NCBI RefSeq assembly: GCF_002934605.1
Contig: NZ_PTJC01000005.1
Span: 496,001 to 560,000, forward strand
DNA: 64,000 nucleotides
Direction: 5' to 3'
Source of the DNA: Neolewinella xylanilytica
Lineage (GTDB): Bacteria > Bacteroidota > Bacteroidia > Chitinophagales > Saprospiraceae
The translations under genes were made by a program, and so were the position numbers. This document shows, one piece after another, positions 1-64,000 of this stretch (position 1 is the stretch's first letter; each line of letters opens with the position of its first letter). The notes under the pieces were generated by a model. That model did no database searches. It was given only the letters and a program-made list of their open reading frames with translations, and was not told where the DNA came from.

Positions 1-1
1 T

Positions 2-3000
2 GAAAACGGCCTGCCCACTTCGCTGAACCCCCAGCGCCCGGTGGACGAAACCGTCTGGGGACGCGTCCCCGTCGCCCAGCAAATTACCCAAGGCTTCGAT
101 AACGAGCCGGCGAGCCGCCGCGCCCAGGACGTGGGGCTGGACGGACTCGACGATACCGGCGAACTGGAGCAGTTCGCGGATTACTTCAGCGCCTTCCAGG
201 GAGCACCCGCCGTCGTTCGCGAACGCCTTGCCGAAGACGTCAGCAACGACAACTTCTACTACTTCAATAACGGGGAGCGCTATCCGGACGGCGTGGGCCT
301 GCTCACCCGCTACAAAAGCTGGAACAATACCCAGGGCAACTCGGCTGCCAACGATGACGTAGACAACGATCTGCGCCAGTCGGCCACCAACCTGCCCGAC
401 GACGAGGATTTGAATCAGGATAACACCCTGAACGAATCGGAAAGCTACTTCCAGTACGAGATCCCCTTCGTTCAGTCTCCCGTCAATCCCCGGGAACTGG
501 ACGTCGACGCCACCCCCTTCGTCACCGACCGCATCGAGGCCGGTAACGGCCGGATCTGGTACCGCTTCCGGGTTCCGCTGAACACCGACCAAAAGACCGC
601 CGTAGGCGGTATCCAGGATTTCCGGTCTATTCGGTTCATGCGGATGTTCATGCGCGGTTTCGAGGCACCCACCGTACTGCGCTTCGCGGAGTTCGAGCTG
701 GTCCGCAACAGCTGGCGGCGGTATAACCGGCCGTTCGAAACGGGGCCGATCATTGGCGGGGAAGACAACACCGAGTTCTTCATCGACGCCGTCAACATCG
801 AGGAAAACAGTCGGCGCAACCCCTTTAACTACGTGCTTCCCAACGGCATCCGCCGGGAGCAGAGCCTCGGCCTCGTTACCACGCTGCAGAACGAGCAATC
901 GCTAGCCCTTAAGGTGGAGAATCTGCAGCCCAGCGATAGCCGCGCCGTATTCAAGTATACCGAAACCGACCTGCGCCTCTACGAGGAGCTGAAGATGTTC
1001 GTTCACGCCGAGGCTACCGGTGAGAGCCGCCTCGACCCGCCGCGCGACGGGCAACTCCGGCTTTTCCTGCGGATGGGGTCCGACTTCGAGCAGAATTACT
1101 ACGAATACGAAGTCCCCCTCGCGCTCTCGGATACCGTGGGGCTTCCCAACGTGAATACGAACCGGACGGCCTACGCCGACTCCGTCTGGCTGGCGCAAAA
1201 CGACGTGCGCCTACCCCTCGAACTGCTTACCCAGCTCAAGCTCGAACGGAACAACAGTTCCGTACCGATTGACGCTACCTACGAGCAATCCTTTTCTCCC
1301 GCGGAAGGCATCAATCACACCATTCGCATCAGGGGAAACCCCAATCTCGGTTTCGTCAAGGTTTTCATGATCGGTGTCCGCAACGAGGAGGATCTCGATA
1401 ATGACGGCGTCAGCGCGGAGATATGGGTCAACGAATTACGCCTGGAGGGACTCGACGAACGAGGTGGGGTAGCCGCGATCGCCCGGGCCGACGTACAACT
1501 CGCCGACCTGGGTAACCTGACCGCCGCCGTGAATTACAGCAGTGTCGGGTTTGGTGGCCTGGACAATAGCCTCGTCGACCGCAACCGCTTCAGTACCGCC
1601 GGCTTTGACCTGGCCACGACCCTCAGCTTCGACCGCTTCCTGCCCACCCGGTGGGGCGTTCGGCTACCGGTCTACCTACAGCATAGCCGCCAGGTGAGCA
1701 CGCCGGAGTACGATCCCTACGATTACGACATCAAGCTGGCCGATAAACTCGATGCCGCCGAATCGCCCGTCGCCCGCGACAGCATCCGGGAACAGGCCCA
1801 GGAGATCGATAAGATCACGGCGATCAACCTCAATAACATCGGTATCGCCCCCCTTGCCCGTGACGGCAATCCGAGTCCGCTCGATCCGGGGAATATCTCC
1901 GTCAGCTACGGCTTTACGAAGAGCGAGCACAGCGATCCTTATATCCTCAACGAAACGACCAAGGATCACACCGCCGCCGTCGATTACACCTACAGCCGCG
2001 GCCAGGGAGGCATCCTGGAGCCCTTCAAGGGGATTCAGAGTAAATACCTGCGGCTGCTGAGCGAGTTCAACCTCAATCCGCTTCCGAACTCCATCAGCAT
2101 CACCAACGTGCTGAATCGGCGCTTCTCGACCACGAGCTACCGCTTCGCCGGGGTTGACGAACAGTTTAATACGTTCTTCAATAAGCGTTTTACCTGGAAT
2201 CGCAACTACAACGTACAGTGGAACCTGACCCGCAGCCTCCGCCTCGGCTTCAACGCTACGATGAATACGACCATCGACGAGATAGACGAGAACGAAGTGC
2301 TCGGACTCACCCCCGAGGAACGCGATCGGCTCCGGTGGCAGGAAATCTGGGATAACCTGCAGGAAGGCGGTCGCCCCAAAGCTTATACCCACACCATCAA
2401 CGCCAGCTACCAGCTGCCGCTGCGGTACCTGCCTTTCCTCGACTTCCTCGATATCCGCACGCAGTACCTCGGCAATTATTCCTGGGCCGCGGCACCCCTA
2501 CAGCTTCAGGAGAAAGGGCTGGGTAACCTGATCCAGAACAGCCAGCAACGACAGGTAACGGCCGACCTCAACTTCGAACGCTTCTACGACCAGATCCCCT
2601 TCCTGCGGGGCATCAACCAGGCCAACCGCCGCCGGCCAACGCGTAGCCCCGGCCGCGCCGGCGATCAGGAGGCAAGCAGCGAAGCCGGTGGGTTGACCAA
2701 AGCCCTCGTCCGGCCCCTGCTGGCGCTCCGCCGCGCCCGCTTCAACTACAGCGAAGACTTCACGACCATCATCCCCGGCTTCCTCCCCGAACCGCGCTTT
2801 TTCGGGCTGAACGACGGATTCACCAGTCCGGGTTGGGGCTTCGTGGCGGGGATACAGCCGACCATCCGAACCCTGGACGAGAGTGCCTACCGCACCGAGG
2901 CGGATTACCTCTACGACCTGGCCGAAGACGGCTACATCAGCAATAACCCCATGCTGAGCCAGGACGTGATCCAGAACTACACCAAGCAGTGGGAGGGCAA

Positions 3001-4189
3001 CGCCGTGATCGAGCCCTTCACCGACTTCCGCCTCGAGGTGACCATGGACCGCAGCTTCTCGGAAAATTATACCGAGACGTTCAAAGTCCTGGACAAGGGA
3101 CCCAACGAGCCCTTCCAACACGTGGTGCCGGTGCGCGACGGATCCCTAACCTTCAGCAACGGGGGCGCGCTGAGCCTCTTCAACCAGGATACGCTGAACC
3201 TGGATAACCTCTTCTCCACCTTCCGCGATAACCGGCTGGTCATCAGCCAGCGGCGGGGGGGCAGCCGGCCCCACCAGGATCCGGATCTCGCGGAGCGGGG
3301 CTACCGCTTCGGCTACGGCCCCAACCAGCAGGAAGTACTCATCCCGGCCTTCCTCGCGGCCTACCGCGGCGAGGATCCGAATACCGTCAGCCTCGATCCC
3401 TTCGACCTGCAGGGAGCCCCCAACTGGCGGCTCACCTGGAACGGCCTAAGCCGGATTGGCACCCTGGAGCGCATCTTCCGGCGGGTCAATATCAGCCATG
3501 GCTTCCAGTCTACCTTCACGATCTCGAGCTACGGTACGAGTCTGGACTACCTCGATGCCCTCGAAGAACAGGTCAACCCCGTCGCCGAAGGCTACGATAC
3601 CATCAGCCTGAACTTCTTCCCCCGCATCGAAATTCCGAACATCTCCGAAGCGAAGTCCTTCGCGCCGCTGCTCAGCATCGACGCCGAACTGGTCAACGGC
3701 CTCTCCGTCAACTTCGCCTACACGAGCACGGAAACGCGCAGCATCAACATCGTCAGTAAGCTGCTCAGCGAAAGCGTGGGTAAGCAAGTGATCGGCGGTT
3801 TTGGTATCGTACTCTCCGACGTCCAGATCGGCTTCTTACAGGGCCGCAACCGGGGCCGCGGCGAGGATGCCCCCCAGGCTACCGGCGGCTTGCTGAACCG
3901 CGGAGGTAGCCGTTCCGGGGGCCGCCTCAACGTCAGTGACCTCGACATCCAGTTCAATTTCAGCTTGCGGGACGAAAAAACCTACGCCCGGCGGCTCGAA
4001 TTACCCACCCGGGAACCCGTCGAAGGGGCCCGCATATTTACCCTCGCACCCTCGGTGGAGTACCAGTTGAACCAGCGGATGAGCCTGCGCACCTTCTTCG
4101 ATTACCGCAAAACCGTCCCCTTCAATTCCCTGGGTTTCCCCCAGACAACGGCCAGCGGGGGCATAGTTGTGCGCTTTCAATTGAACTAG
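2..4189 (+). CDS. sprA: SprA/Sov, type IX secretion outer-membrane translocon (C-terminal part)
   Basis: This is the C-terminal ~1395 codons of SprA (Sov), the giant outer-membrane barrel through which the type IX system exports CTD-bearing proteins; it is also needed for gliding. The frame is open to the left edge, so the start lies outside the window. The family is usually well over 2000 residues, so a large N-terminal part is missing. The sequence shows long runs of alternating aromatic and polar beta-strand-like segments, no transmembrane helices, family phrases such as DLNQDNTLNESESYFQYE and GNPNLGFVKVFMIGVRN, and an aromatic C-terminus (VRFQLN) typical of outer-membrane barrels. A Gly/Arg-rich loop lies near 3840-3930. 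The adhesin at 20224 is a plausible client. No frameshift is seen. Confidence 0.93.
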   Translation, partial: ENGLPTSLNPQRPVDETVWGRVPVAQQITQGFDNEPASRRAQDVGLDGLDDTGELEQFADYFSAFQGAPAVVRERLAEDVSNDNFYYFNNGERYPDGVGLLTRYKSWNNTQGNSAANDDVDNDLRQSATNLPDDEDLNQDNTLNESESYFQYEIPFVQSPVNPRELDVDATPFVTDRIEAGNGRIWYRFRVPLNTDQKTAVGGIQDFRSIRFMRMFMRGFEAPTVLRFAEFELVRNSWRRYNRPFETGPIIGGEDNTEFFIDAVNIEENSRRNPFNYVLPNGIRREQSLGLVTTLQNEQSLALKVENLQPSDSRAVFKYTETDLRLYEELKMFVHAEATGESRLDPPRDGQLRLFLRMGSDFEQNYYEYEVPLALSDTVGLPNVNTNRTAYADSVWLAQNDVRLPLELLTQLKLERNNSSVPIDATYEQSFSPAEGINHTIRIRGNPNLGFVKVFMIGVRNEEDLDNDGVSAEIWVNELRLEGLDERGGVAAIARADVQLADLGNLTAAVNYSSVGFGGLDNSLVDRNRFSTAGFDLATTLSFDRFLPTRWGVRLPVYLQHSRQVSTPEYDPYDYDIKLADKLDAAESPVARDSIREQAQEIDKITAINLNNIGIAPLARDGNPSPLDPGNISVSYGFTKSEHSDPYILNETTKDHTAAVDYTYSRGQGGILEPFKGIQSKYLRLLSEFNLNPLPNSISITNVLNRRFSTTSYRFAGVDEQFNTFFNKRFTWNRNYNVQWNLTRSLRLGFNATMNTTIDEIDENEVLGLTPEERDRLRWQEIWDNLQEGGRPKAYTHTINASYQLPLRYLPFLDFLDIRTQYLGNYSWAAAPLQLQEKGLGNLIQNSQQRQVTADLNFERFYDQIPFLRGINQANRRRPTRSPGRAGDQEASSEAGGLTKALVRPLLALRRARFNYSEDFTTIIPGFLPEPRFFGLNDGFTSPGWGFVAGIQPTIRTLDESAYRTEADYLYDLAEDGYISNNPMLSQDVIQNYTKQWEGNAVIEPFTDFRLEVTMDRSFSENYTETFKVLDKGPNEPFQHVVPVRDGSLTFSNGGALSLFNQDTLNLDNLFSTFRDNRLVISQRRGGSRPHQDPDLAERGYRFGYGPNQQEVLIPAFLAAYRGEDPNTVSLDPFDLQGAPNWRLTWNGLSRIGTLERIFRRVNISHGFQSTFTISSYGTSLDYLDALEEQVNPVAEGYDTISLNFFPRIEIPNISEAKSFAPLLSIDAELVNGLSVNFAYTSTETRSINIVSKLLSESVGKQVIGGFGIVLSDVQIGFLQGRNRGRGEDAPQATGGLLNRGGSRSGGRLNVSDLDIQFNFSLRDEKTYARRLELPTREPVEGARIFTLAPSVEYQLNQRMSLRTFFDYRKTVPFNSLGFPQTTASGGIVVRFQLN

Positions 4190-4264
4190 ATAGGCCGTTC
4201 GGGAGTACCCTAATACGGAAGTTCCGATGTTTGCGGGCCTTCCCCACTACCTGATAGCCGATTT

Positions 4265-5365
4265 ATGAGTCAACCCCAATTTTACCCCCTGCGCGTGAGC
4301 CGGTTGGAGCCGGAAACCGATCAGGCGGTCAGTATATACTTTACCGTACCCGAAGCCGACCAGACCGCCTTCCACTACCGCGCCGGCCAGTACCTTACGC
4401 TACGCTTTACCATTGACGGCAAGGAAGAACGCCGTGCCTATAGCATGTGCTCCGCCCCCCACGAAGACGAACTCGCCGTAACGGTCAAGCGCGTCGAGGG
4501 GGGAAAGGTCAGCAATTACGTGGCGGAGAAAATCAAGGTCGGGGATACGGTTGAGGTAATGCCGCCGATGGGCCGTTTCCTGGCCGACACCGATCCCGCG
4601 CTCCGTCGCAAATACTACCTTTTCGGAGCCGGCAGCGGTATCACCCCGCTGATGTCCATCCTGCGGTCCGTGCTCGAAACCGAGCCGAAGTCGGAAGTCA
4701 TTCTTCTCTACGGAAACCGTGACGAGGACAACATCATATTCAAGGAGCAACTCGATGCCCTGGAGCGCCGGTACTCCGGCCAGCTCACCGTGGAGCATAC
4801 GCTGTCGCGACCGAAGCGCTACGCCAGTAAGGGACTGAAGGGCCTCTTCAAGCGCAGTTCCACCCGTTGGGAAGGTGCCACGGGCCGCATCGACCGGAAG
4901 GCCCTCGTCGACTTCCTGAGCCGCTACCCCGCCGGCGGACCGGAATGCCGCTACTACGTCTGTGGCCCGGGAGAGATGATCGATAACGTCGAGGCCGCCC
5001 TGCTCGGTCACGGTGTCGACGATAAGCTGATCCACGTCGAACGCTTCGCTTCCGCCTCCGATACCAAAAAGAACGCCGGCGACAGCCTAGGGGGAACGGT
5101 CAACGTCAAGCTGAATAAGGAAGACATCGAGGTCAAACTCAAGCCCGGACAGACCATCCTGGACGCCCTGCTCGAACAGGGGCACACCCCACCGTACAGC
5201 TGCCTGGCCGGCGCCTGCTCTACCTGCATGGCGCGGGTAGAAAAAGGCGGCGTCAAAATGGACGTTTGCTACGCCCTCGACGATGCTGAGGTGGAGGAGG
5301 GCTACGTGCTCACCTGCCAGGCCCATCCCATTACTCCCGAGGTACACATCGACTACAACGTTTAG
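4265..5365 (+). CDS. PaaE/ferredoxin-NADP reductase family protein (FAD, NAD(P), 2Fe-2S)
   Basis: This 366-residue flavin reductase passes electrons from NAD(P)H through FAD to a plant-type 2Fe-2S cluster. The FAD-binding beta-barrel is residues ~5-105, with the flavin motif R57-A-Y-S60. The nucleotide-binding domain is ~115-250, with GAGSGITPL at 121-129 and YVCGPGEMID at 231-240. The C-terminal ferredoxin domain is ~275-366, with ligands C313, C318, C321 and C351 all present. The domain order matches PaaE/PaaK of phenylacetate oxygenases and Hmp-like reductases. No oxygenase genes lie nearby, so the partner is unknown. It follows sprA by 75 bp and may be monocistronic. The ATG is the first in frame and fits the family N-terminus. 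Confidence 0.9.
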   Translation: MSQPQFYPLRVSRLEPETDQAVSIYFTVPEADQTAFHYRAGQYLTLRFTIDGKEERRAYSMCSAPHEDELAVTVKRVEGGKVSNYVAEKIKVGDTVEVMPPMGRFLADTDPALRRKYYLFGAGSGITPLMSILRSVLETEPKSEVILLYGNRDEDNIIFKEQLDALERRYSGQLTVEHTLSRPKRYASKGLKGLFKRSSTRWEGATGRIDRKALVDFLSRYPAGGPECRYYVCGPGEMIDNVEAALLGHGVDDKLIHVERFASASDTKKNAGDSLGGTVNVKLNKEDIEVKLKPGQTILDALLEQGHTPPYSCLAGACSTCMARVEKGGVKMDVCYALDDAEVEEGYVLTCQAHPITPEVHIDYNV

Positions 5366-5366
5366 G

Positions 5367-5381
5367 GCGCCGGAGCGCGGG
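5367..5381. repeat. Dispersed 15-mer repeat, copy 1 (GCGCCGGAGCGCGGG)
   Basis: One of six copies of GCGCCGGNGCGCGGG seen in the window. It starts directly after the stop codon of the PaaE-type reductase gene. Confidence 0.7.
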
Positions 5382-5463
5382 TGCGAAGCAATAGCCCCGA
5401 CAATGCCGGCCGATCCAGGAATTTTACCGGGCAACTGGTAACCATCCATGTCCGAACGTCATT

Positions 5464-5512
5464 AAAGGAGGCGAGCATGTATTTTGGCATTCTCCCGATC
5501 GGTTATGGCTGA
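5464..5512 (+). promoter_or_regulatory. Strong Shine-Dalgarno and 11-codon leader ORF overlapping the next gene's start
   Basis: AAAGGAGG at 5464-5471 is followed five bases later by ATG at 5477. This opens an 11-codon frame, MYFGILPIGYG, ending in TGA at 5510-5512. That stop overlaps codons 2-3 of the following gene, whose ATG is at 5505. A strong Shine-Dalgarno is unusual in Bacteroidota. The layout could couple leader translation to the OmpA gene, or the AAAGGAGG could be coincidental. Role inferred only. Confidence 0.35.
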
Positions 5513-7481
5513 CTACCTGAAATTTTGCCTCGCCCTGGCCGGGCTCCTCTGCGGGTATCTTCCCCTGGCGGCGCAGACTTCCCTCGGCCCCAACGGGGTC
5601 CGGGAGCGTGACCCGGTGCTTACCGCCGCCGGGGACGTCCTCTACTTCACCCGCCCCGACTACACCTGGAACCAGGGCGCGGACGATCTGCCCGATGTCT
5701 GGATCCGCCACCGCGACCGCAACGGTCGCTGGCAGCGGGCGATCAACCCCGGCTCCCCGATCAATTCCTTCGGACCCGACCGCCCGCTGGGTGTAAGCGT
5801 GGAAGGCGACCGGTTGGCGGTCTACCGCGGTGGCGGGACGCCATCGATCGACCTGCTCGAACGGAGTGGCCGTAACTGGGCGGTGACCGATACGTGGTCG
5901 CTGCCGCCCGAAGCCCGCGATCCGGATAACCTCACGTTCAATGTCAACAGCCTGACCCTGGTCTATGGTGCACCCCGTGCGGGCGGCTCCCGTGACCTCT
6001 ACGTCCGGTACGCGGAGACCGACGGCAACTGGTCTCCCGCCTGGCCCCTGGCGGCGCTGAACAGTGACCAGGACGAAGGCAACCCCCGCTTCGCCGCCGA
6101 CGGGCGAACCCTGCTCTTCCGGCGGTCCGGACGTTGGTTTCGGCAGGCGGACCGGCAATTGCCCGCCGAAGCAATAGCGGTGGCCTCCCAATTCATGCAG
6201 GTGGCCGCCGCGCCGACGGTGGTGGTCGGCATGACCGACGAAGTGGGAAAGGATGAGCGTATCGAGGCTATACCGAAGTCGGATTCGGAGCTGGTACCCC
6301 CCGCGGCGCTCCACGCCGCCAGCCTGGGCGTGCCCCCCGGCCCCGGGGAATTGACCGCCACCGTTCCGTTGAACAATGGTGTCCGGCTGCGCGTCTATCC
6401 GGATCGCCTGGGACGGTACGCGATACTTCTTCGGGAAGGGGAAATCGACTTTCCCGATAGCGCGGTCCCCCCGATCGAAGCGCTTCGCCCCCCGGGTAGT
6501 TTAGCCAACATCGGTCCGGTATCCACCCCGAACCGGCAAGCTTACCTACGGGAGCAGCTCGAAGCGAGACAAGAAGAACTGGACCGACTCGATGCGCTGC
6601 GGCGGGAGCTCGCCTTCACCCGGACCCCGGCCGAAGTAGCGGAGTTCCGACCGAACGATCCGGGAGGTACGGATACCCTGCCTCCGGAACTTCGTCCGGC
6701 CGACACCGACTCTACCCGTGCCAAGTATGCTCAGGCGCTGTCCGAACTGGAGCGGATGAAGGAAGAATTCCGGCAGCAGCAGCGGTCCAGGGCGCGGGAA
6801 CGCGATGCGGCGGAGGCCGTGTACTTTACTGCCGGGGGCGGTGAGCTGGCATCGCCGGATTTATCTCCCGGCCCGGTAGATACGGCCGGATTGCGTACCA
6901 GCATTCGTCGGGGATTGTATACGCCGCAGTTGGAACCGCTGACCGGATACCGGGGATGGGAAAACGAGCTTCGCAACGATCGCTCGAATGCCGGGCAAGT
7001 CGGGCGGGACGAGATCGCTCGGCTGGATGCGGAATACGCCCGGCAGATGGAAGCGATCCGCGTGCTGCGCAGTCAATTACGGGTGGAAACTAGGCGGCAA
7101 TCGGATACGTTGGCGGACCGTAGCCTGGCCAGCCATCAATTCACCCATCGGGCGGTGGCTCCGGTGGGAAGCTCCTTGTCGATGGCTACCAGGCTATCCG
7201 TCACTTTCGTGCCGAACACGGCCTACCTCGATTCCGGGGGCTACACCGGTATCGATCGGTTAGCGGAGCATATCCGCAACGCCCGATCGACGGTGGAAAT
7301 CCGGGTGCACACGGCTGCGGCGCTCGATGGCCTGGCTGCCCAACGGTTGAGTGAGGAACGTGCCGCCACCATCGCCCAGCGGCTGGGTGAACTGGGGGTG
7401 CCTTCCGTTTACTTTCGGGTCATCGGCTACGGCAACAACCAGCCGGAAGGGGGGGAGCGCGTGGAAGCGATCGTACCCTAA
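5505..7481 (+). CDS. Exported PD40/coiled-coil protein with C-terminal OmpA-like domain
   Basis: This 658-residue exported protein starts at ATG 5505, which gives a clean signal peptide (FCLALAGLLCGYLPLAAQ). A TTG at 5484 is also in frame but adds a non-hydrophobic prefix. Residues ~30-240 hold WD40-like (PD40) beta-propeller segments (DVLYFTRPDY, DLYVRYAETDGNWSP, EGNPRFAADGRTLLFRRS). Residues ~340-440 and ~500-540 are charged and probably coiled-coil. The last ~100 residues resemble an OmpA peptidoglycan-binding domain (SVTFVPNTAYLDSGG, RLSEERAATIAQRLGELG, VIGYGNNQP). PD40-OmpA proteins are common in Bacteroidota, and some (PorE-like) belong to the T9SS. A link to sprA is only suggested by proximity. 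Confidence 0.8.
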   Translation: MADYLKFCLALAGLLCGYLPLAAQTSLGPNGVRERDPVLTAAGDVLYFTRPDYTWNQGADDLPDVWIRHRDRNGRWQRAINPGSPINSFGPDRPLGVSVEGDRLAVYRGGGTPSIDLLERSGRNWAVTDTWSLPPEARDPDNLTFNVNSLTLVYGAPRAGGSRDLYVRYAETDGNWSPAWPLAALNSDQDEGNPRFAADGRTLLFRRSGRWFRQADRQLPAEAIAVASQFMQVAAAPTVVVGMTDEVGKDERIEAIPKSDSELVPPAALHAASLGVPPGPGELTATVPLNNGVRLRVYPDRLGRYAILLREGEIDFPDSAVPPIEALRPPGSLANIGPVSTPNRQAYLREQLEARQEELDRLDALRRELAFTRTPAEVAEFRPNDPGGTDTLPPELRPADTDSTRAKYAQALSELERMKEEFRQQQRSRARERDAAEAVYFTAGGGELASPDLSPGPVDTAGLRTSIRRGLYTPQLEPLTGYRGWENELRNDRSNAGQVGRDEIARLDAEYARQMEAIRVLRSQLRVETRRQSDTLADRSLASHQFTHRAVAPVGSSLSMATRLSVTFVPNTAYLDSGGYTGIDRLAEHIRNARSTVEIRVHTAAALDGLAAQRLSEERAATIAQRLGELGVPSVYFRVIGYGNNQPEGGERVEAIVP

Positions 7482-7503
7482 AAGCTATTCGCCGGGGTTC
7501 GGC

Positions 7504-8007
7504 CTACAGTTCGACGATCCGGCCCGATTCCGCGATCTGGAAGCGACGGGCCGTGCTGCCGCTCGCTTGGTAGTCGAAATTCTTCCCGGCACCCTGCCCG
7601 CTAACCTGGTAGATCATCATCCCTTCGGTGATGGCCGCCGTGGTCTGGGTCAGCTCTTCCCCGTCGTAGCTGGTACCGGCCAGGATCATCCGATCGATGA
7701 CCTCCTCGGTCTTCGGGTTCAGGGTAACGAGGGTATAGTGGTACTGTGCCAGGTCGGCTCGCCAGTACACCAGTCCGATGTAGTTATCGGCTTCCGGTAA
7801 GCGGAGACAGGCGATGAACTCCGTAAATTCATCGTTCACCTGTGTGGGTTCCATCGGGACGAGGAACTGATCGACCATCCGGCCGGGCAGGGGCGGGGTC
7901 TGCTTACTGATCCGACGGACGGTGTCTTCCCCGAGGGTGACGGGAAACTCGACATCGGGGAACTGCTCGACGAAATGGGAAAAACGGATGCGTGGCGTGT
8001 CGGACAT
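7504..8007 (-). CDS. Conserved hypothetical protein (167 aa)
   Basis: I do not recognise this 167-residue, probably cytoplasmic protein. It has no signal peptide or membrane segment. The N-terminus (MSDTPRIRFSHFVEQFPDVEFPV) is followed by mixed alpha/beta sequence with motifs such as YIGLVYWRADLAQYHYTLVT and EVIDRMILAGTSYDGEEL. It resembles small Bacteroidota proteins often left as hypothetical. It converges with the OmpA-like gene, leaving only 22 bp between stops, so the two 3' ends probably share a termination region. Coding is supported by good codon use and a lone ATG start. Confidence 0.7.
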   Translation of the reverse strand: MSDTPRIRFSHFVEQFPDVEFPVTLGEDTVRRISKQTPPLPGRMVDQFLVPMEPTQVNDEFTEFIACLRLPEADNYIGLVYWRADLAQYHYTLVTLNPKTEEVIDRMILAGTSYDGEELTQTTAAITEGMMIYQVSGQGAGKNFDYQASGSTARRFQIAESGRIVEL

Positions 8008-8064
8008 ATAATTGGACTATAGCTAGGGTATACATCCGCCACGGAAGCATGGTTCACGGCTTAC

Positions 8065-9024
8065 TCAACCCACTATGGATAGCGCTTTACCGGTTGGGTC
8101 AATCGCTGCCGAATGATCTCTCAATTGTTCCAGGCCGGCACGATAAGTGATGGGCTGCATACCGAAGGCAGCCTGGAACTTGCTTGAGTCAAAGCGGTAA
8201 TCGCGATCATACTGGTAGTACATTTCCACGCTGTCAGCGACAACGGGGTCAAAGAGACCCAGCAGGCGGAGCGCCCCTTTTTTGATGGGGACGGTCCACG
8301 GTTTCCGGTTGAATACCTCACCAACTAGATCTAGCATCCGTTGACCAGTGATGGGGGCCGGTGTCGGCAGATGCCAAATCTGGTTATCGTGTTCTGGGTG
8401 TTGGCCGAGTAGATACATGGCCCGACCGGCATCCGGAACGAAAATGAAATTGTGCACCTTGTTTTTATCACCGATCCACATCGGATTTTGGCCAGCGGCT
8501 ATGCGGTCAATGACCATGCTGTCGAGAAAACTGTTCTTACTCGCCGCGCCGTAAAAATCGGGAGCCCGGGCAATGGTAGCGTTCACTTCTCCGGCCCGAA
8601 CGGCTTTCATCAACGTGTCCGCAATGCGGGCGCGGACTTCCCCCTTTTTACTTACCGGTCGGTAGGCGCTCTCCTCTGTAACCGGCTGATCGAGCAAACC
8701 GTACATGTATACGTTGTCGAAGAAAAGCAGCCGGGATCCGTGGGTGCGGGCCGCGGCGATTACGTTGTCCATGATCACCGGCCACTGTTCCGCCCAAATG
8801 CGCGCATCGTATTTAAGGCCGGCCGTCAGGTAAATGACCTCCGAGCCCCTGGTCACCTCCACAACGGCCTTGTGGTCGAGCAGGTCGGCGCCTTTCCAGT
8901 GGACGGTGGGCATCTGGGGAGACAGCTTACTTCGACTGACTAGGCGGACGGGAACCGAATCGGTGGTAAGGTGGCGGGTGAGTTCATTGGCGATGGGTCC
9001 GCCGGCTCCGAGAATGGTATGCAT
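8065..9024 (-). CDS. NAD-dependent epimerase/dehydratase family protein
   Basis: This 319-residue extended short-chain dehydrogenase-like protein begins with the dinucleotide-binding loop HTILGAGGPIANEL (residues 2-15). It contains a Tyr-centred segment (FFDNVYMYGLLDQPV) and a later region (ARAPDFYGAASKNSFLDSMV) typical of NAD-dependent epimerase/NmrA-like proteins. The classical YxxxK is not obvious (RPVSKKGEVR follows), so the catalytic class is uncertain. It lies downstream of a Crp/Fnr gene on the same strand with an 86-bp gap, so it may be regulated by or transcribed with it. Substrate unknown. Confidence 0.82.
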   Translation of the reverse strand: MHTILGAGGPIANELTRHLTTDSVPVRLVSRSKLSPQMPTVHWKGADLLDHKAVVEVTRGSEVIYLTAGLKYDARIWAEQWPVIMDNVIAAARTHGSRLLFFDNVYMYGLLDQPVTEESAYRPVSKKGEVRARIADTLMKAVRAGEVNATIARAPDFYGAASKNSFLDSMVIDRIAAGQNPMWIGDKNKVHNFIFVPDAGRAMYLLGQHPEHDNQIWHLPTPAPITGQRMLDLVGEVFNRKPWTVPIKKGALRLLGLFDPVVADSVEMYYQYDRDYRFDSSKFQAAFGMQPITYRAGLEQLRDHSAAIDPTGKALSIVG

Positions 9025-9110
9025 AACGTAGTGATTTGGTTAGGCTACAAAGCTCGGGGGGAGCGGGGGCTAATCTCCTTAACTTAAGATAAGATCGCCT
9101 CCAGGCAGGT

Positions 9111-9707
9111 TTATGGAACCAATCGCTTCCGGATCCGGGACAGCGAAACCGGCGTAATCCCCAGGTAGTTAGCGATGTACTGCTGGGGAATACGCTGTAA
9201 ATAGTCCGTGGTATCCGCCAGCTGCCGGTAGCGCTCCTCGGGGCTGCGTAGCACGAAGGCGGCCACCCGCTCATCGTAGCAGGCGATGATGTACTCCGCC
9301 AGTTTGCGCATCAGGTGATTGATCCGGTAGCTGAAGCCGTCTTCCCGCTCCCAGGCATTTAGCTGGTCGTAGCTGATGGTTAGCAGAACGGAATCTTCCA
9401 GCGCGGCTATGGATAGGTTGCTGGGTGTCTGTCGGAGAAAACTGGTGTAGGCCGCCAACCATTCGCCTTCCGTAGAAAAATAACTGGTGTGCTCCACGCC
9501 GTCGACGATATAAAAATACCGCACGGAACCCGAAAGCAGGAAGCCGACCATACGGGGAATTTCACCCGCCGTCACCCACGGCTCGCGTTTGGCCAGTTTG
9601 GTGCACTGAACGCCGGGTCCCATGTGGGCGAAGTCGGCGTCCGTGAAGGGAGACAGTGCGCGAACGGCACGGCGGAAGGGTAGGGTTTCGGGACTGAGTA
9701 GATCCAT
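9111..9707 (-). CDS. Crp/Fnr family transcriptional regulator
   Basis: This 198-residue regulator has an N-terminal cyclic-nucleotide-binding-like beta-roll (about 30-115; VGFLLSGSVRYFYIVDGVEHTSYF, shown here in part). A C-terminal helix-turn-helix follows, with recognition helix around YLGITPVSLSRIRKRL (residues ~181-196). No Fnr-type cysteine cluster is seen, so direct Fe-S sensing is unlikely. The Bacteroidota subfamily often lacks canonical cAMP contacts, so the ligand is unknown. It lies between a methyltransferase (28 bp upstream) and an epimerase (86 bp downstream), all leftward. A near-consensus -7 element (AACCTTTG, minus strand 9734-9727) lies 20 bp before its ATG and could give it its own promoter. 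Confidence 0.88.
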   Translation of the reverse strand: MDLLSPETLPFRRAVRALSPFTDADFAHMGPGVQCTKLAKREPWVTAGEIPRMVGFLLSGSVRYFYIVDGVEHTSYFSTEGEWLAAYTSFLRQTPSNLSIAALEDSVLLTISYDQLNAWEREDGFSYRINHLMRKLAEYIIACYDERVAAFVLRSPEERYRQLADTTDYLQRIPQQYIANYLGITPVSLSRIRKRLVP

Positions 9708-9735
9708 ACCGCAAATTACAAAGCAGCAAAGGTTG

Positions 9736-10518
9736 CTACCGCTCCGCTACGAGGGCCAGCGTCCGCCAGCGTATGGCGTTGCCGCGTTTGTCCATCGGTT
9801 CCTCTACGTAGAGCGGGTCGGTGAGGTCTACCAGCTGCCACGCATCGCGCAGCAGCCGGTCTATCAGTTTCACGGGGGGATAGTAGCGTTCCCACTGCTC
9901 GCGCTTCAGAAAATTAAGCGGAGATACGGTGATCAGGCGGCCGCCCGGCCGTAGCACCCGTTTCCACTCGGCAAACGCCTGGAAAGGATCTGGGATGCGG
10001 TCGATGAGAAACGTATTCAACAGTACGTCCAGGGAGGCATCGGGAAAGGGTAGGGTAGCGGCGTCGGCGAGGGCGAAGCGTAGGTTGGGCAGTTGCTTCC
10101 CGGAAAAAGTATCGTGGGTGTAACCGTAGCGCAGCAGGTTGGCAGAGACGGTATCCCCCTTTACCCAGTAATCCTGGGCTTGGCGGAGCATTTGGTAGCT
10201 GAAATCGATCCCGTAGCAGTCCCAGGCGGGGTGATCGGTGGCGATATCGCCGATAAGCCGGCCGACGCTGCAGCCGAGATCGGCTACTGCCGCTGTCGGT
10301 GATGGAGGGAGCCACTTGCGGACGTAGTCGGCCAGGGGTTGCAGGGGATAGCCTCCGTGAGACTCATCGGCGAGGTGGAGGGCCGTTTGCCGGGCTACGA
10401 GTTCGTCGTAGCGTTCGTAGACGTCCTGCCGGGTCTCGTCTTCCGATTTGTCGTAGTAAAGCGGAATGCCCCGACGTTCGGCGGGTGGCGGAGGTAAAAG
10501 CGTTCCGAAATCGGACAA
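9736..10518 (-). CDS. Class I SAM-dependent methyltransferase
   Basis: This 260-residue protein has a Rossmann methyltransferase core. Motif I is AVADLGCSVGRLIGD (around residues 79-93), an acidic strand end is YGIDFSYQML, motif IV is ASLDVLLNTFLIDRIPDP, and post-motif ELKRV-like VLRPGGRLITVSPLNF follows. The N-terminal 70 residues carry an Asp/Glu-rich helical lead (YYDKSEDETRQDVYERYDEL). The substrate cannot be told from sequence. The start lies 3 bp after the stop of the A-type Fe-S carrier gene, so the two are almost certainly co-transcribed. A 28-bp gap follows to the Crp/Fnr gene. Confidence 0.85.
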   Translation of the reverse strand: MSDFGTLLPPPPAERRGIPLYYDKSEDETRQDVYERYDELVARQTALHLADESHGGYPLQPLADYVRKWLPPSPTAAVADLGCSVGRLIGDIATDHPAWDCYGIDFSYQMLRQAQDYWVKGDTVSANLLRYGYTHDTFSGKQLPNLRFALADAATLPFPDASLDVLLNTFLIDRIPDPFQAFAEWKRVLRPGGRLITVSPLNFLKREQWERYYPPVKLIDRLLRDAWQLVDLTDPLYVEEPMDKRGNAIRWRTLALVAER

Positions 10519-10521
10519 ACC

Positions 10522-10881
10522 CTAAGCGCTGAAGGAGGTGCCGCAGCCGCAGGTATCCTTGGCGTTGGGGTTGTTGAAGGTGAAGCCCCGGTTCTCGAGG
10601 CCGGTAGCCCAGTCGATCTCCATACCGAGGAGGTAGAGGGCGTGGCCGGGTTTCATGAGAACGAGCTCGTCGCCGACTAAAAATTTCTGATCGTCTTCTT
10701 CCGGAAGGTCGAAGCCCAGTTGGTACTCAAAACCGGAGCAACCGCCACCGCGCACGCCGATCCGCAGGTGATGCTCCTCGTTTACGTTGAGATCCTGGCG
10801 GAGCCGGGTAAGCTGCTCCATGGCGGTAGCCGTAATGGTGATGGGGGTGGTTTTCGTAGTTGACTTAACTTCGGCGCTCAT
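10522..10881 (-). CDS. HesB/IscA-type iron-sulfur carrier
   Basis: This 119-residue A-type carrier accepts and delivers Fe-S clusters. The three conserved cysteines are present: C48 in GGGCSG, and C111 and C113 in the terminal CGCGTSF. It is one of two A-type proteins in the window; the other (15739-16074) sits with iscU and iscS. This copy leads a leftward cluster with a methyltransferase, a Crp/Fnr regulator and an epimerase, so it may serve a different client. The N-terminal ~12 residues are Lys/Thr rich and not conserved in the family. ATG start, no closer alternative. Confidence 0.92.
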   Translation of the reverse strand: MSAEVKSTTKTTPITITATAMEQLTRLRQDLNVNEEHHLRIGVRGGGCSGFEYQLGFDLPEEDDQKFLVGDELVLMKPGHALYLLGMEIDWATGLENRGFTFNNPNAKDTCGCGTSFSA

Positions 10882-10956
10882 ACTGCAAAATTACTTTACT
10901 GGGCAATTAACAACGGTATTCCCCGCATGGTTGCCCCTTAACCTTTACCCGTGGAG

Positions 10957-11496
10957 ATGTTGAACCTGCTGTTGTGGACGGTACCGGTGGTATTGATCGT
11001 CGTATTGGTCTGGTTGATGGGGGGCGTGCTCACCCGGTTCCGGGATGCGGTGATCGCCCTGGAAAAGAAGGTAACGGCCCCGGCCCAAGCCGTAACCGAG
11101 CCGATCGACCCGGTGGCCCTGCGCCTCCAGGCCTGCGAACGCTTTACCCTGATGCTGGAACGTATTTCCGTGCCCAACCTGCTCCTGCGCATGCCGCCCG
11201 ACGACGAAACGCCCTCCCGGGAGTACCGCGCCGAGTTGCTGCTGGCTATCCGCCAGGAGGTGGAGTACAACATTACCCAGCAGATCTATGTCAGTGATTC
11301 CCTGTGGTCGATCATCACCCAGACGCGGGATAACATCAGCATGCAGATCGCCCGGGCGGCGGAGGAGACCCAGACCGCCCGTCAGGTAGCCGAGCGCCTG
11401 CGGATGATCAGCGGCCAACAGGTGGACAACCCAGTGGCCCTGGCGCAGGGGGCTATCCGGCGGGAGTCGGCTTCGGTACTGACTAAGAAACCGTAA
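10957..11496 (+). CDS. Membrane-anchored hypothetical protein
   Basis: This ~179-residue protein has one N-terminal transmembrane helix (LNLLLWTVPVVLIVVLVWLM) and then a soluble, mostly alpha-helical region rich in charged heptads. That region includes ALRLQACERFTLMLERI, RQEVEYNITQQIYVSD and RAAEETQTARQVAERLRM. It resembles a conserved Bacteroidota family of unknown function, and I cannot assign a role. ATG 10957 is chosen; an in-frame GTG at 10951 would add two residues. Its 3' end overlaps the convergent glutathionylspermidine-synthase-like gene by 14 bp. Topology predicts a cytoplasmic C-terminal domain (inference). Confidence 0.75.
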   Translation: MLNLLLWTVPVVLIVVLVWLMGGVLTRFRDAVIALEKKVTAPAQAVTEPIDPVALRLQACERFTLMLERISVPNLLLRMPPDDETPSREYRAELLLAIRQEVEYNITQQIYVSDSLWSIITQTRDNISMQIARAAEETQTARQVAERLRMISGQQVDNPVALAQGAIRRESASVLTKKP

Positions 11497-12670
11497 GTCC
11501 GAGACTCACGAATTCGGCGTCGTCGTCCAGAATCAACCCCTCCTGACGCCGGCAACATAGGGCGCTGGCGCTTGGCGTAACGAACGCACTAAGCTGGTAA
11601 CGCAGGCCCTCCCCGTTGGTAGCGAAGGCGGCCCGTTCCTGGTATACTACCGGCAGTTCCCCGTAGTCTCCATCGCGCTTGGCATCGGACCGTCGACCGT
11701 CCAGGCTCACCATCACGTTTTCTCCGTTGCGGCCGAATACGGGTTTCCGGACGTAGCCCCGCCGCGGATCGGGCAGGTCGGCCGGATCGAAGGCGGTGGG
11801 CAACAGTAAGGGATGGCCCGGGTTGTCCTGCCAAGCGTAGGCGAGCAGCGCTTTGGACTGGAGCAGCATCGTCCAGGCGGGGTTCACCACCCGCACGAAG
11901 TGGTTGACGATCATTTCTTCCAACATCTCCCAGAGTGCCGATTCTTCCAGGGCGATCCAGTCCCAGGGAAAAAACTTCATGAGGTAGTAGTAGCGCACGG
12001 TCCGTCCCGGCTTCGGATCGGCGGCCAGCCCGTTATCCGGATCGAAGGTAGCCTCCGGCAGCGAAGCCGTGTGTACCTCCTTCCAGCCCGCGGCCCGCGC
12101 CCGATCGGCCAGGAAACCAACGTTCAGCTCGTCTTCCGGGTAGCCCAGGTGGGTGAAGAGCCCGTGGGTGCCCTTACGCGCCGCACCGATTTCGCGCAGG
12201 CGGGCTTCCAGGCTTTCTACCAGTTTGTTGGGGGCGGAGCGCTTCACCCCGTTCTGTCGCAGCACTTCCGGTTGGAGTAGGCCGGTTTCGGGGAGCAGGC
12301 TGCAGGTATCGGCGTTGAATTCCAGGATGCGTAGCGGCTGTCCGTCGATTCCCCCGGCCAGGTCGAAACGGCCGAACAGGAAATCATCCCATTCGTTGGC
12401 TACCGACCATTCCAGCAGGGGGCGGCACCAGTCGGGGATGCCGAGCCGCGCGAGTCGTTTTGGGTCGTTCAGGCAACGGCGGGCCGTATCGCGTAGTAGG
12501 CCGTAGGCGGTGTCGCCGGCCGCCAGTGCGGCATCGGCTTCGGAGGGATGGAGGAGCAGGATCTCGTCGGCGAGGTAGTCGGCATTCTCCCCGCTGGTGA
12601 AGTAGTCCAGGCTACGCTTGCGGGCGAAGCGTTCCACCCTAGTGGGAGCGTCGATCAATCGTTTATCCAC
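11483..12670 (-). CDS. Glutathionylspermidine synthase family protein (YgiC-like ATP-grasp)
   Basis: This ~395-residue C-N ligase of the ATP-grasp type is the synthetase half of Gsp synthase/YgiC, without the amidase domain. Family signatures are GRFDLAGGIDGQPLRILEFN with NADTCSLLPE (substrate/Mg loop), YYLMKFFPWDWI, and the nucleotide-binding RKPVFGRNGENVMVS. The reading frame is open to 12793, but the first ~41 residues there are Pro/Ala-rich out-of-frame sequence of the upstream gene. GTG 12670 is therefore preferred; it sits inside the upstream stop (GGTGGATAA), giving an 8-bp overlap. TTG 12658 is an alternative. YgiC-type enzymes have uncertain substrates, and Bacteroidota commonly lack glutathione, so the peptide substrate is open. 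Confidence 0.85.
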   Translation of the reverse strand: MDKRLIDAPTRVERFARKRSLDYFTSGENADYLADEILLLHPSEADAALAAGDTAYGLLRDTARRCLNDPKRLARLGIPDWCRPLLEWSVANEWDDFLFGRFDLAGGIDGQPLRILEFNADTCSLLPETGLLQPEVLRQNGVKRSAPNKLVESLEARLREIGAARKGTHGLFTHLGYPEDELNVGFLADRARAAGWKEVHTASLPEATFDPDNGLAADPKPGRTVRYYYLMKFFPWDWIALEESALWEMLEEMIVNHFVRVVNPAWTMLLQSKALLAYAWQDNPGHPLLLPTAFDPADLPDPRRGYVRKPVFGRNGENVMVSLDGRRSDAKRDGDYGELPVVYQERAAFATNGEGLRYQLSAFVTPSASALCCRRQEGLILDDDAEFVSLGLTVS

Positions 12671-13145
12671 CGAAGGAACGCGTTGAGGTGCCGCCGCTGC
12701 GTCCGAAGCCACTGCGGGCGCGGGAGGTCCGGGAGAGGCTGCCGCCGGTCGTGCTGGTCGCGCGCTGGTAGGCGGCCTGGTTGGTATAGGCACTGGCGGA
12801 GGGCGTACGGCCCATGCGGTTCAGCATCATGAAACCGAAGTAGCCCAGCGCGGCGGACCGAAAGGGACGGCTGGTGCGGGAGCTGTCCGGCTCCGTCTGC
12901 TGGATCGCCTTTACCTCCGCCAGGGTGAAGGTGTCGGAGGAGCCGGACATGCGGTCGACGATCACCCGACTGTCGGCCACGTTGGCTACTGGCTGCTCGC
13001 TGGCGATCTTGTATTCTTCGGGACCTACTTCCCGAACGGTAGTGACCACGCCCTGCGTAGGCTCGCTTTCGGTAGTACAGCGCAGCAGGCCGAAATGGAG
13101 GCCAGCTGCAACGACAAACAGGAGGAGGGGGCGGGTAGGGTGCAT
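12663..13145 (-). CDS. UPF0323/YgiB-like exported protein, partner of the synthase-like gene
   Basis: This 160-residue protein has an N-terminal hydrophobic export segment (RPLLLFVVAAGLHFGLLRC). The cysteine could be a lipid site, but Arg at -1 is not a canonical lipobox. The middle reads VREVGPEEYKIASEQPV and FTLAEVKAIQ. The C-terminal third is Ser/Arg/Gly/Thr-rich and ends GRSGGTSTRSFGG. That pattern is typical of UPF0323 and YgiB (DUF1190) lipoproteins, which are known neighbours of glutathionylspermidine-synthase-like genes. ATG 13145 is chosen because the longer frame (to 13280) runs across the divergent speE promoter. Function unknown; probably periplasmic or outer-membrane. Confidence 0.75.
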   Translation of the reverse strand: MHPTRPLLLFVVAAGLHFGLLRCTTESEPTQGVVTTVREVGPEEYKIASEQPVANVADSRVIVDRMSGSSDTFTLAEVKAIQQTEPDSSRTSRPFRSAALGYFGFMMLNRMGRTPSASAYTNQAAYQRATSTTGGSLSRTSRARSGFGRSGGTSTRSFGG

Positions 13146-13181
13146 GGAATAGGGCTTAGCGCTCCAAGGTACTATTTCCCG

Positions 13182-13189
13182 TACCTTTG
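13182..13189 (+). promoter_or_regulatory. -7 promoter element TACCTTTG of speE-speD
   Basis: TACCTTTG exactly matches the Bacteroidota sigma -7 consensus TAnnTTTG. It lies 23 bp before the TTG start of the spermidine-synthase gene, within the 67-bp divergent spacer. No clear -33 TTTG is seen. Confidence 0.55.
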
Positions 13190-13212
13190 GCCGGCCCGAA
13201 GCCCCGCTCGCC

Positions 13213-14775
13213 TTGCTCCTCCCCCGTACCGAAAAGTTATTGCTGATCGTCACCGTTTTTCTGGCGGGCCTCTGTTCCATCGTTTACGAATTGCTGATCA
13301 GTACTACAAGTGCCTACTTTCTGGGCGACAGCGTCAAGCAATTCTCCCTCACCATCGGCGTGTACATGTGCGCCATGGGGGTGGGTTCCTTCCTGACGCG
13401 CTACGTAGAGGGGCGCGAGTTGGAAGCCTTCGTGCGTGCGGAAGTCGCGCTCGGCCTGCTCGGCGGGTTATCCGTACCCCTGCTGTACTTCCTGTTCCGC
13501 TTCCAAACGAATATGCAGTACCAGTGGACGATGCTGGCCATCGTCTTCGGCATCGGCTGCCTGACGGGCGTCGAGATTCCCCTGCTGGCGCGGGTGATGA
13601 AGACCTACTTTCCCCTACGGGACAACCTCGCCAACGTACTCGGCTTCGATTACCTCGGTGCCCTAGGCGCCACCCTACTGTTTCCCTTTCTGTTGCTTCC
13701 CTTCGTAGGGCTGTACAGTTCGAGTCTGCTGTTTGGCGGCGTGAACCTGCTGCTCGGGGCGGGGGTGTGCTGGTTCTTTCGCGAGCAGCTTTCCGCCCGG
13801 CGCCGTCGTCGCGTGTACCTGTGGACCGGGGGCGGGCTGCTCGTGTTCACCTTTCTGCTGATCCGCGCCGAGCCCTTCCTACACGCCTGGGAGGCGGCCG
13901 CTTACCCCCACCGGGTCATCTACGAAGAGGATAGCCCCTACCAACACATCGTCCTGACCCAGAACCGGGACGATCTGCGGCTGTACCTGGACCGGGTCAT
14001 TCAGTTTTCCTCCCGCGATGAATACCGCTACCACGAGGCCCTGGCCCGGCTGCCGGCAGCCCAGGTTCCCGGATTTTCCCGGGCACTCATCCTGGGTGGG
14101 GGAGAAGGATTGCTGGCGCGGGAGTTGCTGAACTATCCGACCCTGCAGTCGCTCACCATCGTGGATCTCGACGAGCGCGTCTTCGATCTCGGCCGCCGCC
14201 ACCCCCGCATCCGGCAACTGAACGCGGAGGCCCTCACCGACCCCCGTACCCAGACGGTGGTGGAAGATGCCGCGGTGTTTCTGCGCAACGACACGACGCA
14301 TTACGACCTAATCCTGGCCGACCTGCCGGACCCCAGTACGGAGAGCGTGGCCCGGCTATACAGTACCTGGTTCTTTGGTCTGGTGCGGGCCCGCCTGCTG
14401 CCCGACGGCGTCTTCGCTACCCAGGCGACCAGCCCCTACCATACCCGCAAGACCTTCTGGAGCATCGTCCATACCCTCACCGCCGCCGGCTTTGGCGAGC
14501 TGGCCCCCTACCACGTTCCGGTGCCCAGTTTTGGGGAGTGGGGTTTCGTGCTCGCCGCTAATAGTGGTAATTTCCTGCGCGCCGGCGGCCAGTATTTGGG
14601 CGCGGACGCAGGTGCAACGAAATTTCTGGAACCCCGCCTCCTTCCCGCGCTCTTTACCTTTCCCGCCGACATGGCCGACCCGGGCGGGGTAGCCGTCAAT
14701 CGACTGGACCGGCCGATCCTCCTGCAATATTTCCTGGAGGAGTGGTCGGGCTGGCAACGCGAAACCGTACAGTAA
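13213..14775 (+). CDS. speE: Membrane-bound spermidine synthase (polyamine aminopropyltransferase)
   Basis: This 520-residue protein joins about seven N-terminal transmembrane helices (residues ~5-215) to a C-terminal aminopropyltransferase Rossmann domain. Catalytic-domain motifs are LILGGGEGLLARELL (dcSAM loop), IVDLDERVFDLGRRH, and YDLILADLPDPSTES followed by LYSTWFFGLVRARL. It should transfer aminopropyl groups from decarboxylated SAM to putrescine or another diamine. The TTG start at 13213 gives a short cytoplasmic lead before helix 1. Its TAA overlaps the ATG of speD (TAATG), so the enzymes making and using decarboxylated SAM are translationally coupled. What the membrane domain does in this family is unclear. 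Confidence 0.9.
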   Translation: MLLPRTEKLLLIVTVFLAGLCSIVYELLISTTSAYFLGDSVKQFSLTIGVYMCAMGVGSFLTRYVEGRELEAFVRAEVALGLLGGLSVPLLYFLFRFQTNMQYQWTMLAIVFGIGCLTGVEIPLLARVMKTYFPLRDNLANVLGFDYLGALGATLLFPFLLLPFVGLYSSSLLFGGVNLLLGAGVCWFFREQLSARRRRRVYLWTGGGLLVFTFLLIRAEPFLHAWEAAAYPHRVIYEEDSPYQHIVLTQNRDDLRLYLDRVIQFSSRDEYRYHEALARLPAAQVPGFSRALILGGGEGLLARELLNYPTLQSLTIVDLDERVFDLGRRHPRIRQLNAEALTDPRTQTVVEDAAVFLRNDTTHYDLILADLPDPSTESVARLYSTWFFGLVRARLLPDGVFATQATSPYHTRKTFWSIVHTLTAAGFGELAPYHVPVPSFGEWGFVLAANSGNFLRAGGQYLGADAGATKFLEPRLLPALFTFPADMADPGGVAVNRLDRPILLQYFLEEWSGWQRETVQ

Positions 14776-15143
14776 TGGCGGACTATCTCGGTATCCATAT
14801 TCTACTCGAACTGCACGAGTGTCCCGCCGATCGCCTTCGCCTGCCCGGTGACAGCGAGCGTATCCTATTGGCAGCGGCGGCGGCCATGGGGGCAACCATA
14901 GTGGAATCCCGCTTCCACGCTTTCTCCCCCCACGGAGTGAGCGGGGTAGTGGTCATCGCCGAGAGCCACCTGACCGTACACACCTGGCCGGAGTATGGCT
15001 ACGCCGCCGTCGATGTCTTCAGTTGCGGACAACTGGATCTGGAAGCCGGATTGGCCATACTACGGGAAGGCTTCGGCGCCGCCCAGACCGAGCAGCAGAC
15101 CTTTCGGCGCGGCAGGTTGCCGGTTACTCGCGGTCACCGGTAA
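14775..15143 (+). CDS. speD: S-adenosylmethionine decarboxylase proenzyme
   Basis: This 122-residue prokaryotic class 1b AdoMet decarboxylase self-cleaves to form a pyruvoyl cofactor. The cleavage site is E63-S64 in AESHLTVHTWPE. The helper residues His69 and Cys84 sit at the spacing seen in the Thermotoga enzyme (Ser63, His68, Cys83). It supplies decarboxylated SAM to the adjacent SpeE. ATG 14775 shares a base with the speE stop. A longer frame beginning at 14742 lies inside speE and adds non-homologous residues. The C-terminal ~15 residues are Arg-rich and less conserved. It converges with the gene ending at 15148, leaving 4 bp. Confidence 0.95.
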   Translation: MADYLGIHILLELHECPADRLRLPGDSERILLAAAAAMGATIVESRFHAFSPHGVSGVVVIAESHLTVHTWPEYGYAAVDVFSCGQLDLEAGLAILREGFGAAQTEQQTFRRGRLPVTRGHR

Positions 15144-15147
15144 CGGG

Positions 15148-15669
15148 TTACTCCAATTTCGCGGCCAGGTCGCGGTCGAGTTGCCGGAGCGTGCTCATGG
15201 GCTGGGCGGAGAGGGCTCGCCGTTTGAAAAGAAGGGATACCAGCGGATATATGAATGCTCCCCGGGCCAGTATGTAAAGCATCGGGAACAGCGAATTGGC
15301 GAAGGGCACAAAGCCTACCCAGCCCTTTTCTACCGTGAGGTCGGGGAGGGGCGGGGCGGGCAGCCCGGCGTATCCGTATTCCAGCGCAACGCCGGCCGTA
15401 TAAGCAGCAAGTAGAAGGTATATCAGGAGGATGCGTTCCAGTGGCGCATAGCGTCCAGCGAGAAATACGCCCGCGCCAGTGACCAAGGCGGCCCCGACGT
15501 GGGTAAGCCCCTCGGACGACGAAAGCAGGCTGACCGCGACGATGGCCGACAGGAGCAGGTTGCCGAATACGGCGTAGCGGAGTCCGGAACGGGCGTCATA
15601 GAAGTCTTCAATGGTGTAAGCCGTTCGGTTACGGCGGCGCTGTTCGGCGAATTGCTCCTCGGTGGTCAT
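15148..15669 (-). CDS. Hypothetical multi-pass membrane protein
   Basis: This 173-residue protein of unknown function has a charged N-terminus (TTEEQFAEQRRRNRTAYTIED) and about four or five transmembrane helices. These include YAVFGNLLLSAIVAVSLL, LILIYLLLAAYTAGVAL-like and LFPMLYILARGAFIYPLVSL segments, with a short basic tail. ATG 15669 is chosen; an upstream in-frame ATG at 15687 would lie inside the terminator hairpin of the preceding isc genes. No conserved catalytic motif is seen. Confidence 0.7.
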   Translation of the reverse strand: MTTEEQFAEQRRRNRTAYTIEDFYDARSGLRYAVFGNLLLSAIVAVSLLSSSEGLTHVGAALVTGAGVFLAGRYAPLERILLIYLLLAAYTAGVALEYGYAGLPAPPLPDLTVEKGWVGFVPFANSLFPMLYILARGAFIYPLVSLLFKRRALSAQPMSTLRQLDRDLAAKLE

Positions 15670-15680
15670 GACATAAAAAC

Positions 15681-15705
15681 GGCGCACTCGGGATACGAGT
15701 GCGCC
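15681..15705 (-). terminator. Rho-independent terminator after the isc genes
   Basis: This is a perfect 10-bp stem (GGCGCACTCG / CGAGTGCGCC) with a 5-base loop. Read on the minus strand it is followed by GTTTTTATG. It lies 33 bp past the iscA stop and just before the start of the next leftward gene. It probably ends the msr-isc transcript. Confidence 0.8.
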
Positions 15706-15738
15706 GGGGGATGCTCCTAAGAGCGATATGATCTTAAA

Positions 15739-16074
15739 CTATACGGCGAAGCTTTCTCCACATCCACACTCCCGGGTGGCGTTCGGGTTGGTGAAGGCGA
15801 AACCTTTACCGTCCAGCCCGCCCGAGAATTCGAGGGTAGAATTGCAGAGATAGAGAAAGGACTTCAGGTCGCAGACGACGGTTTCCCCGTTGTCTTCGAA
15901 GACTTGGTCCTTCGGTTGCAATTCATCGTCGAAGTCGAGCTTGTAGGTCAGGCCCGAGCAGCCTCCACTGGTAATGGATACGCGCAAGAAGTAATTTTCG
16001 GGAAGGCTTTTGGCCTCACGGATGTCGCGCAGCCTTTCCTTCGCGCTATCGGCTACGAAAAGCATAGTATTCAA
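15739..16074 (-). CDS. iscA: IscA-type iron-sulfur carrier
   Basis: This 111-residue A-type carrier has the three ligand cysteines C39 (GGCSG), C103 and C105 (ECGCGESF). It follows iscU with a 3-bp gap and is the last gene of the iscS-iscU-iscA run, ahead of a clear terminator. An ATG three codons in (16065; MLFVADSAKERL) is an equally plausible start. It likely receives clusters from IscU. It is clearly diverged from the other A-type protein at 10522-10881. Confidence 0.92.
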   Translation of the reverse strand: MNTMLFVADSAKERLRDIREAKSLPENYFLRVSITSGGCSGLTYKLDFDDELQPKDQVFEDNGETVVCDLKSFLYLCNSTLEFSGGLDGKGFAFTNPNATRECGCGESFAV

Positions 16075-16077
16075 AGT

Positions 16078-16494
16078 TTAGTGGGAAGCGGCGATGGACG
16101 CTTCGGTCTGCACGCCATTCTTAGCCTGGTAATCCTTGATGGCGCCTTTGATGGCGTCCTCGGCGAGTACCGAGCAGTGGATTTTTACGGGGGGGAGCGC
16201 AAGCTCTTCCACGATGGCCATATTGTCGATGGCGAGGGCCTCGTCTACCGTTTTGCCCTTCAACCATTCGGTGGCCAGGCTGGAAGAGGCGATGGCGCTA
16301 CCGCAGCCGAAGGTCTTGAACTTCGCTTCGGTGATTTTCTTAGTGATGGGGTCAACTTCGATCTGTAACCGCATTACGTCACCACACTCGGGAGCGCCAA
16401 CGAGACCGGTACCGACCGAGTTTTTATTCTTGTCGAGGGTACCGACGTTACGGGGATTCTTAAAGTGGTCGAGAAGTTTTTCGCTGTATGCCAT
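16078..16494 (-). CDS. iscU: Iron-sulfur cluster scaffold IscU
   Basis: This 138-residue scaffold assembles Fe-S clusters from IscS-derived sulfur. The ligand set is complete: C37 and D39 in APECGDVMRL, C64 in TFGCGSAIAS, and C107 in KIHCSVLAEDAI. The N-terminus YSEKLLDHFKNPRNVG is canonical. The chaperone-binding LPPVK motif appears as L-P-P-V-K at residues 100-104. That suggests an HscA/HscB partner, though no hscBA genes follow in this window. A 119-bp spacer with a long hairpin separates it from iscS. Confidence 0.96.
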   Translation of the reverse strand: MAYSEKLLDHFKNPRNVGTLDKNKNSVGTGLVGAPECGDVMRLQIEVDPITKKITEAKFKTFGCGSAIASSSLATEWLKGKTVDEALAIDNMAIVEELALPPVKIHCSVLAEDAIKGAIKDYQAKNGVQTEASIAASH

Positions 16495-16570
16495 GGTCTT
16501 TCAGTTTATATGCGTGGGAAGCAGTCTGATAAATATAACGGATAGGGAGGTGGAAAGGTTAAGGTAGGTA

Positions 16571-16607
16571 GATAGCGAGTAGCCGATACTACCGGCTACT
16601 CGCTATC
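16571..16607 (-). promoter_or_regulatory. Long perfect hairpin between iscS and iscU
   Basis: GATAGCGAGTAGCC and its exact complement flank a 9-base loop, giving a 14-bp perfect stem. It starts 6 bp after the iscS stop, inside the presumed transcript, and no U-tract follows. It could be a 3'-stabiliser, a processing site or a REP-like element. Confidence 0.5.
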
Positions 16608-16613
16608 CGCTCA

Positions 16614-17870
16614 CTAGTGCTCCGACCACTCGATGGCGTCGATATCGATTCCTTCCTTGTACATCTCCCAGATGGGGCTGATATCGCGCATGTGGTTCAC
16701 GCCTTCGGTCACTTTGGCGATCGTTTCGTCGATGTCCTCTTCGGTGGTGAAGCGGCCGAGACTGAAACGGAGGCTGGAGTGGGCGAGATCGTCACCTAAG
16801 CCTAAGGCTACGAGTACGTAGCTGGGCTCGAGGCTGGCGGACGTACAGGCCGATCCGGAGGAGACGGCGATGTTCTGGTTGAAGGTCATCATGAGCCCTT
16901 CGCCTTCCACGTGCTTGAAGCTGATGTTGGTGACGTGGGGCATCCGGCTTTCGCGGTTGCCGTTTACGTAGGCTTCCTCCAGGCTACCCATCAAAGCGGT
17001 TTCCAGCTTGTCGCGGAGTTTGCTCAGGCGCTCGGCGTCCTGGTGCATTTCTTCCTTGGCGATTTCGGCCGCTTTGCCGAAACCGACGATGCCGGGAACG
17101 TTGAGCGTACCGGAGCGCATGCCGCGCTCGTGGCCGCCACCGTCCATCTGGCTGGTCACCTTGACCCGGGGATTCTTGCGGTTGACGAAGAGCGCGCCCA
17201 CGCCCTTAGGGCCGTACATCTTGTGGCTGGTGAAGGCCATCAGGTGTACGCCGACCGCCTTGGGGTCTACGGGGATCTTGCCTACCGCCTGGGTAGCGTC
17301 GGACATAAACAATACACCGTGCTTGGCACAGATGTCGCCGATCTCCTTCATGGGCTGGATGACGCCCGTTTCGTTGTTGGCCCACATGATGGAAACCAGT
17401 ACGGTCTTGTCGGTGATGGCAGCTTCCAGGTCTTCCAGCCGAATCAAACCGTCGCGTTGAACGTCGAGGTAAGTAACCTTGCCCCCCATCTTTTCCACCT
17501 TGGCGCAGGCGTCGAGAACCGCTTTATGCTCGGTCTTTACGGTGATGATGTGGTCGCCCTTGCGCTGGTACATCTCGAATACACCTTTGATGGCCAGGTT
17601 GTCCGACTCGGTAGCGCCGCTGGTGAAAATGATTTCCCGCTCGTCTACGTTGATCAGGTCGGCGATTTGCTTGCGGGCGTTATCTACCGCCTGTTCCGCG
17701 GCCCATCCGAAGGGGTGGTTGCGGCTGGCGGCGTTGCCCGGGTTATCGTAAAAGAAAGGGATCATGGCTTCTACTGCCCGGGGGTCGGTCGGGGTAGTGG
17801 CATTATTGTCGAGGTAAATGAGGCGCTGGCCCATAGGTATATATTCTAAATCTTGAGGAATTGGCTCCAT
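16614..17870 (-). CDS. iscS: Cysteine desulfurase IscS
   Basis: This 418-residue PLP enzyme removes sulfur from cysteine for Fe-S assembly. Signatures are [13 protein letters not shown] at the N-terminus, TEHKAVL, the PLP lysine K217 in [10 protein letters not shown], and the persulfide-forming C342 in [16 protein letters not shown]. The loop length is that of group I IscS/NifS rather than SufS. ATG 17870 adds 12 residues; M13 (17834) gives the more typical start. It lies 8 bp after the msrA stop and heads the iscS-iscU-iscA genes. No iscR is present in the window. Confidence 0.96.
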
Positions 17871-17878
17871 GCTAACAC

Positions 17879-18406
17879 TTAGCTAACGGATTGGTTGCCG
17901 CTATCTTCCGTGCTTTCAGCCCGGGAAAAGAGCTGACGGATTCGGTCGTCGTCCCGACGGTGGGGAGTGAGTCCGCGCGAGCTACAGTACTGTTGGTGGC
18001 GCGCTTCGGCCCGGTAGAAGGCCGGCACGCAGCCGACGTCGGTGGCGGGATGAAAACCGTGGGCCCGGAGGGTGGCGAGCATCCGTCGGGCAAGCTGTAG
18101 CTGGCGATCGTCCTGCACACTGAAAACGGCCGACCGGTATTGTCCGCTGCCCTTTCCCCGATCGATTTCGAAGTTGTGGAGCGCGAAAAACTCCGCCAGT
18201 AACTGCTCGGTCGGTAAGGTGCGGGTATCGTATTGAACGGCCACGACCTCCGCGTGGCCGGTATCTTTGGCACAGACGTCGTGGTAGCTGGGGTTTTCCG
18301 TACGTCCACCCGCAAAGCCTACCTGAGTGGCAATCACGCCGGGAAGTTGCCGGAGATGGTATTCCCTTCCCCAGAAGCAGCCGCTGCCGAGTAGCAGCGT
18401 TGCCCT
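17879..18406 (-). CDS. msrA: Peptide methionine sulfoxide reductase MsrA, start codon unclear
   Basis: This MsrA domain of ~175 codons reduces methionine-S-sulfoxide. It has the catalytic motif GCFWG (Cys codon 18379-18377), [23 protein letters not shown], and the distal [12 protein letters not shown]. It has no ATG, GTG or TTG between the preceding in-frame TGA (18409-18407, the msrB stop) and the catalytic motif. The frame after the stop reads AGG GCA ACG CTG CTA CTC. The first usable GTG (18337) would delete the active-site cysteine. Translation may start at CTG 18397 or ACG 18400, run through from MsrB, or the sequence may contain an error. The stop is 8 bp before iscS. Confidence 0.75.
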
Positions 18407-18823
18407 TCAGGCTTCGTTCGTGTCGAGGGAGCCGTGCTCCGCTTCGTACTTCTCCCGGGGGATGAACTTGATGGACAGGCTGTTCACGCAGTGGCGGGTG
18501 TTCTTTTCGGTGAAGCGCTCTCCGTTGAATACGTGGCCCAGGTGGCCGCCGCAGTTGTTGCACAGAATTTCTACGCGCCGTCCGTCCGCGTCCTTTACGT
18601 GCTGAACGGCGTTGGGCACTTCGTCGTCGAAACTCGGCCAGCCGCAGCCGCTGCTGAATTTGTCGTGGCTATCGTACAGGGGCGCCTCGCAACGCCGGCA
18701 GACGAATACGCCGTCCTGCTTGAAGTTGTTATACTCGCCGGTAAAGGGCATTTCGGTTCCCTTGTTGGCGATCACGCGTTCTTCCTCCTTAGTGAGGGTG
18801 TTCCAGTTATCTTTCGTTTTCAT
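18407..18823 (-). CDS. msrB: Peptide methionine (R)-S-oxide reductase MsrB
   Basis: This 138-residue MsrB reduces methionine-R-sulfoxide. The structural zinc ligands are present (C42, C45, C88, C91), as are the catalytic C112 in NTRHCVNS and a resolving-type C60 in [12 protein letters not shown] 18823 ([10 protein letters not shown]) is chosen. The longer open frame up to 19036 runs through a palindromic repeat region and looks noncoding. It ends in TGA, and the msrA domain continues immediately afterwards in the same frame. A physical or functional MsrB-MsrA fusion is therefore conceivable. Confidence 0.95.
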
Positions 18824-18922
18824 ACGTTGAAAACGGATGGATGTGGGGTAGAGTTTTAGCTTCGTCCGCCCAACGGAGCGCAGCGGAGTTGGGCTGCCGA
18901 AGCGGGTCGGTGGGGTGGGGTA

Positions 18923-18964
18923 CTCGTCAGACGAAGGGCGCTGCGCGCGCATTCGGCTGACGAG
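18923..18964. repeat. Palindromic repeat CTCGTCAGMCGAA, intergenic copy
   Basis: CTCGTCAGACGAA and TTCGGCTGACGAG form an inverted repeat around a GC-rich 16-base centre. The left half-site is the same word that appears twice inside the rbfA reading frame (35974-36057). Confidence 0.6.
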
Positions 18965-18979
18965 ACCCAGGTCACGGTT

Positions 18980-19004
18980 ACGGGTGGAGGATCTCCGGTC
19001 CGAC
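18980..19004. repeat. GGAGGAYCTCC-centred repeat, copy 1
   Basis: This 25-base word differs by one base from 51612-51636. Its core GGAGGATCTCC is self-complementary. Both copies lie near a 15-mer repeat copy. Confidence 0.55.
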
Positions 19005-19019
19005 CTGAGACGTATGTCT

Positions 19020-19034
19020 CCCGCGCCCCGGCGC
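19020..19034. repeat. Dispersed 15-mer repeat, copy 2 (reverse)
   Basis: CCCGCGCCCCGGCGC is the reverse complement of GCGCCGGGGCGCGGG. Confidence 0.7.
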
Positions 19035-19123
19035 AAAAACCAATTGATGAATTAGCGAATACGTGGCCTGCCGCAAAGAACTGCGGGCCAATTCACGAAT
19101 TCTGCCATCCAAAGATTCAGTCC

Positions 19124-19375
19124 TTAACCCTCCTCCACGACGAAGTCGTAGCTCTCCATGATCACGTTGGCCAGCAGTTTGGAGCAGGCCGTTTCCACTT
19201 TATCGTGGGCTTCCTGTTCGGTTTCGGCGTGGAGCTCCATGGTGACGTGCTTGCCGATGCGTACGTCGGTCACGCCCTTGAGGCCGAGATTGGGGAGGTT
19301 CTTGACGACTACCTTGCCCTGGGGGTCGAGGAGTTCGGCTTTGGGCATGATATTGATGTGGGCGATGAACTTCAT
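19124..19375 (-). CDS. purS: Phosphoribosylformylglycinamidine synthase subunit PurS
   Basis: This 83-residue PurS is the small subunit that bridges PurL and PurQ in the FGAM synthase step of purine synthesis. Its length and pattern fit the family: IMPKAELLDPQGKVV, NLGLKGVTDVRIGKHV, and the C-terminal NVIMESYDFVVEE. Its ATG overlaps the pssA stop by 4 bp (ATGA), so translation is probably coupled to a phospholipid gene. No purL or purQ is in the window. Confidence 0.93.
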   Translation of the reverse strand: MKFIAHINIMPKAELLDPQGKVVVKNLPNLGLKGVTDVRIGKHVTMELHAETEQEAHDKVETACSKLLANVIMESYDFVVEEG

Positions 19376-20121
19376 ACGTGCTGCTTGGCGGAGGTCGGCG
19401 GATAAGCCAGATTAAGGATGATGTAGGCCCCGATAATGAGCGGAAAGGCCGAGGTCCACAGTAAAATGAGCAGGCAAATTGCCAGGACGGCAAAGATATA
19501 CACCGTCTCATTGCCCGCCCAGCCGAAACCCTTCAGCTTGAACGAAAACATCGGATGTTCGCTCACCAGCAGGTAGCTCATGAGGGCCACCGAGCCGTAC
19601 AGGATCCACGGGTTGAGGACGTAGGGGCCCCAGTTTTCGTCCAGTGCGACGACGAGCATCAGCCCCACGGCGTAGACCGTATGGGCCGGCGTAGCGAGGC
19701 CGACGAAGGTGCTGTGCTGCCGCGTATCCAGGTTGAACTTGGCCAGGCGCAGGGCGCTAAACAGGGCGATGAGCAGGGCGGGGGCGGCGGACCATTCCCA
19801 GCGGACGGGCGCGCTAAGATCGAGGACGAAGTGGGCGTCGAGCGCGGGTGCGGGGTCTTCCGGTAACAGTAAAAGAACGTAATAAATGCAGGCCGGTACG
19901 ACGCCGAAGCTGACCATATCGGCCAGGCTGTCGAGCTCCTTGCCGTGCTCGCTGCTGACGTGGAGGGCGCGGGCTACCAGTCCGTCGGCAAAGTCGAAAA
20001 TACCGGCCGCGAACAGGAACCAGAAGGCCGTGACGAACTGCAGGTCGAGGAGGTTGATGAGAGCCGCGCAACCGCAAAAGAGGTTGAGCAGGGTGAGGAA
20101 GTTTGGGATCCAGGATTTCAC
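19372..20121 (-). CDS. pssA: CDP-diacylglycerol-serine O-phosphatidyltransferase
   Basis: This 249-residue integral membrane enzyme makes phosphatidylserine, the precursor of phosphatidylethanolamine. The CDP-alcohol phosphotransferase signature D-G-x2-A-R-x8-G-x3-D-x3-D is intact (DGLVARALHVSSEHGKEL then DSLAD). It is preceded by two helices and followed by several more (WSAAPALLIALFSALRLAKF, LMSYLLVSEH). ATG 20121 starts directly with SWIPNFLTLLNLFCG, as in bacterial type II PssA. It overlaps purS by 4 bp downstream. It diverges from the adhesin gene at 20224. Confidence 0.93.
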   Translation of the reverse strand: MKSWIPNFLTLLNLFCGCAALINLLDLQFVTAFWFLFAAGIFDFADGLVARALHVSSEHGKELDSLADMVSFGVVPACIYYVLLLLPEDPAPALDAHFVLDLSAPVRWEWSAAPALLIALFSALRLAKFNLDTRQHSTFVGLATPAHTVYAVGLMLVVALDENWGPYVLNPWILYGSVALMSYLLVSEHPMFSFKLKGFGWAGNETVYIFAVLAICLLILLWTSAFPLIIGAYIILNLAYPPTSAKQHV

Positions 20122-20223
20122 GGCGGGTAAGTTAAACTTTGTTAAGCTAAGGACACTTTCCCCGCGTTCGGGTGTATGGTTTACGTCTTACAGGAAGTTA
20201 TAACGGATACTACTTTTGACACT

Positions 20224-23200
20224 ATGCCACGTTCATACTTCTTGCTAACCGGTTTACTGCTGGCCACCCTCGCGCGGGCCCAGCCGATGAACGATGATTG
20301 TAGCGGCGCCACGGAGTTACCCATGGTACTGGAGTTTTGTTCGGGCGCCCAGGCTTTCACCAACGTCGGAGCCACCGCCTCCTTGGAGAGGAACGGCTAT
20401 CCTATCTGCCTGGACGAAACCGACCAGATCGGCGATGTCTGGTATTCCTTCGTGGCGCAACGGAATTCGGCATCGATCGTGGTGGCCGGCGACGAGGCCA
20501 ACAACAGCCGCGGAAGCCTCACCGCCATCCAGTTCGCCGTCTACGAAGGCGAATGCGATACGCTGAACGATCTCGGCTGCCGGCAACCCCTGAACAGTAA
20601 CGGATTGCCGGCCGACGGCGGCTCGCTCGTCATGGGCGACCTTCAGCGTGGGCAACGCTACTACATCCTGGTGGGGGGCCGAAATGGCAATCAGGGCACC
20701 TTCGAACTCTGCGTCAATCAGTTCGACGCCCCCCCGGACCCCAGCAGCGACTGCGAAACGGCCGTACTCCTCTGCGATACCACCTCCTTCTCCGTCGACT
20801 ACCTCTCCGGCCGGGGCAACGTACAGGATGATTTGCTGTCGGAAAACGTGGAATGCGGCAGCGGTTCGCCCCCCGAGAACAACTCCTCCTGGTATAAATG
20901 GACCTGCGACCAAGCCGGTACCCTGACCTTCGATATCAATCCGCTCGGCACCGCCTTCAACGAGGACATCGACTTCGTGGTCTACGAACTCACCAACGGC
21001 ATTGATGACTGCGGAAGCAGAGTACCGCTCCGCCAGATGTTCTCCGGCGAGAACAACGGCGACCCCACCGGCAGCATTCCCTGTCTGGGAGAAACCGGCC
21101 TCGGCAACGTGGATACGGAAACCTTCGAGAATTGCGGCTGTACGCCGGGCGACAACAACTTCATCGCCGCCCTCGATATGGAAGCCGGAAAGTCGTACGC
21201 GTTGGTCGTGCTCAACTTCACCGGGTCCGGTGACGGATTTACCATTGATTTCGGCGGCACCGGCACCTTCCTGGGGCCGCGACCGAACCTCACGTACAGC
21301 AGCACCGAAGCCTGCGTCGGGGAAACCATCACCTTCCAGGACCAGTCCACCTCGGTAGACGGCATCGAGTCCTGGGAATGGGACTTCGGCGAAACGGCCA
21401 CCCCCCGCTATGCCAGCGGTGCCGGCCCCCATGACGTGACCTTTAACGAGGCCGGCGCCCCCAACGTTACGTTGGCCATTACCAGCACGCGGAACTGCAT
21501 CGAATACATCAGCTCCAGCGAGGTGGAGGTGGTTTGCTGCGCGGATCAGTTCGGCGGTTCGGCGAACATCACCCCGGTCAGCTGTCCCGCCGCCGCCGAC
21601 GGGCGGATCGATTTCGTCGGCACCAGCAACGTCGCCGGTACTGTGCTGGCGTACGCCTGGAGCACCGGCGCTACGACCGCCTCGCTCGACAACCTCGATC
21701 CGGGAACCTATACGGTTACGGTGACCGACGGCACGGGCTGTGAGCGGAGTTTCTCCTACACCGTCGACGGGCCCATGGCGTACGTACTCGATACCCTCAT
21801 CACGCGGCCGACCTGCGCCGGTGGAATGGATGGCGCTCTCGAGTTTACCATTCTGTCCGGGGGCGCGGGCGGCTACGAGTACAGTTTTAACGGGAGCCCC
21901 TTCTCTTCCGACAACCGCATCGAAAACCTGACCGTAAGCACGATCAACGTCGTCGCCCGCGATGCCAATGGCTGTACGATCGAGCAGGACATCGAGGTGG
22001 ACGAACTCCAACTCGCGCTGGTATCCGGGGTCGCCAACGTACAGGAGCCTACCTGCAACGGCGACAGCGACGGGCGCATCCTGATCGAGATCGCCAACGG
22101 CACGCCAACCTACCGGTACGACTTCGGCGCGGGCTACCAATCGGAGGCGGAAATGGGGGGCTTCACCGCCGGTACTTACGCCGTCTCGGCCATTGACGCC
22201 GAGGGCTGTACGGGGGAGTACGAGATTACCATTACGGAACCGCCGGCCCTGGCCGCCGCGCTCCAGTCGGACAGTAGCAGCTGCTTCGGTGCCGCTGACG
22301 GTCGCATCGCGGTAAGGCCCACGGGTGGCCGGCCGGATTACACCTTCGCCTGGTCAACGGGCAGTACCAGCGACAGCCTCGAAAATTTGGGCCCCGGAAC
22401 GTTTACGGTGACGGTAACCGACGAGAATGGCTGCGAAATCACGAATTCGGTCACGCTCAATGATCCGGATGAGGTCGTCGCCGCGGTCGATACCGTTGAA
22501 AACCTGATCTGTTTCGGTCAGGCTACGGGGGCCGTTCGGTTATCGGCTACCGGGGGAAGCCCCGCGTATAGCTATAGCAGCGACGGGGTGGGGTACCAGC
22601 CGGAGCCCCGCCTCGACAGTCTTCTGGCGGGGGATTACGCCCTGTACGTCCGGGATCAAAACGGATGCCAGGATACCGTCACCACCAGCCTGACCGAACC
22701 GGCCGAATTCGTGATCACCGCCGAGGAGGCGATACAATTGTATTTGGGGGATGATACGACCCTGCTGGCCCGCAGCAATTACTTCCCCGTAGACTTTAGC
22801 TGGGGCCCCGATAGCGTGACCTGCCTGACGCCCGACTGTGCCCGGGCGCGGATCATGCCGTTGCAGTCTATCGACTACTTCGTGTCCGGCACCAACGAAG
22901 CCGGTTGCGTGGACACGGCTTTCGTGGCCTTCTCGGTGATCCAGGATCTACCCACCTATATACCGAACGTCTTTACCCCGAACGGCGACGGAAACAACGA
23001 TTTCTTCACCGTATTCGGGGGCAACGTTATTGCTCGGATTGAAACCATGCGAATCTACGATCGCTGGGGCAGCTTACTTTACGAGGCCGCCGAGCCCTTT
23101 CCGGCTAACGAGCCCAGCCTGGGTTGGAACGGGATGCTGGACGGCAAGCAGGTCAATAATGGCGTGTACGTCTACTACGTCGAGGTACGCTACATCAACG

Positions 23201-23244
23201 GGGCGTTGGAAGGGTACCGGGGAGACGTGACGGTGCTCAACTGA
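20224..23244 (+). CDS. Large secreted adhesin-like protein with PKD, five SprB repeats and CHU_C domain
   Basis: This ~1006-residue T9SS cargo starts at ATG 20224, which places the signal peptide SYFLLTGLLLATLARAQ at once; ATG 20176 adds a polar prefix. Two N-terminal beta-sandwich segments (~20-360; WYSFVAQRNSASIVVAGDE, WYKWTCDQAGTLTFDINPLG) are followed by a PKD-like domain (EACVGETITFQDQS, SWEWDFGE). Five SprB-type repeats of ~70 residues then occur, each with a Cys-x-G-x3-G-type start and a DxxGC end. The C-terminal gliding-motility/CHU_C domain (YIPNVFTPNGDGNNDFF, MRIYDRWGSLLYEA, GVYVYYVEVRY) is the type B sorting signal. It is probably displayed on the cell surface. Confidence 0.9.
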   Translation: MPRSYFLLTGLLLATLARAQPMNDDCSGATELPMVLEFCSGAQAFTNVGATASLERNGYPICLDETDQIGDVWYSFVAQRNSASIVVAGDEANNSRGSLTAIQFAVYEGECDTLNDLGCRQPLNSNGLPADGGSLVMGDLQRGQRYYILVGGRNGNQGTFELCVNQFDAPPDPSSDCETAVLLCDTTSFSVDYLSGRGNVQDDLLSENVECGSGSPPENNSSWYKWTCDQAGTLTFDINPLGTAFNEDIDFVVYELTNGIDDCGSRVPLRQMFSGENNGDPTGSIPCLGETGLGNVDTETFENCGCTPGDNNFIAALDMEAGKSYALVVLNFTGSGDGFTIDFGGTGTFLGPRPNLTYSSTEACVGETITFQDQSTSVDGIESWEWDFGETATPRYASGAGPHDVTFNEAGAPNVTLAITSTRNCIEYISSSEVEVVCCADQFGGSANITPVSCPAAADGRIDFVGTSNVAGTVLAYAWSTGATTASLDNLDPGTYTVTVTDGTGCERSFSYTVDGPMAYVLDTLITRPTCAGGMDGALEFTILSGGAGGYEYSFNGSPFSSDNRIENLTVSTINVVARDANGCTIEQDIEVDELQLALVSGVANVQEPTCNGDSDGRILIEIANGTPTYRYDFGAGYQSEAEMGGFTAGTYAVSAIDAEGCTGEYEITITEPPALAAALQSDSSSCFGAADGRIAVRPTGGRPDYTFAWSTGSTSDSLENLGPGTFTVTVTDENGCEITNSVTLNDPDEVVAAVDTVENLICFGQATGAVRLSATGGSPAYSYSSDGVGYQPEPRLDSLLAGDYALYVRDQNGCQDTVTTSLTEPAEFVITAEEAIQLYLGDDTTLLARSNYFPVDFSWGPDSVTCLTPDCARARIMPLQSIDYFVSGTNEAGCVDTAFVAFSVIQDLPTYIPNVFTPNGDGNNDFFTVFGGNVIARIETMRIYDRWGSLLYEAAEPFPANEPSLGWNGMLDGKQVNNGVYVYYVEVRYINGALEGYRGDVTVLN

Positions 23245-23308
23245 CCCGCCGGCCGCGCCGGTAGACATCCGATGTGTCGCAGCCTTCATCATTACGAATT
23301 TCACGCCT

Positions 23309-23842
23309 ATGCGCATCCTTCTGTTGTCGATCCTGGTTCTCCTCTTCACCGGCTGTCCGCGCAGTACGCTCGGCGATCGGCTGTTCGACATCAACTATCC
23401 GGTGGTAGACTTTACCATTCCGGCGGGTATACCCGGCTTCCAGACCTACGTGATCGCGCAGCCCCGGATGGAAACCAACTTCCAGGATCGGTTGGATGAG
23501 AGTGGATTCACGGCGGAGGACGTCGACGTGGTTGGGGGCATCCGCGCCCGCGTCGTGAGTTTGTCCGGAGAGGATTTCCGGGAAATCGAGCGCGCCGAAT
23601 TGCGCGTATGCTCGGCGGATGAGACCGACTGCACCTTCATCGACCTGATGTTCAGTGTAAGCGACCTCGGCGGCCGAAGGCAGCAGGTGATCAACCTGAA
23701 TCCCGGCCAGAAGAATTTCCGAAACATCTTCCTGGACAACGAAGAGGTGCGTATGGAACTGGTGCTCACCGCCTTCAACGTGACGACGCAGAACATCGAG
23801 GCACGACTGGAGTGGACGGTGGGGGCGCTGGGGGGATTGTAG
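23309..23842 (+). CDS. Lipoprotein of unknown function
   Basis: This 177-residue protein has a clear lipobox (LLFTGC, Cys16) after a hydrophobic stretch. The mature part is beta-rich with no recognised domain (YPVVDFTIPAGIPGFQTYVI, RAELRVCSADETDCTFIDL, VRMELVLTAFNVTTQNIEA). It starts 64 bp after the adhesin stop on the same strand and could share its transcript. Function unknown; envelope location inferred. Confidence 0.75.
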   Translation: MRILLLSILVLLFTGCPRSTLGDRLFDINYPVVDFTIPAGIPGFQTYVIAQPRMETNFQDRLDESGFTAEDVDVVGGIRARVVSLSGEDFREIERAELRVCSADETDCTFIDLMFSVSDLGGRRQQVINLNPGQKNFRNIFLDNEEVRMELVLTAFNVTTQNIEARLEWTVGALGGL

Positions 23843-24121
23843 GCGTGCATTTTTGAATTACTGAATTCGTGAATGGGCCCGCACTACTCCGTGGCAGGAC
23901 TCGTATTCGTGAATTCAAACCTTCCCTAAACCACCCTTTACCGCGAACCGCTTCGGCAGACCGACTCCGCTACGCTGCGCTGGGCGGTCGAAGCTGGTGC
24001 GGTTTCCCGATCCGCCGAGCGCTAACTCGTCCGCCCAACAGGTAGAACCGTTGAAACCCGGTCGCCTTGCAATCTTATAAGGGAATAACCGGTTCCGGTG
24101 TAATCAAATCAGTCGTTTAAC
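23843..24121. repeat. AT-rich repeat spacer with an AATTCAGT-type copy
   Basis: No gene is seen. 23855-23880 reads GAATTACTGAATTCGTGAAT followed by GGGCCC. Its reverse complement matches the AATTCAGT/CCCATTC repeat family at 40222-40348 and 19083-19104. A partial copy (ATTCGTGAATTC) follows near 23907. Confidence 0.5.
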
Positions 24122-24703
24122 GTGCCTCACCCACCGATCCTTCACCACTTCGCGGCCTTTATTCGATCCCGGGTAGCGATCGGAGATGAGGAGCTGAAGG
24201 CCGTTTTGTCGGCCTTTACCGGCCTGTCGATCAAAAAGGGCGCCAAGCTGCTGCGGCGGGGGCAAGTAGCGAATCAGTACTATTACATTGGCACCGGGGG
24301 ACTCCGGCTCTACTACGGGGAATTCGACGAGCAGCACACCTCCTGGGTCTTCTTCCAGGATGAGTTCTTCGCGGAGATTTCGAGTCTCCAGCCGCGGCTA
24401 CCTACCCGCTTCCACATCGAAGCGGTAGAGGACACGGAGTTGCTGGCCATCGACCGGGAAACGATGGATGCGCTCTACCGCCGGTACCCGGCCTGGCAGG
24501 AGTTCGGGCGGAAGGTGTGGGAGGAAATGTGCATCCGGCAGGTGGACCAGAACCTGGCCTACCAGACCCTGTCAGCCAGGCAGATGTACGAGCAGTTGCT
24601 TCGTCACCCCGACTTCGTACAGAAAATACCGGTGAAACAACTGGCGTCCATCCTGGGCATCACCCCGAACGCACTCAGCCGGATCCGCAAGGAAATGAGA
24701 TAA
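24122..24703 (+). CDS. Crp/Fnr family transcriptional regulator
   Basis: This 193-residue regulator starts at GTG. The beta-roll sensor region (~40-120) includes IKKGAKLLRRGQVANQYYYI and WVFFQDEFFAEISSLQ. The C-terminal helix-turn-helix has recognition segment LGITPNALSRIRKEMR (~178-193). No Fnr cysteine motif is seen. It belongs to the same Bacteroidota subfamily as the protein at 9111-9707 but is clearly diverged. It lies upstream of an alpha/beta hydrolase on the same strand. A TACCTTTG promoter between them suggests the hydrolase has its own start and may be its target (inference). Confidence 0.88.
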   Translation: MPHPPILHHFAAFIRSRVAIGDEELKAVLSAFTGLSIKKGAKLLRRGQVANQYYYIGTGGLRLYYGEFDEQHTSWVFFQDEFFAEISSLQPRLPTRFHIEAVEDTELLAIDRETMDALYRRYPAWQEFGRKVWEEMCIRQVDQNLAYQTLSARQMYEQLLRHPDFVQKIPVKQLASILGITPNALSRIRKEMR

Positions 24704-24747
24704 GGCATTCCCTACCATATGGTAGTTTTTGGCCCCCGGGTCCCCGA

Positions 24748-24755
24748 TACCTTTG
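24748..24755 (+). promoter_or_regulatory. -7 promoter element TACCTTTG before the hydrolase gene
   Basis: An exact TAnnTTTG match, with TTTTTG at 24726-24731 as a possible -33 element. It lies 125 bp before the hydrolase ATG and after the Crp/Fnr stop. Confidence 0.5.
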
Positions 24756-24880
24756 TGCTCAGGCAAGCGGGAAATCTGTCCGTTTGCCGCATTCCACCAT
24801 TTTTCATCGCTCGCGGCACCCCCGCCGGCGGGGCCATCGCTGCTCCGCGGTGGCGCGCCCCTGCACTTCAGTAAGGTATC

Positions 24881-25792
24881 ATGACCACCCATCCGTATTC
24901 CGACGAGGCCCTCGTCCAACGACTCCCCGGCTTTACCAACCACTACGCCACCGTCAACGGCATCACCCTGCACTACGTGGCGGGCGGCAGCGGCCAACCC
25001 CTGTTGTGCCTGCCCGGCTGGCCGCAGACGTGGTATTCCTTTCATCCGATCGCCGGCCGGCTGGCGGAGCGGTACCGGGTCATCCTGATTGACCTACGCG
25101 GCATGGGCACCTCGGAGGGGCCGCCGTCCGGCTACGACAAGAAGACCATGGCCGCCGACCTCTACGCCCTGGTCGAGCAACTGGGCCTGGAGAAGGTCAG
25201 CCTGATCGGTCACGACATTGGTGGTATGGTCGCCACCAGCTTTGCCTTCAACTACCCGGAGCGGACCGAGAAACTGGTCGTAATGGACGGTGCCCACCCC
25301 AGCGAGGGACTCTTCCATATGCCCTTGATTCCCGCCCCCGGCACCTTCGGCGAAAAGATGGACGACCGGCAACCCTACGCCTGGTGGATGGGCTTCAACC
25401 AGGTGAAGGGGTTGCCCGAGCAGCTACTGGCGGGCCGGTTCCGTCTGCTGCTGGATTACCTCTTTGCCTACGTGATGATCGACGACGAAAAGATGTCCGC
25501 GTTCGAGCGCGAGGTGTACGCCCACTACTACGACCAACCCGATCGCATTCGTAGCTCCAATGCCTGGTACCAGACCCTGACCCAGGATATCGCCGATGCC
25601 CGACACTATTCGTCCTTGACCATGCCGGTGCTCGGTATCGGCAGCCGCGTCAGCTATGGGTATATGCAGATCGCCATCCCGCAAATCGCCACCGACCACC
25701 GGGTCGTCGGTATGCCGGATAGCGGCCACTACATGATCGAGGAGCAACCGGACGAGGTGCTGCGACACGTGCTGCCGTTTTTAAGTGAATAA
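24881..25792 (+). CDS. Alpha/beta hydrolase (epoxide hydrolase/haloalkane dehalogenase type)
   Basis: This 303-residue alpha/beta-fold hydrolase has a nucleophile-elbow aspartate, D112 in LIGHDIGGMVA. That places it with epoxide hydrolases and dehalogenases rather than serine esterases. The oxyanion region reads CLPGWPQTWYSF (a variant of HGxP). The catalytic histidine is in PDSGHYMIEEQPDEV near the C-terminus. A cap region with YAWWMGFNQVKGLPEQL lies between. The acid member is not certain. No signal peptide, so cytoplasmic. It follows a Crp/Fnr gene. Substrate unknown. Confidence 0.87.
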   Translation: MTTHPYSDEALVQRLPGFTNHYATVNGITLHYVAGGSGQPLLCLPGWPQTWYSFHPIAGRLAERYRVILIDLRGMGTSEGPPSGYDKKTMAADLYALVEQLGLEKVSLIGHDIGGMVATSFAFNYPERTEKLVVMDGAHPSEGLFHMPLIPAPGTFGEKMDDRQPYAWWMGFNQVKGLPEQLLAGRFRLLLDYLFAYVMIDDEKMSAFEREVYAHYYDQPDRIRSSNAWYQTLTQDIADARHYSSLTMPVLGIGSRVSYGYMQIAIPQIATDHRVVGMPDSGHYMIEEQPDEVLRHVLPFLSE

Positions 25793-25971
25793 CCCCTTCG
25801 GGCGAGCGTTTGGGCGGCGGAGCGCAGGAGAACAGCTGGATGCGAAGAGATGGCTTGCCGGTGCTCCGTTCGGTGCACGGTTCGCGAAGTGTAGTCGCGG
25901 TCACTGCGGGTCTTTATGGCTAGCCCCCAGCCTGGCGGGAATGACCGTCCGACCTGCTTCGGCGGACGAAG

Positions 25972-28446
25972 CTACTCCCGCACCAACGCCAGCCGCATCC
26001 GCTTGATCCGGTCCTCCAGTTTCTCGGAGGATATCCGCTCCCGAAGCCGGTCTACGATGAGGGCGAAGGAGAAGGGGGTAGCCTTCGCGGGCTGCTGGAA
26101 GAGAATGGTCTGGGCGTTGATGCGATCCAGGGCCGAGCGCAGACGCGCCTCCTGCAGCTGGAAGGTCATGATCTCGTCGTAGGCCTGCTGGAGGAGGAGG
26201 TTGGTGGGCTCGTAGTCGCTGAAGACGTCGAAGAAGAGTTGGGAGCCGCTCTGCAGGTGCTTCTCCTTTTTTTGTTTGCCGGGGTAGCCCTTGAAGATCA
26301 GGCCCGCGATGGCGGCGATGTCGCGGAAGCGGCGACGGGCCATTTCCGTGGCGTTGATCCCGGCGTTGAGGTCGGCATTCAGTTCGGCGACGTTGAACAG
26401 GTCGCTGCCGAGGGCCTCCTCGATGGGTATGGGCTGGTCGCTCAGCAGCTCGAAACCGTAGTCGTTCATGGCGATGGTGAAGGTGAGGGGTGCGAACTGC
26501 CCGATGCGGTAGGCGATCAGCGAGGCCAGGCCCTCATGGATGCCGCGTCCCTCGCAGGGGTAGATCAGCAAATGGTAGCCCTCGCGGTCGCTGAAGTATT
26601 CGATGAGGAGCTCGTCCGGTCCGGGCACGGCACTGCGCTGCACCTGAATATCGCGGAGGGGAGCGAGTTTTTGCAGCTCGGCATCGTGGTAATCTTCCCG
26701 CTTCAGCTCGCCCATCGCCAGGCGGAGGAACTCGGACAGCTGGCTGGAAAGTTGCATGCGGCCGCCCTTCCAACTGGGAACCTTGCCCTTTTTGGAGCTG
26801 CTGCGCTTCACGAGGGCTTCCATGCCCTTCACCTTCACGAACTTGAGGCTGCGGCCGGCAAACCAGAAGGTATCACCGGGTTTAAGGCTGGAGATGAAGT
26901 ATTCCTCGATGGTGCCGATGTAGCCACCTGACATATATTTGATCGTCAACGTGGTCTCGCTCACGATTGCGCCGATGCTCATGCGGTGCATGGTCGCGAC
27001 GCGCTTGCTTTCCACCCGGTAGACGCCATCTTCATCGCGGATGACCTTGTGGTATTCATCGTAGGCACCGAGGCTGTTGCCGCCGGTGGTGATGAAGTCG
27101 AGGCACCAGGCGAATTCCTCGTCGGAGATAGAGGCGTAGCAGAAGGTGTTGCGGATTTCCCGAAGTACGACGTCGCGCCGAAAGCCGCCGCTGACCGCTA
27201 ATGTCACCAGAAACTGCACCAGTACGTCGAAGCTGCGGATATAGGGGATGCGGCTTTCGATCACCTCGTTCTCGATGCAGCGCCGGAGGGCGGAAGCTTC
27301 CAGGAGTTCCAGGCTGTGGGTGGGGACGAAGTGGATTACACTCTTAGCCCCGGGCCGGTGGCCGCTGCGGCCGGCGCGCTGGAGAAAACGGGCCACCCCC
27401 TTGGGACTGCCGATCTGGACGATGGTTTCCACCGGCCGGAAATCGACGCCGAGGTCCAGGCTCGAGGTACATACTACCGCTTTGAGGGTGCCTTCGTGGA
27501 GAGCGTCTTCGACCCAGTCGCGCAGCTCCCGGCTGATGCTGCCGTGGTGCATGGCAATGGCACCGGAAAGATCGGGGTCGTAATCGAGCAGCCGCTGGTA
27601 CCAGATTTCGCACTGGCTGCGGGTATTCGTAAAGATCAGCGTGGAGCCGGAGGCGTAGATCAGGGGAACCACCTTTTCCAGTAGCTTGATGCCGAGGTGA
27701 CCGGCCCAGGGGAAGGTTTCGATCTCGTCGGGCAGTACGGTGACCATCGTGGTCTCCTTGGCGTGGTCGGCGCGGATGATCACGCGCTCCGGGGTGGTTT
27801 CGGCGGGGATGAGGACGTCCAGTGCCTCGTCCATATTCCCGATGGTGGCGGAAATGCCCCAGGTGCGGAAGCCCGCGGGCCGTAAGCCACGCAGCCGACT
27901 GAGGGCGAGTTCGACCAGCACGCCACGCTTGGTGCCGAGCAGTTCGTGCCACTCGTCGGCCACCAGGACGCGCAGATCGCCAAAGAACTTTTCATACCCA
28001 TTACTGGCGATGAGCAGGTGGAGGCTTTCCGGGGTAGTGATTAGGATTTCGGGCGGCTTGCTACGCTGCTTGGTCCGTTCGGAGGTGGCGGTGTCGCCGG
28101 AACGGATGCCCACCCGCCACTGCAGGCCGAGATCCTCGATGGCGCGCTCGGTAGCGGACTGGATCTCGCGGGTGAGGGCGCGGATGGGGGTGAGCCAGAT
28201 AGCGCGCAGCCCGTTGTTCGTCCTGGTAGGATCGTCGGGGTGTTCGGCGAGGAACTCCAGCAAGATGGGGATGATGAGCGAATAGGTCTTCCCGCTGCCG
28301 GTGGGGGCGTTGACGAGACCGCTTTTCCCGTCGAGGTAGGCTTGCCATGCCCGGCGCTGGAAGGGAAAGACGGACCAGCCCCGACCGACGAACCAGTCGT
28401 CGCCGCGGCGTAAAAGTGTTTGTTGGGGAGTGGCGGACACGTTCAC
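25972..28446 (-). CDS. Lhr-like DEXH-box helicase, ligase-associated type
   Basis: This 824-residue superfamily 2 helicase contains Walker A APTGSGKT (47-54), motif Ia TPIRALTREI, Walker B DEWH (164-167), motif III SAT, and motif VI QRAGRSGHRPG. An Lhr-type winged-helix/C-terminal region follows. It most resembles helicases of the ligase-associated DNA damage response set, normally encoded with an ATP-dependent ligase, an exonuclease and a metallophosphatase. None of these partners is beside it here; its neighbours are a hydrolase and aminopeptidase P. It diverges from the aminopeptidase gene. Role in DNA repair inferred from family. Confidence 0.9.
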   Translation of the reverse strand: MNVSATPQQTLLRRGDDWFVGRGWSVFPFQRRAWQAYLDGKSGLVNAPTGSGKTYSLIIPILLEFLAEHPDDPTRTNNGLRAIWLTPIRALTREIQSATERAIEDLGLQWRVGIRSGDTATSERTKQRSKPPEILITTPESLHLLIASNGYEKFFGDLRVLVADEWHELLGTKRGVLVELALSRLRGLRPAGFRTWGISATIGNMDEALDVLIPAETTPERVIIRADHAKETTMVTVLPDEIETFPWAGHLGIKLLEKVVPLIYASGSTLIFTNTRSQCEIWYQRLLDYDPDLSGAIAMHHGSISRELRDWVEDALHEGTLKAVVCTSSLDLGVDFRPVETIVQIGSPKGVARFLQRAGRSGHRPGAKSVIHFVPTHSLELLEASALRRCIENEVIESRIPYIRSFDVLVQFLVTLAVSGGFRRDVVLREIRNTFCYASISDEEFAWCLDFITTGGNSLGAYDEYHKVIRDEDGVYRVESKRVATMHRMSIGAIVSETTLTIKYMSGGYIGTIEEYFISSLKPGDTFWFAGRSLKFVKVKGMEALVKRSSSKKGKVPSWKGGRMQLSSQLSEFLRLAMGELKREDYHDAELQKLAPLRDIQVQRSAVPGPDELLIEYFSDREGYHLLIYPCEGRGIHEGLASLIAYRIGQFAPLTFTIAMNDYGFELLSDQPIPIEEALGSDLFNVAELNADLNAGINATEMARRRFRDIAAIAGLIFKGYPGKQKKEKHLQSGSQLFFDVFSDYEPTNLLLQQAYDEIMTFQLQEARLRSALDRINAQTILFQQPAKATPFSFALIVDRLRERISSEKLEDRIKRMRLALVRE

Positions 28447-28650
28447 CGAACGGCGGTTCGGGCGAACCGGTTCGTGAGCTCCGGCTCGCGGGTTTCGTTA
28501 ACTCCGTACGCGCTTCTTCCGGGGTGATGGAGCTTTTCGGGTACCGCATTGACCCGAGTACATGTCGGCAATCGGGAATCCGGACCGCCACTAGCTTCCC
28601 CGTTCCGACCTTACCTTGCACCCGCGCCCCGCCGCCCTAACCTTCGAACT

Positions 28651-29970
28651 ATGTTTTCAGCTACCACCTACACGGAACGCCGCCGCCAGCTCGCCAACGC
28701 CTTATCTTCCGGATTGATCCTGCTACCCGCCAACGGCGAGGCGGCCCTGAATTACCGTGGCAACACCTACCCCTTCCGGCAGGATTCCCACTTCCGCTAC
28801 TTCGCCGGCTACAACCTCCCCGATCTCGTGCTGACGATCGATGTGGCGAGCGGGGAAGGGCGGCTATACGGGAATGATTTCACGCTGGATGATGTCGTCT
28901 GGATGGGCGAACAACCCGACGTGGCAGATCTGGCCAAAGACGGCGGCCTCAGCTACGGTGGCACCCTCGACCGATTAGCCGCCGCGCTGAGCCAATCGGG
29001 GGAAGTCCACTACCTGCCCCCCTACCGCGAGGAGCGGCGGCAGCAACTAAGGGATTGGCTGGGCCACTGCGACCGGCCCAGCGTGCCCCTGATCCGGGCG
29101 GTAGTCGAACTGCGCTCCGTAAAGAGCCGGGAGGAGGTAGCGGAAATGGATAAGGCGGTGGCCACCAGCATGCGCATGCACGCCGCGGCCCGCGATACGG
29201 CGATGGCCGGCATGACGGAAGCTTCCGTAGCCGGGCTGATCGAGGGGATCGCCATCAGCGCCGGTGGCAGACTGGCCTACCCGGCCATCGTGACCCGCAA
29301 CGGTCATATTCTGCACAACCACTACCACGGCAATCAACTGCGCCGCAACGACCTATTGCTGGTAGACGCCGGCGCGGAAACGGATACGGGCTACGCCGGC
29401 GACATCACCCGCACCTTCCCGATCGGCGGAGTGCTCACCGACCGGCAGCGACCGGTGTACGAAACCGTGGAGCGGGCTAAAAGCCAGTGCATCCAGGCAC
29501 TCCGTCCGGGGGTGGCGTTCCGGGAGATACACGATTTGTCGGCCCGGATCATCACCGAAGGACTGAAAGATCTCGGGCTGATGAAGGGAGACGCGGGAGA
29601 GGCGGTGGCCGCCGGGGCCCACGCTTTGTTTTATCCCCACGGGCTCGGGCACATGATCGGTCTGGACGTACACGATATGGAAGACCTGGGTGAGGATTAC
29701 GTGGGCTACGACGATACCATTCGGCGCAGCGAGCTGTTCGGCACCCGTAACCTGCGGTTAGGGCGGGCGCTGCGGGAGGGCTTCACCGTCACGGTGGAGC
29801 CGGGCATTTATTTTATCCCCAAGCTAATCGACCGCTGGGAAGCGGATGGGAAGCACCGCGAATTCATCAACTACGATGCCCTGGAAGGCTACCGGAATTT
29901 CGGTGGTATACGGCTGGAAGACAATGTTGTAGTTACTTCGGACAACTGCCGGGTACTGGGCTCCGTTTAG
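28651..29970 (+). CDS. Xaa-Pro aminopeptidase (aminopeptidase P family)
   Basis: This 439-residue M24B metallopeptidase removes N-terminal residues preceding proline. The N-terminal creatinase-like domain (~1-165; YPFRQDSHFRYFAGYNLPD) is followed by the pita-bread domain. The five metal ligands are in LLVDAGAETDTGYAGDITRT (two Asp), FYPHGLGHMIG (His), VTVEPGIYFIP (Glu) and GGIRLEDNVVVT (Glu). ATG 28651 matches the family start; upstream in-frame codons to 28549 are Pro-rich and noncoding-like. It is cytoplasmic, with no signal peptide. A near-consensus TACCTTGC at 28611-28618 may be its promoter. Confidence 0.93.
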   Translation: MFSATTYTERRRQLANALSSGLILLPANGEAALNYRGNTYPFRQDSHFRYFAGYNLPDLVLTIDVASGEGRLYGNDFTLDDVVWMGEQPDVADLAKDGGLSYGGTLDRLAAALSQSGEVHYLPPYREERRQQLRDWLGHCDRPSVPLIRAVVELRSVKSREEVAEMDKAVATSMRMHAAARDTAMAGMTEASVAGLIEGIAISAGGRLAYPAIVTRNGHILHNHYHGNQLRRNDLLLVDAGAETDTGYAGDITRTFPIGGVLTDRQRPVYETVERAKSQCIQALRPGVAFREIHDLSARIITEGLKDLGLMKGDAGEAVAAGAHALFYPHGLGHMIGLDVHDMEDLGEDYVGYDDTIRRSELFGTRNLRLGRALREGFTVTVEPGIYFIPKLIDRWEADGKHREFINYDALEGYRNFGGIRLEDNVVVTSDNCRVLGSV

Positions 29971-30093
29971 CGTATATTGGCCTAACCCCATACCGTTGGA
30001 CCTTGCAGTGAATCCTGCTTCCTACTCCCCCGGGGAGGCGGGGGAAAAGCTGGAGGACCGGAAGTCACGTGGTATGTTACAACCCCAGAAACT

Positions 30094-31896
30094 ATGTTGC
30101 ACCGGCTGCTTTTTCTCCTGATCCTGGGCTTCTCGCTGCCCGCTCTCGCCCAGAATAACCAGCTGGCCCAGCAATACTTCATGGACGGGGAGTACGAAAA
30201 GGCCGCCGTGCTGTACCAGTCCATGGCCGAGGAGAGCTACAACCCGTTCTACTTCGACCGCTACGTGAGCAGCCTGATGAGCCTGCGCCGCTACGACGAC
30301 GCCGAGCAAGCCCTTAAAAAGCAGCTGAAGCGTACCCCCGAAGATCTGACGCTCCACGTCAAGTACGGCCAGCTGCTGGAGCAGCAGGTGGAAGACAACG
30401 AGGCCAAAAAGCAGTTTGAGGAAGCGATCTCGAATCTTCGGGCCGATAAGTACCAGATCACCCAGCTGGCGAACGCCTTCCTGGTACTGACCAAGTATGA
30501 CTTTGCCATTCGCACCTACGAGCGGGGCACCAAACTGCTGAAGGAAGACGGCGTATTCAGTTTCAACCTCGGTGATCTTTACCGCCGAAAGGGCGACATC
30601 GAGCCGATGATCGCCAGTTACCTCGATGCCCTGAACGAAGATCCCCGCCGGGCGCGCAACGTGCAGACTTACTTCCAGCGCTACCTCGACGAGGAGGGGC
30701 TGCTCGAAGCCCAGAAGCAACTGTACGCCCGCATCCAGGAAGACCGGAAAGAGAATCCGCTCTACCCCGAAATGCTGGCCTGGGTGGCCATCCAGCGTAA
30801 AGACTACAGGGGAGCGCTCCGGCAGGTGCGGGCCCTCGACCGCCGGCTGGAAGAAAACGGCCAGCGGGTGCTCGACCTGGGAAACCTGGCCGCCAACGAC
30901 AAAGACTACGAGACGGCTATCGCCGCCTACGATTACGTGATCGAGAACAAGCCCGAAGGTTCCCCCTTCTACCTGGAGGCCAAGCGCGAAGGGCTGCTGA
31001 CCCGCCGCCGGGCCATCACGGACGGTTACGCCTACACCCCGGAAGATTTACGGATCCTGGAGACGGCCTACGAAGCGTTTCTGCAACAGTTCGGCAACAA
31101 CCCGGCCTCGGCCCGCATCGCCATCCAGCTGGCCGAATTGGAGGCACTCTATCTAAACGATCTGCCGAAGGCTACCGAAATCCTGCAACGTATCGTGGAG
31201 TTGAACGGCGTGAACGAAAACGTGCGCGCCCAGGCCAAGCTAGCCCTGGCCGATTATTACTTAATGCAGGGGGAAGTGTGGGAATCCACGCTGCTGTACA
31301 GCCAGGTGGACAAGCTCTTCAAGGAGGATTTGCTCGGTCACGAGGCTCGCTTCCGCAACGCCCGCCTGAGCTACTTCCGGGGGGATTTCGAATGGGCGCA
31401 GTCGCAGTTCGACGTCCTCAAGGCCTCCACCTCCCGGCTCATCGCGAACGATGCCCTCGATCTCTCGGTCTTCATCATGGACAATCTCGGCCTCGATACC
31501 TCCGCCACCGCCCTGCAAACCTACGCCGACGCGGAGCTGCTCATGTTCCAGAACAAGTACGACGAGGCCTTTGCTACGCTCGACCGGCTGCTAACTGAAT
31601 TTCCCGGCCACGACCTGGAGGACGACGTCGTGTACCTCCGCGGCCGCCTCTACCAGAAGCTGCGCCGCTACGAGGAGGCCGCCGCCCAGTACCAGCAGGT
31701 GGTCGACAACTACCCGAAAAGCATCCGGCTGGACAATGCGCTGTACGCCCTGGCCGGTCTCTACGAATCGGAGTTGGGTGATAAGGAGAAAGCTCAGGAG
31801 CTCTACGAAACCTTGTTCATCGACTTTAGCAACAGCATCCTGGCCGTGGAAGCACGGAAGAAGTATCGGGCGCTGCGGGGAGATTCGGTGGGGTAG
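30094..31896 (+). CDS. Exported tetratricopeptide-repeat protein
   Basis: This 600-residue protein has a signal peptide (RLLFLLILGFSLPALAQ) and then almost continuous TPR-like helical pairs. Examples are AQQYFMDGEYEKAAVLYQSM, YDDAEQALKKQLKRTPEDL, YDEAFATLDRLLTEFPGHDL and YEEAAAQYQQVVDNYPKSI, ending DKEKAQELYETLFIDF. It is probably a periplasmic or outer-membrane-associated scaffold. No enzyme domain is present. It stands alone between aminopeptidase P and a repeat-rich spacer. Confidence 0.85.
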   Translation: MLHRLLFLLILGFSLPALAQNNQLAQQYFMDGEYEKAAVLYQSMAEESYNPFYFDRYVSSLMSLRRYDDAEQALKKQLKRTPEDLTLHVKYGQLLEQQVEDNEAKKQFEEAISNLRADKYQITQLANAFLVLTKYDFAIRTYERGTKLLKEDGVFSFNLGDLYRRKGDIEPMIASYLDALNEDPRRARNVQTYFQRYLDEEGLLEAQKQLYARIQEDRKENPLYPEMLAWVAIQRKDYRGALRQVRALDRRLEENGQRVLDLGNLAANDKDYETAIAAYDYVIENKPEGSPFYLEAKREGLLTRRRAITDGYAYTPEDLRILETAYEAFLQQFGNNPASARIAIQLAELEALYLNDLPKATEILQRIVELNGVNENVRAQAKLALADYYLMQGEVWESTLLYSQVDKLFKEDLLGHEARFRNARLSYFRGDFEWAQSQFDVLKASTSRLIANDALDLSVFIMDNLGLDTSATALQTYADAELLMFQNKYDEAFATLDRLLTEFPGHDLEDDVVYLRGRLYQKLRRYEEAAAQYQQVVDNYPKSIRLDNALYALAGLYESELGDKEKAQELYETLFIDFSNSILAVEARKKYRALRGDSVG

Positions 31897-32313
31897 TTGG
31901 AGCCGGCCGGGCCCTCGGTCACCTCCGCTGCGCTGCGGTTACCTTCCGGGGTCCTCGATCCCGGTCAATTATGGAACCTTAGAGGGGCACCGAGCGATAG
32001 CTAAGAATATCTGCGACGATCCGGACTTAGCGCGACCCGGACACTCAGAGGTGCGAGCACGCTCTGAGGTCCTGATGCTTTCTCACTTACTGAAAGTCAT
32101 AGCACCTTGGAGTGTCCGTAGGACCTGCAAGTGTGCGGCTACGGAGCGAGCCGGACACTCGGAAGTCACCTTCGCTGCGCTGCGGTCACCTTCCGAGGTC
32201 CCTCGATTCCAACCGACGGGGGAACCTCGCGGAGCGTCTGCAAGACCTCCGAGTGTTCGGGCAAGACACCAAATCCACTGAGAATCGTATCTTAGGGTGA
32301 AAGCACCCAGCCC
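31897..32313. repeat. Repeat-rich spacer
   Basis: No gene is seen. A ~46-base word with core GCTGCGCTGCGG occurs at 31917-31962 and again at 32164-32210. A shorter word CGGACACTCNGARGT occurs four times in alternating orientation (32036-32052, 32105-32120 reverse, 32151-32166, 32244-32261 reverse). These give the region strong folding potential. Confidence 0.55.
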
Positions 32314-32853
32314 ATGCGAATGTTAGGTTTAACCTCCCGCTATTCTACCAGTGGACTCCTGATGGCCACCATCATGACCCTGCTCGCCTGGGGCTTCTCC
32401 TCCGCCCCGGAGGCAGCCCGCCAGGAGTTGCGATCCCAGACCCAACTACGCGTCACCACCATTGAGGTATCGCCACCGGTCACCGTCACCCACTCCGACA
32501 ACCGCAGGACCCCGCCGCTGTACCCTGCCTGCTCGGATCAGCCCGACTTCCAACAGCGCAAAGCCTGCGCCGACAAAGCGATGCTGGAATATATCTACGA
32601 GCATATTCGCTACCCGAAGGAGGCCAGGGACGCCGGTGCGGAGGGCATGGTGGTCGTTCGCTTCACCGTTGACGCGCGGGGACAAACGGGTATCCCGGTG
32701 GTGATCAAAAGTCCCCATCCCGCGCTGGGTACCGTGAGCCTCAAAGTAATTCAACGGATGCTCCGGCGCACCGCCGTCTGGGAGCCGGCCCGCGAGAACG
32801 ATACACCCGTTGCGACCGAGTTTAATCTTCCCATTCAGTTCAAGCTGAATTAA
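32314..32853 (+). CDS. Short TonB-like protein (energy transducer TonB C-terminal domain)
   Basis: This 179-residue protein has an N-terminal transmembrane helix (TSGLLMATIMTLLAWGF). A short spacer is followed by a TonB C-terminal domain (~75-179): IRYPKEARDAGAEGMVVVRF, TVDARGQTGIPVV and TEFNLPIQFKLN. The usual long proline-rich periplasm-spanning arm is missing, so it may not reach outer-membrane receptors in the classical way. A PxC...C pair (PACSDQPDFQQRKACAD) precedes the domain and recurs in the next two genes. First of three tandem related genes. Confidence 0.8.
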   Translation: MRMLGLTSRYSTSGLLMATIMTLLAWGFSSAPEAARQELRSQTQLRVTTIEVSPPVTVTHSDNRRTPPLYPACSDQPDFQQRKACADKAMLEYIYEHIRYPKEARDAGAEGMVVVRFTVDARGQTGIPVVIKSPHPALGTVSLKVIQRMLRRTAVWEPARENDTPVATEFNLPIQFKLN

Positions 32854-32863
32854 CCCTACCATC

Positions 32864-33394
32864 ATGGCTAAATTAGGTCTGTCGTCCGGTTACTTTTTCA
32901 CCGGCTTAGTGCTCTCGGTGCTTTTCCTGCTTTTCAACACCGAATCGGTACTGGTGGACGTAGCCAACCGCGACGCGATGCCTGCCTTCCAGATGGATGC
33001 CTGCTATTCCGTACAGCGGGGCCAGCTTCCACCGGTCGACGAAATGACCTTGCCGATCTTTCCGGGCTGCGAGGGCGAGGCGGAATACGAAGAGCGGTTC
33101 TTCTGCGGCCTGGACCGCTTTTTTGCCTTTATCAACGATAACAAACGGGAAGCCAAGGGCTCGAAGAAGGAAAACGTGGTCGTCGCCTTTACCGTCGGTC
33201 GGGTTAGCGGGCGGATGGCCGACATCGAAATCGAAGAGGGAACGGACCGGAAAAACAGGGAGGAAGCTTTGCGCATCATCAACCTACTTGCGGACCGCGA
33301 CGTGCGCTGGACACCCGCTACCCTCCGCGGGGAACCGAGCTGCATGCGCCTTGCCATAGCCGTTTCCTTTCACGGCGCGGGCTGCGGAGATTAA
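32864..33394 (+). CDS. TonB-like paralogue, divergent
   Basis: This 176-residue protein is related to both neighbours. The N-terminus LGLSSGYFFTGLVLSVLFLL (TM helix) matches the pattern of the genes either side. FPGCEGEAEYEERFFCGLDR aligns with the PxC...C segment of the first gene, and NVVVAFTVGRVSG aligns with the TonB VVVRFTVDARG strand. The YP motif and much of the canonical TonB C-terminus are lost. It ends SFHGAGCGD, like the third gene. Start is 10 bp after the previous stop, so probably one operon. Function unknown. Confidence 0.72.
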   Translation: MAKLGLSSGYFFTGLVLSVLFLLFNTESVLVDVANRDAMPAFQMDACYSVQRGQLPPVDEMTLPIFPGCEGEAEYEERFFCGLDRFFAFINDNKREAKGSKKENVVVAFTVGRVSGRMADIEIEEGTDRKNREEALRIINLLADRDVRWTPATLRGEPSCMRLAIAVSFHGAGCGD

Positions 33395-33524
33395 ATAGTT
33401 AAGCCGGCGCGAGGGTAGGGTAGCGTTTCCGAAGCATTCCGGCTCCCGGTGCAATACGATGACCTAAGCTAGAGGACCGACCAGAAAAACGAACGGATAT
33501 ACTATCCCAAATAATCGCTAAGCC

Positions 33525-34052
33525 ATGCTCAAACTCGGAACATCTTCTGGCTATTTTATTTTCGGCGGCCTGCTGACGGCCTGGCTGATGTTGCTCTACT
33601 CGGGCACCGTATCGGTGACCATCGATGAAGCGGTGCACCCCTATTCCTTTGTTTGGGACGGTTCGCCTGCCCAGCACGCAATGCTTTCCCCGCCAGCCGA
33701 GGTGACCTTGCCCACCGTGCCCAGCTGTAAGGGAGAGGCTACCTACGAGGACCGCTTTTTTTGCGGCGTAGACCGGTTCTTCCGGTTCGTACATGCTAAT
33801 AAGCACGACCCCGAGGGCTCCCAGGCAGAGGACGTTATCGTAGCATTCACCATTGAACATACGACCGGGAAAATAACCGGAATACGGGTAGATCAGGGGG
33901 AAGATGTCAACAATGTCTTGGAGGCGGTGCGTATCGTAGACCTGATAAGCCGGCGGTATGCGGGTTGGACGCCGGGCACCGTAAACGGACAGCCCCGCGA
34001 TATGGAACTTGCCTTTTTGATACCCTTTCACGGGGCGGGCTGCGCAGATTAG
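33525..34052 (+). CDS. TonB-like paralogue, divergent
   Basis: This 175-residue close paralogue of the preceding gene has LGTSSGYFIFGGLLTAWLML, VPSCKGEATYEDRFFCGVDR, DVIVAFTIEHTTGKITGIRV and the ending PFHGAGCAD. It has a single N-terminal membrane anchor and a periplasmic domain resembling a degenerate TonB C-terminal fold with a conserved cysteine pair. It is separated from its sister by 130 bp and followed 88 bp later by a cytochrome c lipoprotein. Probably a local duplication. Confidence 0.7.
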   Translation: MLKLGTSSGYFIFGGLLTAWLMLLYSGTVSVTIDEAVHPYSFVWDGSPAQHAMLSPPAEVTLPTVPSCKGEATYEDRFFCGVDRFFRFVHANKHDPEGSQAEDVIVAFTIEHTTGKITGIRVDQGEDVNNVLEAVRIVDLISRRYAGWTPGTVNGQPRDMELAFLIPFHGAGCAD

Positions 34053-34057
34053 TTACT

Positions 34058-34072
34058 GCGCCGGAGCGCGGG
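34058..34072. repeat. Dispersed 15-mer repeat, copy 3 (GCGCCGGAGCGCGGG)
   Basis: Identical to copy 1 at 5367-5381. It lies 5 bp after the stop of the third TonB-like gene. Confidence 0.7.
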
Positions 34073-34140
34073 TGAACGGTATGTCGCAACGATATTCCAC
34101 GGTCACCGTTTACTAAGCTAGATACACCCCAACCCTAGCC

Positions 34141-35541
34141 GTGCGTAAACTATTCGTCTTCTTCACCCTGGCCTTTCTCGTGGCCTGCAACACTTACCAA
34201 CCCCTCACCGAAGCGGTGGTCGCGGAAGGCGAGCGCTGGAAAGCAAAGGTGATTCCGCCGAGTCCGCAACCGGTAGACGGCGACCCCGTTGCCGGCCTGG
34301 ATTACCTCATCCACGGCGACTACATCGGGAGCGGTATTCCGCTGGAGATCCTGCAAAAGCAATCGGCTAAGATGGACCTGGACAGTCTCTACCCCCGCAA
34401 CGAGCTGAACGAGGGATTGCCTTACTACATGACCGCCTTCATCGCCCCCAACGGTGCCCCGACGGCCAACGGCAACTGTTTCACCTGCCACGCCGGTAAG
34501 GTGGACGGTGAGCTGGTGCTGGGCCTGGGCAACAGCTTCGCGGAGTGGGAGAACAGCATGGTGCCGATGGGCGCGGTCATGCGCATCGGCATGGGCCTGA
34601 AGTACAAAAAGGACGACCCCGAAACGGTCGCCTTCGAGGATTTCGGCAACTACTTTAAGAAAATGGCCCCCACCGTCAAGCTCAATCAGCCCGGCGCCAA
34701 TCCCGCCTTCCGCCTCGCCGAAGCCTGTATGATGCACCGGAATCCGGAAGATCTCACCTATTCCGAAGATCCCCTCTACGAGATGTGGGAATACAACGTC
34801 GGTACGGATACCCCGCCGTTGTGGCACGTCGGTAAGAAGAGCTCGCTGTACTACACCGGTACGGGGCGCGGCAGCATGTCCAAGTTGCTGCTCCAGGCTA
34901 GCGTGCTCGGCGTACCCGACAGCAGCCAGACCCGGAAGTCGGAGCGGGCGTTCCGCGACGTATATGCCTTCCTGAGCCAGCTCGAACCACCGGCTTATCC
35001 CGGGGAGATCGACGAGCCGCTGGCCCGGGAGGGGGAAGCCATCTTCACGGACAAATGCGCCGGCTGCCACGGTACCTACGGAGCGGAAGAGACGTACCCC
35101 AACAAGGTAATCCACGTCGACGTGGTGAAGACCGATCGGCTCTACGCCGACTACATCCAGCAATCGGCGATCGTGGACTGGTACAACAGCAGCTGGTTCG
35201 CCACCAGCGAACCGCAATCGTCCTTCGAGCCGAGCCTGGGCTACGTAGCTCCCCCCCTGGACGGCATCTGGGCCACCGCCCCCTACCTGCATAACGGCAG
35301 CGTGCCAACGGTTTACGAGCTGCTGAACTCGACGTCCCGCCCCGATCGCTGGACCCGTGACGGGAAATCGACCAGCTACGACCACGAAAAGCTGGGCTGG
35401 CAGTACGATCCAGAGCCGAAGAATAAGGATTGGACCTTCGACACCGCTTTACCCGGTTATGGAAACGACGGACACTACTTCGGCGATAAGCTGAACGAAA
35501 AGCAGCGCTGGGCGGTAGTAGAGTATCTGAAGACGCTGTAG
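34141..35541 (+). CDS. Dihaem cytochrome c lipoprotein
   Basis: This 466-residue lipoprotein (lipobox LVAC, Cys16; GTG start) has two CxxCH haem sites: C113-F-T-C116-H117 and C306-A-G-C309-H310. The first half is a low-complexity-free alpha domain unlike short cytochromes. The C-terminal part has LDGIWATAPYLHNGSVPTVY and ELLNSTSRPDRW, a pattern known from large dihaem cytochromes, including RoxA-like and peroxidase-like families. Which reaction it catalyses cannot be told. It is probably attached to the outer or inner membrane facing the periplasm. It may be an electron acceptor for periplasmic oxidations. Confidence 0.85.
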   Translation: MRKLFVFFTLAFLVACNTYQPLTEAVVAEGERWKAKVIPPSPQPVDGDPVAGLDYLIHGDYIGSGIPLEILQKQSAKMDLDSLYPRNELNEGLPYYMTAFIAPNGAPTANGNCFTCHAGKVDGELVLGLGNSFAEWENSMVPMGAVMRIGMGLKYKKDDPETVAFEDFGNYFKKMAPTVKLNQPGANPAFRLAEACMMHRNPEDLTYSEDPLYEMWEYNVGTDTPPLWHVGKKSSLYYTGTGRGSMSKLLLQASVLGVPDSSQTRKSERAFRDVYAFLSQLEPPAYPGEIDEPLAREGEAIFTDKCAGCHGTYGAEETYPNKVIHVDVVKTDRLYADYIQQSAIVDWYNSSWFATSEPQSSFEPSLGYVAPPLDGIWATAPYLHNGSVPTVYELLNSTSRPDRWTRDGKSTSYDHEKLGWQYDPEPKNKDWTFDTALPGYGNDGHYFGDKLNEKQRWAVVEYLKTL

Positions 35542-35603
35542 GTAAAAGCAACTTACCTTCCCCCGGTCACGTTGATTTTTCACTTAACCAATCCACACTT
35601 CCC

Positions 35604-36068
35604 ATGGAATCGAAACGACAACGGCAGGTCTCCGAACTCATCAAGCGCAATTTCAGCATCGTTCTCCAGCAGGAAGGTTCCTACATCTACGGCGCCCAGC
35701 CCCTGGTGACCGTGATGGACGTGCAGGTGAGCCCCGATCTCAGCATCGGCAAAGTGTACCTCAGCATCTGGAATACGGAAAACAAACAGGCCGTCATCCT
35801 GCAAATGGACGAAGAGCACGCCCGGCTTAAAAGCGCCCTGGCCCACCGGCTGAAGCGCCACCTACGTCGCTTACCCGAACTCTCTTACTTCATCGACGAG
35901 ACCCTCGACGAGATGAATAAGGTGGACAACATTTTCGATCGCCTCTACGCCGACGATCAGATGCCGGGGAGTGCCTCGTCAGCCGAATCTCTCGACGCAC
36001 GGCGTTGGGGTTCGTCCTCGTCAGCCGAATCCCTGAACGCACGGCGTTCAGGTTCGTCTGACGAATAA
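35604..36068 (+). CDS. rbfA: Ribosome-binding factor A with repeat-derived C-terminal tail
   Basis: RbfA assists 30S maturation by binding near the 16S 5' helix. Residues ~1-122 are a normal RbfA KH-like domain (RQRQVSELIKRNFSIVLQQE, VTVMDVQVSPDLSIGKVYLS, IDETLDEMNKVDNIFDRLY). The last ~31 residues are unusual: a 14-codon unit SSAESLDARRWGSS is repeated as SSAESLNARRSGSS, then DE and stop. The DNA is a 42-bp tandem duplication whose first word CCTCGTCAGCCGAA matches an intergenic palindrome at 18923-18964. The tail therefore looks like a captured repeat. Stop is 10 bp before the rhomboid gene. Confidence 0.93.
   Translation: MESKRQRQVSELIKRNFSIVLQQEGSYIYGAQPLVTVMDVQVSPDLSIGKVYLSIWNTENKQAVILQMDEEHARLKSALAHRLKRHLRRLPELSYFIDETLDEMNKVDNIFDRLYADDQMPGSASSAESLDARRWGSSSSAESLNARRSGSSDE
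35974..36057. repeat. 42-bp tandem repeat inside rbfA
   Basis: Two adjacent 42-base units (35974-36015 and 36016-36057) differ at five positions. Each starts CCTCGTCAGCCGAAT and ends GGTTCGT, and the second runs into TTCGTCTGACGAA, a palindrome. The unit length is a multiple of three, so the frame is kept. Confidence 0.8.
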
Positions 36069-36078
36069 CCCCCCCACC

Positions 36079-36810
36079 ATGCTGAGCAAACGAAACCTCT
36101 CCAACGTGATCAAGTGGCCCCTCGGGCTGCTGGCCGTGATGTGGCTCGTGTTTATCGTCGACTACTACCTCTTTGGCGGGCTCCTCAGCGCCTACTACGG
36201 ATTGCATACCCGCCAACTGGCCGGCGTACCCGGTATCGTACTCTCCCCTCTTTTTCACGGGGGGTGGGGGCACATCGTGAGCAACAGCATCCCCTTCGTT
36301 TCCCTTACCGGCCTGCTGGTGTTCTTTTATCCCCGGCTGTGGCCGCGGGTGTTGGCCTCCCTCTGGCTGGGCACCGGCGTGCTCGTCTGGGTGCTGGGCC
36401 GGTCCGTTACCCACATCGGCGCGAGCGGCGTGGTATATGCCCTGGCCGCTTTCCTCGCCTTTAGTGGCTTTTTCCGGCGGGATTTCCGGGCCATCGCCGT
36501 TTCGCTGCTGGTGCTGTTCTACTACGGCGGGATGATCGTGGGCATCCTGCCGGGACAGGAAGGCATCAGCTGGGAGAGCCACCTCCTCGGCCTGATCATG
36601 GGCGTCCTGGGTGCCTACACCTACCGCGGCGAGCTGGAAGACCACGAGATCGCTACCCGCCGCAAAAAGACGGCGCGGGAAAAGCAACAACGAAAGAAGG
36701 AGCCCTTCCTCGATCCGGATGCCTTCGCCAAAACGAAGAAGGAGCGCGATAACGAAGCCTTCTGGACCCGCCTGAAGGAGCTCAGCGAACGGGAGCGACT
36801 GGAGCGCTAG
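36079..36810 (+). CDS. Rhomboid family intramembrane serine protease
   Basis: This 243-residue membrane protein has about six helices. It carries the rhomboid catalytic dyad: S116 in HIGASGVVYA and H168 in SWESHLLG. The HxxxN motif is in LFHGGWGHIVSNSIPF (H60, H65, N69). A long basic/acidic tail (residues ~185-243, RRKKTAREKQQRKKEP) is probably cytoplasmic. It should cleave single-pass membrane proteins within the bilayer. It lies 10 bp after rbfA, so the two are probably co-transcribed. Confidence 0.92.
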   Translation: MLSKRNLSNVIKWPLGLLAVMWLVFIVDYYLFGGLLSAYYGLHTRQLAGVPGIVLSPLFHGGWGHIVSNSIPFVSLTGLLVFFYPRLWPRVLASLWLGTGVLVWVLGRSVTHIGASGVVYALAAFLAFSGFFRRDFRAIAVSLLVLFYYGGMIVGILPGQEGISWESHLLGLIMGVLGAYTYRGELEDHEIATRRKKTAREKQQRKKEPFLDPDAFAKTKKERDNEAFWTRLKELSERERLER

Positions 36811-36856
36811 AATGCTGCCTCCGGCAGCGCCAGTAAAATGCTGCCTCCGGCAGCGC
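36811..36856. repeat. Two identical 20-bp hairpin repeats after the rhomboid gene
   Basis: AATGCTGCCTCCGGCAGCGC occurs at 36811-36830 and 36837-36856, separated by CAGTAA. Each contains GCTGCC-TCC-GGCAGC. No U-tract follows, so it is more like a REP pair than a rho-independent terminator. Confidence 0.65.
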
Positions 36857-36899
36857 TACAGGCCCGGTATCCTATATGCTCCCTACCTAGATTTACTGA

Positions 36900-37181
36900 A
36901 TGAGGATATTTGTCACCGAGCAAGACCGGATCTCCTACATCAGGGGCAAATTACGGTCAGACGGCGCCATGATTAGCGTTCAAACTATCAAACAGTGGCC
37001 CACATCAATTGCCTTCATCACCTGGAGTTTCGGAGAAGCCGAAAGCGATCACCGCTACCGGGAGGTCTTTTCATCCGGTAAGGAAACGATTTGTCAGGTC
37101 ACCACCCTCTTTGGAGTTTGGATCGTCAGCAGTAGGTTTTACGAGAAGACCCTCGACGGTTACGAACGTTGCCGTCGGTAG
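36900..37181 (+). CDS. Possible small hypothetical protein
   Basis: This ATG-initiated 93-codon frame (MRIFVTEQDRISYIRGKLRS...) has a mixed, protein-like composition, unlike the repeats that follow. It ends EKTLDGYERCRR. I recognise no family. It starts 90 bp after the rhomboid stop. It may be a real orphan, a decayed fragment or chance. Confidence 0.35.
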   Translation: MRIFVTEQDRISYIRGKLRSDGAMISVQTIKQWPTSIAFITWSFGEAESDHRYREVFSSGKETICQVTTLFGVWIVSSRFYEKTLDGYERCRR

Positions 37182-38158
37182 CTATTCCAGTCTGAACCAA
37201 ACGCCCTCCCCATCACATCTCTGCGAAAGGTAGCGCCCCTTCTTACTGCTGGGGTACCCCGCTCTCCGTCGCGTAGCGATTTCTCCTTTTACCGCCCCTT
37301 TGTGGAACCTCCGTGTTTAATTGGGTCTCGCCTAGCTCCTCGTCTGCGGCACGAGTTATTCTCAACACAAATTGCACGGATTTTTGCACGGAGGGTCACG
37401 GATTTCCGCGCACAACTCAGCGCAACTTCGTGGCCCTTTTCTTGCTGCGGTAAACCCCTCCGTAGCACAGCGACGCCTCTTTAACTTCTCGCTCGGTGGC
37501 ACCTCTCTTTATTCATTGCCGTGTGGCTCGGCTCGTCTGTGGCTCGATTTCTTAAACACAGACAGCACGGATTCGCTTCGCTCGGGCACAGATGGAGACG
37601 GATTGGCTGCGCCGCTACTTCGTGATTTCCCGCCGCACTCCGGATTCATTTCGTCGCTGCTTCGCGATACGCCGATTATTGAATGCGCTGCATGCCTTCT
37701 CCGCAGGCCTCCGTGAAACGCTGTGACAAAGCGATAAATCTCCGATCAAATCACCTCCTCGTGGTATCCTCCGGGGTCCACTCCGTGGCATCTCTGTGTT
37801 TAACCCGCTGCTCGCCTGCCGCTCCGTGTTCGCTCGACACAGATGCCCACGGATCGCTGCGATCGGGCATGGATTCCAAGGATTTTCGCGCAGCGACCGC
37901 CCTCACGCACGCTGTGGTATCTCTGTGCCGTACTCCGTGGCACCTCTGTGTTTAACCCCCTCCGCAAAACTCGGCGCCTCAGCGGTAAGCCTCCCCTAAG
38001 CGCAGCGCCTCTGCTACCCTCCAGCTACCTCCGAAGCCGCGGGGCAGTAATCGCGTCTGCCAGGACGTCGGCCGCCGCCAGTCATGTAGTGGTCCACGCC
38101 GCTGACAACACCTTTGTACTTCGTCCGTATAAACTTTAGACATGGTACCTTCTCTTCT

Positions 38159-38173
38159 CCCGCGCCCCGGCGC
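38159..38173. repeat. Dispersed 15-mer repeat, copy 4 (reverse)
   Basis: CCCGCGCCCCGGCGC, reverse complement of GCGCCGGGGCGCGGG; identical to copy 2. Confidence 0.7.
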
Positions 38174-38319
38174 CCAAGCAGCGCCCCTAACCCCGTAACC
38201 CTTTAGCACCGCAACCCCATAACCCCTTTTCTCTCCAGCCCCTTTACCCCTTGTAGAAACTTTCACTAAAAAATGAAAGCTACCCAACAACTACCCAACC
38301 CCCTAACCGTTTTGTCCCT

Positions 38320-39462
38320 ATGAACACCGCCGAACTGCTGGAAAAGGGACTCAACCGCGAATGGCTCACCGCCGAGGAAGGGGTATGGCTGCTCGAGAAC
38401 GCCGCCACCGCCGAACTCATGCACGTAGCCAACCAACTGCGCTTCGAGTCGGTGCCGGCGCAGGACGTGACCTGGATCATCGACCGCAACAGCAATACGA
38501 CCAACGTCTGTATCGCCAACTGCAAATTCTGCAACTTCTACCGGCGGCCGGGGCACGAAGAAAGCTACATCACCAGCATCGAGGAGTACAAGCAGAAGAT
38601 CGAGGAAACCTTCGCCTTCGGGGGAGAACAATTGCTGCTCCAGGGGGGGCACCACCCGGATCTCGGGCTGAAATTCTACTGCGATCTGTTCAGCGAGCTC
38701 AAGGCGCTCTACCCTCGGCTGAAACTGCACGCCCTCGGTCCGCCCGAGATCGCCCACGTAGCGAAGCTGGAGGGGATAAGTCACTACGAGGTGCTCAAGG
38801 CCCTCAAGGAATCCGGCCTGGACAGCCTGCCCGGTGCCGGGGCGGAAATTCTCAGCGACCGCGTCCGTCGCCTGATCTCCAAGGGCAAGTGCGGCGGCGA
38901 GGAGTGGCTGGACGTGATGCGGGCCGCCCACCAGCTCGATATCACCACCTCGGCGACGATGATGTTCGGCCACATCGAGACGAACTGGGAACGGATGGAC
39001 CACCTCGTGCGCATGCGGCAAGTGCAAAGCGAAAAGCCGGAGTACGCGAAGGGCTTCCTGGCCTTTATTCCCTGGCCCTTCCAGGATGAGGACACCATTC
39101 TCAAGAAAATCAAACGCGCCCGGAATACGGTGACCGGCGACGAGTACATCCGCATGATCGCCCTGAGCCGCATCATGCTGCCGAACGTAATCAACATCCA
39201 GGCGAGCTGGCTGACCGTCGGCAAGCAGGTTGCCCAGTTGTGCCTCCACGCCGGGGCGAACGACTTCGGGTCCATCATGATCGAGGAGAACGTGGTGAGC
39301 GCCGCCGGGGCCCGCTGGCGCTTTACCGCCGACGGTATCCAGGAGGCCATCCGGGAAGCCGGTTTCCGCCCGCAGCTGCGTACTCAACAATACGAATACC
39401 GGGAGTTGCCCACCGACATCCGCCAGCAACAGCTGGATACGGCCGAGCTGATCGTAGATTAG
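38320..39462 (+). CDS. mqnC: Cyclic dehypoxanthinyl futalosine synthase MqnC
   Basis: This 380-residue radical SAM enzyme cyclises dehypoxanthine futalosine in the futalosine route to menaquinone. The Fe-S motif is C64-x3-C68-x2-C71 (CIANCKFC). MqnC phrases include GGEQLLLQGGHHPDLGLKFY, ESGLDSLPGAGAEIL and ATMMFGHIETNWERMDHL. The C-terminal ligand-binding region reads NDFGSIMIEENVVSAAG. SLPGAGAE and LLLQGGHHP favour MqnC over MqnE. It is followed by an RsmI-like gene after 4 bp. No other mqn gene is in the window. Confidence 0.93.
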   Translation: MNTAELLEKGLNREWLTAEEGVWLLENAATAELMHVANQLRFESVPAQDVTWIIDRNSNTTNVCIANCKFCNFYRRPGHEESYITSIEEYKQKIEETFAFGGEQLLLQGGHHPDLGLKFYCDLFSELKALYPRLKLHALGPPEIAHVAKLEGISHYEVLKALKESGLDSLPGAGAEILSDRVRRLISKGKCGGEEWLDVMRAAHQLDITTSATMMFGHIETNWERMDHLVRMRQVQSEKPEYAKGFLAFIPWPFQDEDTILKKIKRARNTVTGDEYIRMIALSRIMLPNVINIQASWLTVGKQVAQLCLHAGANDFGSIMIEENVVSAAGARWRFTADGIQEAIREAGFRPQLRTQQYEYRELPTDIRQQQLDTAELIVD

Positions 39463-39466
39463 CGGC

Positions 39467-40171
39467 ATGGCCGGCACGCTTTACCTCATTCCCTCTACCC
39501 TCGGTCCGGGGGCGATCGATACGATTCCCCCCGCCACGCTCCTGGTTACGCGCCGGCTGCGGCACTTCGTGGTCGAAACCGGAAAAGTCGCCCGCGCCTT
39601 CCTGAAGGAAGTCGAACTCGACCATCGGCTACAGGAATGCACCTACTACGAACTCAATAAACGGACCCGGCCCGACGAGCTGCCCGCCTTCCTCGCCCCC
39701 ACGCTCGACGGGGAGGACGTAGGGCTGCTATCCGACGCCGGCGCGCCAGGGGTGGCCGATCCGGGGGCGAAATTGGTCCGGCTGGCCCACGAACGGGGTA
39801 TCCGGGTGGTGCCCCTAGTCGGGCCCAGTGCGATCCTGCTGAGCGTCATGGCTTCCGGAATGAACGGACAGTCGTTCACCTTTCACGGCTACCTCAGTCC
39901 GAAGCGGCCCCAGCTGGCGAAGGACCTGAAGCGACTGGAAAGCGAAAGCCGTAAACTGAAGCAAACCCAGCTCTGGATCGAGGCGCCCTACCGGAACCAG
40001 GCGACCATCGAAGTGGCGCTGGAGGCGCTGGCTCCGACTACGCTTTTCTGCGCCGCCGTCGACCTGACGACGGAAACGGAATGGGTACATACGGCTCCGA
40101 TTGGTGAGTGGGCGGTGGGAAAGGGGGAGGAGATTCAGAAGCGGCCGGCAATGTTTTTGTTGCTGGCCTAA
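39467..40171 (+). CDS. RsmI-like tetrapyrrole-methylase-fold SAM methyltransferase
   Basis: This 234-residue member of the tetrapyrrole methylase superfamily is closest to RsmI, which 2'-O-methylates C1402 of 16S rRNA. Seen: GTLYLIPSTLGPGAIDTIPP, GLLSDAGAPGVADPGAKLVR (SAM loop), VPLVGPSAILLSVMASGMNG, SFTFHGYLSPKRP and LWIEAPYRNQATIE. It is shorter than E. coli RsmI (286 residues) and lacks the C-terminal extension, as in a Bacteroidota subfamily often labelled simply SAM methyltransferase. Substrate therefore not certain. Probably co-transcribed with mqnC. Confidence 0.85.
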   Translation: MAGTLYLIPSTLGPGAIDTIPPATLLVTRRLRHFVVETGKVARAFLKEVELDHRLQECTYYELNKRTRPDELPAFLAPTLDGEDVGLLSDAGAPGVADPGAKLVRLAHERGIRVVPLVGPSAILLSVMASGMNGQSFTFHGYLSPKRPQLAKDLKRLESESRKLKQTQLWIEAPYRNQATIEVALEALAPTTLFCAAVDLTTETEWVHTAPIGEWAVGKGEEIQKRPAMFLLLA

Positions 40172-40221
40172 GGTCGAGGGTCGCGCGGCCTCCGGCCCAA
40201 GCCGATATTCCAGCGTACGGC

Positions 40222-40348
40222 AGCCCATTCACTAATTCAGTACGTCACCCATCCGCCGTTTTCCAAAGGACCCGTCGGCGGACCAGCTTACGCTGGGCAG
40301 ACGACTAGCGGTAGCCCATTCGCTAATTCAGTCCTTCACCCATTCGCC
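40222..40348. repeat. Direct repeat pair, AATTCAGT family
   Basis: 40222-40257 and 40313-40348 are 36-base units (core CTAATTCAGT, then TCACCCAT) that match at 32 positions. Between them lies CGTCGGCGGACCAGCTTACG-type sequence. Related words occur at 19045-19104 and 23855-23880. Confidence 0.6.
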
Positions 40349-40423
40349 CCCGACATAACTACCCGCCCCCCCGCCGCGTTATCTTTTCCCGATCTTTGCC
40401 TCTTCCCCGGAAATTTCCTTCCC

Positions 40424-43006
40424 ATGGCCGCACGGCTCACGCTCTTCTTCAGTCTGCTTTCCGTTTCCCTGTTCGCGCAGTTCGCCAGTCCGATCTCCTG
40501 GACCTTCGAGCAGCGCCACCTGGAGGGAGACGAATTCGAACTGATCGCCACCGCCCGGGCCGATGCCGGCTGGTCGCTGTACAGTCAGTTCACCGACGAG
40601 GGCGGGCCGGTACCGACTACCTTCTATTGGGACGAAGGGGCGCACTACGAACGTATCGGCCAAACGACCGAAACGGGTCACCGGAAAGAGGGGATGGACG
40701 AACTCTTCGGCGTCAACGTCATCAAATTCCTGAGCGACGAACCGGCGGTGTTTACCCAGACGGTGCGGGTACTCGATTACGGCCAGCCCATCACCGGGGA
40801 GGTCGAGTTTATGTGCTGCGACGACACCCAGTGCCTGCCGCCCACCACGGAGCCGTTCACCTTTTCCGTGGAGGCCCCCGCGGCTGCCCAGGGGGGCGCC
40901 GGCGCGCAGGAGACAACAATTCCCGAAAGCTCCACAGCCAGCGAAACACCCCTAACCCCGCCCGCTCCGGCCGAAGCTGCCGCGGATCCGACGGTAAATA
41001 TGCCGGCCGAGGAGGTAATGGCTAGTCACCGGGTAAGTCTGCCGCCCCCCACGGAGGAAACGCCGGTAAGCTGGGACTTTTTGGTAGAGGAAATGGGTGG
41101 CGATCGTTACCGCCTGTCGCTCACCGGCACCATGGCCGAAACCTGGACGGTTTACAGCAAGGACGTCGATCCGACGATCGGGCCGATCCCCACCGAGTGG
41201 GCGATTACCGGTACCGGAGGAGTGGAACCGATCGGTGCGGTCACCGAAACCGCCGATCACCTGAAGAAAAAGTACGACACGACCTGGGAGGCCGAAGTAG
41301 CCAAAATCGACGGCGGCACCGTCACCTATTCCCAGACCGTACGGGCGCCGAACGGCCAGGTCATCGAGGGCGACCTTACCTATCAGACCTGCAACGACGA
41401 GATGTGTCTGCCGCCGCGCGACCTGCCCTTCCGGTTCGATCCCACCACGGGAACGGCGAACCTGGACGGGATTACCAACGGGGAGTCGGACGGGGATCCC
41501 GCCACGGTAGCAGCCGCAACGCCTAATATTACCGACTACGCCATTAATGCCGAACCCGTGGCGTCCTGCAATATCGGGGAGGCCGCTACCCGGGGGCAGA
41601 GCCTCTGGACCATTTTCGGCCTGGGCCTGCTGGGCGGGCTGTTCGCGCTGATCATGCCCTGTATCTTTCCCATGATTCCGCTAACCGTAAGTTTTTTCAC
41701 CAAGAGCGGGGGAAGCCGTGCGGAGGGCGTCAAGGGAGCCGCACTTTACGGCTTCTTTATCTTCCTGATCTACGTATTGCTCAGCGTACCCTTCCACCTG
41801 ATCGCGGGCATCGACCCGGGTATCCTGAACAACATTGCCAGCAATATCTGGCTCAACATCGTCTTCTTCGTCGTCTTCGTGGTCTTCGCCGGCAGCTTCT
41901 TCGGCTTCTACGAACTCACCCTTCCCCAGAGTTGGAGCAACCGCGCGAGCCAGGCCGAAGGGGTTGGCGGCACCGTTGGAATTTTCTTTATGGCGCTCAC
42001 GCTGGCGCTCGTCTCCTTTAGCTGTACCGGACCTATACTCGGTAGCTTGCTCGTAGAAGCGGTAAGCGACGGGGCCTGGCCGCTGACCGCCGGCATGGCC
42101 GGCTTCGGCGTAGCGCTGGGCTTGCCCTTTGCTCTCTTCGCCGCCTTCCCCGGCGTGCTTAACAACATGCCAAAATCCGGCGGGTGGTTGAACAGCGTCA
42201 AGGTGGTGCTGGGCTTCGTGGAGCTGGCCCTCGCCTTTAAGTTTCTTAGTAACGCGGACCTGGTGGGTGACTGGAACCTGCTGCGCATCGAGCCCTTCCT
42301 AATCATCTGGATGCTGTGTGCGCTGGGGATTGCCGCCTACCTGCTCCGCCTGATCAGCTTCCCGCACGATAGCAGCAAGCGGAAGATCGGACCGGTTGCC
42401 GGCCTCGTAGCGGCAGCAAGTGTCTTATTCGCCGTATACCTGGCCTTCGGATTCACCAAAAACGAGGACAGCGGCAGCTACGAATCGCTGAATTTACTCA
42501 GCGGTATCGCACCGCCCGTCTGCTACAGCTACCTCAATCCCTGCGACTGCCCCCAGGGGATCACCTGTTTTAAGGATCTAGACGCCGGGCTGGCCTATGC
42601 CAAGGAAGTGAACAAGCCCGTTATGCTGGACTTCACCGGCTACACCTGCGTTAACTGCCGCAAGATGGAGGAGAACGTGTGGAGCCAGGACCGGATCAAC
42701 GACCTGCTCACCGAAGACTACGTCCTCATCAGTTTGTACGTCGACGACCGGAAAGAACTGCCGGCCGAGCAGCAACGGGAGGTTACCCGACTGGATGGGT
42801 CGGGCCGAAATTTCCTCATCGACCAGGTAGGGGAGAAGTGGCACTATTTCCAGCAGAGCGTATTTCAACACGCTACCCAGCCTTATTACGTGCTGGTTTC
42901 TCCGGACGGGCAGACGCTCAATCCGCCGGTTGCGTACACACCGGACGAGGAGAAGTACGAAGCCTTCCTGCGTTGTGGGCTGGAAGCGTTCCAGGGCTTA
43001 AAGTAG
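40424..43006 (+). CDS. DsbD-type protein-disulfide reductase with duplicated N-terminal domain
   Basis: This 860-residue electron shuttle carries reducing power across the inner membrane to periplasmic thiols. After a signal peptide (LFFSLLSVSLFAQ) come two DsbD-alpha-like beta domains (~20-150 and ~215-345). Each has a Cys-x4-Cys loop followed by LPP (CDDTQCLPP, CNDEMCLPP). The CcdA-like membrane domain (~400-690) has the buried cysteines C413 (IMPCIFPMIP) and C534 (SFSCTGPILG). The C-terminal thioredoxin domain has C742-V-N-C745. E. coli DsbD has only one alpha domain, so the duplication is notable. No redox partner gene is adjacent. Confidence 0.92.
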   Translation: MAARLTLFFSLLSVSLFAQFASPISWTFEQRHLEGDEFELIATARADAGWSLYSQFTDEGGPVPTTFYWDEGAHYERIGQTTETGHRKEGMDELFGVNVIKFLSDEPAVFTQTVRVLDYGQPITGEVEFMCCDDTQCLPPTTEPFTFSVEAPAAAQGGAGAQETTIPESSTASETPLTPPAPAEAAADPTVNMPAEEVMASHRVSLPPPTEETPVSWDFLVEEMGGDRYRLSLTGTMAETWTVYSKDVDPTIGPIPTEWAITGTGGVEPIGAVTETADHLKKKYDTTWEAEVAKIDGGTVTYSQTVRAPNGQVIEGDLTYQTCNDEMCLPPRDLPFRFDPTTGTANLDGITNGESDGDPATVAAATPNITDYAINAEPVASCNIGEAATRGQSLWTIFGLGLLGGLFALIMPCIFPMIPLTVSFFTKSGGSRAEGVKGAALYGFFIFLIYVLLSVPFHLIAGIDPGILNNIASNIWLNIVFFVVFVVFAGSFFGFYELTLPQSWSNRASQAEGVGGTVGIFFMALTLALVSFSCTGPILGSLLVEAVSDGAWPLTAGMAGFGVALGLPFALFAAFPGVLNNMPKSGGWLNSVKVVLGFVELALAFKFLSNADLVGDWNLLRIEPFLIIWMLCALGIAAYLLRLISFPHDSSKRKIGPVAGLVAAASVLFAVYLAFGFTKNEDSGSYESLNLLSGIAPPVCYSYLNPCDCPQGITCFKDLDAGLAYAKEVNKPVMLDFTGYTCVNCRKMEENVWSQDRINDLLTEDYVLISLYVDDRKELPAEQQREVTRLDGSGRNFLIDQVGEKWHYFQQSVFQHATQPYYVLVSPDGQTLNPPVAYTPDEEKYEAFLRCGLEAFQGLK

Positions 43007-43058
43007 GGGAAGGATAGAATCAGACCCTATCCAAAGCGTACTATGCAGGGGGGAAGCT

Positions 43059-43066
43059 TACCTTTG
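43059..43066 (+). promoter_or_regulatory. -7 promoter element TACCTTTG of the GT8 gene
   Basis: Exact TAnnTTTG match 44 bp before the ATG of the glycosyltransferase gene. Confidence 0.55.
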
Positions 43067-43110
43067 ACCAACCATTCGATTCTTTTGAGGCTCCCACAAA
43101 CCTAAAATAT

Positions 43111-44007
43111 ATGACTGAGCGTACCCGCTTTCACGTAGTCTTCAGCGTCAATGTAGGCGGTCTGCCCGGGTTGGGGGCTACGGTTACTTCCCTCATCCGT
43201 AACTGTAGTGAACCGGAAGCCCTCGTCATCAACATCATGTGCTCCAATATGCCGGAGCACCACATGAATAACATCCGGACGCTCTTTACTACGTTGAGTT
43301 TTTCGGGGGAGTATCGCTTCATTGAGTACGATGCGGATGAGGAGTTCAGGGGATTGCCCCGCCTGCTCGGAGATCTGACCCCCTACGGGCGACTGCTGAT
43401 ACCGGATTATATCGATGCCGAAAAAGTCCTGTACCTCGACAGTGACCTCGTCATCGATATCGACGTACTGCCGCTGCGCGACTTTGATATGGAAGGGCAC
43501 GTCATTGCGGCCGTTTTAGGGGGTAACGTGGAGTACACCAACGATTTGCCGTACTTCCTCGATCGGGGCTTCGGAAGGGACATGGCCTACTTCAACTCCG
43601 GCGTACTGCTTATCGATATCGACGCCTGGAAGAAAAAAGACATCACCCGGGTCTGGCGCGAAATCGTCAAAGACCGTCCCGAAACCATCCCGACCGTGGA
43701 TCAGACGATCCTAAATCGGGTCTGTGGAGGGGATTTCCGGCATCTGCCCAAGAACTACAACGTCGCTTTTCTGGCCCACTATAAGAAGCCGGATTACGAC
43801 CGGGCGGTATTCCACTTCATCGGATCTCCTAAGCCGTGGGATTTTCTCGGCAACCTGATCCACTCGGGCTATAGCCTCTGGAAGCAGTACAGCCCGAGCT
43901 TCTGGGAGAAGGAGTACCAGCAGATGAGCGTCGGTCGGCTTGACCGGGCCTGGAATATTCGGCGGAGTATCGGCCGAGCTTTCAAGAAGCGTTACGTCAG
44001 TAAGTAG
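43111..44007 (+). CDS. Family 8 glycosyltransferase
   Basis: This 298-residue retaining glycosyltransferase has a GT-A fold. The metal-binding DxD is D110-S-D112 in KVLYLDSDLVIDIDVLPL. AYFNSGVLLIDIDAWKKKDI and VDQTILNRVCGGDF are GT8 hallmarks, and HFIGSPKPW supplies the C-terminal metal histidine. It is LgtC/WaaJ-like and probably adds a galactose or glucose to a lipopolysaccharide-like or surface glycan. It stands alone with its own promoter, outside any visible glycan cluster. The C-terminus is Arg/Lys-rich, suggesting membrane association. Confidence 0.9.
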   Translation: MTERTRFHVVFSVNVGGLPGLGATVTSLIRNCSEPEALVINIMCSNMPEHHMNNIRTLFTTLSFSGEYRFIEYDADEEFRGLPRLLGDLTPYGRLLIPDYIDAEKVLYLDSDLVIDIDVLPLRDFDMEGHVIAAVLGGNVEYTNDLPYFLDRGFGRDMAYFNSGVLLIDIDAWKKKDITRVWREIVKDRPETIPTVDQTILNRVCGGDFRHLPKNYNVAFLAHYKKPDYDRAVFHFIGSPKPWDFLGNLIHSGYSLWKQYSPSFWEKEYQQMSVGRLDRAWNIRRSIGRAFKKRYVSK

Positions 44008-44233
44008 CTTCCGCGGATTTTCCGATCTGGTCGAACTGCCTCAGGGGCAGACCGCTTCATACCCAGCGGGCGATAACTGCGGTCTCTACCTACTTGTGCG
44101 GCGACCGCAGGGCGGAAGCCGGTCAATAACTGATTGAAGAGAATCCGGAGGCGTGCTTTAGCCGGTCGAGTCAGGAAAAGGTAAGGTCTGAACGGAGCTA
44201 TCAACCTCCCCCCGGGCAGGGTGTTCTCCCGAT

Positions 44234-44941
44234 ATGAAGCCTTGGAGAATTGCCGCCATACTAACCCTGCCCCTATTACTCATCGCCTGCCACAGCCACG
44301 AGGAGGGCATCGAGCCCGAGCATGCGCCCGCTTATTTGCAGCATCATCCGGTAAACGAAGCTACGGGCCTACTACTTGTCGATAGCCTGGGGTATCCCGG
44401 CAACCATCCCTTCGATACGGAAACGGGGGAGGTCTTTCCGGAGCCCATCCGGGACTGGAAGTTCGTCGACCAGTTGAACCGCCCCTTCGGCAGCGAGGAC
44501 CTGCGGGGGAAGGTCTACGTCGCGGAGTTTTTCTTCACTTCCTGTCCGACCATCTGCCCTAAGGTCAAAAGTCAAATGCTGCGACTCGAGGAGCGCTTCG
44601 CCGATGACCCCGATTTCCGGTTGGTTTCCTTTTCCGTGGACCCCAAGCGGGATACCCCCGAACGGATGACCGAGTACGCGGGTAAATTGGGGATCAAGGA
44701 CCTGGATCGGTGGCGCTTCATCCACGGAGATAAGTTCGAAATTTACGACCTGGACGAAGACTACCTCAGTATTGCCCTGGAAAATCCGGCGGCCGAGGGG
44801 GGATTCGACCATAGCGGTTATATCGTGTTGGTTGATCGCGAAGGTTACGTTCGGGCTTATGCGAGTGGACTGGCGGAAGAGGAGGTCACTCACCTCATGG
44901 AAGACGTGGAAAAATTGCTTGACCTGCAGCCGGCCCGGTAG
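44234..44941 (+). CDS. SCO1/SenC family copper-binding lipoprotein
   Basis: This 235-residue lipoprotein (LLLIAC, Cys19) has a thioredoxin-like SCO domain. Copper ligands are C104 and C108 in TSCPTICPKVKS and H193 in FDHSGYIVLVD. It should help load CuA of cytochrome oxidase or act as a thiol-redox protein. A His-rich stretch after the lipid site (CHSHEEG, LQHHPV) may also bind metal. No cox genes are in the window. It converges with the HD-domain gene, 3 bp apart. Confidence 0.92.
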   Translation: MKPWRIAAILTLPLLLIACHSHEEGIEPEHAPAYLQHHPVNEATGLLLVDSLGYPGNHPFDTETGEVFPEPIRDWKFVDQLNRPFGSEDLRGKVYVAEFFFTSCPTICPKVKSQMLRLEERFADDPDFRLVSFSVDPKRDTPERMTEYAGKLGIKDLDRWRFIHGDKFEIYDLDEDYLSIALENPAAEGGFDHSGYIVLVDREGYVRAYASGLAEEEVTHLMEDVEKLLDLQPAR

Positions 44942-44944
44942 GCA

Positions 44945-45547
44945 CTAGAGTTCCCGCAACTCCCGCCAGAGATTTTCTCGTGCCGGCCCTTCGTAGGTTG
45001 CCCTGCCGAGTTCGGTATGATATATGTGCGTCCGATCGAGGAGCGTTGTGAGCACTTTCCTTCTGCCACTACGGAACACGAAACCCGGAACCATCCAGAA
45101 CTCTTGCCGCAGCGCCGCCGTATACCGGTCGTAGGCTTCCGGTGGCCGCGCCAGTACGGCTAGATCGAGGTCGATTAGTAACGATTCATCCCCGTTGTCC
45201 TGTAGGGAGGGAAGGTGTTCTTTCGTTGCCAGGATCAGTTCCGTGCAGCGCCGGATGCGATCCGGGGTTAGCTTCCCCCCCTGCTCGAGTAGCCGTTCAG
45301 CCGAGTGCGCACTTCTGCGCTCGTTGTCGGATCGAGTGGGCTTGTAAACGATGTCGTGGTACACCAGCGCGATTCCGAACACGGAGGGATCCAGCGGGGG
45401 CACATGATCGGGGAGGTGAGCAAGCATCTCGTCGAGATGGTCGAGATTATGGTACGCCCTGCCGGCGTAGGCCTTTCTGACGTTCTTCCAGCTTTCCTGC
45501 GGGCAGTCGAGATGGTCACAGAGGTGTGTAAAGAAGGCTTCGACCAC
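44945..45547 (-). CDS. HD-domain phosphohydrolase-like protein
   Basis: This 200-residue predicted metal-dependent HD-superfamily protein has HNLDHLDEMLAHL, LVYHDIVYKP (HD pair) and NERRSAHSAERLL. The pattern matches a widespread family of small uncharacterised HD hydrolases. No other domain is fused. It could act on nucleotides; substrate unknown. It diverges from nadC, whose promoter element lies in the 100-bp gap. Confidence 0.82.
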   Translation of the reverse strand: MVEAFFTHLCDHLDCPQESWKNVRKAYAGRAYHNLDHLDEMLAHLPDHVPPLDPSVFGIALVYHDIVYKPTRSDNERRSAHSAERLLEQGGKLTPDRIRRCTELILATKEHLPSLQDNGDESLLIDLDLAVLARPPEAYDRYTAALRQEFWMVPGFVFRSGRRKVLTTLLDRTHIYHTELGRATYEGPARENLWRELREL

Positions 45548-45578
45548 GCGCTATAATTTAAATGGTCGCGGGAAGGCG

Positions 45579-45586
45579 TACCTTTG
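45579..45586 (+). promoter_or_regulatory. -7 promoter element TACCTTTG of nadC
   Basis: Exact TAnnTTTG match 61 bp before the nadC ATG, in the divergent spacer. Confidence 0.55.
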
Positions 45587-45647
45587 CGGCCGGAAAATCG
45601 TAACGAAATTCACCACCGGCCTCCCCGGCCGGCAACAAAATAAAGCT

Positions 45648-46511
45648 ATGTCGGGATTAGATGAAAGCCTTCGCCAGCGTATCCTGCAATTTATTACCGA
45701 AGCCCTGGCCGAGGACGTTGGGGCCGGCGACTTCACCAGCGAGGCCACCATTCCGGCCACTAAGCGCGACACCGCCCGCCTGCTCGTTAAGGATGTCGGC
45801 GTCCTCGCCGGCGTCGAGATGGCCCGGATGATCTTTGCCTACCTGGACCCCACCATGGAGTTCGATCAGCGGATGAGCGACGGCGACTACATGCACGTTG
45901 GTGACGAAGCCTTCTTCGTTACCTGCAACTCCCGGGCGCTGCTACAGGCCGAGCGGCTGGTCCTCAATACCATGCAACGCATGAGTGGCATCGCCACCCT
46001 CGCCAATCGCTACGCTTTCGAAGTCGAAGACCTACCGGTGAAGGTGCTGGACACCCGCAAAACCACCCCCAATCTGCGTTTTCTCGAAAAGTGGGCCGTG
46101 CGGCTCGGGGGCGGCGACAACTACCGCGAGGGGCTCTATGACCGAATCATGATCAAGGACAACCACGTGGATGCCGCCGGATCGCTCACCAAAGCCATCG
46201 AAGGCGTTCAAAGCTTCTTCCGCGAGAACAACATGCAGCTGCCGATTACCGTCGAGGTCCGGAACCTGGTCGAGTTGATGGAAGTACTGCACGTAGGCCA
46301 GGTGGATCGCATCATGCTCGATAATTTCGAGCTTCCCCTGTTGCGTGAGGCGGTGGCCCACATCGGAGACCGCTTTGAAACCGAAGCCAGCGGCGGCATT
46401 ACCCTGGATAGCATCCGCGCCGTTGCCGAGACCGGAGTAAACTTCATTTCGGTAGGCGCCCTGACGCATTCGGCGACCAGCCTAGACCTAAGCTTAAAGG
46501 TGATCAAGTAG
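45648..46511 (+). CDS. nadC: Nicotinate-nucleotide pyrophosphorylase (carboxylating)
   Basis: This 287-residue quinolinate phosphoribosyltransferase makes NaMN from quinolinate and PRPP. Family motifs are EDVGAGDFTSEA, RLVLNTMQRMSGIATLAN, LDTRKTTPNLRFLEKWAV, RLGGGDNYREGLYDRIMIKD and EASGGITLDSIRAVAETGV. All key basic residues around the substrate site appear intact. It lacks nadA or nadB neighbours here. The start at ATG 45648 fits the family length. Confidence 0.95.
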   Translation: MSGLDESLRQRILQFITEALAEDVGAGDFTSEATIPATKRDTARLLVKDVGVLAGVEMARMIFAYLDPTMEFDQRMSDGDYMHVGDEAFFVTCNSRALLQAERLVLNTMQRMSGIATLANRYAFEVEDLPVKVLDTRKTTPNLRFLEKWAVRLGGGDNYREGLYDRIMIKDNHVDAAGSLTKAIEGVQSFFRENNMQLPITVEVRNLVELMEVLHVGQVDRIMLDNFELPLLREAVAHIGDRFETEASGGITLDSIRAVAETGVNFISVGALTHSATSLDLSLKVIK

Positions 46512-46716
46512 CAATAGGACCGACACCCCGCCCGAAGGAGGAATGCCGGTCCGGCCTTTCCCGCTGCCTTAATTGGATGGTAGGCGCCTGGTTTTCTCTA
46601 AGTGGACTCACCCGAGTCAGCCGGCTACCGGAAAGGTAAAAACGTTGCAAAAAATGCTTTCCCGCGGGTCCCCGGTTAAGTGATTAATCGGTTGTAGGAA
46701 AGCTGCCCTGGCTTGT

Positions 46717-47187
46717 CTAAAAGGGCAGGTCTTCGGCCGGCGTCATCGCGGCGGCCTTCTTACTGCGTCGCTTGGCGGTCTTCTTCGGGGCCGGCTCGGC
46801 GGCCATCATCTCCGACTGCTCCGTGTCATCTTCCCGGGTGGAGTAGGAGCTACCGTCGCGGGAACCGAGGAAGGTGAACTCATCCAGGATGATCTCCGTA
46901 CTGACCCGGGTTTGCTCGTGCTTGTCCGTCCACCGGCTGTAGCGAATGGAGCCGGTGAGGGCAAGTTGCGTTCCCTTCGTGACGTAGCGCTCCAGGGTAT
47001 CCACCACTTTACCAAAAGCTTTGATGGTATGCCATTCGGTGCGGGTGATTCGCTCCCCCGCTTTATTGCGGTAGGAATCGTTGGTCGCGAGGCTGAACTC
47101 GATAACGCGGGTGCCGCTGGTGAGGGTTTTGACGGTAGGAAGCTGACCTACGTTGCCGATGAGGGTTACACTGTTACGTACTTGCAT
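46717..47187 (-). CDS. ssb: Single-stranded DNA-binding protein
   Basis: This 156-residue SSB has the OB fold in residues ~1-110 (NSVTLIGNVGQLPTVKTL, TEWHTIKAFGKVVDTLERYV, KGTQLALTGSIRYSRW). It is followed by a low-complexity Lys/Ala-rich linker (PKKTAKRRSKKAAA) and the acidic protein-interaction tip EDLPF. The linker is unusually basic for an SSB. A 375-bp spacer upstream holds a 10-bp-phased AT-rich array. Genomes of this group often have more than one ssb. Confidence 0.93.
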   Translation of the reverse strand: MQVRNSVTLIGNVGQLPTVKTLTSGTRVIEFSLATNDSYRNKAGERITRTEWHTIKAFGKVVDTLERYVTKGTQLALTGSIRYSRWTDKHEQTRVSTEIILDEFTFLGSRDGSSYSTREDDTEQSEMMAAEPAPKKTAKRRSKKAAAMTPAEDLPF

Positions 47188-47562
47188 GGTAAAAGGATTG
47201 GTATGACTCGCATCCGTTGTCGCATGAATTAATGGACACGAGCATGGTTGATGAAAGTGCCCCCGGCGGATCGCGGCGTGAAGCAGTACACAATGCTTTC
47301 ATCCGGTGACGGTCCAAAGGTGAGGGCGTACCAATCCGTTAGTCGTCAATTAAACGTATACTTGCGTTTAAAGACGTTTATATTCGTTTTAAAACGTTTA
47401 AATACGATTTAATGTCCTGATTATCAACATTTTACGCGATGTGGCCGGAAACAAGAAATTTTGAAGTTTTTTGCCGCTGGAGAGGGAATGTTGGGAACAA
47501 TCTTCCGTGCCGTGTAACGCCGGGGGCTATCTGCCCTATAGAGCGGCAAACACGACATCAGC
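47188..47562. other. 375-bp AT-rich spacer between ssb and a lipoprotein gene
   Basis: No gene is seen. It contains the phased CGTTTA array (47351-47410) and a near DnaA-box TTATCAACA (47421-47429, one mismatch to TTATNCACA). It is markedly more AT-rich than the rest of the window and must hold the promoters of two divergent genes. Confidence 0.6.
47351..47410. repeat. Six-unit array with exact 10-bp spacing (core CGTTTA)
   Basis: Six consecutive 10-base units end in CGTATA, CGTTTA, CGTTTA, CGTTTT, CGTTTA and CGATTT, at 47355, 47365, 47375, 47385, 47395 and 47405. The first four bases of each unit vary but are A/T-rich. The period equals about one helical turn, so the sites would face one side of the DNA. 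Confidence 0.75.
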
Positions 47563-48210
47563 ATGAAAACGCAATTCTTCTATTTATTTCTGGCCATCGG
47601 ATTGGTCTTCTCCCAGTCCTGCGACGAGATCGATAATCTCTCCGGCGGGGCCAGTTCACCCGAAGTCACCTACTCGGCCACCACCTACGACGCCGAATTT
47701 TTCAAGGCAGGCAGTTCGGCCACTCCCTCCATCGACTGGAACGGTTCCCAGGGTAGCGTCACCCTGGGTAGCAACATCGATGGTCTCGGTGTTAACTCAA
47801 CTACCGGGCAACTCCAGTGGACGAAAATGCTGCCCCCCGGCACCCACTTTATTGAAGTCGTGGTAAGCAACAGCGAAGGACAGGTCGTCATACCGATGAC
47901 GATTGACAATCCTCCCTCAGGTAATTTCGAAGGAACCTACGCGGGAAGCTTTGACTACTCGGTTACGCTAATGGAGGATGGGACCATGACTGCTTTCGCG
48001 GATGGCGAGAACGCGGCGGGAACCTGGAAGATTGAAAACGGAGAATTCTGGGCACTGTATTCGTATGACAATTATCCCGACTTCCAATATACCCTTCTGG
48101 GTGCGTTCGAACTGTCAAACTCCTCCGCAAAACTTACGGGCGACTACTATAATGGAGCGTATTCCTCCGGCGACAAGCCGCTGGGACCCTTCGATGTCAC
48201 GCTGCAGTAA
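47563..48210 (+). CDS. Lipoprotein of unknown function
   Basis: This 215-residue protein has an export segment FFYLFLAIGLVFSQSC with a lipobox-like SQSC (Cys20). The mature part begins with a putative-Ig-like beta domain (~35-115; SIDWNGSQGSVTLGSNIDGL, LQWTKMLPPGTHFIEVVVSN). A second beta domain (NFEGTYAGSFDYSVTLMEDG, AGTWKIENGEFWALY) resembles lipocalin-like strands. No known function. It lies downstream of the phased array, which may control it. Confidence 0.75.
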   Translation: MKTQFFYLFLAIGLVFSQSCDEIDNLSGGASSPEVTYSATTYDAEFFKAGSSATPSIDWNGSQGSVTLGSNIDGLGVNSTTGQLQWTKMLPPGTHFIEVVVSNSEGQVVIPMTIDNPPSGNFEGTYAGSFDYSVTLMEDGTMTAFADGENAAGTWKIENGEFWALYSYDNYPDFQYTLLGAFELSNSSAKLTGDYYNGAYSSGDKPLGPFDVTLQ

Positions 48211-48261
48211 CGCGACCCGACAACTTTGGAACAAATCGCCCGTGGCCTCGCTTAAGAAGCC

Positions 48262-48921
48262 ATGGGCGATTTTCCTATTCATTCCGTACTCCAACGCTGC
48301 GCCACCGCCGTAGCCGATCAGGCCCCCGCCGCCATGTTCGGCCTCCGCGACGAAGGCTACGCCAGTCTCTACGAGCAACTCGTCAGCAGCCTCATCAGTG
48401 TCCGTACCTACGATGAGACCAGTACCGAGGTCAGCCGCCGACTCTTCGCCCGCGCCCGTACGCCGGAGGAGATGATCGCATTGGAACGCCAGGAACTCAT
48501 CACCCTCATCACCGAGGCTACCTTCGCCCCCGCCAAAGCCGACAACATTCTCGCCCTCAGCCAAACCATCGTCGACGACTACGGCGGCGAAACCCCGGCC
48601 GACTACGACCAGCTCATCGCCTTTCGCGGCGTAGGCCCCAAAGTCGCCAGCCTGGCCCTCGGCGTCGCCCTCAACCATCCGATCATCGCCGTCGACATCC
48701 ACGTCCACCGCATCACCAACCGCTGGGGCTACGTGGCCACCTCTACGCCCGACAAGACGCGCGACGCCCTGGCGAAGAAGTTACCGCAGGACCTGTGGGT
48801 GGAAATTAACCGGGTGCTGGTCCCCTTCGGTAAGCACGTTTGTACGGGGACCCGGCCGAAATGTAGCACCTGTCCGGTGGCGGATGACTGCGCCAGAGTG
48901 GGGGTGGAGCACAGCCGGTAA
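48262..48921 (+). CDS. nth: Endonuclease III-family DNA glycosylase
   Basis: This 219-residue base-excision glycosylase/AP lyase has the helix-hairpin-helix FRGVGPKVASLALGVAL with catalytic Lys127 and the catalytic Asp145 (AVDIHVHRITNR). It has a full 4Fe-4S motif C194-x6-C201-x2-C204-x5-C210. The loop before the HhH reads FRGVG rather than the usual LPGVG, and DIHVHR replaces DTHVFR, so substrate preference may differ from E. coli Nth. It lies 51 bp after the lipoprotein gene on the same strand. Confidence 0.9.
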   Translation: MGDFPIHSVLQRCATAVADQAPAAMFGLRDEGYASLYEQLVSSLISVRTYDETSTEVSRRLFARARTPEEMIALERQELITLITEATFAPAKADNILALSQTIVDDYGGETPADYDQLIAFRGVGPKVASLALGVALNHPIIAVDIHVHRITNRWGYVATSTPDKTRDALAKKLPQDLWVEINRVLVPFGKHVCTGTRPKCSTCPVADDCARVGVEHSR

Positions 48922-49077
48922 TGGCAAGTAATTGCTATAGGAAGGTTAACGTCGCTGCGGATGCAGGTTAAAAGCAAGCGAATGCACATCTTTGCCGGCT
49001 CCTAGCCGTACTTTAAACAGAACCTATATCGGTAGCCGAGTTAATCTTGGTTGCCGAATGCACCTAAACACCCCGGC

Positions 49078-49908
49078 ATGCGCTTTTTCTCTTCGTTTAC
49101 CATCGGCTTGTTTTCCTGTCTTCTTTTAGTGGGTTGCAAAAAAGAAATCTGTAACGACCCCACCGACCCGGACTGCCCGAATTATGAATACTGCACGACG
49201 GTCGAAAACCTTTCGGCGGATTTTACAACTTATGTTTTTTCAGAATTCAACCCGGGCTTCGGAGACGGTGAGCTGTACCCCGTGGAGTTGGTCGTCCGGG
49301 ATACTACCTTCGGCGGGCTATTGCATTTTCGTGCCCTGGACGAATCGGCAGATACTTACGAGTGGAAATTTCCGCGGGATGCCCGCACGTTTTCCGGTCA
49401 AATCACACGGGGCCAGTTTCCTCCGGATGTCATTAACGGTGAGGTCTCGTTAAAACTCACCACACTACGGAATGAGGTGAAATGCCCGGACCGAGGCGCG
49501 GAAGTAGCCGAACACACCGAAAAAATTTTTATCGTCCCCCCTGATGCGGACTTCAATATACGTCCTATAACAGGGCAGTTCATCGGTAACAATACCTCCG
49601 AACCGGATTCCGCCAACTTCGTCATCACATTTTTCGAGGATACCGAATATGTAAAAGGAGATACGCTGGTACGGATTAAAAATTTCCCCCGGAATGCAGC
49701 GAACGGCGAGCGATTTGATAATCCGATACTATTCAACAACTACAAGGAATTCTACATCGAACCCACGGCCAACATCTGCTGCGACAGAGTCCACGGCTAC
49801 GGTCAACTCTCCGATGATAAACAGGATCTCCGCATTGAATACAAAACCTACGATTTCGACCGCCAAGAGTGGATTGAGGATGTATGGACGGGCACGCGCC
49901 TGAATTAA
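49078..49908 (+). CDS. Lipoprotein of unknown function
   Basis: This 276-residue protein starts at ATG 49078, giving a signal segment FTIGLFSCLLLVGC and lipid site in LLVGCKKE. An upstream in-frame TTG (49051) would add nine polar residues. The mature region is beta-rich with several cysteines (CNDPTDPDCPNYEYC, NICCDRVHGYG) and FRALDESADTYEWKF, suggesting a PKD-like fold. Function unknown. Codon use looks more AT-rich than its neighbours, which may hint at recent acquisition (by eye). Confidence 0.72.
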   Translation: MRFFSSFTIGLFSCLLLVGCKKEICNDPTDPDCPNYEYCTTVENLSADFTTYVFSEFNPGFGDGELYPVELVVRDTTFGGLLHFRALDESADTYEWKFPRDARTFSGQITRGQFPPDVINGEVSLKLTTLRNEVKCPDRGAEVAEHTEKIFIVPPDADFNIRPITGQFIGNNTSEPDSANFVITFFEDTEYVKGDTLVRIKNFPRNAANGERFDNPILFNNYKEFYIEPTANICCDRVHGYGQLSDDKQDLRIEYKTYDFDRQEWIEDVWTGTRLN

Positions 49909-49981
49909 CCGGCGAAACCGACTAATAGCGCAAAGCACTACTACCGTACTACCCCGGCGAAGCCGACTAAGTACTACCGTA

Positions 49982-50287
49982 CTATTTAATAACCACCTCC
50001 TCCAAATAGTCCTCCCCGAACTCCTCATTTAACCGATCGCGAATCCCCTCCCGTACCATCGTAAGTTGGTTCCGTAACGGGGCATTGGTGACGTAGACGT
50101 AGAGTTTGCGATTACGAACGAGAAAGTCCCGCGTGTTATCCGCCGTGTGCTTACCGAAGAATTTTTCCCATACCATCTTCGTCCGCGCCTTGAAGTAGCC
50201 GGCCTCGTTGTGCTGGTTGCGCAGCAGGCGGAGAAAGGCGTGCTTCAGTGCCTGGGGCTCCGGTTTCTGGGGTGGCTTTTTATACAT
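49982..50287 (-). CDS. DUF721 (DciA-like) protein
   Basis: This 101-residue protein starts at ATG 50287 (MYKKPPQKPEPQALKHAFLR). The longer open frame to 50368 reads back into recF. The DUF721 core is TKMVWEKFFGKHTADNT, RNRKLYVYVTNAPLRNQLTM and EEFGEDYLEEVVIK. DUF721 proteins are related to DciA, the replicative-helicase loader or operator, and are often found beside recF. Five bases separate it from the recF stop, so they are co-transcribed. Confidence 0.85.
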   Translation of the reverse strand: MYKKPPQKPEPQALKHAFLRLLRNQHNEAGYFKARTKMVWEKFFGKHTADNTRDFLVRNRKLYVYVTNAPLRNQLTMVREGIRDRLNEEFGEDYLEEVVIK

Positions 50288-50292
50288 GGTGA

Positions 50293-51429
50293 CTATTCCT
50301 CTTCTATTAACTGCTTCCACTCGTCTTCGTTGCGGGCCACGCCCTCGGCAACGAGGAATCTTTCCCATTCCATTCCGGGGTGATCGCCAATTAGGGACGT
50401 GACGCGCTCGGGGTCGGTGTCGGTAATGAAGAGCTGTCCGAAGGCCGAGCTCATCACCAGTTGCAGCAGCTGTCGTACCCGCTCGTGGTCGAGCTTATCG
50501 AAGATATCGTCGAGGAGCAGAATGGGCGTCCGGGCCGTACTCCGCTCCAGGAGTCGGTACTGCGCCAGCTTCAGGGACAGCACGAACGACTTAAGCTGTC
50601 CCTGGCTGGCCACCCGCTTCAGGGGGTGGTCCTCCTGGGTGAAGATCAGATCGTCGCGGTGTATGCCGCCCGTGGTGCGCTGCAGGATGCGGTCTTTTTC
50701 GGTCCGGTCCCGGAGCAGGTCGCCCCAGCTTTGATCGCTAAGTTGGGAATGGTATTCCAGGCCGACCCGCTCCCGTTCGCCGCTGATCGCCGCGTAGGCT
50801 TCCAGCAGCAGCTCGGTGAAGGGGGCTACGAAGTCGCGTCGTTTCTCGAAGATATAAGTGGCCGGGGCTTCCATCTGGGCGTCGTACACGCCGAGTAAGC
50901 CGGAGCTATCCTGCCGGCCATCCAGCTCCTTGAGTTGGGCATTGCGGTTCTCGAGTAGCTTGTTGTAGGTGATCAGGTGGTTGAGGTACCGGGGGTCGGT
51001 CTGGCTCAGGCTGTTGTCGAGCAGTTTGCGGCGGGTGGCGCTGCCCTCGAGCACGAGGCTGATGTCGTCCGGCGTGACGATCACTACCGGGTAGCGGCCG
51101 ACGTGCTCGCTGATCCGTTCGTAGGGGGTACCGTTGCGCTCGATGATCTTCCGTTGCCGCTTCCGGAGTTTGATGACGATTTTATCCTGCGCCCCGTCGC
51201 CCAAATCAAACGTCCCTTCCAGGCGTGCCACCCGGTCGCCGTGGCGGATATTGTACTGGTCTGCCGCGCTCCCATATCCCTTGCTCATGCACAGATAGTA
51301 GATCGCCTCCAGGAGATTCGTCTTCCCCGCCCCGTTGAAACCCACGAAGCAATTTAGCCGCGGACTGAAGCGCAGCGACTGGCGCTCGTAATTCTTAAAC
51401 TGGGTCAGCTTGAGGGAAGAGAGGTGCAA
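50293..51429 (-). CDS. recF: DNA replication/repair protein RecF
   Basis: This 378-residue SMC-like ATPase loads RecA at gaps with RecO and RecR. Walker A is G30-F-N-G-A-G-K-T37, the signature-like segment is LKSFVLSLKLAQYRLLE, and Walker B is PILLLDDIFDKLD. The N-terminus LSSLKLTQFKNYERQSLRF is canonical. It lies upstream of the DUF721 gene. A TACCTTTG element on its strand lies 40 bp before the ATG. Confidence 0.95.
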   Translation of the reverse strand: MHLSSLKLTQFKNYERQSLRFSPRLNCFVGFNGAGKTNLLEAIYYLCMSKGYGSAADQYNIRHGDRVARLEGTFDLGDGAQDKIVIKLRKRQRKIIERNGTPYERISEHVGRYPVVIVTPDDISLVLEGSATRRKLLDNSLSQTDPRYLNHLITYNKLLENRNAQLKELDGRQDSSGLLGVYDAQMEAPATYIFEKRRDFVAPFTELLLEAYAAISGERERVGLEYHSQLSDQSWGDLLRDRTEKDRILQRTTGGIHRDDLIFTQEDHPLKRVASQGQLKSFVLSLKLAQYRLLERSTARTPILLLDDIFDKLDHERVRQLLQLVMSSAFGQLFITDTDPERVTSLIGDHPGMEWERFLVAEGVARNEDEWKQLIEEE

Positions 51430-51469
51430 GGGGGGGAAGTACGAAGTATGAAGGGGTAAGTACGAAGTA

Positions 51470-51477
51470 CAAAGGTA
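51470..51477 (-). promoter_or_regulatory. -7 promoter element TACCTTTG of recF
   Basis: Exact TAnnTTTG match on the minus strand, 40 bp before the recF ATG. Confidence 0.55.
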
Positions 51478-51532
51478 CCGGAAGCCCCGTGGTTTAGTTC
51501 ATTGCTTGCAAGTGCCGTGAGGGATGGTTTTT

Positions 51533-51547
51533 GCGCCGGGGCGCGGG
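51533..51547. repeat. Dispersed 15-mer repeat, copy 5 (GCGCCGGGGCGCGGG)
   Basis: Forward copy, identical to the reverse complement of copies 2 and 4. Confidence 0.7.
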
Positions 51548-51611
51548 AGAAAAGACAATGCGAACCGGAAGCTTTGGTCGCTACGATCGGGTCCAGTCGG
51601 AGGTAGACAGT

Positions 51612-51636
51612 ACGGGTGGAGGACCTCCGGTCCGAC
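51612..51636. repeat. GGAGGAYCTCC-centred repeat, copy 2
   Basis: Differs from 18980-19004 at one position (GGAGGACCTCC core). It lies 64 bp after a 15-mer copy. Confidence 0.55.
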
Positions 51637-51855
51637 TGCTAGGGCCGTGGTATGACTTTTGCCCCTCGCCGTGCTCGGGTGCGTTCGGACCGGGGGTCCT
51701 CAACCCACCGTATTCAGGAGCCGCACGCGAGCATCCCTCCGTGTTACCTCTGTGAAGCCCTCCGTGAAGCGCGCAGCGCCCTCCGTGGTGAACCCACGAG
51801 CCGCAGGCGAGCAAAGCCATGCGGCAGCCCTTCGTATTTCCAACATCGTACTTCC

Positions 51856-52674
51856 CTAAACCGCCACGTTATGCTCCCGCAAGGCCGCATTCAGGCTGGT
51901 CTTCTTGTCCGTACTTTCCTTACGCTTGCCGATGATGAGCGCGCAGCTCACCTGGTAGTCGCCGGCGGGGAAGGATTTGGTATAGCTACCCGGGATGACG
52001 ACCGACCGCTCCGGCACCACGCCGCGGTGGGTCACGGGCTCGTCACCCGTTACGTCGATGATGCGGGTGCTCTGGGTGAGGACGACGTTGGCGCCGAGTA
52101 CGGCCTCCTTACAGACGCGCACTCCTTCCACGATGATGGACCGGGAGCCGATGAAGCAATCGTCCTCCACGATGGTGGGGGTCGCCTGCAGGGGTTCCAG
52201 CACCCCACCGATACCGACGCCGCCACTGAGGTGAACGTTGCGGCCGATCTGTCCGCAGCTGCCGACGGTGGCCCAGGTGTCCACCATGGTTCCGCTGCCG
52301 ACCCAGGCGCCGATGTTGACGTAGCTAGGCATCATGATGACGCCCTGTTCCAGGTAGGCGCCGTAGCGGGCGATGGCGTGGGGGACTACCCGTACGCCCT
52401 GGGCGGCGTAGTCGCGTTTGAGCTCCATCTTGTCGTGAAATTCGAAGGGGCCTACTTCGATCGTTTCCATCTGGCGGATCGGGAAGTAGAGCACTACCGC
52501 TTTCTTAACCCAGTCGTTGACCTGCCAGTTGCCATCGGTACCGGGTTCGGCTACCCGGAGTTTACCCTTGTCGAGCGCTTCGATGACGGCGTCGATGGCT
52601 TCCCGGGTGGTCTTTTCCTGGAGGAGCTCGCGGTTATCCCAGGCGGCTTCGATGGTGTGGCGGAGATCTTGCAT
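51856..52674 (-). CDS. dapD: Tetrahydrodipicolinate N-succinyltransferase
   Basis: This 272-residue left-handed beta-helix acyltransferase performs the succinylation step of the diaminopimelate/lysine pathway. ATG 52674 (MQDLRHTIEAAWDNRELLQE) matches the family. The frame is open further to 52767, but that extra sequence covers the promoter of the divergent CHAT gene. Hexapeptide-repeat region: MMPSYVNIGAWVGSGTMVDT, HLSGGVGIGGVLEPLQATP, EDDCFIGSRSIIVEGVRV. The C-terminus ALIIGKRKESTDKKTSLN is canonical. No other dap genes nearby. Confidence 0.96.
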   Translation of the reverse strand: MQDLRHTIEAAWDNRELLQEKTTREAIDAVIEALDKGKLRVAEPGTDGNWQVNDWVKKAVVLYFPIRQMETIEVGPFEFHDKMELKRDYAAQGVRVVPHAIARYGAYLEQGVIMMPSYVNIGAWVGSGTMVDTWATVGSCGQIGRNVHLSGGVGIGGVLEPLQATPTIVEDDCFIGSRSIIVEGVRVCKEAVLGANVVLTQSTRIIDVTGDEPVTHRGVVPERSVVIPGSYTKSFPAGDYQVSCALIIGKRKESTDKKTSLNAALREHNVAV

Positions 52675-52751
52675 CGGTTGATTTGCGGTAGTTGTTGAGC
52701 CGGCAAAGATGGCAAATACCGGGCGATCGCCCGAGTTGTCGGGAATCCTTA

Positions 52752-52759
52752 TATTTTTG
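52752..52759 (+). promoter_or_regulatory. -7 promoter element TATTTTTG of the first CHAT gene
   Basis: Exact TAnnTTTG match, 22 bp before the ATG at 52782. Confidence 0.5.
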
Positions 52760-52781
52760 GTATTCATTCACCCTTCACACT

Positions 52782-55727
52782 ATGCAACCGTTAGTGCGGC
52801 TGCTTTCGTCCGTTGTTGTCTTTGCGGTCCTGGCCATCGGCGGACTGCCCGCCCAAGAACTGCCGGTAGTGGAGCTGATTGCCGGGGGAGCGCACGAGCT
52901 GGCGGAATCCCGGCTAGCCGAATCTTCCGACCGGATGCTACTGCTGCAGGCGGGCTTAGCCTGGTCGGAGCAGGACAGCACCGAAAAGGCATTGCGTTAC
53001 CTGCGTCGCGCCACCGAAGGACCGAATGGCGTACCCGTGATCGATAGCCTTACCGGCCTGGCCTTTCACAAAATGGGGGTAGTTGCCTACTATGCCTACC
53101 AGGATAGCCTGGCCGCGGTGTACTACCGGAACGCCATGCGGATACGGGACCGGGTACTGCCCCGCTATCACAACGAGCGGGCCCACAGCCGCACCAATCT
53201 GGCCACCGTAATGAACCTGCTCGGCCGATTGGATACGGCGATCGTACTGGTGCGGGAAGCTAATATCATCTACGAAAACGTCAGCGAGCCCGACAGCCTG
53301 AACTGGCTGCGAAATCTGAATCAGCTAGGGGAATTCGCGGAGGCGTCCCGGCATTACCGCTTAGGGTACAGCTCGAGTTACCGGGCGGTGGCCCTGCTGG
53401 AGCGCATGCAAGTCGACCCCTACGATGCCTTCTACACCTATTACCGGGCGGCCGAGGTGCTGCTTCGCCTCAATGAATTGGTGCCGGCGGCGGAGTACGC
53501 CCGTAAGGCAATTACCTACGCCACCCGGGCGGGGGAGGCATCCGATTTGGCCGATGCCCACAATATGCTGGCCATCGTGCAGCGGGAATTGGAGCAACTC
53601 GACGACAGCCTCGAAAACCTCCTGCTGGCGGAGCAGTACGCCCGTCAGACCGAGGATACAGCTACGCTAGGCATCGTATACCTCAATCTGGCGGAGTACT
53701 ACGGCGGGGAAGGCGACCGCGACCGGATGGAGCGGTACGACCGGCTTGCGCACCGGTTCCTGGCGGCCGGCGGTTCATTGGAAAGCTACTACCGCAGCGA
53801 GAAGGTGCCGGCCATTCTCCTGGGATGGGGAGATGCGGAAGCCGCGTTGCGGTTGCTCGACGACCGCCTCGCGTATCTGACCGATGGCCGCATTGACCGC
53901 ATCGGGGCGGAGTTGAATTCCCTGCCGCCGGACAAGCTCATACCCGTTATCGATATGCTCGGCCACCGGGCGGCGGCCCATGGCGCGCTTGCCCAACCCG
54001 ACCGGGCCCTGGCGGATTATCGGGCCCTATTCCGCTTACAGAACCGGCTGCGGGAGGGCGTGATCGACAACGAAAGCCGGGGCTACCTTAGCCAGGACCT
54101 GCGTGGCTTTTACGATCGGGCCATCGCCCTGCTACTGGAGCGGTACCGTGCCGGTGGGAACGAGGAAGATATCTGGGAAGCCTTTCGACTGAGCGAAGGA
54201 GCACGGGCTTACACCCTGTTAGCCTCCCTGCAGCGGAATTTCCAGCGGATCCCCCCTGCCGTCCGGCAATTACAGGAGGAGATTTCCCGGCTGGAACGGC
54301 TGGTAAGTCTCGGAGCGGATAACAGCCGGGAGGCACTTGCCGCCGCCCGCATCAAAATGGACCGGCTGCAACCTTCCGAAGTCACTTCGGAGCCGGTTGA
54401 TTTACCGATCAGGCGGGAGGCTCTGGCCACTTTTCTGCGGGAGCAGGATTGTCATTTGCTGGAGTACCACCTTTCGCCGGAGGGCAGCGTGGTGTTTTTA
54501 TTTGGGGCGGACGGGCGGTTGCGGGTGGCATCCATCCCCGCGGATTCGCTGCTCGACGACCGGGTCCACACCTGGCGAACCGCGATCGAGGACAGTAGGT
54601 ACCGGCGGAAATCCGTGACTACGCGTGAAGAACAAACGGAGCTGGACCGGCGCTTTCTGGAAACGGGACGGCAGCTTGCCCTTCAGGTGTTGCCCGCGGA
54701 TTTCCGGGAAATATTGCTCCTGGGCTCCGGCGCCCCCCACCCCCGGCTCTGCATCGTGCCCGACGGAGTGCTGAATTACCTGCCCTTCGCAGCCTTACCC
54801 CTGGAGGATGCCCCGCTGCCGCTCGATTATCGGAACCTATCGTACCTCCATGCCTCCGCCGATCTTAGCTACGCCTACAGCGCCGGCTACCTGCTGCGGG
54901 TAAGCGGAACCGCCGGTCGCGACTACGCCCGGGACCTGGTTGCTTTCGCTCCCTCCTTTTCCGGGGAACATCCGGAGGCGGCTAAAAGTCAGGGGGCCGG
55001 TAGCCTGTTGCGGTCTAATACCGCCTTGGGGCCCCTACTGCACAGCGCGGAGGAAGTGCGGTTGGTCGCGGGGCTGATCGGGGCGTCGCGGGCCTATTTC
55101 GACCGGGAAGCCAATCGGGAACAATTTCTTGCCAGCCTCGGGGAGGGAAGAATCCTGCACATTTCCAGCCACGGATCCGTAGACCCGCTGGATCCTAATT
55201 TAAGTTTCGTGGCCTTCTCCCAGACCGGTGACCGGCTGCAGCAGGATCAACTGCTGTACTTCAACGACCTCTACGGGCTACCCGTCAACAATGAACTCAC
55301 GGTGCTTTCCGCCTGTGAGACGGCCCTTGGGAAAGTGGCGATCGGCGAGACTACCATGAGCTTCGCGAGTGCCTTCGCGGCCGCGGGTGCACGAAGCACC
55401 CTAACCACCCTGTGGCAGGTGGACGATGCGGCGACGAAAGACCTGGTAGTCGCGTTCTACCGTCGGTTGGTTAGCGGAGCAAGCCGGTTGCTCGCGCTCA
55501 ACGGAGCGCAAACGGACCTCCGGGAAACCGAAGATTACGCGCATCCGTATTATTGGTCGTCGATGACCCTTTACGGAGCATCCGGCCCCCTGTTGCTACA
55601 AGGAGGGAACGATGACCGGCTGCCCTGGTGGGCCTGGTTGGTGATCGGGCTATCGGTGATCACCGTCATCGGATCGTTCCTTCTCGTTATTCGACGGGCC
55701 GATGCAAACCAGAACCCCTTAGGGTAG
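52782..55727 (+). CDS. Exported TPR-CHAT protein with C-terminal membrane anchor
   Basis: This 981-residue protein starts at ATG 52782 with a signal peptide (SSVVVFAVLAIGGLPAQ). Residues ~40-470 are TPR-like (SLAAVYYRNAMRIRDRVLPR, ADAHNMLAIVQRELEQLDDS). A helical linker and a CHAT caspase-like domain (~560-930) follow. The catalytic pair is His797 (HISSHG) and Cys845 (LSACETALG). A final transmembrane helix (WWAWLVIGLSVITVIGSFLL) is followed by a short basic tail, so the peptidase should face the periplasm. CHAT proteins include separase-like and TPR-CHAT proteases such as Craspase. Paralogue at 59328. The 3' end overlaps the convergent gene by 41 bp. Confidence 0.88.
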   Translation: MQPLVRLLSSVVVFAVLAIGGLPAQELPVVELIAGGAHELAESRLAESSDRMLLLQAGLAWSEQDSTEKALRYLRRATEGPNGVPVIDSLTGLAFHKMGVVAYYAYQDSLAAVYYRNAMRIRDRVLPRYHNERAHSRTNLATVMNLLGRLDTAIVLVREANIIYENVSEPDSLNWLRNLNQLGEFAEASRHYRLGYSSSYRAVALLERMQVDPYDAFYTYYRAAEVLLRLNELVPAAEYARKAITYATRAGEASDLADAHNMLAIVQRELEQLDDSLENLLLAEQYARQTEDTATLGIVYLNLAEYYGGEGDRDRMERYDRLAHRFLAAGGSLESYYRSEKVPAILLGWGDAEAALRLLDDRLAYLTDGRIDRIGAELNSLPPDKLIPVIDMLGHRAAAHGALAQPDRALADYRALFRLQNRLREGVIDNESRGYLSQDLRGFYDRAIALLLERYRAGGNEEDIWEAFRLSEGARAYTLLASLQRNFQRIPPAVRQLQEEISRLERLVSLGADNSREALAAARIKMDRLQPSEVTSEPVDLPIRREALATFLREQDCHLLEYHLSPEGSVVFLFGADGRLRVASIPADSLLDDRVHTWRTAIEDSRYRRKSVTTREEQTELDRRFLETGRQLALQVLPADFREILLLGSGAPHPRLCIVPDGVLNYLPFAALPLEDAPLPLDYRNLSYLHASADLSYAYSAGYLLRVSGTAGRDYARDLVAFAPSFSGEHPEAAKSQGAGSLLRSNTALGPLLHSAEEVRLVAGLIGASRAYFDREANREQFLASLGEGRILHISSHGSVDPLDPNLSFVAFSQTGDRLQQDQLLYFNDLYGLPVNNELTVLSACETALGKVAIGETTMSFASAFAAAGARSTLTTLWQVDDAATKDLVVAFYRRLVSGASRLLALNGAQTDLRETEDYAHPYYWSSMTLYGASGPLLLQGGNDDRLPWWAWLVIGLSVITVIGSFLLVIRRADANQNPLG

Positions 55728-56283
55728 ACAGCCGGGTACGGATGGCCTTCCAGTGTACCGGGAAGAAAAAGACACGCAGGAGCTGAATGGGCGGTTGCCC
55801 CCCGGATTCTACGGTAATTTTGTCTTCTTCCAGCTTGACCTCCTCCACGTTAAATAAGGCCACCTCCCGCGGGGAGCCGAAACCGGTCTTGGCCCGAAGC
55901 GACAGACCGTCTAACCGGACCCGAAACAGATTACGGGTGACCAGGGTAAGGAAGACCGGGACCAGCAGCAGCGTGGCGGGCCCGAGGTACAGCCCCGTAA
56001 TCCAGGCGTAAATCAGGTAGGCGGGAATGCCGAACAGGCTGAGCAGCAAGACGAAGAGGCTGGCGTTCCGCATGGGGTAGAAATACCCGGCGCGGTAGTC
56101 CCGTAACATGAGGTACAACTCGGTCGACACGGCCACCAGCACCGCGATGGCCAGGAGGGAGGCAAGCGTGAAGCTCCACGAAGGCGTGCTTTGGGGGTAG
56201 AAGCGGTAGGCTACGACTACGAAGAGGACCAGGATGACGCTGCCTACGTCCGCCAGCCATTGGTAGGGTGGCCGGTAGCTCAT
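55687..56283 (-). CDS. Membrane protein with C-terminal PH-like domain, function unknown
   Basis: This 198-residue protein has about four N-terminal helices (VGSVILVLFVVVAYRFY, LASLLAIAVLVAVSTELYLM, LFVLLLSLFGIPAYLIYAW, LGPATLLLVPVFLTLV). A C-terminal beta-rich region (RVRLDGLSLRAKTGFGS, VEEVKLEEDKITVESGG) resembles bacterial PH-like domains. Its ATG overlaps the stop of the upstream isomerase gene by 4 bp, so it is coupled to it. Its 3' end overlaps the first CHAT gene by 41 bp on the opposite strand. Confidence 0.72.
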   Translation of the reverse strand: MSYRPPYQWLADVGSVILVLFVVVAYRFYPQSTPSWSFTLASLLAIAVLVAVSTELYLMLRDYRAGYFYPMRNASLFVLLLSLFGIPAYLIYAWITGLYLGPATLLLVPVFLTLVTRNLFRVRLDGLSLRAKTGFGSPREVALFNVEEVKLEEDKITVESGGQPPIQLLRVFFFPVHWKAIRTRLSTLRGSGLHRPVE

Positions 56284-57143
56284 ACCTCACAGATGCGAAG
56301 TCCTTCCGCGAGCGCTTTGATTTTGTCGTCGTAGGAAGGAACGAACTCCTGGGCGATATAGCCGTCGAAACCCGTTTCGTGAATGGCCCGTACGATGGCC
56401 GGGTAGTTCAATTCCTGGGTATCGTTGATCTCGTGGCGACCCGGTACGCCACCCGTGTGGTAATGGCCGATGTAGGGGTGGTACTTGCGAATGGTGGCGA
56501 TGACGTCTCCTTCCATGATTTGCATGTGGTAGATGTCATAGAGCAATTTGAAGCGGTCGGATCCGATCATTTCCCCGAGGGCGGCCCCCCACTGGGTACG
56601 GTCGCACATGTAGTCGGGGTGGTTGACCTTGCTGTTGAGCAGCTCCATCTGAAGCGTGACGCCGGCGTCTTCGGCCAGCTTGACCATGGGGCGTAGCCCG
56701 GTAGCGCAGTTGATCATGCCGTCGTAGTCGCTCATGCCGCGGCGGTTACCGCTCATGACGATGACGCTGGGAATACCGTGGTCGGCGGCGTCGCGGATGA
56801 CCTTGGTATATTGCTCCTGTAGCTTCTCGTGGTTCTTGGGGTCGTTCCATCCGTCCCCGATGCTGAAGTCGCCGTGAGTGCCCATGGCGCAGGTCATCCC
56901 GTAATTCTTGAGTACGGGCCACTGATCGACGGTCGTCAGCTCGATGCTTTTGAGGCCGATGTCCTGGCCACGCTCCGCTAGTTCCTCCAGTGGCATGCCC
57001 TGGTAGCACCAGAGGCAGGTACTGTGGTTGGTGGTGGCGGCTCCGAGGGGGGCGGTAGCCGCATCCGTAGCGGCCATGGCGTTGCCGATACTGAGCGTTC
57101 CGATTCCGAGCGCGGCGTTTTTGAGGGCGGTTCGACGATTCAT
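56280..57143 (-). CDS. Tat-exported TIM-barrel protein, hydroxypyruvate isomerase-like
   Basis: This 287-residue sugar-phosphate isomerase/epimerase (AP endonuclease 2 fold) starts with a twin-arginine signal (NRRTALKNAALGIGTLSIG) followed by an AMAA-type cleavage region. ATG 57143 puts the twin arginine near the start; ATG 57161 adds six residues. The barrel shows WCYQGMPLEELAERG, SVIVMSGNRRGMSDYDG, LQMELLNSKVNHPDYMCDRT, LLYDIYHMQIMEGD, IGHYHTGGVPGRHEI and DGYIAQEFVPS. These supply Glu, Asp, His and Glu metal ligands. The hydroxypyruvate isomerase name is family-level; the substrate of periplasmic versions is unclear. Confidence 0.87.
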   Translation of the reverse strand: MNRRTALKNAALGIGTLSIGNAMAATDAATAPLGAATTNHSTCLWCYQGMPLEELAERGQDIGLKSIELTTVDQWPVLKNYGMTCAMGTHGDFSIGDGWNDPKNHEKLQEQYTKVIRDAADHGIPSVIVMSGNRRGMSDYDGMINCATGLRPMVKLAEDAGVTLQMELLNSKVNHPDYMCDRTQWGAALGEMIGSDRFKLLYDIYHMQIMEGDVIATIRKYHPYIGHYHTGGVPGRHEINDTQELNYPAIVRAIHETGFDGYIAQEFVPSYDDKIKALAEGLRICEV

Positions 57144-57262
57144 AAGGAAAAGATCTTGCATGATGATTGACGCCGGACAAGATACGGAATTTACCCTGGG
57201 CGAACTCCCCTACACAGCGTACAAGGTTGGGGGATAAGGCGTGATTTTGATAAAAAACACCA

Positions 57263-57282
57263 CTATATTGTAACAGCCTATC
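57263..57282 (+). promoter_or_regulatory. Promoter-like 20-mer upstream of the first S8 gene
   Basis: CTATATTGTAACAGCCTATC closely matches CTATATTAGTAACGCCTATC at 59294-59313, before the second CHAT gene (one base moved). TATATTG resembles a degenerate -7, with TTTTG about 16 bp upstream. It lies 81 bp before the ATG at 57364. Confidence 0.45.
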
Positions 57283-57363
57283 CCCCCACCGTATAGAAAG
57301 TCGAATTCGTATCCCCGCATACCGGGCCTACAAAGCTATCTCCGTTATCAAAGACACTCAAGC

Positions 57364-59199
57364 ATGAACGTGCACACACCTTACTGTTGGTTTTTCTCCC
57401 TTTGCCTGATCGTAGCCGTATCTGGCTGCGAGCCGGTAGCGGATCCTGAACCCGCGAGCTGCGACTATTCCACCCCCCAGTTGGCCTATACCCCCGCGGG
57501 GGCCTGCGAGCCGAAGTTGGTCTGGCTACGGGCACTCTCCCGTCCCCAGGAGGGCAAGTTTCCCGAGCTGCCCGCGAAGTGCGATCAGGCGGGAGAACTG
57601 GGCCGGATAGTGGAGGTGCCCGCACCGCCCCGTTCCGGTGGCTTTACCTTGCACGTGTACAACGGATCGGAAGCCTACGCCTACGTTCAGGTGTTCGGTG
57701 CGGAGAGTTGTGTAGGTGATTTCGTGCCGCTTACGGACTGCGTGGCGGACAACCGCGTCGGGTTCAAGGTTCCGGTCGTCATCGATGCGGACTATGAGCG
57801 CTATTTCGTCCGCATCGACCTGGCAACGTCGGGGCCCGATGAGGACTACAAAGCTTACTTCGGTAGCGAAGACAACTTCGTGGCCCTGGCCGCTTACGAC
57901 GGACGGCAGCCCTCCTTCGCGGGTCGAATGGAGTACAATAAGCGAGAGAACCAAGTGCCCGGTCAGGCGGTCGTGCCCCCACCCACGCTGCCGGTCAGCT
58001 GCACCGGACTCACCTTTCACCGCCTCATTTTCAGCAGCTGTGGTTCCGGCCAGGACTTGGCCGCCTGGGCCGACGAGATGGGACTTCCCGTCAGCGAAGC
58101 TTACGGTGGTAAGGAGGGAAGCGTAGTGGCCGCCGACGCGCCCGAGGGAATGTCGCTGCAAACAATCGGTGGGGCGGCCAAGCAAAAGCGGCCGTCACAG
58201 GATACGACCGGTACCTCAGTGGAGCCGGACTACATCATCAGTCTTTTCAACCCCGACGATCCCAACAACTACTTCTCGGGCGACCTGGAACGGATCACCC
58301 TGAAAAATGAGAAAATCCAGAACTGCGTGGCTTTCAAGCCGACGGCGGTCAGCACCTCCGACGAAGAGCAGGTTATCGTCAGCATCATCGATAGCGGGGT
58401 CGACTTTTCTCCCGCTAACCTGGACTACTGGAATGCCACGAAGTACCGTCAGGCGGTGAAAACCAACTTCATGCAAGCGGGTCAGCTGGGTTTTGATTTC
58501 ATAAACAATGACGTCGAACCGGAGGACGTATCCCCCCATGGCACCTTCGTGGCCGGTGCAGTGGTCGGCGGATACCGCGGCAGCGCACCCCTGACCACCA
58601 TCAATTTTAAAATCTTCGGTGCCGATAAGGCGGCTACCTACTTCGGTGCCCTGGTTGCCATCAACGAAGCCATCGCCCTCAACAGCGATGTCGTTAATAT
58701 GAGCTGGGGCTTTTATTCCAAGGAGCGGCCGGCCGCCCTGGAATGCCTGGTCAAACAGGCGGCCGATCGCGGGGTCGTACTGGTGACCAGTGCCGGCAAC
58801 GAAGGCAATAACATCCACAACGTCCGCCAGTGGCCTGCCTCCTTTGCCGCCGACTATCCGGAGACGGTGGTATCGGTAGCCTCCTACGCGTTCGAGAACG
58901 AGACGATCGATCCCACCAAGGTCATACTGACCGACTTCTCCAACCGGGGTATTCCGGACGTGGCGGTCGCCGCATTTATGACCACCGAAACACCGAACTA
59001 TGGAGGAATCGGAACGGGCTACTTCCTGGGCACCTCCATTTCGACGCCGATCGTGACCCGCACCCTGGCGAATCTGGAATCGGCGCGTCCGGCCGACGTG
59101 AACCATCTGCAGGGCCTATATGATCAAGGACCGCAGTTATCCGGCCTGGTCTTCAAAGAAGCTTACCTGCCCGTTTGCCTGGAAGGGTACACCCCCTAA
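57364..59199 (+). CDS. Subtilisin-like (S8) serine protease, lipoprotein
   Basis: This 611-residue protein has a lipobox (AVSGC, Cys21) after a hydrophobic segment. Residues ~25-330 are an N-terminal beta-rich region shared with the protease at 62153 (GGFTLHVYNGSEAYAYVQVF, FHRLIFSSCGSGQDLAAWAD, GSVVAADAPEGMSLQT). The S8 domain has the catalytic triad D343 (IIDSGVDF), H392 (SPHGTFVAG) and S558 (GTSISTPIV), and oxyanion Asn in TSAGNEGNN. No classical I9 prodomain motif is obvious; the N-terminal region may play that part (inference). It is followed by a hairpin and then the second CHAT gene on the same strand. Confidence 0.9.
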   Translation: MNVHTPYCWFFSLCLIVAVSGCEPVADPEPASCDYSTPQLAYTPAGACEPKLVWLRALSRPQEGKFPELPAKCDQAGELGRIVEVPAPPRSGGFTLHVYNGSEAYAYVQVFGAESCVGDFVPLTDCVADNRVGFKVPVVIDADYERYFVRIDLATSGPDEDYKAYFGSEDNFVALAAYDGRQPSFAGRMEYNKRENQVPGQAVVPPPTLPVSCTGLTFHRLIFSSCGSGQDLAAWADEMGLPVSEAYGGKEGSVVAADAPEGMSLQTIGGAAKQKRPSQDTTGTSVEPDYIISLFNPDDPNNYFSGDLERITLKNEKIQNCVAFKPTAVSTSDEEQVIVSIIDSGVDFSPANLDYWNATKYRQAVKTNFMQAGQLGFDFINNDVEPEDVSPHGTFVAGAVVGGYRGSAPLTTINFKIFGADKAATYFGALVAINEAIALNSDVVNMSWGFYSKERPAALECLVKQAADRGVVLVTSAGNEGNNIHNVRQWPASFAADYPETVVSVASYAFENETIDPTKVILTDFSNRGIPDVAVAAFMTTETPNYGGIGTGYFLGTSISTPIVTRTLANLESARPADVNHLQGLYDQGPQLSGLVFKEAYLPVCLEGYTP

Positions 59200-59212
59200 T
59201 TGGAATGTAGCG

Positions 59213-59261
59213 GCCCCGCTGCCCCGGCAGATTCAGTCACTGCTCCCGGGGTTAGCGGGGC
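59213..59261 (+). terminator. GC-rich hairpin between the S8 and CHAT genes
   Basis: GCCCCGCT (59213-59220) pairs with AGCGGGGC (59254-59261), and an inner CCCCGG pairs with CCGGGG. There is no U-tract, so it may be a weak terminator, attenuator or 3' stabiliser. Confidence 0.45.
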
Positions 59262-59293
59262 ACCACCGTGTCAGGAGTTGTCACATCCAAATG

Positions 59294-59313
59294 CTATATT
59301 AGTAACGCCTATC
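59294..59313 (+). promoter_or_regulatory. Promoter-like 20-mer upstream of the second CHAT gene
   Basis: CTATATTAGTAACGCCTATC, nearly the same as 57263-57282. It ends 14 bp before the ATG at 59328, so a transcript would have a very short leader. Confidence 0.45.
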
Positions 59314-59327
59314 GCCCGCTTTGACCC

Positions 59328-62153
59328 ATGCTATTCCCCCGCTTCCTCTTCTGGCTGATTTTCGTGCCGTCCCTACTCGCTGCTGCGACCGGGGGCGGGC
59401 AAGATAGAGGGGAGCATATCCGGCAAGACTCCGTCCGTCTCGGACACTTCGCCCGGGGGGAAGCCGCAAAGGCTGCGGAAAAGGATAGCGTGGCCCGTAT
59501 CGCGTATTTGCTCAGTACCCGTGATGCGCACGGGAAGGAAATACCGGACAGCCTGACCGGCCTTGCGCTACACCACATAGCTACCATGTATATGAATGCC
59601 TGGCAGGATACTTTAGCCATGCCCTTCTTTCGTCGGTCGCTGGCCATCCGAGATAGCATATTCCACGGGCCCCATAACCAGCGGGCGCATATCCGCACTA
59701 ATATGGGGATGTCGATGCTGTACTACGGTAAGCCCGATTCGGCGGCTATCCTGATCCAGGAAGCCAACGCCATCTACGAATCGGTCGACCACCCCGACAG
59801 CCTATACTGGCTCCAGAGCCTGAACGAGCTCGGCGACCAGGCGATCAGGTCGGACGACTACGGACTTGCCTACAGTTCCAGTTACCGGGCGGTAGAGCTT
59901 TGTGAACAACTTTCCGACCTGGACGGTGCCGACAAATTTGCCACTTACTACCGTGCCACCCGCATTCTCTTTCACTTCTATGACTTTGAGGCAGCGCTCG
60001 GTTACGGTCATCTGGCACTGCAGGCCTTGGAACCAGACGCCATCGAAAACCGGGCACTCTGTATGAACCTCATCGCGCTGATCGACCGCCAGCTCGGTAA
60101 CCACGACCGTAGCTATCGCTTGCTTCGGGAAAGCCTGCGTTTGACGGGCGCCCAACCGGATGAGTACGTGCTGGCCCGGGCCAACGCCCTGCTATACCTG
60201 GCGGAGCACTACGCGATGACCGGTGACGTTGGGCGCAGCCGTTATTACGATGGATTGGCACGTACCGCCTACGCCGAATTCAATGCGCTATCGACCTACC
60301 ACAGCCGGTTCCAACTGGCGATGTACGCCTTTCGCGACAAGCAATACACCATTGCGGAAGACCGCCTGAATCGCTCACTGCACTTCCTACGGGCACAAAA
60401 GGAAGGGAGCTCTTCCGGCAATATCGTCCAGATTGCCCAGCGCCTCTTGCTGCGGGCCCGGGTATATGCGGCTAAGGATGATCCGGACCGCGCACTCACG
60501 GACCTGCACGAGGCTTTCGGTTTGCAGGACAAGTTGCGCAGTGAGTTTACGGACCCGACCAGCCAGCGCTTTCTGAGCGGAGACTTACGCAAGGAAATAG
60601 ACCTGGCCGTCGAGCTGCATTACCGTCTGTACGTAGCGGAGGGAGACGACCGACAACTATGGGAAGCGTTCCGCCTGAGCGAACGGGCCCGAGCCTTTTC
60701 GCTCTTGGTCAGCATGGGAAAGCGGGTGAATAGCCGGGAGGAATCAACCATTAAGGGGGCTATTGCTAAACTGGAGCGGCAAGTGGCTCGGGGAGATTCC
60801 GCCCACCAGAGTAAACTGGAGGCCCTGCGCATCAGACTGGCCGGTATGCAACGGGCTAACCATCCCGATGCCCGGGGCGTGGAGCCTCTCGATTCCACCC
60901 GCCTCATCGGCTATCTGGACCGCCATAGTACCCAACTGCTCGAATATCACCTTGCGGATAGTTTACAACTGGCCTTTCTCCTTTCCCCCGACGGAACCCT
61001 ACGGGCCTTCCCCCTCCCGGTAGATACTAGTTTACTGCAGGAGATCGCGGAATGGAATAAGTCCATCGTCAAGAGTGCGTACCGGCGAAAGAGCCTACGG
61101 CCGAAGCCGGAACAAGACTCACTTGATCGCGTTTTTTGGGCGCGGGGTTGGGGCCTCACCCGACAAGTCATGCCGGAAGAACTTAGAACGGCGCTGGATC
61201 CCGAGCTTGCCCTTTGCATCGTCCCCGACAGTGCCCTGAATTACCTCCCCTTCGTCGCGCTGCCCGTCGAGGAACCGTCGGCCGGTCCCATCGATTATGG
61301 CGCAATGTCTTACTTCCAGGATAGCCACGCCGTTTCCTACGCCTACAGTGGGGCGTACCTGACCCGCGTGGAAATGCAGCCGGCCAGAGCCTACCCGGTA
61401 AACCTCATGGCCTTCGCCCCCGGCTTCGGCAAGGTAGGACCGCTGGCCGCCGCACGAAGCGGGAGGGAGGGGGAGCCTCTTTCCGCCCTGAATTTTAATC
61501 AGGAAGAGGCCCGCACCATTGCCGGCATGCTTCCCGGCTCGGAGGTATACTGTGATTCGATGGCTAGCCGTGCAAGGTTCCTGGCCAGCGTTGGTCAAAG
61601 CCGCATTCTTCACTTGTCGACGCATGGTCTGGTGGATCCTCAGCATCCCGAGTTAAGCTTCGTTGCCTTCAATCAGCCGGCCGGGCGATTGGATGAAGAC
61701 GAGCTGCTCTACTTCAACGACTTGTATAATCTGCCGATCGACAATGAGCTGACGGTCTTGTCTGCCTGCGAAACCAGTCTCGGGCAATTGGCACGGGGCG
61801 AAGCTCCCCTCAGTTTTGCTGCCGCCTTTGCCTCCGCCGGGGCCCGGAGTACGCTGACTACACTCTGGGAAGTGGATGACCGGGCCACCAGAGACTTTAT
61901 GATCGCGTTCTACCAGGAGCTAAACCGGGGCCGGGGAAGGCTTACGTCGCTCGTCTCCGCCCAGCAAGCCCTGCGATCCACCGATTACTTCCATCCCTAC
62001 TACTGGGCCGCCCCGTCGCTCTACGGTCTTACCGGAACCATTGACTCCGCGGCACCGGCCCTGGCGGCAGGGATTGGCCGGAGATGGTCCTGGTTGGCCC
62101 TTACCGGCTTCGCACTGGTTGTCCTGCTATCGTATTTCTACAAACGTACCTGA
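59328..62153 (+). CDS. Exported TPR-CHAT protein with C-terminal membrane anchor (paralogue)
   Basis: This 941-residue paralogue of the protein at 52782 has the same plan. It begins with a signal peptide (FLFWLIFVPSLLAAATGG), then TPR-like repeats (~40-470; LAMPFFRRSLAIRDSIFHG, PDSAAILIQEANAIYES). The CHAT domain has His766 (LSTHGLVDP) and Cys814 (LSACETSLG), the same 48-residue spacing as in the first copy. A terminal helix (WSWLALTGFALVVLLSYFY) and KRT tail follow. Its TGA overlaps the ATG of the next S8 gene by one base (TGATG), a sign of translational coupling. Catalytic activity and target unknown. Confidence 0.88.
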   Translation: MLFPRFLFWLIFVPSLLAAATGGGQDRGEHIRQDSVRLGHFARGEAAKAAEKDSVARIAYLLSTRDAHGKEIPDSLTGLALHHIATMYMNAWQDTLAMPFFRRSLAIRDSIFHGPHNQRAHIRTNMGMSMLYYGKPDSAAILIQEANAIYESVDHPDSLYWLQSLNELGDQAIRSDDYGLAYSSSYRAVELCEQLSDLDGADKFATYYRATRILFHFYDFEAALGYGHLALQALEPDAIENRALCMNLIALIDRQLGNHDRSYRLLRESLRLTGAQPDEYVLARANALLYLAEHYAMTGDVGRSRYYDGLARTAYAEFNALSTYHSRFQLAMYAFRDKQYTIAEDRLNRSLHFLRAQKEGSSSGNIVQIAQRLLLRARVYAAKDDPDRALTDLHEAFGLQDKLRSEFTDPTSQRFLSGDLRKEIDLAVELHYRLYVAEGDDRQLWEAFRLSERARAFSLLVSMGKRVNSREESTIKGAIAKLERQVARGDSAHQSKLEALRIRLAGMQRANHPDARGVEPLDSTRLIGYLDRHSTQLLEYHLADSLQLAFLLSPDGTLRAFPLPVDTSLLQEIAEWNKSIVKSAYRRKSLRPKPEQDSLDRVFWARGWGLTRQVMPEELRTALDPELALCIVPDSALNYLPFVALPVEEPSAGPIDYGAMSYFQDSHAVSYAYSGAYLTRVEMQPARAYPVNLMAFAPGFGKVGPLAAARSGREGEPLSALNFNQEEARTIAGMLPGSEVYCDSMASRARFLASVGQSRILHLSTHGLVDPQHPELSFVAFNQPAGRLDEDELLYFNDLYNLPIDNELTVLSACETSLGQLARGEAPLSFAAAFASAGARSTLTTLWEVDDRATRDFMIAFYQELNRGRGRLTSLVSAQQALRSTDYFHPYYWAAPSLYGLTGTIDSAAPALAAGIGRRWSWLALTGFALVVLLSYFYKRT

Positions 62154-63886
62154 TGTATACTATGACCGCTTACGAGAAATCCACGCCGCGCCTTACCTAC
62201 AGCGATCCCGAGCAGGGGGAGCACCCCCGGCTCACCCGTTTTGACCGCCTCGAAGATCAAGCGGAGGGTAAGCCGCTACCCATTCACGACGATAAGCCGG
62301 TAGCACGCCGCTATCGGGTACTGATGCTGCCCCGTACGGATGCCGGCGAAGTTTTCCTGCACGTCTACAATACTACTCAGTTAGGCTTGCGGCTTCGCTA
62401 TTACGGCCTTAATCGTGGCGGATCGATCGAGCCCCTGCCCGGATGCGACGAGATTGGCGGGGTGCTTTCCCGTTTGCCCCTGCGGCTGGCGGACGGTTTC
62501 GACGCTTACCTGGTACGCTTCGGGATCGGGCTCGGGAAGGAGGACGACCAAGTAAAGCTGGGGGAGCTCGACTATTTTTCCGTCGCCGCCTACGCGGGCA
62601 AGGAGCCGGTTTCGCCGGGGGGGATCCGCCTGGCCCGGCCGGACCGCCCCAAAGGAGAGGGCGACTATCTCCCCTTCAGCCACAACGGTCGCTCTTTCCA
62701 GCGACTGGTCATCAGCACCTGCGATCCCGGGGAGGACATCCGGTCGCTGGCCAAGGCTACCGGACTGGAAATGGCGGAAACCTATTTCGGAAAGCTCGGC
62801 AGCGTCATCGCGGTGGGCGTACCTCCGGGGATGTCGCTCAACACCGGGGTAGATACTACTCAGGTGATCCGGCAGAAGGGGCATTCCGGGGAGGGCAACG
62901 TAAGCGAGGATTATATCCTTAATCTCTTTTCGCCGAAGGAACCGACGACTGCCCGGCCGGGCTTTACCGAGAATACGGATGAACCCGCCGACGGGGCCAC
63001 GGAATTCCGGCCGCCCCACCCGCAGCAATTCGACTGCGATCAACAGCCACTCACGGTGGCCCTCATCGACAGCGGCATCGATTACGGCTCCGCCAATGCG
63101 ACACACTGGAAATCCACCCGCTATGAGCGGGGTTCCGATACCGAATACATCACCCCCGGCCGGTACGGTTACGATTTTATTCGCCGGCAGGAAGAACCGA
63201 TTGATGAAGCGCCCCACGGCACCTACGTGGCGGCTACGGTGCTGAATCAATACACGGCCGCTCGCCCGCTGCAGCTCCTCCATATGAAGGTATTTGGCGC
63301 GGAGGGCATTGCCTCCTACTTTGGCTCGCTGGTGTCGATTTACGAAGCCACGCTGGCCGGAGCGAAAGTGATCAATATGAGCTGGGGCTTCTACCAACAG
63401 GAGGAGCCACGGGCTCTACATTGTGCCATCAAGACGGCCGCCGACCGGGGCGTATTCCTGGTCGCTTCCGCGGGCAATGACACGGAAAATCTCGATGCGG
63501 TACCCCAGTGGCCGGCCGGCTTCGCGGATGATTTTCCCTGCAACCTGGTTACCGTCGCGTCCTATTGGTATCCCGATCCGAGCAATCCCGACCCCGCTTC
63601 CATAGAACTGACCAACATCTCGAATTACGGGCAATGGGAAGTTCCGGTGGCCGCCTTCCTTACCTCACCGGTACCGCGCTTTACTACCGGCGAGACGCAT
63701 TTTCCCGTGGGCACCTCCATCTCGGCGCCGATCCTGGCGGGGCAGCTGGCCAACTGGTTGGCGGACAACCCGGCCGGCAGCCTGTCGCGGTTCCGGAAAG
63801 AATTTTACCGCAACACCCCTTCGTTGGCTTCCGCCGTTACCCGCGGTAGCTATCTCCCCCACCTTGCAGGTAGCGTGGAGGTGTAG
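62153..63886 (+). CDS. Subtilisin-like (S8) protease without a clear signal peptide
   Basis: This 577-residue S8 protease is coupled to the CHAT gene (TGATG). The triad D306 (LIDSGIDY), H355 (APHGTYVAA) and S522 (GTSISAPIL) and oxyanion Asn (VASAGNDTEN) are intact. Its N-terminal ~290 residues match those of the lipoprotein protease at 57364 (EVFLHVYNTTQLGLRLRYYG, FQRLVISTCDPGEDIRSLAK, VPPGMSLNT). From ATG 62153 or 62162 there is no signal peptide. An earlier in-frame ATG (62084) lies inside the CHAT gene and adds a weakly hydrophobic stretch read out of frame from the CHAT membrane helix. It may be cytoplasmic, or exported by an unrecognised route. Confidence 0.87.
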   Translation: MYTMTAYEKSTPRLTYSDPEQGEHPRLTRFDRLEDQAEGKPLPIHDDKPVARRYRVLMLPRTDAGEVFLHVYNTTQLGLRLRYYGLNRGGSIEPLPGCDEIGGVLSRLPLRLADGFDAYLVRFGIGLGKEDDQVKLGELDYFSVAAYAGKEPVSPGGIRLARPDRPKGEGDYLPFSHNGRSFQRLVISTCDPGEDIRSLAKATGLEMAETYFGKLGSVIAVGVPPGMSLNTGVDTTQVIRQKGHSGEGNVSEDYILNLFSPKEPTTARPGFTENTDEPADGATEFRPPHPQQFDCDQQPLTVALIDSGIDYGSANATHWKSTRYERGSDTEYITPGRYGYDFIRRQEEPIDEAPHGTYVAATVLNQYTAARPLQLLHMKVFGAEGIASYFGSLVSIYEATLAGAKVINMSWGFYQQEEPRALHCAIKTAADRGVFLVASAGNDTENLDAVPQWPAGFADDFPCNLVTVASYWYPDPSNPDPASIELTNISNYGQWEVPVAAFLTSPVPRFTTGETHFPVGTSISAPILAGQLANWLADNPAGSLSRFRKEFYRNTPSLASAVTRGSYLPHLAGSVEV

Positions 63887-63887
63887 G

Positions 63888-63902
63888 GCGCCGGCGCGCG
63901 GG
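63888..63902. repeat. Dispersed 15-mer repeat, copy 6 (GCGCCGGCGCGCGGG)
   Basis: Begins one base after the stop of the last S8 gene. Confidence 0.65.
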
Positions 63903-63913
63903 AACATTGAAGG

Positions 63914-64000
63914 CTACAAATTCCGCCGATTTAACTCCTTCACAGCATGATCCACCGCCCGCGCGGTAAGGGCCATATAGGTAAGACTGGGGTTCACGCA
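63914..64000 (-). CDS. GMC-family oxidoreductase, C-terminal fragment
   Basis: The last 28 codons before TAG on the minus strand read CVNPSLTYMALTARAVDHAV then KELNRRNL. The N-P-x-L-T-x-MAL-x-AR-A-x-DH pattern is the conserved C-terminus of glucose-methanol-choline flavin oxidoreductases (the FAD-binding NPxxT motif). The rest lies beyond the right edge. It converges with the last S8 gene, 27 bp apart. Confidence 0.72.
   Translation of the reverse strand, partial: CVNPSLTYMALTARAVDHAVKELNRRNL

Follow-up and report, generated by a model that had tools for sequence, protein, structure and literature searches.

The msrB-msrA locus of Neolewinella xylanilytica is probably (we put the probability at roughly 0.7) a gene for an MsrB-MsrA fusion in which the two domains are joined across a conserved, leaky UGA codon; programmed readthrough there would give MsrB together with some MsrB-MsrA protein. 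Judged from comparison of the sequences across the genus, the conserved UGA junction is a real recoding signal and not an artefact, and it is probably functional. The locus lies in a stretch of 64,000 nucleotides, here called the window (contig NZ_PTJC01000005.1, positions 496,001 to 560,000 of the forward strand), from a genome of 5.38 Mb whose assembly is 97.86% complete. Its features, numbered from the first letter of the window, are as follows.

18407 to 18823, minus strand: msrB (SelR domain), from ATG at 18823 to the stop UGA, 138 amino acids; from the sequence, the open reading frame list and Pfam

18490 to 18488, minus strand: codon of the MsrB catalytic Cys, within msrB

18407 to 18409, minus strand: in-frame UGA, the proposed readthrough site and residue 139 of the joint product; from the sequence and the genus comparison

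18403 to 18409, minus strand: conserved junction UGA-A-(G/A)-G-G; from the genus comparison of UGA junctions

17879 to 18406, minus strand: msrA (PMSR domain), 175 codons plus TAA at 17881 to 17879, with no ATG, GTG or TTG before the catalytic Cys

18377 to 18379, minus strand: codon of the MsrA catalytic Cys in the GCFWG motif, tenth codon past the UGA and an invariant alignment column

18335 to 18337, minus strand: GTG, where the msrA frame has its earliest standard start, past the catalytic Cys codon

The first-pass annotation had described msrB and msrA as lying in the same frame, parted by TGA only and with no standard start for msrA, and both the sequence and the open reading frame lists bear this out. 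Past the UGA, the msrB frame continues with AGG GCA ACG CTG CTA CTC GGC AGC GGC TGC TTC TGG; Pfam assigns SelR to the first part of the locus and PMSR to the second. A start at GTG 18337 would yield an MsrA protein devoid of its catalytic Cys. A gene finder requiring ATG, GTG or TTG would begin MsrA past this residue or miss it altogether, as the open reading frame list of the window does. When the UGA is read as Trp, the window product scores 344.8 bits against the PRK05550/NF004042 model for bifunctional MsrB/A (cut-off 330), whereas the two halves alone score 198.3 and 139.5, below the cut-off; the single uninterrupted frame that characterizes PRK05550 is broken here by the UGA at 18409 to 18407. 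An iscS-like gene, recognized by sequence motif, follows msrA in the window and at 8 of 20 other loci scanned. Elsewhere in the genome, two further msrA paralogues possess ordinary upstream starts (G000:C4:49879-50319 and G000:C1:2256229-2256651).

The junction was compared across 21 genomes of the genus (Neolewinella/Lewinella), that of N. xylanilytica included. In 17 of them, msrB and msrA share one frame and are joined by an in-frame UGA, and in 16 of these 17 there is no ATG, GTG or TTG between the UGA and the Cys codon; the exception (G010, locus L012) carries an in-frame TTG six codons past the UGA. An error of sequencing or assembly in the window, which the first-pass annotation had listed as an option, would take only a single base, but the same junction occurs in 16 other genomes, including those of six named isolates (Lewinella sp. 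IMCC34191, IMCC34183, and W8, Neolewinella litorea HSMS-39, N. antarctica DSM 105096, and Lewinellaceae bacterium SD302). This already refutes such an error, the probability of which is practically nil.

The four remaining genomes carry other stops. In G008 the junction stop is UAG and msrA starts with ATG; in G020, UAA and then UAG stand at the junction and msrA starts with TTG. In G016 (locus L021, G016:C359), the stop is UAA, msrB is open, and msrA is a remnant with six internal stops. In G018, msrB ends in UAA and no msrA motif was found within 700 bases in an assembly that is 88% complete; its best msrA match anywhere is at the level of a paralogue (3.8e-22). Thus, UGA occurs in all 17 genomes that depend on it, a group itself defined by UGA, and in none of the four that do not (Fisher test, 1.7e-4, a value made too strong by shared ancestry). 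Since the species share ancestry, all junction counts given here are non-independent.

The use of a standard msrA start by two species of the genus, G008 and G020, counts against readthrough. Relatives with a plain msrA start had been named beforehand as evidence that would overturn an unusual junction. Such relatives exist, G008 alone having an ATG, yet UAG or UAA replaces UGA there, and in a protein tree of 20 rows from the genus and 7 from outside it this own-start pair of sister genomes represents one change nested among UGA species. The same tree, which resolves many deep branches poorly, shows UGA species throughout the genus. Locus L016, with msrB cut by a contig end, was omitted from the tree, and L021 and L171 were entered with MsrB only.

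We considered whether the species with UGA might simply share a nonsense mutation that struck an ancestral fusion gene, with msrA no longer made. Decay of msrA is possible, as seen in G016, two other msrA genes exist in the genome, and another gene of the source genome is interrupted by TAA (see below). However, MsrA has diverged to 46% identity among the 17 UGA species with its frame still open and its active-site residues invariant, and over 50 codons past the MsrA Cys pN/pS is 0.28. Moreover, decay in G016 accompanies UAA and not UGA. We therefore regard a relic as very unlikely.

Constraint is also evident directly past the stop. Over codons +1 to +8 after the UGA, pN/pS is 0.41 in frame, as opposed to 1.79 and 1.50 when the two alternative frames are read; this value and that for the codons past the Cys come from the 13 of 17 UGA loci that have 27 bases between the UGA and the Cys codon. 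Among these 13 loci, codon +1 is AGG in 11 and AAG in 2, and codon +2 encodes Ala in 11, via three synonymous codons. When all 17 UGA junctions are counted, AGG stands at +1 in 13, AAG in 2, CCG in 1, and ACT in 1. Arg-Ala or Lys-Ala stands at the equivalent place in 6 of 17 uninterrupted fusions among named loci, and also in L032 and L033; because of this recurrence, a basic residue at +1 suits a fusion. Arg at +1 is always encoded by AGG (13 of 13 junctions), a codon making up 3.5% of Arg codons in the source genome. Such constant use of a rare codon points to a constraint at the level of the bases as well, for example on A as the +4 base. This base is A in 16 of 17 junctions and C in one, whereas in the genomic background, where UGA ends 80 of 310 mechanical open reading frames (400 kb), A comes next in 15 of 80. 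When the read-through product, with the UGA as residue 139, was modelled with AlphaFold2 (17 sequences, mean pLDDT 73.6), a strand was placed at residues 140 to 147. Because this predicted strand directly follows the UGA residue, codons +1 to +3 would be part of the MsrA fold, and a start at codon +4 would cut the strand.

These observations bear on the main rival of readthrough, termination-reinitiation, in which ribosomes ending msrB restart at CTG, CTC, ACG, or AGG/AAG right past the UGA and produce a separate MsrA. Stop and restart would adjoin, a start at codon +1 would give MsrA a normal-looking terminus, the codons AGG and AAG found there in 15 of 17 junctions are each one base off ATG, and one UGA species, G010, has its in-frame TTG. 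On the other hand, no position holds one near-cognate start in all species: at the 13 loci codon +4 is CTC, CTG, CTT, ATA, or GTA, codon +3 is more variable still, and in two junctions beyond these 13 codon +1 is CCG or ACT. A CTG or ACG start, as suggested in the first-pass annotation, is disfavored for this reason, neither codon being held at a fixed place across species; of the three options offered there, the UGA readthrough fusion is the best supported. Reinitiation requires neither UGA nor the same phase, and both are kept, while a standard start combined with a different stop is confined to the G008/G020 pair. The AGGG past the UGA is an unlikely Shine-Dalgarno sequence, since Bacteroidia ribosomes, as reported in PMC9976891, do not recognize such sequences. 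Taken together, we consider reinitiation unlikely.

The bases around the stop also allow for a hop, in which the Ala peptidyl-tRNA leaves GCC before the UGA and lands on GCN two codons past it. GCC UGA ARG GCN is indeed found in 9 of 17 UGA junctions, but the matching codon pair is missing in the other eight (L004, L012, L015, L016, L017, L018, L019, and L022), making a hop very improbable indeed.

We favor programmed readthrough because it explains what is seen directly at these loci: an architecture with both domains in the same phase, the missing standard start, the constraint right past the UGA, the choice of UGA and its retention together with its 3' context, and the use of a different stop in genomes whose msrA has its own start or has been lost. 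In-frame constraint after a stop without a standard start (16 of 17) and conservation of stop identity and 3' context are both what readthrough predicts. In this mechanism, most ribosomes would halt at the UGA and release MsrB, whereas a minority would insert an amino acid at UGA-A and stay in the same frame. The inserted residue would probably be Trp, delivered by near-cognate tRNA-Trp. The outcome would be an MsrB-MsrA enzyme of about 35 kDa as the only source of MsrA from the msrB-msrA locus. We infer the occurrence, level and regulation of readthrough, the inserted residue, and selection on the ratio of MsrB to fusion from the comparisons above.

Of the three stops, UGA is misread most frequently, and an A right after it promotes misreading by tRNA-Trp in E. 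coli, according to PMC5289835. E. coli reporters described in parts of PMC11126739 show that UGA readthrough can reach high levels under stress, with mostly Trp inserted; to the contrary, section 10 of the same article states that +4 G, and not A, raises readthrough in E. coli. With no suppressor tRNA seen, the level of readthrough at this locus may be low, and because the genome has two more msrA paralogues with ordinary starts, the cell may not need the MsrA of this locus. A convincing stimulatory RNA structure, frequent in programmed stop codon readthrough though not obligatory, was sought by consensus folding of 13 sequences and not found, nor was a pseudoknot; the consensus fold of the junction is weak (-19.15 kcal/mol over 265 columns, 6 of 29 pairs with two-sided change).

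The same fusion would be produced by any of three routes of special UGA decoding, namely, selenocysteine insertion, reassignment of UGA, or a suppressor tRNA. For selenocysteine, selA was found in none of the 21 genomes of the genus and tRNA-Sec above the cut-off likewise in none, and the candidate selenoprotein UGA, which requires both SelA and tRNA-Sec, was rejected. As to a suppressor or reassignment, no UCA anticodon was present in 39 tRNA matches (one lacking a clear anticodon) from an assembly 97.86% complete, the tRNA list of which may be incomplete, and the one tRNA-Trp(CCA) has an anticodon stem of 5 pairs and not 4. UGA still serves as a stop, ending 80 of 310 open reading frames, and with neither a UCA nor a 4-pair-stem tRNA-Trp detected, reassignment to Trp was rejected as well. 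We judge special decoding extremely improbable. The match lacking a clear anticodon is a low-scoring tRNA-like sequence (L248, positions 99 to 172) on an 11.8-kb contig (G000:C8). The prfB gene for RF2 (L259, G000:C2:1108376-1109425) encodes LRGYLDVES in one open frame (TAC CTG GAC), and the UGA frameshift of RF2 autoregulation, looked for in this gene of the source genome, is absent.

How exceptional the interruption is within the genome was gauged with 362 mechanical open reading frames from the window and a further 400 kb (464 kb). A simple count of start-less stretches takes in antisense frames and is uninformative; it was replaced by a control based on same-frame extensions. Extensions of at least 80 codons follow 49 of the 362 open reading frames, and 23 of the 49, msrA included, have no start before codon 14. 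Among the other 22, four contain a Pfam domain over the cut-off, and in three of these a start precedes the domain, at codons 84, 25, and 14. The remaining one is thioredoxin-like (L233:10115-11437, minus strand; G000:C1:250115-251437) and looks coding before its first ATG at codon 61; its sequence suggests a single gene that is interrupted by an in-frame TAA. Among the 20 other genomes of the genus, only G014 has a relative, and that one is uninterrupted. An in-frame interruption alone is thus not unique to msrB-msrA, with one other in 464 kb, but since the thioredoxin-like case is not conserved, the conserved UGA between msrB and msrA is of another kind. Control rows for codons -8 to -1 and for msrB -60 to -20 consist of unaligned columns, as msrB tails differ in length, and nothing was drawn from them.

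A possible second route to recoding emerged in four other genera of the family. Eight of 31 loci examined have a run of nine or ten A at the junction, with msrA in the -1 frame.

L034-L037, L178, L179, L182, and L185: A9 or A10 run just before the MsrA Cys codon

The genomes concerned, paired by genus, are G074 and G169, G077 and G171, G084 and G176, and G144 and G217. On such a run, a -1 shift would give a seamless MsrB-MsrA fusion. At seven of the eight loci, translation of msrA could also begin at an ATG or GTG that lies in its frame within msrB; at L037 (the Phaeodactylibacter MAG of L096), a UGA intervenes and leaves msrA with no standard start. In several other genera, msrB and msrA overlap and msrA has an ATG. 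Should UGA readthrough and -1 slippage both take place, selection probably acts to keep a mixture of free MsrB and fusion. We tentatively speculate, with considerable doubt, that the msrB-msrA junction of this family might be a hot spot of recoding, at which UGA readthrough in Neolewinella and -1 slippage on A9/A10 in the four genera both set the ratio of free MsrB to fusion, possibly with a rise under stress as termination weakens. If so, a methionine repair enzyme would be tuned by the accuracy of translation itself.

To our knowledge, a bacterial housekeeping gene with lasting readthrough of an ordinary stop, and with neither selenocysteine nor a suppressor tRNA involved, has rarely been documented. 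In a few searches of the open-licence literature, judged by titles and the beginnings of abstracts, we found no description of readthrough between msrB and msrA, and the terms "Lewinella" and "readthrough" together retrieved no paper. The genus offers natural variants, with UGA species, the own-start pair, and a UAA species with decayed msrA, so that small reporters can test both the mechanism and its use.

Uninterrupted MsrB-MsrA fusions are the closest known counterparts of the locus. A sample of 395 genomes of the phylum gave 82 matches at 1e-66, 80 of them outside the genus and 73 of these 80 from one family (f38). At the junction, 79 of the 80 are uninterrupted; the lone interrupted match, G886, has two stops and an ATG. 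In a sample of 396 genomes of the order (24 matches), the five two-domain matches outside the genus (G042, G468, G507, G523, and G526) are uninterrupted. Among 80 named loci from the genome scan, a motif test found 17 uninterrupted fusions, 10 cases of msrB close upstream but unfused (members of the genus included), and 53 with neither. No start-less in-frame UGA junction was seen outside the genus in the phylum and order samples or the named loci, samples which leave room for it elsewhere. The Neolewinella locus thus has in common with PRK05550/NF004042 the order of SelR and then PMSR, a similar linker, and both catalytic Cys residues, but has a UGA at the junction where its relatives outside the genus nearly all have one frame. 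The fused MsrAB found in Helicobacter pylori and other organisms likewise carries both reductases on one chain, with the order reversed in H. pylori; according to PMC8000184, fusions with MsrB first are also known, and fused enzymes have higher activity than single ones.

As a device for making two products, the locus resembles gammaretroviral Gag-Pol, for which portions of PMC5009743 describe a short and an in-frame C-terminally extended product from one mRNA, with a conserved stop and a set ratio. In contrast to Gag-Pol, the gene in question here is that of a chromosomal bacterial repair enzyme, the stop is UGA and not UAG, no pseudoknot was found, and readthrough is deduced from sequence. 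Bacterial genes with in-frame stops, treated in PMC7918605, similarly combine such a stop with coding constraint around it. Many of those stops are described in sections of that work as short-lived, whereas the Neolewinella UGA has been kept across most of the genus while MsrA diverged to 46% identity.
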